From Calothrix sp. MO_192.B10 (lineage in GTDB: Bacteria; Cyanobacteriota; Cyanobacteriia; Cyanobacteriales; Nostocaceae), in the NCBI GenBank assembly GCA_030065055.1, contig JASJDS010000048.1, forward strand, positions 1-36,040: a stretch of DNA of 36,040 bases, in the 5' to 3' direction. Under the pieces are notes generated by a model. That model saw nothing but the letters and a program-made list of their open reading frames with translations. It ran no database searches and had not been told where the DNA came from. Shown here one piece after another: positions 1 to 36,040 of the stretch. The first letter of the stretch is position 1, and every line of letters begins with the position of its first letter. The position numbers and the translations under genes are program-made.

Positions 1-177
1 GTCCGGTCTTGGGGTCTCCCCAAATGGAGGAACTGGCGTGGTTTCCCACTAAGAGCAAATGGCGTGGTTTCCCCCATGAACAACTACCGAAAGGGTGAAT
101 CCTGCGGATACGCTGCGCGAGCCCCGGCATAAGCAAACTGCCGTTCACCCTTCTAGGGTGCAGGTGCAAGATATGAG
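1..177. repeat. Intergenic repeat modules at left edge
   Basis: No gene is visible here. The stretch holds two copies of a 13-mer (ggcgtggtttccc, near 37 and 61) and a block near 96-137 containing 'cctgcggatacgctgcgcga' and 'ccccggcataagcaaa'. Closely related modules occur in inverted orientation near 29452-29482 and near 20685. This is dispersed cyanobacterial intergenic repeat DNA; no function can be assigned. Confidence 0.6.
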
Positions 178-1110
178 TCAACGTTTATCTTCAATTACAT
201 AAACATCAGGACGATTATAGCCAGATTGATTGGGTTTGTGCATGGAGACAGAAAAGTTTTGAATGCGGAATTGACGTGCCATGATTCGGCGATAAGCATC
301 AACACAAGCCGTATCTATGCCAGCTACCAGAAAAAACACTCCCAGGGTGGCAGCTAAGATTTCGCATTCATCAATTAACTGCTCGAATGCTGCTGCTGAT
401 GTAGCTGCTCCCAGTTTAATATAGCAGGTGTCTGTTGCGGCTTCTGAACCTGAACCATAGTGGCAAATAGCAAACCCAATTAAGCCTTGATTATTCCAAA
501 GAAGTAAAGTATCGCCAAGGGCACGTTGTTGCAACAAAAGAATTTCAGAACGCCAATCTAATCCCTGATAAATTTTGTCTGTTAATAAATAAATGGCATC
601 TAAAAATTCTGCCTGCTGCTGGGAAGAGAGTTGAGAATACCGCTTGGCTGTTAAGGTTTGCTGTTGACTAGATGAAATATTTTTAACGCATAAAGCAATT
701 AAAAATCGGGGTTCAGCACCTAATTTACTGTACAAATAGATATGTTTTGGACTATTAGTATAGGTGCAAAAAATAATCTGTTGACTGTTCCATTCTTTAA
801 ATTTTGACCACGCGCTACTCATTAATTGAGAACCAATACCCTGATTCCAATAATCGGGATGGACAACAATCGGACCAAAGCCGGCACAACTTCCCCAATT
901 AGCTACCATGCAAAAACCAATTAGTTTTCCATCAGTTTTAGCAGCAAAGGCAGATAATGGATCTCGATACCAACGAGATGTATATTCTGCACCACTCCCG
1001 AAATCCATCGGTTCTGCAAGCCCTAAAAAAGTACTAAAGGAAAGTTTCAAAAGTGTTTCGGCTTCTGGAAGTTCCTTTTCTTGGAGTAAACAAATCTCAA
1101 CAGAATTCAT
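178..1110 (-). CDS. GNAT family N-acetyltransferase
   Basis: Predicted GCN5-related N-acetyltransferase, about 310 residues, transferring an acyl group from acyl-CoA to an unknown acceptor. The acetyl-CoA-binding motif is visible in the first half: 'VVHPDYWNQGIGSQLM', with the Q/R-x-x-G-x-G pyrophosphate loop. The protein is about twice the length of a single GNAT domain, and the second half (from about residue 160) may be a second, more diverged GNAT-like fold. I prefer the ATG at 1110; a GTG five codons upstream (1125) is also in frame. It stands alone, divergent from the kinase gene at 1662. Substrate unknown. Confidence 0.75.
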   Translation of the reverse strand: MNSVEICLLQEKELPEAETLLKLSFSTFLGLAEPMDFGSGAEYTSRWYRDPLSAFAAKTDGKLIGFCMVANWGSCAGFGPIVVHPDYWNQGIGSQLMSSAWSKFKEWNSQQIIFCTYTNSPKHIYLYSKLGAEPRFLIALCVKNISSSQQQTLTAKRYSQLSSQQQAEFLDAIYLLTDKIYQGLDWRSEILLLQQRALGDTLLLWNNQGLIGFAICHYGSGSEAATDTCYIKLGAATSAAAFEQLIDECEILAATLGVFFLVAGIDTACVDAYRRIMARQFRIQNFSVSMHKPNQSGYNRPDVYVIEDKR

Positions 1111-1236
1111 TCTCAGTTTATCCACTGATTCAAGAATTGATAATACATTAACCTTCCTACATACATAATATTTAAATCTTCATAATTATTAATGATGGTT
1201 ATACCATTTCTCCATGAATTTGCACTTAATATTAAA

Positions 1237-1400
1237 CTCACGCAAAGGCGCAAAGACGCAAAGGTTAAAACTTAAAAGAATGTAGAATGAGCGAATGAGC
1301 GAATGAGCGAATTACGTAGGAGCAACGGGGATTTTACGCCGACGCAAAACGCACTGCTTATATAAACAGGGGAATTCAACCCCCCAAGATTGGTTAAGCA
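1237..1400. repeat. Short dispersed and tandem repeats
   Basis: Three repeat types lie in the gene-free gap 1126-1661. Positions 1237-1263 hold a 27-mer (start ctcacgcaaaggcgcaaaga) that reappears exactly, inverted, at 17074-17100. Around 1286-1312 there are three copies of an 8-mer 'gagcgaat'. Positions 1322-1397 hold a block repeated in inverted orientation at 4231-4308. No ORF or promoter can be supported within them. Confidence 0.7.
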
Positions 1401-1439
1401 TCATTATGATTAAGTGCATTGTTACAGAGAATTGGTATT

Positions 1440-1568
1440 AAGTAAGTCGGCACAAATAAACATCACTATGTAACAGAATGTAAACTAGCACAAAACCCTT
1501 GGGATTGCTTCGTTTCACTTCGTTCCACTCGCAATGACATACCTTGAATTTTTTACGCCGACTTACTT
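1440..1568. repeat. MITE-like element with 12-bp terminal inverted repeats
   Basis: A 129-bp segment is bounded by perfect 12-bp inverted repeats: aagtaagtcggc at 1440-1451 and gccgacttactt at 1557-1568. It contains no ORF. Its interior ('gggattgcttcg...gcaatgacat') resembles DNA near 20310-20335. This looks like a non-autonomous transposable element; the parent IS is not in the window. Confidence 0.65.
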
Positions 1569-1661
1569 AGATCAGATTAAAGCGTTGATGGTTGCAGAGT
1601 TGATGGAATTACCATGATAATAGTGTGTGATTAATATGACGGTGAAAAAATATCTGGCTCC

Positions 1662-3347
1662 ATGCTGCTAAATAACCGCTATCAAATTATTCAAACCCTG
1701 GGAAGCGGTGGATTTGGGGAAACTTTCCTGGCGGAAGATACTCAAATGCCTTCCCATCGCCGTTGTGTAATTAAACAACTCAAACCCATTGCCAATAATC
1801 CTGAAATTTACCAACTGGTAAAGCAAAGGTTTCAACGGGAAGCAGCTATTTTAGAAGAATTGGGTGGAGCTTGCAATCGCATCCCGACTTTATATGCCTA
1901 TTTCCAGTTAGATGAATTATTCTACCTGGTGCAAGAATGGATTGAAGGAGATACCCTGACAAGTAGAATACAACAGCAGGGCTTATTCAGTGAAAATGCT
2001 GTCTGCAAAATTCTATCAAGTATCTTACTTATCTTAGAATACGTACATTCTCAACGAATTATTCACCGGGATATTAAGCCAGATAATATTATTTTGCGCC
2101 ATCAAGATGGTGAGCCAGTATTAATTGATTTTGGTGCAGTGAGGGAATCTATGGGAACTACAATCAATTCCCAAGGTAGTTCCACCAGTTCCATAATTAT
2201 TGGTACACCGGGATATATGCCTAGCGAACAAGCCGCAGGTAGACCAATTTATTCCAGCGATTTATATAGTTTAGGCATCACAGCAATTTATCTGCTTACT
2301 GGTAAGCAGCCACAAACCATAGAGACAGATTCCCGCACAGGAGAGATTCTGTGGCAAACCTACGCACCCCATATTAGCCCAGAATTGCAAGCAGTAATCG
2401 ATCGCGCCATTGAATATCATCCCCGTGATCGTTTTGCTACAGCTAGGGAAATGCTAGATGCTTTGCAGGGAGCAGATAAAGGAGAACAGGCTTTAATAAA
2501 TACCCTTCCACCTACAGAACTACCGGCAACTCAACCACCAACCCTGGCTGCATCTTCCCCTGAGCCAGTAAATTTTACTCCTGCCAATCATCATAAAAAT
2601 GCCCTCATCCTAGGCGGAACAATCGGTGGAGGAGTAATTGCTGCTGCTGCGATCGCAAGCATATTATTGACAAAATCTCCTCAACATGCTAGGAAGCAGG
2701 TAAAGCAACCAACAACTCCGCCAGTATCTACCAATAATTACCCAACTGCAAATCAAAACTCCTTTTATTTCCTGGCAGATTCTGCTTACTCCGATGCCCA
2801 AAATGCCATGAAACAAGTGCAAATATTGCAGACGAGGGGATATCTACAAGCAGGAATGTTTTGGATACCGGAGTATGCCAACTTATCAGGTAAAAAGTTA
2901 TTTGCAGTTTATGCCAATAAATTTAGCGATCGCAATAGTTGCATCAACCTGCTGAAAACCTATGGAGGAAGTAACCCCAAATCATATTGTGCTTTTGCTA
3001 GTCAAGATGTCAATGCATCTCCAGACAGATTTTATTTTCGAGAAATTGCCACTTCATCTACTGGCAATAAATATGCTTGGCTGTCGCAGAAAATAGTCAC
3101 CGATGCTGATTTACAAAGCAAAAGTGGCTTTGAGTTAGATATTATGCGTAATTCTATTTTCGCCCATCATGGTCGCCGTTTCCAGACCCCCGGTTTACAA
3201 CAGTACTTTGAGAATCAGCCTTGGTATCGTCCCCGATATGCTCCCCAGAGTTTTCCCAATAATTTACTCTCAGATGTGGAAAGAATGAATGTAGAATATA
3301 TTGCTAGGTATCAAGAGATTAACAACCGCCGGTATTTTAAGAGGTAA
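1662..3347 (+). CDS. Membrane-anchored Ser/Thr protein kinase with C-terminal YARHG domain
   Basis: Hanks-type (PknB-like) kinase, 561 aa, that would phosphorylate Ser/Thr of unknown proteins and probably sense something outside the membrane. The kinase domain covers about residues 7-268: Gly loop GSGGFGE (14-20), Lys38 in VIKQL, catalytic loop HRDIKPDN (Asp137) and DFG (156-158). A Pro/Thr-rich linker and one transmembrane helix (about 313-337) follow. The C-terminal half would be extracytoplasmic: a SPOR-like stretch (about 365-460), then a YARHG domain (about 480-550) recognised by 'NSIFAHHGRRF', a Trp-Tyr pair and a conserved Asn-Val-Glu end. All catalytic residues are present. The ATG at 1662 places the Gly loop at the usual distance from the N terminus. 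The gene is monocistronic; the YARHG ligand is unknown. Confidence 0.9.
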   Translation: MLLNNRYQIIQTLGSGGFGETFLAEDTQMPSHRRCVIKQLKPIANNPEIYQLVKQRFQREAAILEELGGACNRIPTLYAYFQLDELFYLVQEWIEGDTLTSRIQQQGLFSENAVCKILSSILLILEYVHSQRIIHRDIKPDNIILRHQDGEPVLIDFGAVRESMGTTINSQGSSTSSIIIGTPGYMPSEQAAGRPIYSSDLYSLGITAIYLLTGKQPQTIETDSRTGEILWQTYAPHISPELQAVIDRAIEYHPRDRFATAREMLDALQGADKGEQALINTLPPTELPATQPPTLAASSPEPVNFTPANHHKNALILGGTIGGGVIAAAAIASILLTKSPQHARKQVKQPTTPPVSTNNYPTANQNSFYFLADSAYSDAQNAMKQVQILQTRGYLQAGMFWIPEYANLSGKKLFAVYANKFSDRNSCINLLKTYGGSNPKSYCAFASQDVNASPDRFYFREIATSSTGNKYAWLSQKIVTDADLQSKSGFELDIMRNSIFAHHGRRFQTPGLQQYFENQPWYRPRYAPQSFPNNLLSDVERMNVEYIARYQEINNRRYFKR

Positions 3348-3358
3348 GCCAAAACAAA

Positions 3359-3565
3359 TTACTGTTGGTAGTTTTCTCTGACTGTTTCTACATCCAGCTT
3401 GAGACGCTCTGCAATTTGTTCAATGGTTAACCCTAACTCTTTTAAGATAGGAATCATTTCTAATTTGGTTTGCAAACTGCCTTCTTCTTTGGCTTCTTGA
3501 TAAACTCGACTTTTCTTCAAAGAATCTAAATTTAACATAACTTCTAATTCCTCCCTACTTAAAAA
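3359..3565 (-). pseudogene. C-terminal fragment of an Rpn-type (PD-(D/E)XK) protein
   Basis: Read on the minus strand this encodes about 68 residues beginning FLSREELEVMLNLD, continuing 'SRVYQEAKEEG' and ending in a helix-turn-helix-like tail ('ELGLTIEQIAERLKLD') before TAA at 3361-3359. This is the standard C-terminal part of cyanobacterial Rpn/transposase-like PD-(D/E)XK proteins. The homology stops abruptly at 3565, where the TnpB remnant begins, and an earlier part of the same kind of gene resumes on the same strand at 4076-4225. So this is the 3' half of an interrupted gene. It carries no catalytic motif and is presumably non-functional. Confidence 0.7.
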
Positions 3566-4075
3566 CGCTCAGAGTGCCCCCACTACAACGGTACTCAGTT
3601 TAGTGGCGGGGTGAATGAGCGGGTAAAAGCAAAACACCCTTTGACAAACTCTGAGCGAGGGCGAAGATAAGGAAAAGGGTAGTTGAGCTTTTACCAATCC
3701 TATACTAGGATTACTGACATAGGATTTGATTTAACAATGCTAGTATTTGAAGCGAAGTTGCAAGGACGAGATGAGCAGTACCGATTGCTAGATGAGGCGA
3801 TTCGGACTGCTCGTTTTGTTCGTAATTCTTGCCTGAGATACTGGATGGATAATCGCGGCATTGGGCGATATGACTTAAGTGCTTATTGCAAAGTGCTGCG
3901 TCATAGCTTTGAGTGGTGCAAAAAACTCTCAGCTCAAGCTTGTCAAGCTAGTGCGGAAAGAACTTGGTCTGCTATCTCGCGGTTTTTTGAGAACTGTAAG
4001 AAGAATAAGCCAGGAAAAAAAGGGTTCCCTAAATTCAAGAAAATTTCCTAACCTAATTGCGTAGGACTATAACTC
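3566..4075 (+). mobile_element. Decayed TnpB-type (IS200/IS605-like) element inside an Rpn gene
   Basis: The segment lies between two colinear minus-strand Rpn fragments and carries a truncated tnpB on the plus strand. Near its left edge is a hairpin (cccccacta at about 3577-3585 against tagtggcgggg at 3601-3611, with a bulge), as expected for subterminal hairpins of IS200/IS605-type elements. The right end is lost. About 30 Rpn codons that should lie between the fragments also appear to be missing, so a deletion accompanied or followed insertion. Boundaries are approximate. Confidence 0.55.
3737..4051 (+). pseudogene. tnpB: Truncated RNA-guided endonuclease TnpB (N-terminal part)
   Basis: About 104 residues starting MLVFEAKLQG match the N-terminal (WED/REC-like) part of TnpB proteins: 'RTARFVRNSCLRYWMD', 'AYCKVLRHSFEW' and 'KPGKKGFPKFKK'. 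Intact TnpB is around 400 residues; all RuvC and zinc-finger motifs are absent because the ORF stops right after FKKIS. The stop lies in a motif (cctaacctaattgcgta, 4047-4063) that recurs near 29302. No transposase TnpA lies beside it. An in-frame upstream extension to 3683 has no TnpB similarity, so I start at the ATG at 3737. Not expected to be active. Confidence 0.75.
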
Positions 4076-4225
4076 TTATTGAGCTTGATTCATTAGCAGT
4101 CTGGCAAGTTCTCCTGTTTTTTCTTGGCTTTTATTTTCGACAATTAACCGCATTACTCCTACTGCTAAAGATTGGTTAGGAGTTTTCGCAAGTTCATCAA
4201 GATAAAAACGGCGTAGATGTGGCAA
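4076..4225 (-). pseudogene. Middle fragment of an Rpn-type protein
   Basis: On the minus strand this reads LPHLRRFYLDELAK, then 'SLAVGVMRLIVE' and 'ELARLLMNQAQ' before a stop at 4078-4076. These are typical middle-region motifs of cyanobacterial Rpn/transposase-like proteins and normally precede the REELE...YQEA tail found at 3359-3565. The 5' part of the gene is missing: homology ends where a dispersed repeat begins at 4231. Together with the other fragment this is one gene broken by a TnpB-type insertion and a repeat. Confidence 0.65.
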
Positions 4226-4230
4226 AAAGC

Positions 4231-4350
4231 AATTTAACCCCCAAAGTTGGTTAAATTCCCCTGCTTCTACAAGCAGCGCGTTTTGCGTCGGGGTAAAATC
4301 TCCGTTGCAAAACGCAATTCTAAATTCTAAATTCTAAATTCTAAATTCCC
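4231..4350. repeat. Inverted copy of the 1322-1397 repeat plus 7-bp tandem repeat
   Basis: Positions 4231-4308 are the reverse complement, with some mismatches, of the block at 1322-1397 (shared core gacgcaaaacgc). From about 4317 to 4348 a 7-bp unit (attctaa) is repeated four to five times. The tandem repeat supplies the last codons and the stop of the photolyase gene. Confidence 0.7.
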
Positions 4351-5790
4351 CTTGACCCCAGTTTCTTTCTGCTGTTTATAAAGTTCCTTAAATGCTTTTT
4401 GCTGCTGATTGTGATCCACAATGGGTTCGGGATAACCAATAGCATGACGTTCTAAGGGGGAAATTTTACCAGTGACTAAGTATTCAGTATCGATCGCTCG
4501 CAATTCTGGCACCCATTGTCTGATATACTCTGCTTCAGGATCGAATTTTTTGGCTTGACTAGCTGGGTTGAAAATACGCAAAGGCTTAGGGTCCATGCCA
4601 CTAGAAGCACTCCATTGCCAACCACCATTATTGGCAGATAAATCCCCATCAATTAGTTTCTGCATGAAGTATTTTTCTCCCCACTGGGGATTGAGAATTA
4701 AATCCTTAGTCAAGAAACTAGCCACAATCATCCGACAACGGTTGTGCATCCATCCAGTTTGATTTAACTGACGCATGGCAGCATCAACTATGGGATAACC
4801 AGTTTTCCCTTCACACCAAGCCTGAAAATGTTCTGTGTTGGTTTCCCAAGGAAAGTTTTTGAAGATATCCCGGTAAGCACCCTCTGCTAGTTCGGGAAAA
4901 TGATACATGACATGTTGATAAAATTCCCGCCAAGCTAATTCCTGTTGGTATGTGCGGATACTGGCTTTGGTTTCGTCACTGCGACTATTTTCTAAGGCTT
5001 CCATAGTAGCTTGCCACACAGTACGAATACCAATTACTCCAAATTTCAATGCTGCACTTAACTTTGATGTCCCCTCAACCCCCGGAAAATTACGCTGTTC
5101 TTGGTATTCATTAATTGCATTAGCAGAAAATTCCTCCAACTGTTCCCTAGCTGGGGTTTCTCCCGGCGCAAGTATCAATTCTCCATCCCAGACAAATCCC
5201 AAATCTTTGGCGGTGGGTAATTCAATTACACCATTTTGTACTGCTATTTCCTGCTCTGGGGTTGTCAATCCAGTGATATTCTCTAACTTATCCACAGGAT
5301 GTGCCTTAGATTTACTAATCCAATTCTTCCAAAAGGGACTGTAAACGGTGTAAGGTTTATTAGTACCAGTAAAAATTTCGTCGGGTGAGTGTAGTAGCTG
5401 ATCCCAATTGTGAGCTAAAACCTGGATACCCTGAGTTTGGAGTATTTCTAGTATAGTGCGATCGCGTTCTTGAGCATAGGGTTCCACGTCCCAATTCCAG
5501 AATACTGCTTTGGAGTGCAATGCTGTTACTAATTGGGGAATTGCTTTAACTGGATTTCCCTGAAGGATTAACAACTGGCTACCAGCTTTGTTATATTGCT
5601 CCTGCAATGCTTGCAAGCAACCCATCATATACGTCACCCTCACAGCAGCAATATCATCCCCTCTGAGAATATGGGGATCGAGGCAAAATAATCCTACCAC
5701 CTGATTACTTAGTTCTCTTGCCTTTGCCAGTCCCGTATTATCAGCAATTCGCAAATCCCGCCGATGCCAAAACAGAATTAAATCGGACAT
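4327..5790 (-). CDS. phr: Deoxyribodipyrimidine photolyase (class I cryptochrome/photolyase family)
   Basis: FAD-dependent light-driven repair of UV-induced cyclobutane pyrimidine dimers, 487 aa, the usual length. The N-terminal alpha/beta antenna domain starts with [15 protein letters not shown]. The C-terminal FAD domain shows '[20 protein letters not shown]', '[14 protein letters not shown]' and the class I signature '[20 protein letters not shown]' followed by PKPLRIFNP. No truncation is seen except that the last residues (NLEFRI) and the stop are encoded by the 7-bp repeat, so the native C terminus may be slightly altered. The start ATG at 5790 fits family N termini. It is divergent from the duplicated leader of the next cluster. 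Antenna chromophore (8-HDF or MTHF) was not resolved. Confidence 0.92.
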
Positions 5791-5845
5791 TTTATGCTTT
5801 TACATTTGGTTCACCTGTACTAGTTTAAACTGAATAGTCCCTATG

Positions 5846-6147
5846 GGAAATAGGTCTTAAACTCTCTACCATGTTTGGTAAAACTGGGCTGTATAGTAAA
5901 CTCGGCTTCTCAATTCTACCTGAATATCTTCATTTGAATAGGTACAAAATCATCGATCGCTAAATTAATTGCAAGCTTCAACTGATTTTTCCAGCGAAAC
6001 TTTTGTTCACAAAAATCTTAAGAAATAATAAAGAGAAACAAGGGTTTTAGGAGTAAAACAAATGACTATTGACCAAGACAAAAGGTACCCGAAAAACGAT
6101 GGTTTAGGTTTAGATTACATAGATATAGATCGGGTTTCTCAGAATAT
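5846..6147 (+). promoter_or_regulatory. First copy of a duplicated leader region
   Basis: The sequence starting ggaaataggtcttaaactct at 5846 is repeated at 6149. The two copies align through the leader, ribosome-binding site and first codons of the downstream PLP-enzyme gene. Copy 1 has about 52 bp (near 5909-5961) not in copy 2. It probably contains the original promoter and untranslated leader. No -10/-35 box is certain. Confidence 0.65.
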
Positions 6148-6163
6148 CGGAAATAGGTCTTAA
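6062..6163 (+). pseudogene. Duplicated 5' stub of the SHMT-like gene (33 codons)
   Basis: An ORF starting at ATG 6062, with an AGGAG box about 9 nt upstream, encodes MTIDQDKRYPKN and continues with DGLGLDYIDID. It is clearly homologous to the start of the downstream enzyme (MTISQEKRQPKN, YGLGLESIDPE). After about 24 codons homology ends where copy 2 of the leader begins, and the frame stops at TAA 6161-6163. It is the remnant of a tandem duplication that kept only the leader and first codons. It could still be translated as a short upstream ORF. Confidence 0.75.
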
Positions 6164-6312
6164 ACTCTCTACCGTTTTCGATCAACTTTGGCTGTATAAT
6201 AAACTCGCGCTAAATTAGCTGCAATCTTCAACTGATTTTTGAAGCAAAATTGTTGTTCACCAAATCATTAAGAAATATTAAAACATAACAAGTGTTTAAG
6301 GAGTAAAAACAA
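6149..6312 (+). promoter_or_regulatory. Second copy of the leader, directly upstream of the SHMT-like gene
   Basis: This repeats 5846-6061 minus an internal 52-bp stretch, and ends with AAGGAG (6298-6303) nine bases before a TTG start codon at 6313. The corresponding codon in copy 1 is ATG. The comparison fixes the translation start of the downstream gene, which would otherwise be uncertain. I looked for a glycine riboswitch and did not see one. Confidence 0.65.
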
Positions 6313-7659
6313 TTGACTATTTCCCAAGAAAAAAGGCAACCGAAAAACTATGGTTTAGGTTTAGAGTCCATAGATCCAGAGGTCTTTGCAATTATTGAAA
6401 GGGAAAACCAAAGGCAAAAAGACAATATAGAATTAATTGCGTCAGCTAACTTCATTAGTCGTGCTGTACTAGAAGCCACTGGATCGATCTTGACAAACAA
6501 GGTAGCTGAGGGATATCCAGGTCGTCGCTACTTTAGTGGTTGTGAGAATATTGACGAGTTGGAAAACTTAGCGATTAACCGTGCTAAGGAATTATTTGGA
6601 GCTGCTCACGCCAATCTTGAACCCTATACAGGTTCCCAAGCAAATCATGCAGTTTATCTCACCGTCCTGAAACCAGGCGATCGCATCTTAGGGATGGATC
6701 TCGGTCATGGGGGACATCTCAGCCACGGTGCGAAATTTACCATGACAGGTAAGCACTATGACTGTCATTTTTACCAAGTAGATGCAGATACGGAGTGTTT
6801 GGACTACGATCAGATTCTCGCTCAGGCTAAAGAGATCCGTCCCAAATTGATTATTGCTGGTGCGAGTGCCTATCCCCGGATAATTGATTTCTCACGCTTT
6901 CGGGAAATTGCGGATGAAGTCGGAGCCTATTTATTGGCTGATATCGCCCACATCTCAGGATTAGTTGCAGCCGGATTGCATCCTTCTCCAGTTCCCTACG
7001 CTCATTTTGTCACCACCAGCACTCAGAAAACTTTGCGTGGACCTCGTAGCGGGATGATCTTGTTGGGGGAACATTCCGCACCAGAATTTGCTCGCAAGAT
7101 TGACAGTGCAGTCTTTCCTGGGGTACAGGGAGCCGTTCACGTACATGCGATCGCTGCCAAAGCAGTGATGTTAAAAGAAGCTATGTCTCCCAGCTTTGTT
7201 ACCTATCAACGTCAAACCCTCAAAAATTCCAGAATATTAGCAACAGATTTGATGGAAAGGGGATTTCGCCTAGTTTCTGGTGGCACGGATAACCATCTGA
7301 TGCTGATCGATTTAAGTGAGAAAGGTATTACGGGTAAGGAGGCTGAAGATCGCTTAGCCAGGGTCAGGATTACCGTCAATAAGAATATGCTTCCCTACGA
7401 TTCCCAGAAGCCGACCATATGTAGCGGCATCCGGTTAGGAACATCGGCAACCACAACCCGGGGATTTGGTTCTGAGGAAATGTATTGCATTGCCGAATTA
7501 ATAGATCAAATGTTGAGCAGTGAACCTACAGCTAAGACGATTGCAAAGGTTCAAGATGAAGTCAGTCGGTTATGTCACCTTCATCCCCGTATTGATTCGA
7601 TTTATGAGCAAGATGGGAGAAAGTCTGCTCTCGAATCCCAATACCAACTTCAGAGTTAA
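6313..7659 (+). CDS. Serine hydroxymethyltransferase-like PLP enzyme lacking the catalytic Glu
   Basis: Fold-type I PLP enzyme, 448 aa, clearly of the SHMT family: 'ELIASANFISRAV', 'TNKVAEGYPGRRYFSGC', 'GSQANHAVY', 'GHGGHLSHG', 'DIAHISGLVAAGLHP' and the PLP lysine K239 in 'TTSTQKTLRGPRSG'. Several positions differ from true GlyA. The acid/base Glu of ELIASEN is Ala45, the Tyr of NKYAEGYPG is Val64, and the His before the PLP lysine is Gln238. In true SHMTs that Glu is needed for the tetrahydrofolate-dependent reaction, while folate-independent aldol cleavage can survive its loss. I therefore infer an aldolase or transaldolase acting on a beta-hydroxy amino acid rather than housekeeping GlyA. 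The start is TTG, fixed by the duplicated leader. It is first of five same-strand genes, 63 bp before the methyltransferase. A folate-dependent activity cannot be excluded. Confidence 0.85.
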   Translation: MTISQEKRQPKNYGLGLESIDPEVFAIIERENQRQKDNIELIASANFISRAVLEATGSILTNKVAEGYPGRRYFSGCENIDELENLAINRAKELFGAAHANLEPYTGSQANHAVYLTVLKPGDRILGMDLGHGGHLSHGAKFTMTGKHYDCHFYQVDADTECLDYDQILAQAKEIRPKLIIAGASAYPRIIDFSRFREIADEVGAYLLADIAHISGLVAAGLHPSPVPYAHFVTTSTQKTLRGPRSGMILLGEHSAPEFARKIDSAVFPGVQGAVHVHAIAAKAVMLKEAMSPSFVTYQRQTLKNSRILATDLMERGFRLVSGGTDNHLMLIDLSEKGITGKEAEDRLARVRITVNKNMLPYDSQKPTICSGIRLGTSATTTRGFGSEEMYCIAELIDQMLSSEPTAKTIAKVQDEVSRLCHLHPRIDSIYEQDGRKSALESQYQLQS

Positions 7660-7722
7660 TCTCAATCGAGGGTTTCTCTGAATTTCCTGTACATCTAACA
7701 ACAGAAACTAGGGGTGCATATC

Positions 7723-8574
7723 ATGACCACAATAGCAAACTCTGAACAAGCCACAGAACGCGCCAGAGTCCATTACAATAGTGAAAATGCGCGGAATTTG
7801 TATGAGATTGCCATTGGCAGCGACACCTTAAATTTAGGATTATATGAGGACAATCCAGATCGCCCCATTGCAGAGGGGATGGCAAAAACCACTGAATGGA
7901 TGGCGCGACAAGTCCAGAACCTCAATCCTGATTTCCGTGTGCTTGACCTCGGCTCCGGATATGGGCCAGCCGCACGGCATTTGGCGGGAAAATACGGCTG
8001 TCATGTCACCTGTCTCAATATAAGTGAAGAGCAAAATCAGGAAAATGAGCGACGCAATCGTCAACAGGGTCTTGACAATTTGATTGACATTGTGTTTGGC
8101 AACTTTAAAGATATTCCGTTTGATGATGGCAGTTTCGATCTAGTTTGGTCTCAAGATGCCCTGTTCCACACAGATGGACAAGATCGCGTCCTCGAAGAAG
8201 CCTATCGGGTACTTAAACCAGGTGGACAGTTACTGTTCATGGATATTCTGCAAGCAGATGATTGTCCAGATGGAGCTTTAAAGGATTCACTCCAACGGGT
8301 TAATATCCATCACGAGGGTATCGGTTCTTTCCATTCCTATACCAGTAAAGCCGAAAGTCTGGGTTTTGAAACCATCAACGTGATCGACAAATCCCATCAG
8401 TTGCTGGTTCATTACACGAAATTGAGAGATTCTGTCATTGCCCATTACGACGAACTCAGCCAAAAATGTACCCCAGAATTTTTAGAATCTTCTAAGAATG
8501 GCTTATGTCAATGGGTAGAATCTGCCCAGCAAGGTCTGTTTACATGGGGTCTATTTCATTTTCGCCGTCCATAA
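7723..8574 (+). CDS. SAM-dependent methyltransferase similar to sarcosine/dimethylglycine N-methyltransferases
   Basis: Class I methyltransferase, 283 aa. The SAM motif I is VLDLGSGYGP (about residues 73-82); motif IV/post-I is 'FDLVWSQDALFHTDG', followed by 'YRVLKPGGQLLFMDIL'. The segment IGSDTLNLGLYE resembles the substrate-side segment (I/H-I-G-I/L-Y) of glycine-betaine-forming methyltransferases such as sarcosine/dimethylglycine N-methyltransferase. I infer N-methylation of a small amino compound, though C- or O-methylation is possible. The ATG at 7723 has AGGGG eight bases upstream; an upstream in-frame GTG (7714) overlaps that box and is unlikely. Second gene of the five-gene cluster. 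No glycine/sarcosine methyltransferase partner is in the window, so classical glycine-to-betaine synthesis is not complete here. Confidence 0.82.
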   Translation: MTTIANSEQATERARVHYNSENARNLYEIAIGSDTLNLGLYEDNPDRPIAEGMAKTTEWMARQVQNLNPDFRVLDLGSGYGPAARHLAGKYGCHVTCLNISEEQNQENERRNRQQGLDNLIDIVFGNFKDIPFDDGSFDLVWSQDALFHTDGQDRVLEEAYRVLKPGGQLLFMDILQADDCPDGALKDSLQRVNIHHEGIGSFHSYTSKAESLGFETINVIDKSHQLLVHYTKLRDSVIAHYDELSQKCTPEFLESSKNGLCQWVESAQQGLFTWGLFHFRRP

Positions 8575-8606
8575 GTAAGTAGTTGTTACTCAATCGGTAA
8601 TTGTAA

Positions 8607-8623
8607 GGTGGGCATTGCCCACC
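8607..8623. terminator. Intergenic hairpin ggtgggc-att-gcccacc
   Basis: A perfect 7-bp stem with a 3-nt loop lies between the methyltransferase and aminotransferase genes. It has no T-run, so it is more likely a dispersed hairpin repeat (read-through, mRNA stability or partial attenuation) than a strong terminator. Confidence 0.45.
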
Positions 8624-8656
8624 CTACTTCCTGCTGTGTATTTTCAAGTTAAGAAT

Positions 8657-9991
8657 ATGAACCCACAAGAAATTGTCAAAACCCATCGTGACCACGTCTT
8701 TTTTTCCTGGGTTCCTCAGAAAAATATCCAAAATCCGATTGTCATGGATCGTGCTGAGGGCGTGTATTTCTGGGATCAAGATGGCAAAAAGTACCTGGAT
8801 TTTTCCAGTCAGTACGTCAACATGAATATTGGTCACAGCCACCCCAAGGTGATTGCAGCCATAAAAGATCAAGCCGATCAACTTGCGTTTGCCCATCCGG
8901 GTACAGCTACAGAAATTCGTGCCGCAACAGCAGCTAAGTTAGCAGAAATTACACCAGGGGATCTGACTAAGACTTTCTTTACCCTGAGTGGGGCTGAAGC
9001 CATTGAGAATGCCATCAAAATAGCGCGTATGTACACGGGTAGGCATAAAATTGTCACCCGATATCGCAGTTATCATGGCGCAACCATTGGTGCAGCAACC
9101 GCAGGAGGAGACCCCAGACGTTTAGCCCATGAACCTGGTATCAGTGGGATTGTTCGAGTTCACGACCCCTATGCCTACCGTTGTCCTTTTGGCTACGCAC
9201 CAGAAGGAAATCTACAGGTTTACATTGATCACGTGATTCAAACCATTGAGTTTGAAGGACCCGAAAACGTGGCGGCAATCCTGATGGAAACTATTACTGG
9301 GTTCAATGGTGTGATTATTCCCCCCGATGGTTATTGGCAAGCCCTACGGGAATATGCGGATAAGCATGGTATCTTACTCATTTGTGACGAAGTTCTAGCC
9401 GGCTTTGGTCGCACTGGAAAAATGTTTGCGATCGAGCATTATGGGGTTGTTCCTGATATTATGGCGATGGCTAAGGGACTTACCTGTGGGTATATTCCTA
9501 TGGGTGGGGTGATAGTACGGCAACACATCGCTGATTATTTTGAAACCAACCCCTTTGTTTGCGGGCTTACTTTTGGCAGTCATCCCATTGCTTGCGCCGC
9601 TGCTTTGGCAACCATGAAGGTTTATGAATCAGAAAATCTGGTGGAAAACAGCCGGATTATGGGCGATCGCATGGCAGAAAAGTTACAGTCAATGAAGGCA
9701 AAACATCCATCGGTGGGGGATGTCCGTAGCTTGGGACTGTATGGTGTGATTGAGTGCGTCAAGAACCGAGAAACGCGAGAACCGATGGCTCCTTGGAATG
9801 CCAAACCCCACGAAATGGTAGTCATGGGTAAAGTTGCCGCCCGTCTTCGAGAGCTGGGTTTACACGGTCTTGTACGCTGGAATTGGGTGTTTATGTCTCC
9901 TCCACTTTGTATTAATGAGGAGCAGTTGGAAGAAGGGTTTGCCATCATTGATGAGGCTTTGAAAATTGCCGATGAAGCTTACGAAGGTTGA
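8657..9991 (+). CDS. Class III (omega-type) PLP aminotransferase
   Basis: Aspartate-aminotransferase-fold, class III transaminase, 444 aa, resembling taurine:pyruvate and beta-alanine:pyruvate aminotransferases. Motifs, numbered from ATG 8657: 'YLDFSSQYVNMNIGHSHP', SGAEA (111-115) for phosphate binding, 'RYRSYHGAT', Asp244 in 'LICDEVLAGFGRTGK' holding the pyridine nitrogen, and Lys273 in 'MAMAKGLTCGYIPMGG'. The enzyme would interconvert an amine or omega-amino acid and an aldehyde, with pyruvate or glutamate as partner; the substrate cannot be read. An upstream TTG (8615) would add 14 residues encoded inside the hairpin repeat, so I start at ATG 8657. Third of five clustered genes; 28 bp separate it from the next. 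Confidence 0.88.
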   Translation: MNPQEIVKTHRDHVFFSWVPQKNIQNPIVMDRAEGVYFWDQDGKKYLDFSSQYVNMNIGHSHPKVIAAIKDQADQLAFAHPGTATEIRAATAAKLAEITPGDLTKTFFTLSGAEAIENAIKIARMYTGRHKIVTRYRSYHGATIGAATAGGDPRRLAHEPGISGIVRVHDPYAYRCPFGYAPEGNLQVYIDHVIQTIEFEGPENVAAILMETITGFNGVIIPPDGYWQALREYADKHGILLICDEVLAGFGRTGKMFAIEHYGVVPDIMAMAKGLTCGYIPMGGVIVRQHIADYFETNPFVCGLTFGSHPIACAAALATMKVYESENLVENSRIMGDRMAEKLQSMKAKHPSVGDVRSLGLYGVIECVKNRETREPMAPWNAKPHEMVVMGKVAARLRELGLHGLVRWNWVFMSPPLCINEEQLEEGFAIIDEALKIADEAYEG

Positions 9992-10019
9992 TACTGGTTT
10001 TGAATAGGAGGAAGTTCCC

Positions 10020-10871
10020 ATGCAAATTGGGTTTATTGGTCTGGGTAATATGGGCAGTGGTATGGTTGTCAATCTGCTCAAGAAAGGGTTTGATGTTTCT
10101 GTACATGACATCCAACCAGAAAAAGCAGAAGCCTTAATTGCAGCCGGAGCAAGTTGGCGCGATTCCATCCCGGAGGTGACAGGGGATGCTGGTGTCATTA
10201 TGACCAGTCTTCCAGGACCAAAGCAGTTAGAAGCGGTGATGTTGGGAGATGCTGGAGTGATTGCCCATGCCCGCCCCGGAACGATTTGGATTGATACTGG
10301 AACCAACTCAATCGAAATTATGGAAAAGATTTCAGCCTTGGCTGGGGAACGGCAAATTGAGTCGATTGCTGCCCCTGTTTCTGGGGGGGCAAAGGGGGCT
10401 GAAACGGGTACGCTATCCATGTTTGTGGGTGGGAATCAAGAGACTTTTGACAACATTAAAGGGATATTGTCAGCCATTGGTTCCCAGATTTATTATGTGG
10501 GACCACTTTCCCATGCCATCCTTTCCAAGTTGCTGATTAATTATCTTTGCTTTATCAATACTAAAGCCCTGGGAGAAGTGCTATCTTTAGGGACAGAAGC
10601 AGGAATCGATCCCAAACAACTCACGAATATGATTCAAGCGGGTTCAGGGAGTAGCTGGGTGGCGGAAAAATTGCTTCCCTCGATCTTGGAAGGGAATCCT
10701 GGTCCAGCGTTTACCTTGAATTTAGCTCACAAGGATGCCTGTTTAGTTAATGAACTCAATCAAAGTTTTAAAACTTCTCTAGAATTTTCAGAACGTCTAT
10801 GTGAGGTTTTACAACAGGCTTGTACAACCTATGGTGGCGATAAAAGTTTTACTCGGATGATGAATTTGTAG
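10020..10871 (+). CDS. NAD(P)-dependent oxidoreductase, 3-hydroxyisobutyrate dehydrogenase family
   Basis: Beta-hydroxyacid dehydrogenase, 283 aa. The Rossmann signature is 'IGFIGLGNMGSGM' at the N terminus. The substrate-binding loop is 'APVSGGAKGAETGTLSMFVGG' (Ser121-Gly122-Gly123), and the catalytic Lys170 with Asn174 lies in 'ILSKLLINYL'. The family interconverts beta-hydroxyacids and semialdehydes, or reduces aldehydes such as succinic semialdehyde or glyoxylate. After a class III aminotransferase, the obvious inference is that it reduces or generates the semialdehyde the transaminase handles. A strong ribosome-binding site (AGGAGG) precedes the ATG. Fourth of five genes. Confidence 0.88.
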   Translation: MQIGFIGLGNMGSGMVVNLLKKGFDVSVHDIQPEKAEALIAAGASWRDSIPEVTGDAGVIMTSLPGPKQLEAVMLGDAGVIAHARPGTIWIDTGTNSIEIMEKISALAGERQIESIAAPVSGGAKGAETGTLSMFVGGNQETFDNIKGILSAIGSQIYYVGPLSHAILSKLLINYLCFINTKALGEVLSLGTEAGIDPKQLTNMIQAGSGSSWVAEKLLPSILEGNPGPAFTLNLAHKDACLVNELNQSFKTSLEFSERLCEVLQQACTTYGGDKSFTRMMNL

Positions 10872-10887
10872 TAGGAACAAGAAAGCG

Positions 10888-12072
10888 ATGAGTCATAGTA
10901 GGTTGGCAATTGACCTTGACCAAGAATATCAAATCTCCAAAGTCCAACAAGACCAAAGAAAACTATTTGTCTATTGGGTTGATGGTCATCGCAGTACATT
11001 CCACTATATTTGGCTGCGGGATAACTGTTATTGCTCTGTTTGTGGTGACCCCAAACATGGCGAAAAGCGTTTTCGGATCGTTGATATTCCCTTAGATATA
11101 GAACCCCTTTCAGTTAGTTGGGATAGCGGCAATACACTGGAAATATTATGGGAACCTGATGGTCACAAAAGCATCTATAATACTCAATGGTTGCGACAGC
11201 ACTGCTATTCTACTACCGAGAGAGAACATCGTCAGCATCGACCTATTCTTTGGGATAACCAGATTGTAACTAGCCTACCGCAGATTTCCTATGAAGAAGT
11301 CAGAACTGGGAATGCAAGTCGGTTACAACTGCTAGAACATTTGAGGGATTACGGGATTTGTTTTGTGCGAAATGTGCTTCCTCAGAAGGGAGAACTCGAA
11401 TCTTTTGCTCAGTCATTTGGGCCTCTATTGGAAACCAATTACGGACGTGTGTTCGAGATTGTTGTCGATCCAGAAGAAAGCCAGAAAAGTGTTGCTAACT
11501 CGCAAATTAACCTCATCCCCCACACAGATGATGCCTATCAATATGCACCACCGGGAATTATTTTTTTCCACTGTTTAATGGCGAACAATGATGGCAGTGG
11601 TCAGTCTACCTTTGTGGATGGTTTCCAAATAGCAGAGGTGCTACGTCAGGAGGATAGGGAGGCGTTCGATTTACTTTGCCGTTACGAGGTTTCCTTCCAA
11701 AAACATTATAGCGATCGCATCGATATGCAGTTCAGCAGTCCGGTTTTTTGTCTCGATAGTGGTGGTCATTTAAAGGAAGTTCGCATCAGTAATTTATTTC
11801 CTGCTCCCTTAGACTTACCAGAGGCAATTGTGGAGCCATTTTATGCCGCATACAGAAAGCTAATGCAGCTCTATACCGATCCAAGATACTTCCTGAAACA
11901 AGGTTTGCAACCAGGGGATCTGGTGATGTTTGACAACCATCGGGTTTTGCACGGGCGCACTGCCATTGGCATACAAAATCAGCGCCGCCATTTGCGCTAC
12001 TGTTCAGTAGACCGGGACTATTTCTATAGTCAGCGGCGGCTGATGGAGCAGAATCTCAGCTTTCAGGGATAG
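10888..12072 (+). CDS. Fe(II)/2-oxoglutarate dioxygenase of the gamma-butyrobetaine/trimethyllysine hydroxylase type
   Basis: TauD/TfdA-superfamily dioxygenase, 394 aa, with the extra N-terminal domain of gamma-butyrobetaine hydroxylases. The N-terminal zinc site reads 'WLRDNCYCSVCGDPKHGEK', with Cys47, Cys49, Cys52 and possibly His57. The catalytic domain has the iron ligands His212 and Asp214 ('PHTDDAYQYAPPG') and distal His355, with 2-oxoglutarate Arg357, in 'FDNHRVLHGR'. It would hydroxylate an aliphatic amino or betaine substrate, consuming O2 and 2-oxoglutarate and releasing succinate and CO2. It starts 16 bp after the preceding gene. Its last 17 bases overlap the convergent Sua5 gene. 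Whether the substrate is gamma-butyrobetaine, trimethyllysine or something else is unknown. Confidence 0.87.
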   Translation: MSHSRLAIDLDQEYQISKVQQDQRKLFVYWVDGHRSTFHYIWLRDNCYCSVCGDPKHGEKRFRIVDIPLDIEPLSVSWDSGNTLEILWEPDGHKSIYNTQWLRQHCYSTTEREHRQHRPILWDNQIVTSLPQISYEEVRTGNASRLQLLEHLRDYGICFVRNVLPQKGELESFAQSFGPLLETNYGRVFEIVVDPEESQKSVANSQINLIPHTDDAYQYAPPGIIFFHCLMANNDGSGQSTFVDGFQIAEVLRQEDREAFDLLCRYEVSFQKHYSDRIDMQFSSPVFCLDSGGHLKEVRISNLFPAPLDLPEAIVEPFYAAYRKLMQLYTDPRYFLKQGLQPGDLVMFDNHRVLHGRTAIGIQNQRRHLRYCSVDRDYFYSQRRLMEQNLSFQG

Positions 12073-12700
12073 GTTGCAAATCGGGAATAGCTTGGCGGAG
12101 TTTCGAGAAAGACCAGGCCCCCTCGCGCAATAGTTGAGCTGGTGAACAGGTAAAATCAACCAGGGTAGAAGGTTGTTGTTCGGGGTTTGGTCCTCCATCC
12201 AGAACTAGAGGAACTCTCTGTCCCAATTGCGCCGCCACTTCTGGGGCTGTTTTTTGCGTCTCCATTCCGGATACATTGGCGCTGGTTACCGCTAGGGGAG
12301 CGCCAACCTGACGCACTAATTGCAAACAAAGGGGATGGTTAGGGATTCTGACTGCTACTGTGTCTTTACCTGATGTTACAAATGATGGGACAATTTCAGT
12401 CTTAGGGAAGATGCCAGACATTGCCCCTGGCCAAATTTTGCGGAGGGACTGGAGGGTATTTTCAGAAATTTCCTGAGTAACTTGTTGCAGCTGTTCAAAA
12501 TTGGCTACATAAATTATGAGAGGTTTCTGTGGCGATCGCGATTTTACCTCAAAAATTTTTTTAACACCTGATTCCTTGGAAATACTGGCTCCAATACCAT
12601 AAATAGTATCGGTTGAGAACACCACTACGTCGCCATTTTTGAGCAAATCAACTGCTTTTTTTAGCGCCGCTTCATTATCAGCAGGTAAAATTTCTGTCAT
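12056..12700 (-). CDS. L-threonylcarbamoyladenylate synthase (Sua5/YrdC/YciO family)
   Basis: Makes threonylcarbamoyl-AMP from threonine, bicarbonate and ATP, the first step of the universal tRNA modification t6A37. It has 214 residues from ATG 12700 (an upstream TTG at 12736 adds 12 unlikely residues), the length of the single-domain YrdC/YciO type. Family motifs: 'VVFSTDTIYGIGA', 'KSRSPQKPLIIYV', 'PGAMSGIFP', 'VAVRIPNHPLC', 'PLAVTSANVSG', and a final 'STLVDF...LLREGAWS'. It converges on the dioxygenase gene with a 17-bp 3' overlap, so no terminator can separate them. Cyanobacteria often have more than one YrdC-like paralogue, so this may not be the main t6A enzyme. Confidence 0.9.
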   Translation of the reverse strand: MTEILPADNEAALKKAVDLLKNGDVVVFSTDTIYGIGASISKESGVKKIFEVKSRSPQKPLIIYVANFEQLQQVTQEISENTLQSLRKIWPGAMSGIFPKTEIVPSFVTSGKDTVAVRIPNHPLCLQLVRQVGAPLAVTSANVSGMETQKTAPEVAAQLGQRVPLVLDGGPNPEQQPSTLVDFTCSPAQLLREGAWSFSKLRQAIPDLQPIPES

Positions 12701-12920
12701 AGTTGGATTGGGAGAAATGTAATTTTGTGAAAACAATCTCCACCACGGGCGATTGCTAACAGATTTGTTAAATACACAAAAACATATATTACTATAGGAT
12801 TACTATTTTATTTTTGAAAAACACGTAGGGTGTCCTGCCGCGTAGCGTAACGCACCTATTTTTTCTACACTTGTGAAAATTAATACAGAATGTGATTTTA
12901 GCGAACTCAAAAAAATAAAT

Positions 12921-13207
12921 GGCGTTGCTGAATCCATGTATGAAAATGATGTTTTGTAATATCAAGTCCGGATGATTACTTGTAATAAAATCGTGATTTG
13001 TAGGTTGGGTTGAGGAACGAAACCCAACAAAAGTCTGATTGTGTTGGGTTACTCTGCGAGAAGCCCCTTCGGGTCTACACTTCGTTCTACCCAACCTACA
13101 TTTAATTATAAGTGTTTAACCGGACATGATATAATTCCAAAATCCTTGTAGAGACGTTGCACTGCAACGTCTCTACAACCGGATTCATACTTCAAATTAG
13201 CAACGCC
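12921..13207. repeat. Composite repeat region, possible MITE with short inverted ends
   Basis: The gene-free stretch 12741-13214 contains ggcgttgct at 12921-12929 and its inverse at 13199-13207, the same end motif as the element at 20587-20759. Between them are a 'gtaggttgggtt...aacccaac' module (about 12999-13101), also seen near 15259 and 29363, and a perfect 29-nt palindromic hairpin, gtagagacgttgca plus its inverse (13148-13176). The hairpin sits between two convergently read units and could act as a bidirectional terminator, though it has no T-run. Confidence 0.55.
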
Positions 13208-13214
13208 AAATAAA

Positions 13215-14936
13215 TTATCCATTGGCAGAGTTAGAACCATCCGGTGTATTACGATTTTGAAACCCTGCAATAACCGTAGGTAAGGTAGGATAAATATTGT
13301 CAGCACCAATTTTCTCTAACAACCCCGAACGTCTCAACTGTGCATATAAATCTTGTTTTACCCGCGCCATTCCGAAGGTAATCCCCCTTGCTGCTAATTC
13401 GCCGTGTAATTCCATCAAGGTATCAATGGCAGTAATATCAACTTCAATAATTGCTTCCGTATTCAGAACAAACCACTCCACTGGATGTTTTTCCGCTTCA
13501 ATGGCTTCTAATGCGCGTCGCTTGAAATCTTCCACATTAGCAAAGCACAGGGGAGCATCATAACGATAAATTACCAATCCGGGGATAGTTTCTGCTCCTT
13601 CCCAATCTTCAATATCATGCAATCCTGCTAAATCTGGCACTTTGCCCAAAACAGCATCATGGGGACGGGCTACCCTGGCAAATAAATCAATCACAGATAG
13701 GGCGAGCGCTACCGCAACACCAACTAAAAGATCCGTCAGGAGTACTCCCAGGGTGGTAATTATAGCTAGGAAAAACTCACTGCGGCGAAATTTTCGCAAT
13801 CTAATAAATTGAGGTATTTCGATCAATTTAGTAGCAGCATAAATCACAATTGCTCCCAGTGCTGCCTTAGGGAATAATGCCAATACAGGACGCAGAAACA
13901 ACAGCACCGCAACCACCACCACCAGACCAACCAGGGAAAATACTTGAGTTTTACTGCCTAAAGAGTCACCAATGACACTACGACTACCGCTACTACTCAC
14001 AGGAAACCCCTGCATAAACCCATTTCCCAGATTGGAGACACCTAGAGCTAACAGTTCCTGATTCGCATCAATCTTATAAAGATGACGAGTGGCAAAAACC
14101 CTTGCTGTCAATACATTATCTGAATATCCTACAACTGCAATGCCAATTGCTGAAGCTATGAGTTTAGCAACATCCCCAAGGGATATTTGAGGTAGGGAAA
14201 AATGAGGTAAACCGGCGGGAATTTTTCCTACCACAGCCACCCCTCGCCCATCCAAATTAAATAAAGCTACTGCTGCTGTTGCTAATAATACCGCTAAAAG
14301 AGGACCGGGTGCGTTAGGGAAACGATGCTGAATAGCGAAGAGAAACACTAAGACCAAAATCGCTACAATCAGAGTTGGTTGATGAACTTCTGGCAACTTA
14401 CTGAAAAATTCACCCACTTGCCCAAAGGCAGTATTTGCCTCAATCTTAATACCACTAATCTTACCCAATTGCCCCGTCATCATAATTACCGCCACCCCAG
14501 CCATATAACCAATCAGAATTGGTTTAGATAGCAAGTCTGCGAGAAAACCCAGTCTGGCAATGTAGCCAATGATGCAAACAACTCCCACCATCAAAGCCAG
14601 CAGGGAAGCGAGACTGGCATAATTAGCACCGTTTTCGGTGACAAGGGGTGAAATAGCCACCGCCGTCATTACCGCCGTAGTTGACTCTGGTCCTACGGAT
14701 AGTTGGGGGGATGAGCCGAATAGGGTATAAAGTATCATCGGCGGCAGAATTGCCCATAATCCCGTCACAGGTTCCACCCCTGCTAACTCACCATAAGCCA
14801 TGCATTGGGGAATTAAGTAAGCAGCGACGGTGACACCTGCAAGTATATCCCCACGCAACCATACTTGTTGATAGGAGAGTAGGGTTTTTAATCCTGCTAG
14901 GAGGGGGATGGGTTTATTTGTGGACTTGGGAGACAC
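13215..14936 (-). CDS. SulP family inorganic anion transporter with C-terminal STAS domain
   Basis: Inner-membrane SLC26/SulP carrier, about 573 aa. The N-terminal signature is 'LRGDILAGVTVAAYLIPQCM' followed by AYGELAGVEP. Ten or more hydrophobic segments run to about residue 430, including 'SVGPESTTAVMTAVA' and 'GFPVSSSGSRSVIGDSLGSK'. A cytoplasmic STAS domain follows, with 'YRYDAPLCFANVEDFKRRAL' and 'VDITAIDTLMELH'. The longest ORF (to 15044) would start inside a repeat-rich tract encoding an implausible low-complexity N terminus, so I use the GTG at 14936. Substrate may be sulfate or another anion; the sequence does not closely resemble the BicA bicarbonate type by eye. It stands alone. 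Confidence 0.88.
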   Translation of the reverse strand: MSPKSTNKPIPLLAGLKTLLSYQQVWLRGDILAGVTVAAYLIPQCMAYGELAGVEPVTGLWAILPPMILYTLFGSSPQLSVGPESTTAVMTAVAISPLVTENGANYASLASLLALMVGVVCIIGYIARLGFLADLLSKPILIGYMAGVAVIMMTGQLGKISGIKIEANTAFGQVGEFFSKLPEVHQPTLIVAILVLVFLFAIQHRFPNAPGPLLAVLLATAAVALFNLDGRGVAVVGKIPAGLPHFSLPQISLGDVAKLIASAIGIAVVGYSDNVLTARVFATRHLYKIDANQELLALGVSNLGNGFMQGFPVSSSGSRSVIGDSLGSKTQVFSLVGLVVVVAVLLFLRPVLALFPKAALGAIVIYAATKLIEIPQFIRLRKFRRSEFFLAIITTLGVLLTDLLVGVAVALALSVIDLFARVARPHDAVLGKVPDLAGLHDIEDWEGAETIPGLVIYRYDAPLCFANVEDFKRRALEAIEAEKHPVEWFVLNTEAIIEVDITAIDTLMELHGELAARGITFGMARVKQDLYAQLRRSGLLEKIGADNIYPTLPTVIAGFQNRNTPDGSNSANG

Positions 14937-15035
14937 GATAAAGAGTGAGGGAGTGAAGGAGTGAGGGAGTGAAGGAGTAGGGGCGGGGTTTCCCCGCCCG
15001 GAGTGAAGGATTGGGAGCCGGCCAGCTCCCTTCAT

Positions 15036-15141
15036 GTACAGCACTTTTGAGGTACGTGAGGTACACCAATTCCAGGGTGGCTTTTAAACCTTGGAATTTG
15101 AATTGGGCAACTGTACCTCATAAACATCGAATCTGCTGTAA
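15036..15141. repeat. Small MITE-like hairpin element
   Basis: Ends carry tacagca and tgctgta, internal gaggtac/gtacctc and ccaattcca/tggaatttgaattgg pairs, so the segment can fold into one long imperfect hairpin. No ORF. Further right, the 15142-15550 gap holds only a partial 'gtaggttgggtg...aacccaac' repeat at about 15259-15293 and AT-rich DNA without a recognisable gene. Confidence 0.5.
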
Positions 15142-15554
15142 AACGTGGGCAAGATGCCCGTACTACAAATTTAAACCTTTGGGATGTTCCTGTGAAAGAG
15201 TGAGGGAATATTCTTAACTCACTCTTACCTATCAACTGTCAATAACTGACAATTCTTTGTAGGTTGGGTGAAGCGACAGCGTAACCCAACATTAGATTAC
15301 ATAAATTTAAGAGTTGTACTTTATTTTATCCACATTCCTGATTGTGTTGATGAAAAGCATTCAAATATCAACGCCAAATTTAGTAAAACAAATGAAAATT
15401 AGTCTTCGATGAAAAATTTATGAAAATAAAAACAGTCTTCCATTCTAATTTTATCTTCCATGCCTGAGTGCGATCGCATTTGATAATCACAATTGTTTCA
15501 ATATGTTGCTAGTTGATTGACGATCACTTCAAGTAGGTGTATGTTTACCTACTA

Positions 15555-15754
15555 GGTAGTGTCAAAAATAAATCGACACACTAAGCCCGAACCTTGAAAA
15601 CCCTATAATCTCGTTGGAGTGTGTCGATACTTTATGCAGCAAGGTTTTCAGGCTGCAAAATTGACCCATTTTTGCAAAATCTTTCACGTTTTTCAGGAGT
15701 GTGTCGATTGGGGTATCTCAAACCCCCTCTCTGTAAGGGTTCCAAAAGTGAACT
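15555..15754 (+). promoter_or_regulatory. CRISPR leader with three copies of an atcgacacact box
   Basis: The AT-rich 200 bp before the first CRISPR repeat contains an 11-mer atcgacacact at 15572-15582 and two inverted copies (agtgtgtcgat) at 15618-15628 and 15698-15708, the last two exactly 80 bp apart. Position and repeat orientation make this the leader, holding the array promoter and adaptation signals. Function of the boxes is inferred. Confidence 0.6.
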
Positions 15755-16303
15755 CTTGACAAAACACTTCCCCTTCACGGGGACGGAAACGAGTATAGTA
15801 CGCTGTACAGAAGTCTAACTGATACCTTGACAAACCACTTCCCCTTCACGGGGACGGAAACTGGTTTTGAAGTAGTTGAACTTTCATCTTTCCAGAAGTA
15901 CTTGACAAACCACTTCCCCTTCACGGGGACGGAAACCTTAAGGCTTCATCTAGAGTGGTTTTTTCTACTACTCTTGACAAACCACTTCCCCTTCACGGGG
16001 ACGGAAACTTGGCATAGAAGTTTTCTGCCGCCTCTGTGGTAACTCTTGACAAACCACTTCCCCTTCACGGGGATGGAAACCCATAAGTTTTGACATTGAT
16101 GATGTTTTTTCTCCAGTCCTTGACAAACCACTTCCCCTTCACGGGGACGGAAACCCTTTAGAGCTTTCGCCTCTACTTTGCGAACACGGCTTTCTTGACA
16201 AACCACTTCCCCTTCACGGGGACGGAAACATCTGGTCGCCTCCTTGGAGGAATGGAACCGAAACTTCCTTGACAAACCACTTCCCCTTCACGGGGATGGA
16301 AAT
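15755..16303 (+). CRISPR. CRISPR array, 8 repeats of 36 bp and 7 spacers, no cas genes
   Basis: Repeat consensus begins cttgacaaaccacttcccct and ends tcacggggacggaaac, with an internal cccct/ggggacg palindrome and the common GAAAC end. Repeat starts: 15755, 15826, 15901, 15973, 16045, 16119, 16194, 16268. Spacers are 35, 39, 36, 36, 36, 38 and 39/38 nt. Repeat 1 differs by one base (aaaacac). Repeats 5 and 8 have ggggatgg, and repeat 8 also ends in aaat. The degenerate last repeat and the leader on the left show the new-spacer end is at 15755. No cas gene lies within the window, so the array must rely on cas genes elsewhere. Subtype cannot be fixed from the repeat alone; cyanobacterial GGAAAC repeats of this kind are often type I or III. 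Confidence 0.97.
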
Positions 16304-16455
16304 AATAAAATTGTTTGATGAATTCGTTTGCTTTTTTGACTGTCCCAAGTCATTTTCCAAAACGAGGTATTTTCCCCTGCTCCCTACTCCATTTATCTTT
16401 GTGGGAACGTTGCGTAAGTCCTAATAGCTATCCTTTGTAAAAATGGTGAGGCCCA

Positions 16456-16486
16456 GATCCCCGACTTTTTCAAAAAGTCGGGGATC
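16456..16486. terminator. Perfect hairpin gatccccgacttttt / aaaaagtcggggatc
   Basis: A 15-bp perfect stem with a one-base centre lies between the CRISPR array and the ArsC-like gene. An identical hairpin occurs at 25536-25566, and the flank is shared in inverted orientation (aaaatggtgaggccca here, aaaatggcgaggccca there). It is a mobile hairpin repeat that could also terminate transcription in both directions. Confidence 0.6.
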
Positions 16487-16577
16487 TTATCGTTAGAATC
16501 ATGAGACAATGCATAAATTCATATCTTAAGTCACCAGATGATTGAGAAAATTTCAAATACACCTATAGGAGTTATAT

Positions 16578-16934
16578 ATGTCAATTCAAGTCTACGGCAT
16601 ACCCAACTGTGGAACTTGTAAAAAGGCCTTCCAGTGGTTGAAAGACAATCAAGTTGACTATGAATTTATTAACACCAAAGAAAATCCCCCCAACCGCACA
16701 CAAATCCAAAGCTGGGTAGAATCCTTAGGCGCTAAACCAATGCGAAATACTTCTGGCCAATCTTACCGTGCATTGGGTGAAGAGAAAAAGAGTTGGACAG
16801 ATGAACAATGGATTGAAGCCTTTGCTGGAGATGCAATGCTGCTCAAACGTCCCTTATTCACAAAAGAAGAAAAAGCCGTAATGGTGGGTTTTCGGGATAA
16901 AGAAGAGACTATCCGAGAAAAATTGGGGTTGTAG
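16578..16934 (+). CDS. ArsC/Spx/MgsR-like thioredoxin-fold protein
   Basis: Small protein of 118 aa with the ArsC-family fold, common in cyanobacteria and similar to YffB and Spx/MgsR proteins. The N-terminal 'YGIPNCGTCKKAFQWL' has a CxxC redox site (Cys11 and Cys14). The 'LLKRPLF' segment near residue 90 is the conserved family Arg-Pro (cis-proline region). Usual ArsC members reduce arsenate; Spx-like ones bind RNA polymerase under thiol stress. The sequence does not decide between them, and no arsenic genes are nearby. An AGGAG box precedes the ATG. It is monocistronic. Confidence 0.82.
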   Translation: MSIQVYGIPNCGTCKKAFQWLKDNQVDYEFINTKENPPNRTQIQSWVESLGAKPMRNTSGQSYRALGEEKKSWTDEQWIEAFAGDAMLLKRPLFTKEEKAVMVGFRDKEETIREKLGL

Positions 16935-17198
16935 TTATGGTGGGTATCAACAACTCTATAAAAGAACGGGAATTTGCAAATATGTCATGCGATCGCTAAT
17001 AATTATAACAGAACTTTAGGTATTGCTGAATTGGAGTATGAATTTACATTTTGGGCATGAATAAACAACGATTCTTTGCGTCTTTGCGCCTTTGCGTGAG
17101 CCAAATCCCAAACCTGATTTATTCAATGTGAGATTTAAAAGCACGTGCTACTCTCGCTCCATTAAGATAGAACAAGTGTTTACTTTCATTACTATCCC

Positions 17199-17603
17199 AT
17201 GTCTGCTAGCAACTCATCTCTACAATCTACCCTCCAACGTCTCAAGGAAGTACGTATACAGTTACTACGTCTCCACAAAGCTTTATTAGAATACGAGCGT
17301 GCTACTTACGAGCAATTACATGGACGTATCCCCTCAAATGGGGAGTTTTTGCGACTTGTTCTAGAGCATGAGTGGTTTAGCTGGTTGCGTCCCATTTCTC
17401 AATTTATTGTTCAGATAGATGAGGAATTGAGCGCTAAAGAACCCATAACTTTAAATGCTGCTACTGAATTATTACAGACAGCACATAGTTTATTACAACC
17501 AGCAGAGGAAGGAAGTACCTTAGAAATGCGTTATCATCAAGCCATTCAACGAGATGTTGATATCGCTTTTATGCATGTTCAAATATCCCAATTATTCAAA
17601 TAA
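17199..17603 (+). CDS. Conserved small alpha-helical protein of unknown function
   Basis: 134 aa, predicted mostly helical and soluble, with no signal peptide or membrane segment. Visible segments are 'LKEVRIQLLRLHKALLEYER', 'LHGRIPSNGEFLRLVLEHEW' and 'WLRPISQFIVQIDE'. I do not recognise a named domain, although the pattern (hydrophobic heptads, central Trp-Leu-Arg-Pro) looks like a conserved bacterial hypothetical family. It lies 60 bp upstream of the helicase gene on the same strand and may be cotranscribed. Confidence 0.7.
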   Translation: MSASNSSLQSTLQRLKEVRIQLLRLHKALLEYERATYEQLHGRIPSNGEFLRLVLEHEWFSWLRPISQFIVQIDEELSAKEPITLNAATELLQTAHSLLQPAEEGSTLEMRYHQAIQRDVDIAFMHVQISQLFK

Positions 17604-17663
17604 TTCGTAAGTTATAATAATCAACAAATCTATGGTTGAGGTTCATCCAAAATCCAACATCGA

Positions 17664-19829
17664 ATGACAACTTTTTCCCGTCTTGCACCCTTTATCCAAG
17701 AATATATTTACAACCATAATTGGACGGAATTAAGACCAGTTCAAATAGCTGCTTGTGAAGTCATTTTTGACACAGATGCTCACTTGTTAGTAGCTGCGGG
17801 TACGGCGGCTGGTAAAACAGAAGCAGCGTTTTTACCAGTTGTCACCCAATTATATGAAAATCCTCCTCAGACTATTGGCGCGTTGTACATTGGTCCTATT
17901 AAAGCATTAATAAATGACCAATTTGAGCGGCTGAATTATTTACTCAAAGAAGCAGATATTCCCGTATGGCATTGGCATGGTGATGTTTCTCAAAGTCGGA
18001 AAAAACAGCTTTTGAAAAAACCCCAAGGTATTTTACAAATTACCCCAGAATCTTTAGAAAGTTTACTGATTAATAAACATCAGGAACTCATGGGTTTATT
18101 TGGTGATTTACGGTTTGTGATAATTGATGAAATTCATGCCTTTATGGGTTCGGAAAGAGGGTGTCAAATTCTTTGTCAATTACAGCGTTTAGCAAATATA
18201 ACTAAAGTCCAACATCGCCGCATTGGTTTATCTGCAACTCTGGGAGACTATTCCTTAGCTGAAGAATGGTTAAGTTCTGGTACTAATCAATCTGTGATTA
18301 CCCCCAAAATTGATGGAGGTAAACGTGCGATAAAATTAGCTTTAGAACACTTTTTTATTCCTGAAGAACTTGATATATCAGATATAAATGACTACGAGCA
18401 ATATATTTTTCACTTAAGTAAATCACGTAAATGTCTTATATTTGGCAACAATAAAACCCAGACGGAAACTATCATTTCATCCTTAAGAAAAATTGCCAAA
18501 ACATCAAGTTTACCAGATATTTATCACGTCCACCACGGCAGTATATCAGCTAGTTTACGTCAAGCTGCGGAAGATGCCATGCGTCAGCCCAATCAACCTG
18601 CGGTGACTGCTGCTACCCTTACCTTAGAAGTAGGTGTAGATATTGGTCATTTAGAAAGGGTAATTCAATTAGAATCTCCCCCCTCTGTAGCTAGTTTTCT
18701 CCAACGTTTAGGACGCACGGGACGCAGGGGGGAGGCTGCGGATATGCGTTTTGTGTGTGCAGAAAAAGAACCTTTACTGGAAGCACCACTTCCTGAGCAA
18801 ATTCCTTGGCAACTTTTACAATCCATTGCTATTATTCAACTCTATTTAGAAGAACGTTGGATTGAACCTATTCAACCACTAAAATATCCTTTAAGTCTGT
18901 TGTACCATCAGACAATGAGTATTTTAGCAGCAACAGAATCTATTTCCCCTGCTGCCCTGGCTAAACAGGTTTTAAGCCTGTCATCATTTGCCAATATTAC
19001 TAGGGAAGAGTTTAGGTTATTACTACGGTATTTAATTGATATTAATCATATCCAAAAAGCCGAAACTGGTAAATTAATTTTGGGTTTAGCTGGAGAGAAA
19101 ATAGTTAGTAAGTTCAAGTTTTATGCTGTATTTCCAGAAACTGTAGAATATATTGTCAAACAAGGAACTACGGAAATTGGCAGTATTATGATGCCTCCTC
19201 CTGTGGGTAATCAATTTGCTTTAGCAGGAAAAACTTGGGAAGTTACAGAAGTTGATTTCCGTAAAAAGACAATTTTAGTCAAACAAGTGGAAGGAAATGC
19301 CAGTATTTTTTGGCGGGGTGGTAGTGGTAATATTCATTCTAAAGTATTGCAGCGAATGCGGCAGATATTAATTGAGGATATGGAATATCCTTATTTACAA
19401 AAAAATGCGGTGAAACGCCTAGAAGATGCTCGTAAAATAGCACGAGATTATCAACTAAATCAACAGTATATTTTGCCTATTGGTAAAGATAAATCCTGTA
19501 TTTTACCTTGGATGGGTACGGTGGCTTTTCGCACCTTGGAAAGATTAATCAATAGCTTTTGCCGTGAGACTTTAGAAATTAAAAATATTCGCAGTGTTAA
19601 CCCTTACTATTTGATAATTAAGTTAAATAAAAATAAACTGAAACATATTTATCCGGAAATAATCTCTCTGTGCGAGCAAAGAATTACAGCAGATGATTTA
19701 CTCAGTGACGCTGAAGCGCCAGAAATGCAAAAATATGATAGGTTTATTCCTCATCCAATGTTACGCAAGGCGTTTATCTATGATTATTTAGATTTGGGGG
19801 AATTAAGACAAATAACTTCTGGCTGGTAA
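17664..19829 (+). CDS. Lhr-like DEAD/DEAH-box helicase
   Basis: Superfamily 2 helicase, 721 aa, that would use ATP to move along or unwind nucleic acid. An N-terminal Q-like element 'LRPVQIAA' precedes Walker A 'AAGTAAGKTE' (Lys51). Motif II is DEIH (155-158), motif III 'LSATLGD', motif V 'LTLEVGVDIG' and motif VI 'SFLQRLGRTGRRG'. DEIH and the Lhr-style motif VI suggest the Lhr/large-helicase-related group rather than RecQ or RecG. The C-terminal 330 residues contain an Lhr-core-like winged-helix/beta region ('GNQFALAGKTWEVTEVDF'). Lhr proteins are linked to DNA repair or RNA work, and such helicases also occur in defence loci. Here nothing else supports a defence role. Confidence 0.85.
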   Translation: MTTFSRLAPFIQEYIYNHNWTELRPVQIAACEVIFDTDAHLLVAAGTAAGKTEAAFLPVVTQLYENPPQTIGALYIGPIKALINDQFERLNYLLKEADIPVWHWHGDVSQSRKKQLLKKPQGILQITPESLESLLINKHQELMGLFGDLRFVIIDEIHAFMGSERGCQILCQLQRLANITKVQHRRIGLSATLGDYSLAEEWLSSGTNQSVITPKIDGGKRAIKLALEHFFIPEELDISDINDYEQYIFHLSKSRKCLIFGNNKTQTETIISSLRKIAKTSSLPDIYHVHHGSISASLRQAAEDAMRQPNQPAVTAATLTLEVGVDIGHLERVIQLESPPSVASFLQRLGRTGRRGEAADMRFVCAEKEPLLEAPLPEQIPWQLLQSIAIIQLYLEERWIEPIQPLKYPLSLLYHQTMSILAATESISPAALAKQVLSLSSFANITREEFRLLLRYLIDINHIQKAETGKLILGLAGEKIVSKFKFYAVFPETVEYIVKQGTTEIGSIMMPPPVGNQFALAGKTWEVTEVDFRKKTILVKQVEGNASIFWRGGSGNIHSKVLQRMRQILIEDMEYPYLQKNAVKRLEDARKIARDYQLNQQYILPIGKDKSCILPWMGTVAFRTLERLINSFCRETLEIKNIRSVNPYYLIIKLNKNKLKHIYPEIISLCEQRITADDLLSDAEAPEMQKYDRFIPHPMLRKAFIYDYLDLGELRQITSGW

Positions 19830-19942
19830 AGATGCTATTTCAGGGTAGATTTGATATGAGCGATCGCTTGGTATAATACCAACATCAATTATCTTGATAA
19901 TTCCCCCTTTATTGCCTTTATCATAGATGCACTTCAATCAAT

Positions 19943-20227
19943 TTAGAAGGGGAATTTCCATGGAAATGGAAAATTTTTGGGTAAAATAGTTCCTGCTCCT
20001 CCTTCTTCCCCTACAGCTGCAGTTGTTATGGGATTAGTATCTCCCCCTTCTTCTCCTACAGCTTGAGTTGTTGCTATGGGATTGGTATCTCCTCCCTCTT
20101 CTCCTACAGCTTGAGTTGTTACATCAGTACCTCCTGAAACTTTTTCTGCTTCCTCGTTGCTCAGTTGTGTCATTTCCCAAGCAAGTGATTCTAATTCAGT
20201 AATATCTAAGGAAAATGGGTGTTTCAT
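19943..20227 (-). CDS. Graspetide (omega-ester RiPP) precursor peptide with three TTxxxxEE cores
   Basis: 94-aa ribosomal peptide precursor. Residues 1-33 look like a leader: 'MKHPFSLDITELESLAWEM', then 'LSNEEAEKVSGG', ending in a Gly-Gly site (32-33) of the kind cut by C39-type peptidase transporters. Three core repeats follow: TTQAVGEE (37-44), TTQAVGEE (53-60) and TTAAVGEE (68-75), joined by GGDTNPI linkers. TTxxxxEE is the motif of plesiocin-type (group 2) graspetides, in which an ATP-grasp ligase links Thr to Glu side chains through two esters per motif. A tail ending in NFPFPWKFPF follows. An AGGAGAT site lies before the ATG. No ATP-grasp ligase, protease or transporter gene is visible within the window, so its enzymes must lie elsewhere. 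Confidence 0.85.
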   Translation of the reverse strand: MKHPFSLDITELESLAWEMTQLSNEEAEKVSGGTDVTTQAVGEEGGDTNPIATTQAVGEEGGDTNPITTAAVGEEGGAGTILPKNFPFPWKFPF

Positions 20228-20586
20228 TTCAATCTCCTAGATTAGTCAGACGAAAATCAATATAAACCTCGTCTACCTTGAGAACCGTAGTTTTCTAACG
20301 TGACTTTGGGATTGCTTCCTTACGTCGCAATGACACATCTGAATAATTAGAAACTCCAGGTTTCAACATGGATGAGGCTCATATATATTGATTCTGTGTA
20401 TGAATTATGCACATTTGAATCAACCATTGACAATTCAATCATAAGGTAATATATATTTCATTTATAGATATTTTTCGGTAATATTAATTTCCTAAAACTG
20501 CAATAATTATTTCATTTTTAAGTTATTAATGGATTCATTCAAAACACAGAAATTTATCAAAAATAAGAAATTAATAAAAAAATAAT

Positions 20587-20759
20587 GCGTTGCTGAATCC
20601 TTACATGAAATGTAAAACATCAGGTATATTAAACTCTTTTTCTCTGCGCCTGGAGCGCCTCCCTTCGGGTTCGCCACTTTGCTTATGCCGGGGAACCCGT
20701 CCACCGCAAGTGGACTCACTGCGTGAGACAAATTCATATCTTACTTGATTCAGCAATGC
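20587..20759. repeat. MITE-like element with 13-bp terminal inverted repeats
   Basis: gcgttgctgaatc (20587-20599) and gattcagcaatgc (20747-20759) are inverted repeats with one mismatch. The 173-bp interior has no ORF but contains repeat modules (near 20685) found inverted near 123. The rest of the 20231-20890 gap is AT-rich with a short 'cgcagagaacgcagag' repeat near 20786. I see no further gene there. Confidence 0.65.
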
Positions 20760-20920
20760 CAGATAAATTATTCAAATAAATAAACCGCAGAGAACGCAGA
20801 GAACGCAGAGGAATGAGAAAGAGAGAGGAATTTTGCAGACTGATTCTTATCACGAGTATTTAGAGAGGATAACAATGTGATAGTTTTGTTATGATTATCT
20901 CTATATATTTCCAAGTCAGG

Positions 20921-21871
20921 ATGGAAAAGGCTTCAAATTTACTACTTAAACTAACACGGCGCTTGTTTACAGATACAGACGAGCAAGAAAAATTTATTCA
21001 TGCCTTAATTACTCCCCAACCTTTTCATCCCTGTATTCTTTGGTGCCAAGAAAAGCCACCAGAGAATCCTTTTATGGTGGCAGAATCTATTCCTTGGCAG
21101 CCAAATTTCATCGAACGTTTATCTTTACAAGAAAAACCAGGTAAACATCCCTTACACGAACAAGGTTATTTTTATTGTTTGGATTTTTCTTCGGTATTTG
21201 CGGCATCTACCTTACTTGCTATTAAGCAACCTATTAAGTACATTGTTGATATGTGTGCTGCCCCTGGTGGTAAAAGTATATTCGCATGGAAATTATTACA
21301 ACCGGATTTACTTATTGGCAATGAAGTAATTGGCAAACGTCTGGGAATGTTAATTGCTAATTTAAAGCGTTGTCATATCCAACCTGCTTTGGTAACTAAT
21401 AGAGATTCGAGTATTTTTGCTCAAGAAATACCATTATCTAGTAACTTAGTCATAGTTGATGCACCTTGTACTGGACAATCTTTACTAGCAAAAGGCGATA
21501 CAGCACCAGGTTGTTTTCATCCTAGTTCAATTAATAGAAGTGCTAACCGACAAAAACGAATTATTGCTAATTCTGCTCAAGTTGTTGCACCCCAAGGGTA
21601 TCTAGCTTATATGACTTGTGCCTATTCCCCAGAAGAAAATGAGCGAGTTTGTCAATGGTTTTTAAAACGCTTTCCTCAATTTAAGGCGGTGGAAGTTCCC
21701 CATTTACAACCCTATCAATCCCATCTAGCTACTATTCACTGTTATCGAATGTTTCCCCAGGATGGTTTAGGTGCAGGTTCATTTACTGCACTATTTCAAA
21801 ATACTGATGGTAGTGAAGCTAAGGAAATGAATTTTGATAATTTATCTAGTGTTTGGCGGAATAACATCTAG
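20921..21871 (+). CDS. RsmB/NOP2-like RNA (cytosine-5) methyltransferase
   Basis: Putative 5-methylcytosine RNA methyltransferase of the RsmB/NOP/Sun family, about 316 aa and shorter than RsmB (about 430) because the N-terminal NusB-like domain is missing. Numbered from ATG 20921: SAM motif I 'DMCAAPGGKS' (about 111-120), the release Cys183 in 'VDAPCTGQSLLAKG', and the nucleophile Cys233 in 'MTCAYSPEENE'. The catalytic residues are present, so it should methylate rRNA or tRNA; the target is unknown. I start at 20921 because MEKASNLLLKL looks like the family N terminus; an in-frame ATG at 20891 is possible. Its 3' end overlaps the convergent PPC gene by 30 bp. Confidence 0.85.
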   Translation: MEKASNLLLKLTRRLFTDTDEQEKFIHALITPQPFHPCILWCQEKPPENPFMVAESIPWQPNFIERLSLQEKPGKHPLHEQGYFYCLDFSSVFAASTLLAIKQPIKYIVDMCAAPGGKSIFAWKLLQPDLLIGNEVIGKRLGMLIANLKRCHIQPALVTNRDSSIFAQEIPLSSNLVIVDAPCTGQSLLAKGDTAPGCFHPSSINRSANRQKRIIANSAQVVAPQGYLAYMTCAYSPEENERVCQWFLKRFPQFKAVEVPHLQPYQSHLATIHCYRMFPQDGLGAGSFTALFQNTDGSEAKEMNFDNLSSVWRNNI

Positions 21872-22246
21872 TTCTAGATAACCTGTTTGTTCATCCATAG
21901 TTCTGATAAATTGAAAGTCTTCACTAGTACCGATGACTATTTCTGCTGTTGTGTAAATAATACAGCCTTCATTGAGGTGCCCACCGATAATTTTACCATA
22001 GCGATCGCTAATTGCAATATGTAAATGTAAACCTGTGGTGGCAATAGTCCCATTCAGGGAAATAATTTCAAATTTCTCTGTGATAACAGTGCTTTGCTGT
22101 TGATTGGCAAAGCGAATATTTACTTGCTTTAAACTGCCAATTGCCGTCAAGATAAATCCTGCTTGAATATTGTTTTTCCAGGCAAAGTTTTTTAAACTCA
22201 GTTTTAAATCAGAATTTGGCTTAAGCCTAATAGCAAAGACTTTCAC
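21842..22246 (-). CDS. PPC (DUF296) domain protein
   Basis: 134-aa single-domain protein of the plants-and-prokaryotes-conserved (PPC/DUF296) family. Motifs include 'ILTAIGSLKQVNIRFANQ', 'TTGLHLHIAISD' and 'IIGGHLNEGCIIYTTAEIVI', whose conserved His residues form the family metal-like site. Plant members carry AT-hooks and act in DNA binding; bacterial stand-alone members form trimers of unknown function. No AT-hook is present here. It is convergent with the RNA methyltransferase, with the 3' ends overlapping. Confidence 0.88.
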   Translation of the reverse strand: MKVFAIRLKPNSDLKLSLKNFAWKNNIQAGFILTAIGSLKQVNIRFANQQQSTVITEKFEIISLNGTIATTGLHLHIAISDRYGKIIGGHLNEGCIIYTTAEIVIGTSEDFQFIRTMDEQTGYLELDVIPPNTR

Positions 22247-22349
22247 GAGCTTTAACCTAGTATTTTTACTGAACCTTTTATCCTGAATTTTTTAATAAAA
22301 TATACCTATTCATATTGGTTAGAGATCACATCTTACCATGCCTTCGGCT

Positions 22350-22502
22350 TCCCTCTCCTTAATACTTCACCAAATTAATTTTGCGAGGTGGACATCCAAC
22401 CGCCAGGGACTTAGAGTCCCTGGCTAATAGCAAAAGTCCTATAAATAGGACTGATGCAATACCCCTCATAACTAATGTGGTGGAACAATAAGGAGAGGGA
22501 TT
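22350..22502. repeat. MITE-like element containing a double hairpin
   Basis: Ends tccctctcctta (near 22351) and taaggagaggga (near 22490) are inverted repeats that extend imperfectly for about 25 nt. Inside are two perfect hairpins, ccagggac/gtccctgg (22403-22423) and agtcct/aggact (22435-22452). A similar pair of hairpins with different stem bases lies at 25621-25669. Confidence 0.6.
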
Positions 22503-22565
22503 GAGGGTGAGGTTTTAACTGACTTACTTACTGATAACTGATAACTGACAAAAAGGGTGATAAAT

Positions 22566-25028
22566 ATGCCACTTGATTCACTGCATAGTCAAAATATTAA
22601 ATCTCAAGTTGAATCTATATTACAACTTTTACAGCAAGAAACAGGACTACGCAATTATGATATTACTCCCATACAAATATCCTTAGAAAAAGCAATCTCA
22701 CCCAAATTTGAAATTGTATTTGCTGGTGCTTTTAGTGCCGGTAAATCGATGTTAATCAATGCACTGCTAGAACGGGAATTGCTTTACAGTGCAGAGGGAC
22801 ACGCCACAGGGACAGAATGCAAAATTGAATATGCAGCAGCGAATGAAGAAAGGGTAATTTTAACCTTTTTAAGCGAAGCTGAAATTCGAGAACAGGCTCT
22901 CAACTTATGTCAGCAGCTAGGATTTAATACGGTTAATAATATAAACGAAGCTGAAGTCATTGATTTACTCCAACAAGGGTGTCAAGCCATTATCGAACAA
23001 GAAGGTGGGGAAAGTAAGTCAGAAAGAGCAAAACAGGCGAAGGCTTTAATACTGCTACTTGATGGGTATATGGCAAATCGCGATCGCATTCATGCTATCA
23101 ATAATAATATATACCCTATGGAGGAGTTTAATTTCACCAACCTCAAGGAAGCGGCAGGGTATGCTCGTCGTGGTAGCAATAGTGCGGTTTTAAAGCGAAT
23201 TGAATATTACTGCCATCATCCCTTATTGCAGGATGGCAATGTGGTTATAGACACGCCGGGAATTGATGCACCGGTGGAAAAGGATGCACAATTAACCTAT
23301 GACAAAATCCAACATCCCGACACATCAGCGGTGGTATGTGTGTTGAAGCCAGCAGCAGCGGGTGATATGACAAAGGAGGAAACCCAACTACTGGAGATGA
23401 TGCGAGGGAATAGTGGTATCCGCGATAGGGTTTTTTATGTATTCAACCGCATTGATGAAACTTGGTACAATCAGCAACTGCGCTCTCGGCTAGATAATTT
23501 AATTACCGAGCAATTTCACCACACCAGTAAGGTATTTAAAACCAGTGGTTTGTTAGGATTTTACGGCAGTCAAATTAAACAAACAACTGGGAATAATCGG
23601 TTTGGTTTAGACTCAGTTTTTGCTGAGAGTATTAAAGGATTGGATGGGGAGGAGGAGACACCACAATTTGTCAATGAGTTCCTCCGTTATTGCGCTAACT
23701 CTGGTAAACTTGCACCCAGTAAGTTTCGTATTTCTGTGAATAGCTTTGAAACTCCCAATCAAAATTACGTGCGGATTTTATCAGAGCAAGGGACACCATT
23801 ATTAAATCAATTAGTTAAAGATAGTGGAGTTGAGGAATTTCGCACCGCTATTACTCGCTATCTAACGGAAGAAAAACGACCCCAACTATTTAAAAATTTA
23901 GCTGATGATTTAGAAGATATTTGCATCCAACTGAAAAAACATTATCAAACCTTGCAAAGGGATTTACACAGCCAACCCCAAGAAATTGAGGCAATGAAAG
24001 AGCAAGAATTACAACGCCTCAATCAGCAATTACAGGAAGTTGGCAATGAATTTAGCCAGCATATGGCGATGGAAATTAATCACATTACAACCAATGCTTG
24101 TCATGGATTTGAGGCAGATTTTCAGCAATTACAATCACGCATGATTCACCGCTTAGATGAATTATTAGATACCTTCTCTATCGCAGACGCATACCGCAGT
24201 GCTACCCTCAACCATCCTCGCAATGCTACTGCACCTTTAATTGCCATTTTAGTGGAAGCTCTCTATTATTTATCCAATCAATTAGAAGATATTTTAGTTG
24301 CATCTTCCCAAGAAGTAATTGCCAATATTTTCCAAAGATTAATGGAGAATATTCGCAAATCAGAATACTATCGGCAATTATATCGTTTATTAGGTAATGA
24401 TAGTGGCATCGAACCGGAATTAAAACAATTAGAAAAAGCAGTAGATAGTGCTATTATAAGTGCAGCGAGAATAGAATGCGATCGCTTTGTCAGAGAGAGT
24501 CCTAGATTTTATGATGAGGGCACTTTTTCTATCTATCAATTCCGTCAAACATTGCAACAAACTTCCCAAGGTTATGACTGTGAAAGTATGATGGAAGCTG
24601 AACCTGCAATTCGGCAATTATTGAAGTTAGATTTTGAACCGAAGGTATCGGAAACAATCCGCAAAAATTTCCGCCAAGTCATCAATCAAACCCTGAAAAC
24701 TCTGTTGTTACCAATGGCGGAGAAACAGGCAGATGTGATTTTACAGCAGTACTCCCATGCACGTAATTATTTGCAGCAGACATTGGAGAAGGAAGCAGGG
24801 GATAAAATTCTCAGCAATCAGCGTTTATTGAGTGAGATTGAGCAGAAAATAGATATATACAATGATGCTGTTAATGCTATCAATCGCGATTTACAAATGA
24901 TGGGTTTGTACGAGCATTTATTACCTGTGATTGATGATTTTGATGAGGTAGTGGATGTTGTTACTCAGGAAATAGTTGATAGCAAAGTAGCAAGTAATGG
25001 TGTTAATAATCAGGTATTAAATAATTAA
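22566..25028 (+). CDS. Bacterial dynamin-like GTPase
   Basis: Large membrane-remodelling GTPase, about 820 aa, of the dynamin superfamily (compare BDLP of Nostoc punctiforme). Motifs: G1 'FAGAFSAGKSMLINALL' (near residues 53-67), G2-region Thr in 'HATGTECKI', G3 'VVIDTPGIDAPVEKD' and G4 'VFYVFNRIDETW'. The C-terminal 500 residues are helical with heptads ('EQELQRLNQQLQEVGNEF') and form the stalk. A hydrophobic membrane paddle is plausible in the region around 'TAPLIAILVEALYYLSNQ'. I use ATG 22566, which has AAGGGTG eight bases upstream, rather than the GTG at 22557. It is followed by the two KGK genes on the same strand, 117 bp away, with a repeat between them; a shared operon is uncertain. 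Confidence 0.9.
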   Translation: MPLDSLHSQNIKSQVESILQLLQQETGLRNYDITPIQISLEKAISPKFEIVFAGAFSAGKSMLINALLERELLYSAEGHATGTECKIEYAAANEERVILTFLSEAEIREQALNLCQQLGFNTVNNINEAEVIDLLQQGCQAIIEQEGGESKSERAKQAKALILLLDGYMANRDRIHAINNNIYPMEEFNFTNLKEAAGYARRGSNSAVLKRIEYYCHHPLLQDGNVVIDTPGIDAPVEKDAQLTYDKIQHPDTSAVVCVLKPAAAGDMTKEETQLLEMMRGNSGIRDRVFYVFNRIDETWYNQQLRSRLDNLITEQFHHTSKVFKTSGLLGFYGSQIKQTTGNNRFGLDSVFAESIKGLDGEEETPQFVNEFLRYCANSGKLAPSKFRISVNSFETPNQNYVRILSEQGTPLLNQLVKDSGVEEFRTAITRYLTEEKRPQLFKNLADDLEDICIQLKKHYQTLQRDLHSQPQEIEAMKEQELQRLNQQLQEVGNEFSQHMAMEINHITTNACHGFEADFQQLQSRMIHRLDELLDTFSIADAYRSATLNHPRNATAPLIAILVEALYYLSNQLEDILVASSQEVIANIFQRLMENIRKSEYYRQLYRLLGNDSGIEPELKQLEKAVDSAIISAARIECDRFVRESPRFYDEGTFSIYQFRQTLQQTSQGYDCESMMEAEPAIRQLLKLDFEPKVSETIRKNFRQVINQTLKTLLLPMAEKQADVILQQYSHARNYLQQTLEKEAGDKILSNQRLLSEIEQKIDIYNDAVNAINRDLQMMGLYEHLLPVIDDFDEVVDVVTQEIVDSKVASNGVNNQVLNN

Positions 25029-25145
25029 TGTTTTGTAGGGTGCGTTACGCTAAAAGCTAACGCACCGAAAAGATTAGCGGATGGTGCGTTACTACGTACT
25101 TTTCAAAAATCAAATAATAATCCTATAGTGATAAGAGGAAATATC

Positions 25146-25514
25146 ATGGAAAATAAATTTCAACAAATTGATCAAGCATCTGTATTATCCTGGGAACCTT
25201 GTACCCTTAAAATTAATAAATTAATATCTTCTATATATCAATTCTTAGGAGATGAGGGATGGGAAAACGTTAGAGAGAATTTAGATTCTGCTGGTTCAGG
25301 TCAAATACCAGAAATGAATGAAAAATTACTTTTTATTGAAGGGATGAGGTGTGAACTTTTACAACCTGGTAAAGATTGGCAAAAAGGTAGAGTTAAAATC
25401 AAAGTATCTCTAGAATTCTGTCCCGATGAACCAGAGATAGAAGCAATATCAGAAAATACTACTTCTGAATCATCTCTTGATGATATTCGCCGTAAATTAA
25501 ATCAAGTTAATTAA
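25146..25514 (+). CDS. KGK-domain protein (first of a tandem pair)
   Basis: 122-aa cyanobacterial protein with a KGK domain. The diagnostic part is 'CELLQPGKDWQKGRVKIKVS' followed by LEFCPDEPE, and the C terminus is 'SSLDDIRRKLNQ'. ATG 25146 has AGAGGA upstream; the longer GTG start adds six implausible residues. Function of KGK proteins is not known to me. The second copy at 25792 shares the WxKG(R/K) core and the same C-terminal 'LDDIRRK', so the two arose by duplication, though they are now far diverged. Confidence 0.82.
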   Translation: MENKFQQIDQASVLSWEPCTLKINKLISSIYQFLGDEGWENVRENLDSAGSGQIPEMNEKLLFIEGMRCELLQPGKDWQKGRVKIKVSLEFCPDEPEIEAISENTTSESSLDDIRRKLNQVN

Positions 25515-25535
25515 TATAGTCACTTTGAATCATAA

Positions 25536-25566
25536 GATCCCCGACTTTTTCAAAAAGTCGGGGATC
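25536..25566. terminator. Perfect hairpin repeat, second copy
   Basis: Identical 31-nt hairpin to 16456-16486 (gatccccgac/gtcggggatc arms) located right after the first KGK gene. It carries the same flank in inverted orientation. Likely a mobile repeat that may also end or attenuate transcripts. Confidence 0.6.
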
Positions 25567-25620
25567 TGGGCCTCGCCATTTTGACCAAGATATAATTTTT
25601 GAGCCTAGCTGCATATACTG

Positions 25621-25669
25621 CCTAGGAATAAATTCCCAGGCTCATAGTCAAAGTCTGATAAATCAGACT
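25621..25669. repeat. Double hairpin repeat
   Basis: Two neighbouring hairpins: cctaggaat against attcccagg (25621-25640) and agtctga against tcagact (25652-25669). Their spacing and linker (ctcatagtcaa) match the pair at 22403-22452 (linker ctaatagcaaa), but the stem bases differ in a compensated way. The rest of the 25515-25791 gap has no gene. Confidence 0.55.
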
Positions 25670-25791
25670 GTGAAACACAAAAAATTTCAGTGCATTTTAA
25701 TGTACTTGGACTGTTAGCCTTTAAATTTATTTCAAGGTGGGTTGTTGGACTAAATGAAATTGCTGCAAATTCTCCCTTGAAACATACCCAC

Positions 25792-26184
25792 ATGAATAAT
25801 ATGAATGCTGATAATAAAAAGCTGAAACCAATAGAATGTAATGATAATGATGTTGTTTGCTTTGGAGAAAACATATTTAAAATTGACAAATTAATAACAG
25901 CCGTTCGTAAATTATGTAATCAAGAACTTGTAAATCAACTCTACAATCTTTTAAGTTCTAGACAAATAGATGTCGAAGCACGCTCTTATGAAAAATGGTT
26001 TCATAAAGGAATTGACTGTGAAATCTTAACCCTAGGTGCAAACCATTGGCGTAAAGGAAAAATGAAATTCAAACTCAGCGTTGAATTTTACGTGGAAGAA
26101 GAGGAAGATAATACAAGCAGTGAAACCACAGCAGAATCACCCCTAGATGATATCCGTCGTAAAATCAGCGAAGCTACCTCATGA
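25792..26184 (+). CDS. KGK-domain protein (second of a tandem pair)
   Basis: 130 aa from ATG 25792. The KGK region reads 'CEILTLGANHWRKGKMKFKL' followed by SVEFYVEEEE, and the C-terminal tail is 'SPLDDIRRKISEATS'. The N-terminal part ('FKIDKLITAVRKLCNQ') aligns with the first copy ('LKINKLISSIYQFLGD'). An upstream start at 25690 would add 34 residues read from hairpin-repeat DNA and is rejected. Its TGA overlaps the ATG of the HNH gene (ATGA), indicating translational coupling. Function unknown. Confidence 0.82.
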   Translation: MNNMNADNKKLKPIECNDNDVVCFGENIFKIDKLITAVRKLCNQELVNQLYNLLSSRQIDVEARSYEKWFHKGIDCEILTLGANHWRKGKMKFKLSVEFYVEEEEDNTSSETTAESPLDDIRRKISEATS

Positions 26185-26426
26185 GTAAAACACCCCGTAT
26201 TTCTATCCCCAAATCAGTGCGAGAATACGTATACCAAAGGGACAAATACCAATGTCAAAGCTGTGGTAAAACTCACACAGAAACCCAACTTACCATCGAC
26301 CATATTATCCCCCTCGCTCGCGGTGGTGCAAACGATATCAGTAACCTGCAAACCCTCTGTTTTCCTTGTAATCGCCAAAAATCAGATAAAAGCGATCGCA
26401 GATTCCAACGCCGTTTTGATTTATAA
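26181..26426 (+). CDS. Small HNH endonuclease
   Basis: 81-aa stand-alone HNH nuclease. The motif is complete: 'YQCQSCGKTH', then 'LTIDHIIPLARGGANDISNL' and 'LCFPCNRQKSDK', giving two CxxC zinc pairs and the catalytic Asp-His with the later Asn-Leu...Asn. These small enzymes nick or cut DNA; cyanobacteria hold many of unknown role. The start overlaps the KGK stop by 4 bp, so it is cotranslated with it. It is unrelated to the nearby IsrB element. Confidence 0.88.
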   Translation: MSKTPRISIPKSVREYVYQRDKYQCQSCGKTHTETQLTIDHIIPLARGGANDISNLQTLCFPCNRQKSDKSDRRFQRRFDL

Positions 26427-26578
26427 TTTTGAAAAAGTCATACTAGTACGTCGTGGCGGAAATAAAGCAACCATTTATAAAATGTCAAAGCTAGAAAACA
26501 CAGTAGTTTTGACTTTTGACTTCCGTGCAGCGGCACTAGGGATAACTATTTGAGATTCAGTATCTCTACATTTATTTA

Positions 26579-26804
26579 ACCTGAGTTCGGAATAAGAAAT
26601 CCTCGAAACATCTGATGTCTAGTTGTTCGCTCACCAAACCCTGTTTTAAGTTCTTCTCAATAAGCCATGTTGTTAAGATTAGTCTCATTTATGAACCTGA
26701 TTGACAAAATGATGCCAATTTAATCGCTTCTTTAAGCACTTAGAGTTTGGCTAAATCCTTACAGAATAAGCTTTTAGCTTTTGGCTTAACCCGAACTCAG
26801 GTTA
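26579..26804. repeat. MITE-like element with perfect 13-bp inverted ends
   Basis: aacctgagttcgg (26579-26591) and ccgaactcaggtt (26792-26804) are perfect inverted repeats flanking a 226-bp ORF-less segment. Just after it, 26813-26842 holds alternating 7-bp units (aactccg/aacaccg). The same end motif ccgaactcaggtta recurs near 34585. Non-autonomous transposon remnant; parent IS not seen. Confidence 0.65.
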
Positions 26805-26851
26805 ATTTTAACTCCGAACACCGAACTCCGAACACCGAACTCATAAAAATA

Positions 26852-27249
26852 ATGACTTATGACAATACTCTCAAATATTTAGTAGAACAGTATCCAAAAC
26901 CATTTATTAATTGGCTATTGAAATCTGAACCTACGGATATTCAAATTATTAAAACAGAATTAACCCAAGAACCCATCCGTGCTGACTCAGTAACATTTCT
27001 GCAAACTGCTAACAAAATATTACATTTAGAGTTTCAAACCTTGCCAACTTCTAATCCACCCCTACCCCTGCGAATGTTGGATTATTGGGTGCGGCTTTAT
27101 CGTCAATACAACTGCGATATCGAGCAGTGCATTATTTTTCTCAAACCCACAACTTCAGAAACTGCATTCACCAACCAATTTATTGCTCCCAATACAACTC
27201 ACCGCTACCGAGTAATTCGTATGTGGGAGCAAGAACCCGAACCCTTATT
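26852..27249 (+). pseudogene. Rpn/PD-(D/E)XK nuclease-like gene, 5' part (split by IsrB element)
   Basis: From ATG 26852, about 132 codons of an Rpn-family protein are intact: 'YDNTLKYLVEQYPKPFINWL', 'LKSEPTDIQIIKTEL', 'ADSVTFLQTANKILHLEFQT' with the PD-(D/E)XK-like Asp and Glu-x-Gln core, 'PLRMLDYWVRLYRQYN' and 'YRVIRMWEQEPEPL'. The frame then runs a few codons into the IsrB element and stops. The rest of the protein resumes at 28751. Joining 27247 to 28751 restores one frame of about 288 aa, with 'EPEPLL' then TSPALLPLATLAK, a normal Rpn sequence and length. So this is a recent, clean disruption. The fragment keeps the nuclease core and might still fold. Confidence 0.85.
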
Positions 27250-27390
27250 CAACTAAAACAGCAAGGAGTCCCACACCGTAATCTTCGATTCGGTGTTGGG
27301 AGGAATTGCTGGTTTGATTTGTTGCGTCCTGTGACCAATTTTTCGCGTAGCGAGAAGAGGGGGGAGGACAGCGACAAATCAAACAATCTC

Positions 27391-28488
27391 TTAGGCTGCA
27401 ACGCATAATTTTGTATTCCGTTTAATGAGATGTACTTTTGATGGACTAAACTGTCCTAATCTGTGCCAATTGTGGTCATAAACTGAGATGTTTTTAGTTT
27501 TGGCTGTTTGGGTGTAACCACCAACCCATCCGATATAAACCTTTCCTGCTTTTTCGGCTTTGACCAAATCACCAGAACGAAAACCAAATGGGGTGACTGT
27601 TCCACCTTTTCGTTTTCTGTAATTTACTACATCTGAAACTGGGTTCTCAAAGTGAAGTTGGCGACGGAATACATTGGGACGAGCAATCACTCGGAACGGT
27701 GCTGATGTGACCGTAACTTCTCCCACCCAATGATGTCCACGAGTATTTGCAGTTTGAAATTTCTCAAATCGAACAAAACTACTTGCAGCCAACGCCACAC
27801 CATCATGAGCGTGAGTCTCAGGACTTTGTTTGGATTTATCTTTTTTATCTTTAGCCAAACCTAGGTGTTGTCTGAGTATTGAAGTTTGCCATCCTTGTTG
27901 TTTATTTGTTGGTGCAATTTTCTCCAACCATTGCAACATCATTTTTTGACCAACCATCACTGGGCTAAATCCCCTATCACCTCTAGCTTTGATGTATTCA
28001 TAGGTGATTTGAGTCACAGGAAACAGTTTTACCAATTCCTTGGTCACTCGCAATTCTATTTGTTTATTAGCTCGGATGCTAGGTGGTAATTTGTTTTGTT
28101 TTCTGTTGTCAAACCTTTTTTGGCGATGCGCTCTTTGGTGAAAAGGTAGCTTACGGTTTATGCGCCTACCTCGTCTAGCCCGCCGCAAAATTCGCCTGAC
28201 TGACATTTTTTTTGTCACATCAGAAAAAGGAAGAATCAAATGTGCCATAAACAAGGTGGACTTAGCAGATTGGACACCAACACCAGTAAACTTTTTACCT
28301 GGGTCTAATCCCAAAGCTATTGATTGAGTGTCACATCCAGATGGTTCTACTAATAGCTGAATCGAAAAAATATTGAGGTCATTGCCTACAATCTTGGCTT
28401 TACCTTCTTTTAGCCAACGCCTAGCACGACTAGGTTTTGTTGGCATGAGTGGCTTACCGTTCTTGTCTAATACTGGTACTCGTTGCAT
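27391..28488 (-). CDS. isrB: IsrB, RNA-guided RuvC nuclease lacking an HNH domain
   Basis: 365 aa. The N-terminal PLMP/RRXRR domain reads 'VPVLDKNGKPLMPTKPSRAR' then RWLKEGKAK. The split RuvC nuclease is present: RuvC-I Asp62 in 'IALGLDPGKKFTG', RuvC-II Glu164 in 'ITYEYIKARG' and RuvC-III Asp229 in 'THAHDGVALA'. Between I and II lies an Arg-rich bridge helix ('RRILRRARRGRRINRK'). Only about 60 residues separate RuvC-II from RuvC-III, and no CxxC/HNH motif lies there, so this is IsrB (about 350 aa) rather than IscB. IsrB proteins are guided by omega-RNA and nick the non-target DNA strand. All three acidic residues are intact, so it may be active. The start ATG at 28488 directly follows the omega-RNA region. 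Confidence 0.88.
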   Translation of the reverse strand: MQRVPVLDKNGKPLMPTKPSRARRWLKEGKAKIVGNDLNIFSIQLLVEPSGCDTQSIALGLDPGKKFTGVGVQSAKSTLFMAHLILPFSDVTKKMSVRRILRRARRGRRINRKLPFHQRAHRQKRFDNRKQNKLPPSIRANKQIELRVTKELVKLFPVTQITYEYIKARGDRGFSPVMVGQKMMLQWLEKIAPTNKQQGWQTSILRQHLGLAKDKKDKSKQSPETHAHDGVALAASSFVRFEKFQTANTRGHHWVGEVTVTSAPFRVIARPNVFRRQLHFENPVSDVVNYRKRKGGTVTPFGFRSGDLVKAEKAGKVYIGWVGGYTQTAKTKNISVYDHNWHRLGQFSPSKVHLIKRNTKLCVAA

Positions 28489-28750
28489 GGAGATAATCCT
28501 TACTTTGAGAAGTAATAAGTCCCTTAGCCCACTGTTGCCAGAATGTCCTTGATGGAGGCAAAAAGCGGTGTGGATGTTCCTCCCGCTTTATTGCCGTCAA
28601 GCACTACTAATCAGGTAGTTTGTAGTTATTCCGAGTTAGGGAAACGCTCGGAGGTACGTGTCAGGTAACAGCTTGTGGGCTAGTCATCTCTTTCGTTGCA
28701 AGCTGATTCTTGCAAGCCTACACTGTACTGTACTCAGTCAGTGTAGGTAG
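28489..28750 (-). ncRNA. Candidate omega-RNA of the IsrB element
   Basis: The 262 bp upstream of isrB has no ORF but is rich in hairpins: cctacactg/cagtgtagg (28717-28725 with 28739-28747, 9 bp), ttgcaag/cttgcaa (28696-28702 with 28709-28715), ccgag/ctcgg (28631-28635 with 28647-28651) and agcgg/ccgct (28564-28568 with 28583-28587). IscB/IsrB guide RNAs are encoded just upstream of the nuclease, with the guide at the 5' end taken from DNA flanking the element. On the minus strand the flank is aagcgggagaagtcaa (complement of 28751-28766), within the Rpn gene. Exact ends are not known. Confidence 0.7.
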
Positions 28751-29221
28751 TTGACTTCTCCCGCTTTGTTACCCTTAGCAACCTTAGCAAAAACAGATTC
28801 ACCCGAATCACTGCTAGAACAGATTGCTGTGCAAGTGAGTATGATTGAAGAAATAGCCACTCAGCAAACTATCTCTGTATGTACTCAGCTTCTAGCAGGT
28901 TTGGTGTTTGATGGGGATGTAATCCGTCAGCTTTTTAGGAGGGAAGAAATGAGAGAGTCTGTAATTTATCAAGAAATTCTTCAAGAAGGAATCCAAGAAG
29001 GAATCCAAGAAGGAATCCAAGAAGGAATCCAAGAAGGAAAACAATCCGAATTGCGATTGGTGATGCGTTTGCTAAATCGCCGATTGGGGGAGGTTAATCC
29101 TGAATTACAAACTAGAATGCAAAACCTATCCCTAGAACAATTGGAAGACTTAGGGGAAGCATCATTGGATTTTAATAGTGAGGAAGATTTGGTGAATTGG
29201 TTGCAAAGTAGAGGGATATAG
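28751..29221 (+). pseudogene. Rpn/PD-(D/E)XK nuclease-like gene, 3' part
   Basis: Continuation of the gene begun at 26852: 'SPALLPLATLAKTDSPESLL', 'TQLLAGLVFDGDVIRQLF', 'MRESVIYQEILQEG', then four tandem copies of a 12-bp unit encoding EGIQ, and a helical tail 'LEQLEDLGEASLDF'. The tail is the usual C-terminal domain of the family. The first codon used (TTG 28751) is simply the junction with the IsrB element. Without the element the gene would be one frame. The 12-bp repeats sit in the hinge, where this family commonly varies in copy number. Confidence 0.8.
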
Positions 29222-29580
29222 CGCTACGCGCAAGTCAAAAGTCAAAAGTCAAAAGTCAAAAGTTTACTGCTTATGTTGGCAGGTTTCAGCGTTCAATAAT
29301 ATCCTAACCTAATTGCGTAATGCTATATGAGCTTCTGTCTCTCTGGGAAGATAAAAATAAATGTAGGTTGGGTTGAACGGAGTGAAACCCAACAATACCA
29401 ATTTCTTCGGGTGTTGGGTTTCGTCCCTCAAACGCCACTTCTCTCAACGCGGGGCTCGCGTAGCGTATCCGCAGGATTCACCCGCGCACAAGAGTGGCTC
29501 CCCAACCTACATCTAAATTCATAAAAGTCTGTAAAAATCGGGGTTTTGGATTTTGATATTGCCAGAGTAATTAAAGAGGA
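29222..29580. repeat. Intergenic repeat cluster
   Basis: Directly after the Rpn gene: four or more copies of gtcaaaa (29234-29262), a 17-mer cctaacctaattgcgta (about 29302-29318) shared with 4047-4063, and a long 'gtaggttgggttga...ccaacctac' inverted repeat (about 29363-29512) that includes an inverted copy of the module at 97-123. No ORF is supportable. Confidence 0.6.
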
Positions 29581-30165
29581 TTAATCTCCATACACCCTCA
29601 TACCATCACCAGGTAACAGTGTCAGGGATCTGGGATTGATTCTCTCACCCACGGTAACTTCTATTTCTCCATCCCAAATCTCAATGGAAAGCACTTTATC
29701 GTTAGGAGTTTCGTAATCGAAATATTGGCAGCGTTGAGCATTACGTCTAACAACTGTACCCTTACGAGTCATCTTAGCCGTACCAGAGTCAACACAGCGA
29801 TAGGTTTCTCCAGCAAAGTTTAACTGTTGGGGTGGATTCTGACTGACATCCAATTGATTGTTTGCTTCTAAAAATGCAACCTCAACCATATCGTCTTCTT
29901 CCACAGATAGCCATCGGATATCATCGCCATCCTGCAACATATATTCCATCCAGGTGTAACCATCCACATCATAGGTAAGGCTACCTTCCACTACCCAATC
30001 TCTACCTAAATACTGGACAATATCACCAATTTGCAAATTAAATACGTTACGTTTGAGGGATGGTAGTTCGGGACGTTTTTTCCCCGCAGATAACATCCCA
30101 TTTTGCTGCATTACTAATAAGGTAATACCAACACCAACAATTAAAATCACTGCTAACCAAAACAT
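29581..30165 (-). CDS. DUF4178 domain membrane-anchored protein
   Basis: 194 aa with one N-terminal transmembrane helix ('MFWLAVILIVGVGITLLVMQ') and a beta-rich DUF4178 domain: 'LQIGDIVQYLGRDWVVEGSL', 'YMLQDGDDIRWLSVEEDD' and a repeated half ending 'SIEIWDGEIEVTVGE'. DUF4178 proteins recur beside polyamine aminopropyltransferases and PspA-type envelope-stress genes. Here the spermidine synthase-like gene lies 530 bp upstream on the same strand, separated by repeats. Role unknown; likely at the membrane. Confidence 0.82.
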   Translation of the reverse strand: MFWLAVILIVGVGITLLVMQQNGMLSAGKKRPELPSLKRNVFNLQIGDIVQYLGRDWVVEGSLTYDVDGYTWMEYMLQDGDDIRWLSVEEDDMVEVAFLEANNQLDVSQNPPQQLNFAGETYRCVDSGTAKMTRKGTVVRRNAQRCQYFDYETPNDKVLSIEIWDGEIEVTVGERINPRSLTLLPGDGMRVYGD

Positions 30166-30264
30166 AGTTATTATTCCTTAATTTGTAATTTGTAATTCAT
30201 AATGTTTCTTCCCCACTCCCAACGCCTAAGCTGTCAACTGTCAACCGTCAACTGCCTCCTGTCT

Positions 30265-30600
30265 TATTTTCAAGACAGCCCCCCACAGGAAAATCCCACA
30301 ACCAAGTATGAAAATGGTTTGTGACTAACTCCTCAAGGGCGCACGCAATGCGCCCCTACAAACTCCGCGCCTCCGCGCCTATTTTCAAGACAGCCCCTCA
30401 TGGACAATATTTTGTCCACAACCTGCCGATGAAAATAATTCCCTCACTCTGGGCGGGGAAACCCCGCCCCTACTCCGAACTCCGAACTCCGAACTCCGAA
30501 CTCCCTATTTTCAAGCTAGTCCCCCACGGGAAAATCTCACAACCAAGCCATGAAAATGGTTTGTGACTAACTCCTCAAGGGCGCACGCAATGCGCCCCTA
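30265..30600. repeat. Two direct copies of a ~95-bp repeat, plus partial third
   Basis: Copy 1 at 30265-30359 and copy 2 at 30506-30600 share most bases, from tattttcaag to gcgcacgcaatgcgccccta, including a gggcgca/tgcgccc hairpin. A partial copy lies at about 30380-30437. Between copies are 7-bp tandem units (ccgaact, about 30475-30503). It fills the 530-bp gap between two genes; no ORF is credible. Confidence 0.7.
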
Positions 30601-30695
30601 CTGCGGCTCCTACACCTAAGCTGTCAACCATCAACTAACAACTAACAACTAACAAACATTTTCAAACTAGTACAACAAGTCAAAGGTAAAGAATA

Positions 30696-32288
30696 TTAAT
30701 AAGCAATCCAACGGGAGTCGGACTGGTAACGAACAATCACCGGATGGGAGAGACGATTAACCTCTGCATTACCTAGTTGTACGTCTTTGGGTAATTCAAA
30801 TAAATGGTGCAAAATTGTGGGAGTCAAAAAGCGGGTGTTTACGGGTAGTTGTAATTGGTTGGATTCTACCGGATTGCGGGATGCGAGGACAAATCCCCAA
30901 GGACCAAAACTAGGAACGTCCACCACATAAGGATTTACTTTCAATCCTACTTCAGATAGGGTAGCGGCAATACAACTAAGTACTTTGGGAGCAAAAAAGG
31001 GGCTGGATGCTTGGGTGACTAAAATACCGTTGTCTGCGAGTCTGCCCATTAAACGCCGATAAAAACCTTCAGAGTATAATTTAGCAATAATTTTCTCATC
31101 AGGATCGGGGAAATCTGCAATCATTACATCAAAGGTTTGATTGAGAGCGGGGGCTTTGGCAAAGGCATCGGCATTAATTACTTGTACCCGTGGATCTTTT
31201 AAGGCACCCTTATTTACCTGTAGTAATTGCGGATAACGATTAGCAATTTTAATTACCTCTGGGTCTAACTCAATTACTACTACTTGCTCCACACCTTGCC
31301 ATTTGAGGATTTCTCGCACCGCCATGCCATCACCAGCGCCCAATACCAATACCCGACGTGGGTTAGTGGCGGCGCTCATGGCTGGGTGTACGAGTGCCTC
31401 ATGGTAGCGATATTCGTCTAAGGTAGACATTTGTAAATCGCCGTTGAGAAACAGACGCACATCTTTACCTTTGCGGGTGAGGACAATGCGCTGGTAGCGA
31501 GATTGAACCCGTTTAACAATAGGGGCAGTGTATAAATTATTTTCTAAATTATTGCTTAGAGGTACGGCAAGGGGAGCTAAGGTGAATAGTAATACTCCCG
31601 TGGCTAATCCTACATATCCCAAACGGCGGATTGGGGCAAAATTACGGGCGATCGCAAATACCATAAAAGCGGGGAAAGAGCCTAAAACAAAGGCTGTGGG
31701 AAACATCCCCAGCCAAGGTAAAAATATAATGGGAAAGCCCAGGGAACCAAATAATGCCCCTAAATAATCCAGTGCTAAAATCCCAGCTAAGGCATCCTTT
31801 ACCCCTTCAGCTTTTTCCATAATACGGGTAAGCAATGGTACTTCCAAACCTGCGAGTAAACCCAGAATTACCGTGACTAAAAATAATTCCATCCAGATGG
31901 AACCGCCCATGACAAATAGGGCAAATAACCCCAGAGGTAATACGGCTGTGAGGGGCGCGATCGCTAATTCTACACCCACAAAAGCTAATAATAGTTTACG
32001 CTGTAAAATATCACCATCTGCTTGGGGAGCAATGAAGCGGCTGAGGTAAGAACCAATACCCATAGCAGCCAAAAAACCACCTACAGCAATGCCATAGGCT
32101 AAAGCCGGGTTGCCCACTAGGTAACTCGCTAGGGTTCCTAATAGTAATTCTACGGCTAATCCGGTACCAGAAGATACAGCGGCAGCCATCAGTAATAATC
32201 GCCGCTGAGTCTTATTTAATGAACTGTTGACAGCTGGATCTATCTCTTGTAATTGTGAGATAGAGCCAGCAACGATTTCCTGTTCCAT
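30696..32288 (-). CDS. Membrane-fused spermidine synthase-like protein
   Basis: 530 aa. The first half (about residues 25-235) has about seven hydrophobic segments, for instance 'LLLGTLASYLVGNPALAYGI' and 'LPWLGMFPTAFVLGSF'. The second half is a spermidine synthase-type Rossmann domain: 'QRIVLTRKGKDVRLFLNG', 'VLVLGAGDGMAVREIL', 'VVIELDPEVIKIANRY', 'DPRVQVINADAF' and 'FDVMIADFPDPDE'. Aminopropyltransferases move a propylamine group from decarboxylated SAM to putrescine, keeping an Asp near the DxxDP motif, which here is DFPDP. Membrane-fused versions may act on another amine. No SAM decarboxylase is nearby, so activity is inferred. Same-strand neighbours suggest a loose operon. Confidence 0.85.
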   Translation of the reverse strand: MEQEIVAGSISQLQEIDPAVNSSLNKTQRRLLLMAAAVSSGTGLAVELLLGTLASYLVGNPALAYGIAVGGFLAAMGIGSYLSRFIAPQADGDILQRKLLLAFVGVELAIAPLTAVLPLGLFALFVMGGSIWMELFLVTVILGLLAGLEVPLLTRIMEKAEGVKDALAGILALDYLGALFGSLGFPIIFLPWLGMFPTAFVLGSFPAFMVFAIARNFAPIRRLGYVGLATGVLLFTLAPLAVPLSNNLENNLYTAPIVKRVQSRYQRIVLTRKGKDVRLFLNGDLQMSTLDEYRYHEALVHPAMSAATNPRRVLVLGAGDGMAVREILKWQGVEQVVVIELDPEVIKIANRYPQLLQVNKGALKDPRVQVINADAFAKAPALNQTFDVMIADFPDPDEKIIAKLYSEGFYRRLMGRLADNGILVTQASSPFFAPKVLSCIAATLSEVGLKVNPYVVDVPSFGPWGFVLASRNPVESNQLQLPVNTRFLTPTILHHLFELPKDVQLGNAEVNRLSHPVIVRYQSDSRWIAY

Positions 32289-32421
32289 AGTTATTTCTCC
32301 CCTTTATCTTTATCTCCTTCCTTCCCACCGGGCGGGGAAACCCCGCCCCTACTTCTTCCCTCCATCACTCTTTCCCTCCTACTCTACGAGAAGCCACTTC
32401 GTGTCTACACTCTTTCCCTCC

Positions 32422-32658
32422 TTACTTACCCCTACCGGGACCACCGCCCCGAAAATCCTCGTAATAACTACGAGTAGTATTGGTATATATCCACACTCCA
32501 CTTCTGTTATACCCACCGGACAAGTTGGTTCCATATCGGGGTGAATAGTTTGCCTGTTTTTCTTCCCGCAGTACCAAAGCCGACTTTTGGGTATAACCAT
32601 CAATAATAGCGATCGCAGCTAGAAATACAGCCAATCCCGCAAAAATCTTAGTTAACAT
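32422..32658 (-). CDS. Small secreted or membrane-anchored protein with Gly/Arg-rich tail
   Basis: 78 aa. The N-terminal 25 residues ('MLTKIFAGLAVFLAAIAIID') form a signal peptide or anchor. The rest is polar with several Tyr and ends in 'YYEDFRGGGPGRGK'. I do not recognise a family. It sits between the two-TM protein and the synthase on the same strand, with 133 and 164 bp gaps, so it probably belongs to that group. Confidence 0.65.
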   Translation of the reverse strand: MLTKIFAGLAVFLAAIAIIDGYTQKSALVLREEKQANYSPRYGTNLSGGYNRSGVWIYTNTTRSYYEDFRGGGPGRGK

Positions 32659-32822
32659 TAATACCTCTTTATTTAGTTACAAATGTTTAGTAAAAAATGA
32701 TTTTTGAAATACTGTGAGGGAATATTTTCCACAATCCAAATGAGTGAAAAGTTTAGAAAATAAGCATTTTTTCTTTTGAATTTTGAATGCGTGACTTTTG
32801 ACTTTTGACTGACGCGCAGGGG

Positions 32823-33839
32823 CTAGGCATCCTGTGGCTGAGTTGCATCTATGGGTTCAGCATTAATATGAACCACATGCACAGATGTACGGGTACGCAC
32901 CCCATCTTTGACCGTTAAATCTGTTCGGTCTATTGGCGCGTCTGGTAAAACCTCTACCTGAAAACCGTAGGAATCATGGTTCTCAAACAAGAAAAATTTC
33001 TGAAGTTTGCCGCTAGCTCCTTCGATTTTGCCGTCTTCTTTTTTGAAGTTAAGCTGAATGCGGTCAGAGCCAGCATAGACTTGTTCCCCATAGGAATTAT
33101 TAATAAATAACCGTACTTCCAATTCCCTGGGAGAAGTTTCATCGGACTGGACACTTACATTCACCCTTACCAGTTTATTGGCTCCCCCAACAGTAGCCCT
33201 ACCACTGGGATCGCTATCATTGAGTTTTTCTGCGATCGCTTTTTTGCCAATTTGCGGCACAGCTAACCATGACATTATCCCCAGTGCCAAAGAGCCAAAA
33301 AAACCAGGCCATAAATGGCGTGTATCCACAACACCATTTTCCACTTTTATCTTAAAGGATACTGGCAAATTGATATTTCTTCGTCCAGCACCATAACCTA
33401 ATACATTTAAAGCTAGGGTGACTTTTTCTTCTTTCTTTGCCCGGACATCTAAGCCCCCCTTGAGATCCTGTTCCGACCAACTTCCTGACTCTCCATCTTC
33501 ATACCAACGCCCGGATTCTTTCCAACCTTGCTTCACTCCAGAAGCAATTACCTTACCTTGTTCATCCAGGAGTTGAATTTCGTAAGTAATCCACTGATTA
33601 GTTCTAATCCGCGCTTCTACATCCACCCGCAAAGCCCCAATTGCTTGAGGTTTGAGGGTAAATTCTTTGAGTTTTACAGGTTGACCTACACTAGCAACTA
33701 TATTCTTAGAAACAAGGGTTCTTTTAAAAAATGGAGCCACTATTAATGCGAAAAATACCAGCGCTGATGCTCCTAGAGCAACGTATGACCACGGCTCAAT
33801 AAAGCGGCTGGTAGGCTGAGTATCTACAGTTACGGACAT
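32823..33839 (-). CDS. Conserved two-transmembrane protein of unknown function
   Basis: 338 aa. It has TM helix 1 at about residues 18-38 ('YVALGASALVFFALIVAPFF') and TM helix 2 at about 180-197 ('LWPGFFGSLALGIMSWLAVP'). Between them is a beta-rich, probably extracytoplasmic domain with 'ITYEIQLLDEQGKVIASG' and 'GSWSEQDLKGGLDV'. The C-terminal part ('VRVNVSVQSDETSPRELEVR') is another beta-rich soluble domain. I do not recognise a named domain. It leads the minus-strand group with the small protein, the synthase-like protein and the DUF4178 protein, so it may be part of the same envelope function. Confidence 0.7.
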   Translation of the reverse strand: MSVTVDTQPTSRFIEPWSYVALGASALVFFALIVAPFFKRTLVSKNIVASVGQPVKLKEFTLKPQAIGALRVDVEARIRTNQWITYEIQLLDEQGKVIASGVKQGWKESGRWYEDGESGSWSEQDLKGGLDVRAKKEEKVTLALNVLGYGAGRRNINLPVSFKIKVENGVVDTRHLWPGFFGSLALGIMSWLAVPQIGKKAIAEKLNDSDPSGRATVGGANKLVRVNVSVQSDETSPRELEVRLFINNSYGEQVYAGSDRIQLNFKKEDGKIEGASGKLQKFFLFENHDSYGFQVEVLPDAPIDRTDLTVKDGVRTRTSVHVVHINAEPIDATQPQDA

Positions 33840-34596
33840 AATCTGTTTTTGTAACAGTTATATTAACAACACTATGCCATCATAGCCTGACGTAAAAATT
33901 TGTCTTGGGTAATGATGCGAATAAAATTAGTAATAGCTTTATTTATTGGTAATTTAAGGGATTAAATAATTATTACTTTATGTTAAGTTTCCCATTATTT
34001 TGTAAATTTAAATATGATTATATTCTCCAAAATGTCCTATTAACAAAGGGTTTTCCGCAGAATTACTCCCTTATCGGTGTAAGATTACCTGTCTTTTAAA
34101 CCTCTCTATCCTTTGTGTTCTCTGCGCCTGGAGCGTTTTTTTTTATCAGTAATCTTGGGGCGGAATAGGAGTAGCTGTAAAAGCATGGAAATCAAGCATT
34201 AATATCAGTTAAATTACTGACATAAATATTCAAAATATTTTTAATATTGATGGTTTTACTGAAAATATTGTATGAAAAAATAAAAGTAATTACCGCATCC
34301 TTAGTTGATAGACCGAATGGCACGCTCGTTAACAGTTATCAGTTAGCCTCCTGCTCCCTCCGGGAGAGCTGCGCTAACGGAGGAGCTGCGCTAACAGTTA
34401 TCAGTCAAGATTGATGTGTTTATCCGCATCGTTTAAGTCCCCCACCAATTGGTGGTCGGCGTTGGTGGCGGGTTTAAATCCCCCACCATACCCATTGATA
34501 ACTGTGCCTCCTGCTCTCTCCGGGAGAGCTGCGCTAACACTGTTCACTGTTCACTGATTTAACTCCTAACACCGAACTCCTAACACCGAACTCAGG
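33840..34596. other. Gene-free, repeat-containing intergenic region
   Basis: No ORF with coding character. The left two-thirds is AT-rich. Between about 34340 and 34560 are two copies of a module 'cctcctgctccctccgggag' with gagctgcgctaac, short 'cagttatcagt' repeats, and a ccccaccaattggtggtc hairpin. 34561-34594 has alternating aactcct/aacaccg units ending in ccgaactcaggtta, the end motif of the element at 26579-26804. A transcription start for the gene at 33839 must lie in the left part but I cannot place it. Confidence 0.6.
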
Positions 34597-35697
34597 TTAG
34601 TAATATATTCGATAATGTTTTAGATAAAGTTCATCAGTGTTAGTCCAATCATTATCACGTAAAATGACATGAATTTGACCACCTTTAATCCCAGGTGCTC
34701 TGCCATCATCTAAATTCCAGAAAGTAATTCCTTCAGGCTCTTCGTACTTAGAAAAACCTGGATGAAATTCAAATTTAAAACTTCCATTTTGACCAGATTT
34801 TATGATTTTTTTGCCGTTATTAGTATTGAATACCCATATTCCACCATCTTTGGAATTAAAATCTTTTGCCTTCCCGTTCACAATATATAGGGTATTACCA
34901 TTACTGGAAAAAACTCCTCCTTGCAAATATTTTTTAATTATAAGTTTGTTGCCATTATTCTCTTTGAGATATAACTTGCTGTGAGTCTGTAACTGCAATT
35001 TTCCTCGTTTTAATTGCTCTAAATTAAATTTATAAATAAAAATCGGATTATTGTTCCGATCAATAATGTTGTTGGATGTATACAACAAACCGGTTCGAGG
35101 ATGAATTGCAACCCAGCCAGATTGCTGTTGTGCCTTACCATTCCATTTCAAAGGATAAGAATCAACATAAGCGAGGTTAGACGCTTTGAATACTGCAATC
35201 CGAGGTATTTTACCCTTGCCTTCTACTGGAATAAAAAGAAAGCCACGATACTGATCCAAATCGCCGTAATGGTTGTATCCTCTCAATGCATTAGGAATTC
35301 CAGTCTTGAGAATGCCTGCCCTAGGTTGAGATTGAGTCACCTTTTTATTAAGATTATGCGAGATAGGAAATTTCCAAAGTTGTTTTTCCTGAGTAAAAAA
35401 CCAATTATTAGCATCATTTGCTACACCATTGAGTTTTTCACTCCAACCATTGTTTCGATCGGAAGGGAAATTGCCTAGGTATTTAATTCGAGAGATTTTG
35501 GCAGATTTAATTTGTTGTTTAGGAAGCTGTTTATTAGCAGACTCAGTTTTATCATTGTTGTTTGGTGATGAAGTCTCAACCTGCATTTGAGCTGCCCCAT
35601 TAACGATGGTAGTCAGCATTAGTAAGCCTGATACAGTGAGGTTGATAAATAAGTAATTAACAAATCTTTTTTTTCTTTTGAGATTGGGTGTGTTCAT
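34597..35697 (-). CDS. Secreted beta-rich (propeller-like) protein
   Basis: 366 aa from ATG 35697, chosen because it gives a good signal peptide (Lys/Arg-rich start, then 'YLFINLTVSGLLMLTTIVNG', cleavage after Ala-Ala) and has an AGGA box upstream. A longer ORF to 35772 would bury that signal. After a polar linker, repeated units such as 'YLGNFPSDRNNGWSEKLNG', 'YRGFLFIPVEGKGKIPRIAV', 'SGWVAIHPRTGLLYTSNN' and 'GGVFSSNGNTLYIVNGK' look like blades of a beta-propeller. No catalytic motif is evident and I do not recognise a named family. Exported, function unknown. It is transcribed away from the IS607-type remnant at the right edge. Confidence 0.7.
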   Translation of the reverse strand: MNTPNLKRKKRFVNYLFINLTVSGLLMLTTIVNGAAQMQVETSSPNNNDKTESANKQLPKQQIKSAKISRIKYLGNFPSDRNNGWSEKLNGVANDANNWFFTQEKQLWKFPISHNLNKKVTQSQPRAGILKTGIPNALRGYNHYGDLDQYRGFLFIPVEGKGKIPRIAVFKASNLAYVDSYPLKWNGKAQQQSGWVAIHPRTGLLYTSNNIIDRNNNPIFIYKFNLEQLKRGKLQLQTHSKLYLKENNGNKLIIKKYLQGGVFSSNGNTLYIVNGKAKDFNSKDGGIWVFNTNNGKKIIKSGQNGSFKFEFHPGFSKYEEPEGITFWNLDDGRAPGIKGGQIHVILRDNDWTNTDELYLKHYRIYY

Positions 35698-35933
35698 CTT
35701 GATGAGTTTCCTGATTATGAATTGATTGATTGGAATTTGGACAAACTTGAATTTTTTGTCTTGTATTTCCAAGTATGTTTGATAATTTCAATCAAAGGTT
35801 CAGGAAAATTTAGGACTTGGAAAACTCAGTTAAATTTAGGTTTGGAGGCGTTACTATTAAATAATTTTCTTACCAAACCTTTTCAAATATCTCCAAATAT
35901 CTACAAGAGAAATGTTGAGGTTTGAAGAGGTTG

Positions 35934-36032
35934 TTGACTAAAGCGTATGTCTCCCCAAAAGAAGCAGCAGAACATTATGGAGTCAGTATTACCACCCTTA
36001 AAAGATGGGATAAAGAAGCTAAATTGTGCTAA
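35934..36032 (+). pseudogene. N-terminal remnant of an IS607-type serine recombinase
   Basis: A TTG-initiated frame reads TKAYVSPKEAAEHYGVSITT then LKRWDKEAKLC and stops at TAA 36030-36032. This is the MerR-like HTH that opens IS607-family TnpA serine recombinases (and relatives), normally continued by a GKI...R...GQRRY stretch. A frameshift just before the stop would break it, since in another frame the sequence continues. The window ends 8 bp later, so it may be a partial element, truncated or frameshifted. Confidence 0.6.
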
Positions 36033-36040
36033 TATAGGCA

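Follow-up and report, generated by a model that had tools for sequence, protein, structure and literature searches.

The window, the 36,040-bp stretch of DNA analyzed here, encodes on its minus strand a 94-residue TTxxxxEE graspetide precursor that lies apart from the enzyme that would modify it. We consider it probable that this precursor is functional and plesiocin-like and that it is processed in trans by an ATP-grasp ligase of a clade, here called A1, that is encoded elsewhere. The window is one whole contig (C96), and window-wide results reach only its ends; the features discussed are collected in Table 1.

Table 1. Features in and around the precursor gene, in window coordinates.
Feature	Position	Strand	Basis or remark
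DEAD/Lhr-type helicase	17664..19829	+	Pfam; flanking gene, outside the system
Graspetide precursor ORF, 94 aa	19943..20227	-	Kept in sister genome at 82% amino-acid identity
C-terminal tail GGAGTILPKNFPFPWKFPF	19946..20002	-	Gapped differences relative to the sister's tail
Core 3, TTAAVGEE	20003..20026	-	Translation
Core 2, TTQAVGEE	20048..20071	-	Translation
Core 1, TTQAVGEE	20096..20119	-	Translation
Leader, aa 1-33, HPFxLxxxxLE-type N-terminus, Gly-Gly end	20129..20227	-	C39-type cleavage after GG predicted
Shine-Dalgarno-like AGGAG	20234..20238	-	Sequence
Dispersed genomic repeat	20263..20377	.	Begins ~36 nt before the start codon; many own-genome copies
RsmB/F-type RNA methyltransferase	20891..21871	+	Pfam; flanking gene, outside the system

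The precursor is laid out as MKHPFSLDITELESLAWEMTQLSNEEAEKVSGG-TDV-TTQAVGEE-GGDTNPIA-TTQAVGEE-GGDTNPI-TTAAVGEE-GG-tail, with a tail rich in aromatic residues and proline. The original prediction had described, without giving a strand, a 94-residue open reading frame with a Gly-Gly leader and three TTxxxxEE cores, and translation of the minus strand bears out each of these points; the plus-strand frame over the same interval contains five stops. Shuffling the protein 100,000 times never produced three TT....EE motifs, and the precursor is the sole TT....EE-bearing ORF among the 1073 stop-to-stop ORFs of at least 20 residues in the window. The donor/acceptor motif of graspetide cores (Ser, Thr or Lys with Asp or Glu) is repeated here three times, each time as TTxxxxEE, which is the core motif of group 2 (plesiocin-type) graspetides. 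Used as a query against Pfam, the precursor found no family at E≤0.1; in NCBIfam its one match, to the CTB family bacteriocin NF038167, reached 12.2 bits against a cut-off of 32, too low for membership. A search of the window against Rfam gave no match at the gathering score.

Two genes flank the precursor, a helicase and an RNA methyltransferase, as had been proposed and as Pfam confirms. The claim that no ATP-grasp ligase lies nearby also stands, the contig having no match at E≤10 either to the Pfam pre-ATP-grasp family PF21068 or to the A1 profile described below. Its companion, that no protease or exporter is present, holds for 20 of the 69 listed ORFs of at least 60 residues, which gave no Pfam match to a C39 peptidase or ABC exporter, and is confined to those 20. 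Farther along the window, at 27391-28488 on the minus strand, lies a gene for a 365-residue protein with an RRXRR domain (PF14239), the N-terminal domain of IscB-type nucleases. A link between the helicase and the precursor was considered and rejected, because in another Calothrix genome (G368) the helicase and methyltransferase matches are paired, ~20 nt apart, with no precursor between them. A DNA helicase is reported to accompany group 10 graspetides often (PMC13097080).

Relatives of the precursor were sought at the protein level in 388 genomes of the same order, sampled evenly from a larger group and including the window's own genome. Homologs are present in 44 of the 388 genomes (own genome included), at 51 loci once hits within one gene or array are merged; plasmid records held none. 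The short homologs share the N-terminal pattern M.HPF.L....LE, a Glu-rich stretch, Gly-Gly and then TTxAxGEEGG repeats, and in an alignment of 13 precursors residues H3, P4, F5, L7, L12, G32 and G33 are invariant. The closest ligase-linked relative that we found, the precursor of cyanobacterium PCC 7702, is 60-69% identical to that of the window.

The identity of the window ORF is established by the enzyme that accompanies this family. Sixteen of the 20 neighborhoods first read held ATP-grasp ORFs of one kind, and the ligases from 15 of these 16 (299-312 residues, 57-71% identical to the first; an A1 ligase typically has ~301 residues) were aligned to give profile A1. Searched against the 388 genomes at E≤1e-60, with scoring in most cases limited to the six best candidates of each genome, the profile found an A1-clade ligase in 54. 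The ligase is present in 37 of the 44 precursor genomes versus 17 of the 344 others (Fisher p 1.7e-31, relatedness not corrected for), leaving 7 precursor genomes without an A1-clade ligase and 17 of the 54 ligase genomes without a precursor match. At the level of loci, an A1 ligase lies within 2559 bp of the precursor at 33 of 51 (median distance 252 bp) and on a different contig at 10, while the other 8 loci belong to genomes with no A1-clade match at E≤1e-60. Because A1 was built from ligases chosen beside precursors, we also left out the 15 source genomes and loci by hand subtraction, which gives the ligase in 22 of 29 versus 17 of 344 genomes and at 18 of 36 loci. By both adjacency and co-occurrence, then, the precursor family is associated with an ATP-grasp graspetide ligase.

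Among solved structures, the A1 profile matched best 7drm (E 1.3e-40), followed by 5ig9, 5ig8, 7mgv, 7m4s and 9bou. The first, whose own record says only "ATP-grasp domain-containing protein", is PsnB, the plesiocin ligase (PDB 7drm-7drp), and the others are likewise taken to be graspetide ligases. On three grounds of sequence comparison, namely the adjacency of the A1 ligase, its co-occurrence with the precursor and 7drm as the nearest solved enzyme, we firmly assign the window ORF as a TTxxxxEE graspetide precursor; the plesiocin-type core originally proposed is backed by the family-wide link to this clade. PF21068 alone proved a poor marker of such ligases: it matched 114 of the 388 genomes at E≤1e-5, yet overlooked A1 ligases, for example the one in G244. 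In named genomes spanning several phyla, a scan returned 36 loci, at 29 of which an ATP-grasp ORF matches A1 (E≤1e-5); these 29 include Archangium, Paenibacillus, Metabacillus, Planctomycetota and Gastranaerophilales, and many have other leaders, as judged by eye.

The neighborhoods and relatives of the family vary in several respects. A PCAT-like ORF was present in only 4 of the 31 neighborhoods read, which speaks against a settled assignment of the exporter/protease. In Symploca sp. SIO3C6 a 272-residue PpiC-like ORF (L046:11073-11888 / L097:9474-10289) adjoins an A1-clade ligase, the sole such pairing among the 31 neighborhoods, two of which are this same locus. Several long relatives (L021, L022, L024, L027/L047, L028, L032 and L033) are open frames of ~430-500 residues with an HPF-type N-terminus and about ten TTxAxGEEGG repeats (9 counted in L051, 11 in L047), ending in a C-terminal domain estimated very roughly at 150-200 residues, for which an RTX calcium-binding match was sub-threshold at best in the three scanned; an A1 ligase adjoins them in L047 and L051. 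These proteins resemble graspetides with many cores joined to a larger domain that may be secreted. Three planctomycete TTxAxGEEGG proteins (L109, L120 and L123) show by eye an RR-containing, Tat-like hydrophobic N-terminus ahead of the cores; such a signal would point to the Tat pathway exporting the protein once it is folded and modified. Partial matches to A1-type ligases were seen in G353, G280, G258, G120 and G166, and in G099 a stop-bearing precursor match lies beside a 25-residue ligase remnant; together these may reflect repeated decay of the system.

Three genomes represent the genus Calothrix in our set: the window's own (G000), G388 (Calothrix sp. MO_167.B12) and G368. In MO_167.B12 a precursor lies at the same site as in the window, on a contig other than that of the ligase (C23, JASJCJ010000081.1, 30,952 bp), and this conservation of the orphan indicates that the window precursor is truly unlinked from its ligase. 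Over window positions 19859-20264 the two genomes share 90.1% DNA identity, and the adjoining flanks 96.3-96.4%. The first 36 codons differ by one silent change and no amino-acid change, and the later codons, with gap columns left out, by 13 replacement and 8 silent differences (proportions 0.10 and 0.20, Nei-Gojobori). All 12 Thr and Glu at ring positions are kept, and loop positions vary (Q>Y, V>I, A>E). The differences follow the pattern of a kept leader and a diversifying core, as read from small numbers in a single pair of sequences.

Upstream of the gene the two genomes soon part. The 37 nt directly before the start codon are identical; beyond them ~120 nt differ, being dispersed repeat in G000 and other sequence in G388, and farther upstream the sequences are 82% alike. 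A working promoter is not assured, because only these 37 nt are common to the sister before the dispersed repeat sets in. That repeat (20263-20377) and another at about 20626-20761 occur in many copies in all three genus genomes.

The sister genome also contains the enzyme: its A1 ligase is encoded on contig C190 (31216-32115, E 3.2e-171; L142:9211-10116, minus strand) beside a second precursor, which begins MQHPFSLKISDLES. This is not a stray contig, because portions of it to either side of the cluster match contigs of the window's own genome at 91-97%. G368 has a ligase-precursor pair of its own, on contig C9. The two-locus arrangement, an orphan precursor plus a remote ligase with a second precursor, is thus shown in MO_167.B12. 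Maturation in trans is well supported there and is likely here. The original prediction, that the precursor is matured in trans as one of several used by a remote enzyme, agrees with the gene content of the sister genome; what it does not find is a matching ligase in the assembly of the window's own genome.

That assembly is a draft of 330 contigs, 96.13% complete, and searches of it with PF21068, with one A1 ligase, with the A1 profile and with the DNA of the G388 ligase region found no A1-clade ligase. At E≤10, with all 27 candidates scored, the A1 profile matched only a ligase on contig C110 (5.3e-27) and two distant ATP-grasp-like sequences (0.001 and 0.004). The G388 ligase-region DNA, with 40 of 577 first-look candidates scored, gave short dispersed repeats and no ligase fragment. 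An 87-nt perfect match on C221 to sequence upstream of the G388 in-cluster precursor was considered as a fragment of the cluster; because the contig end held no precursor or ligase, we take it to be a shared repeat. The whole-genome search for a ligase that had been suggested with the original prediction did uncover one for graspetides, that on C110, so that on the literal terms set for it (no graspetide ligase in the whole genome) the prediction is not refuted; this ligase, however, belongs to a different cluster. The parallel search for further leaders of the MKHPF type came back empty: no second HPF-type precursor was found in G000 by protein search (E≤10) or by exact DNA pattern, the latter for MKHPF only.

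The flank preceding the ligase is common to G388 and G368 (L048:1894-4504 aligned with L142:6344-8736). The G000 counterpart of this flank lies on C201 and stops 347 nt short of the contig end; the opposite flank of the G388 cluster has its counterpart on C135, stopping 210 nt short of that contig's end (the G368 contig is too short for the far side to be compared). At the end of C201 lies repeat-like sequence that recurs elsewhere in the genome. A 143-nt stretch at the end of C135 (L158) matches the right end of the window (35840-35982) with 96.5% identity; translation of the shared stretch resembles the start of a serine-recombinase gene, presumably of IS607, and this repeat may be what breaks the assembly. 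Judged from these flanks, the assembly of G000 breaks where the genus has its ligase locus, and because that locus falls at a contig end here, the absence of the ligase is unproven. The enzyme is probably present in the window's strain, in the unassembled gap between C201 and C135, a simpler reading of the flanks than an insertion with deletion.

The same junction can be read in the opposite way, with the precursor as a relict that has outlived a ligase lost by the lineage, perhaps through an IS-linked deletion between C201 and C135, and that yields no product. Such a loss would fit the lack of an A1-clade ligase in the assembly, the recombinase-like sequence shared by C135 and the window's right end, and the partial or decayed systems of other genomes. 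We nevertheless consider it unlikely: the ORF, ribosome site and leader are intact, the leader region is free of amino-acid change relative to the sister (weak evidence of selection, coming from one pair with few substitutions), and the two flanks of the ligase locus stop near contig ends and are not joined to each other.

A further question is whether the ligase on C110 could mature the window precursor in trans. This 342-residue enzyme is the sole PF21068 match in G000 at E≤10 (TIGR04187, 258 bits, below the cut-off of 350), and the C39-containing ABC exporter of its cluster could also cut a GG leader. In the cluster (L003:3534-8798) the ligase is followed by a PpiC-like protein, an ORF that we label HlyD-like and this exporter, and is preceded by a 59-residue precursor (TIGR04497, 25.9 bits versus a cut-off of 32) of sequence RTRIDDLSTIGVELSEADLRNVSGG...CTEPGMCDDE, whose core ...SCTEPGMCDDE holds two Cys. 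That it lies beside a precursor of its own, unlike the window's in leader and core, and is accompanied by a PpiC-like protein and a PCAT exporter, argues against a role for this ligase in the window's system, as does its identity of only 26-29% to the A1 ligases, and we regard such a role as very improbable. We give hardly any credence to the idea that the protein is an unmodified small repeat protein and no natural-product precursor at all; some relatives do reach 430-500 residues with an extra C-terminal domain, but the strong association with ATP-grasp ligases in the order, and the ATP-grasp ORFs at most of the named-genome loci, speak against it. The reading that we prefer thus remains that of a functional precursor served by a remote A1-clade ligase.

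Separation of precursor and ligase recurs across the order, as far as contigs reveal it, yet it is the minority state. Four of the 10 loci with an A1 ligase on a different contig are clean. Among these, G350 C76 and G091 C10 (with two tandem precursors) showed no ligase nearby in ~10 kb read on each side, and G308 C1303 showed none on the whole 18-kb contig, in which the precursor lies ~3 kb from one end. Each of the orphans in G350 and G308 has one clear TTxxxxEEGG core. Five others (G350 C59, G178 C571, G178 C424, G302 C147 and G285 C309) sit at the end of a contig or on a short one, and G305 C101 was rejected as an unlinked case, since an ATP-grasp of another clade adjoins it. Of the 8 loci whose genomes lack an A1-clade match, two (G118 and G293) adjoin an ATP-grasp of a different clade; at G371 C307 the contig end truncates the beginning of a ligase, and G099 has the remnant described above.

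In the mechanism that we propose, the HPFxLxxxxLE leader would recruit an A1-clade ligase encoded elsewhere in the chromosome beside a second precursor. Within each core, side-chain esters made by the ligase would link the Thr pair to the Glu pair, giving two nested rings, and a C39-type protease/exporter would then cut the leader after Gly-Gly. The product predicted by analogy has three bicycles and six esters; it would form a trivalent hairpin peptide that plausibly inhibits proteases. More tentatively, the order may use a prochlorosin-like mode in which one A1 ligase serves dispersed precursors with a fixed leader and diversifying cores, the orphans being a functional combinatorial set, although we hold this wider proposal to be doubtful.

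Graspetides are usually sought beside their ligase. An orphan conserved in two species, one of which encodes the ligase at another locus, suggests that substrates are overlooked in this way. If the prochlorosin-like proposal were true, orphan TTxxxxEE precursors would form a set missed by cluster-based genome mining. The present case makes it easy to test whether dispersed substrates are modified by a graspetide ligase as they are by ProcM. It also shows that the apparent absence of an enzyme can sit on an assembly break. A literature search returned no report of unlinked graspetide precursors in the sources within its reach; the main graspetide-group papers lie beyond these, and the result is therefore no proof of novelty. 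The kind of precursor is already known, and its arrangement is moderately unusual.

Comparison with known systems places the window precursor as follows. The cyanobacterial HPF-leader/TTxAxGEEGG precursors of cyanobacterium PCC 7702, Symploca and Calothrix are of the same leader type, core and family; at those loci, unlike in the window, an A1 ligase adjoins the precursor. Plesiocin (group 2) is likewise made with a single ATP-grasp ligase, its enzyme being the best PDB match of the A1 clade, but has four cores where the window precursor has three, and differs from it in the cyanobacterial HPFxLxxxxLE leader and in the separation of precursor from ligase. Rosaritide (group 21), for which PMC13097080 gives a layout of precursor, ligase, PpiC partner and PCAT, corresponds to the C110 cluster and its precursor, and not to the window precursor. 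A parallel in arrangement is that of the prochlorosins (ProcA/ProcM), whose RiPP precursor genes can, according to PMC10783134, be scattered over a cyanobacterial genome and served by one modifying enzyme. There, as in the window, precursors can lie apart from the single enzyme, but the chemistry is that of lanthipeptides, the leaders are of the Nif11 type, and the precursors number in the tens, compared with two in the sister genome here.
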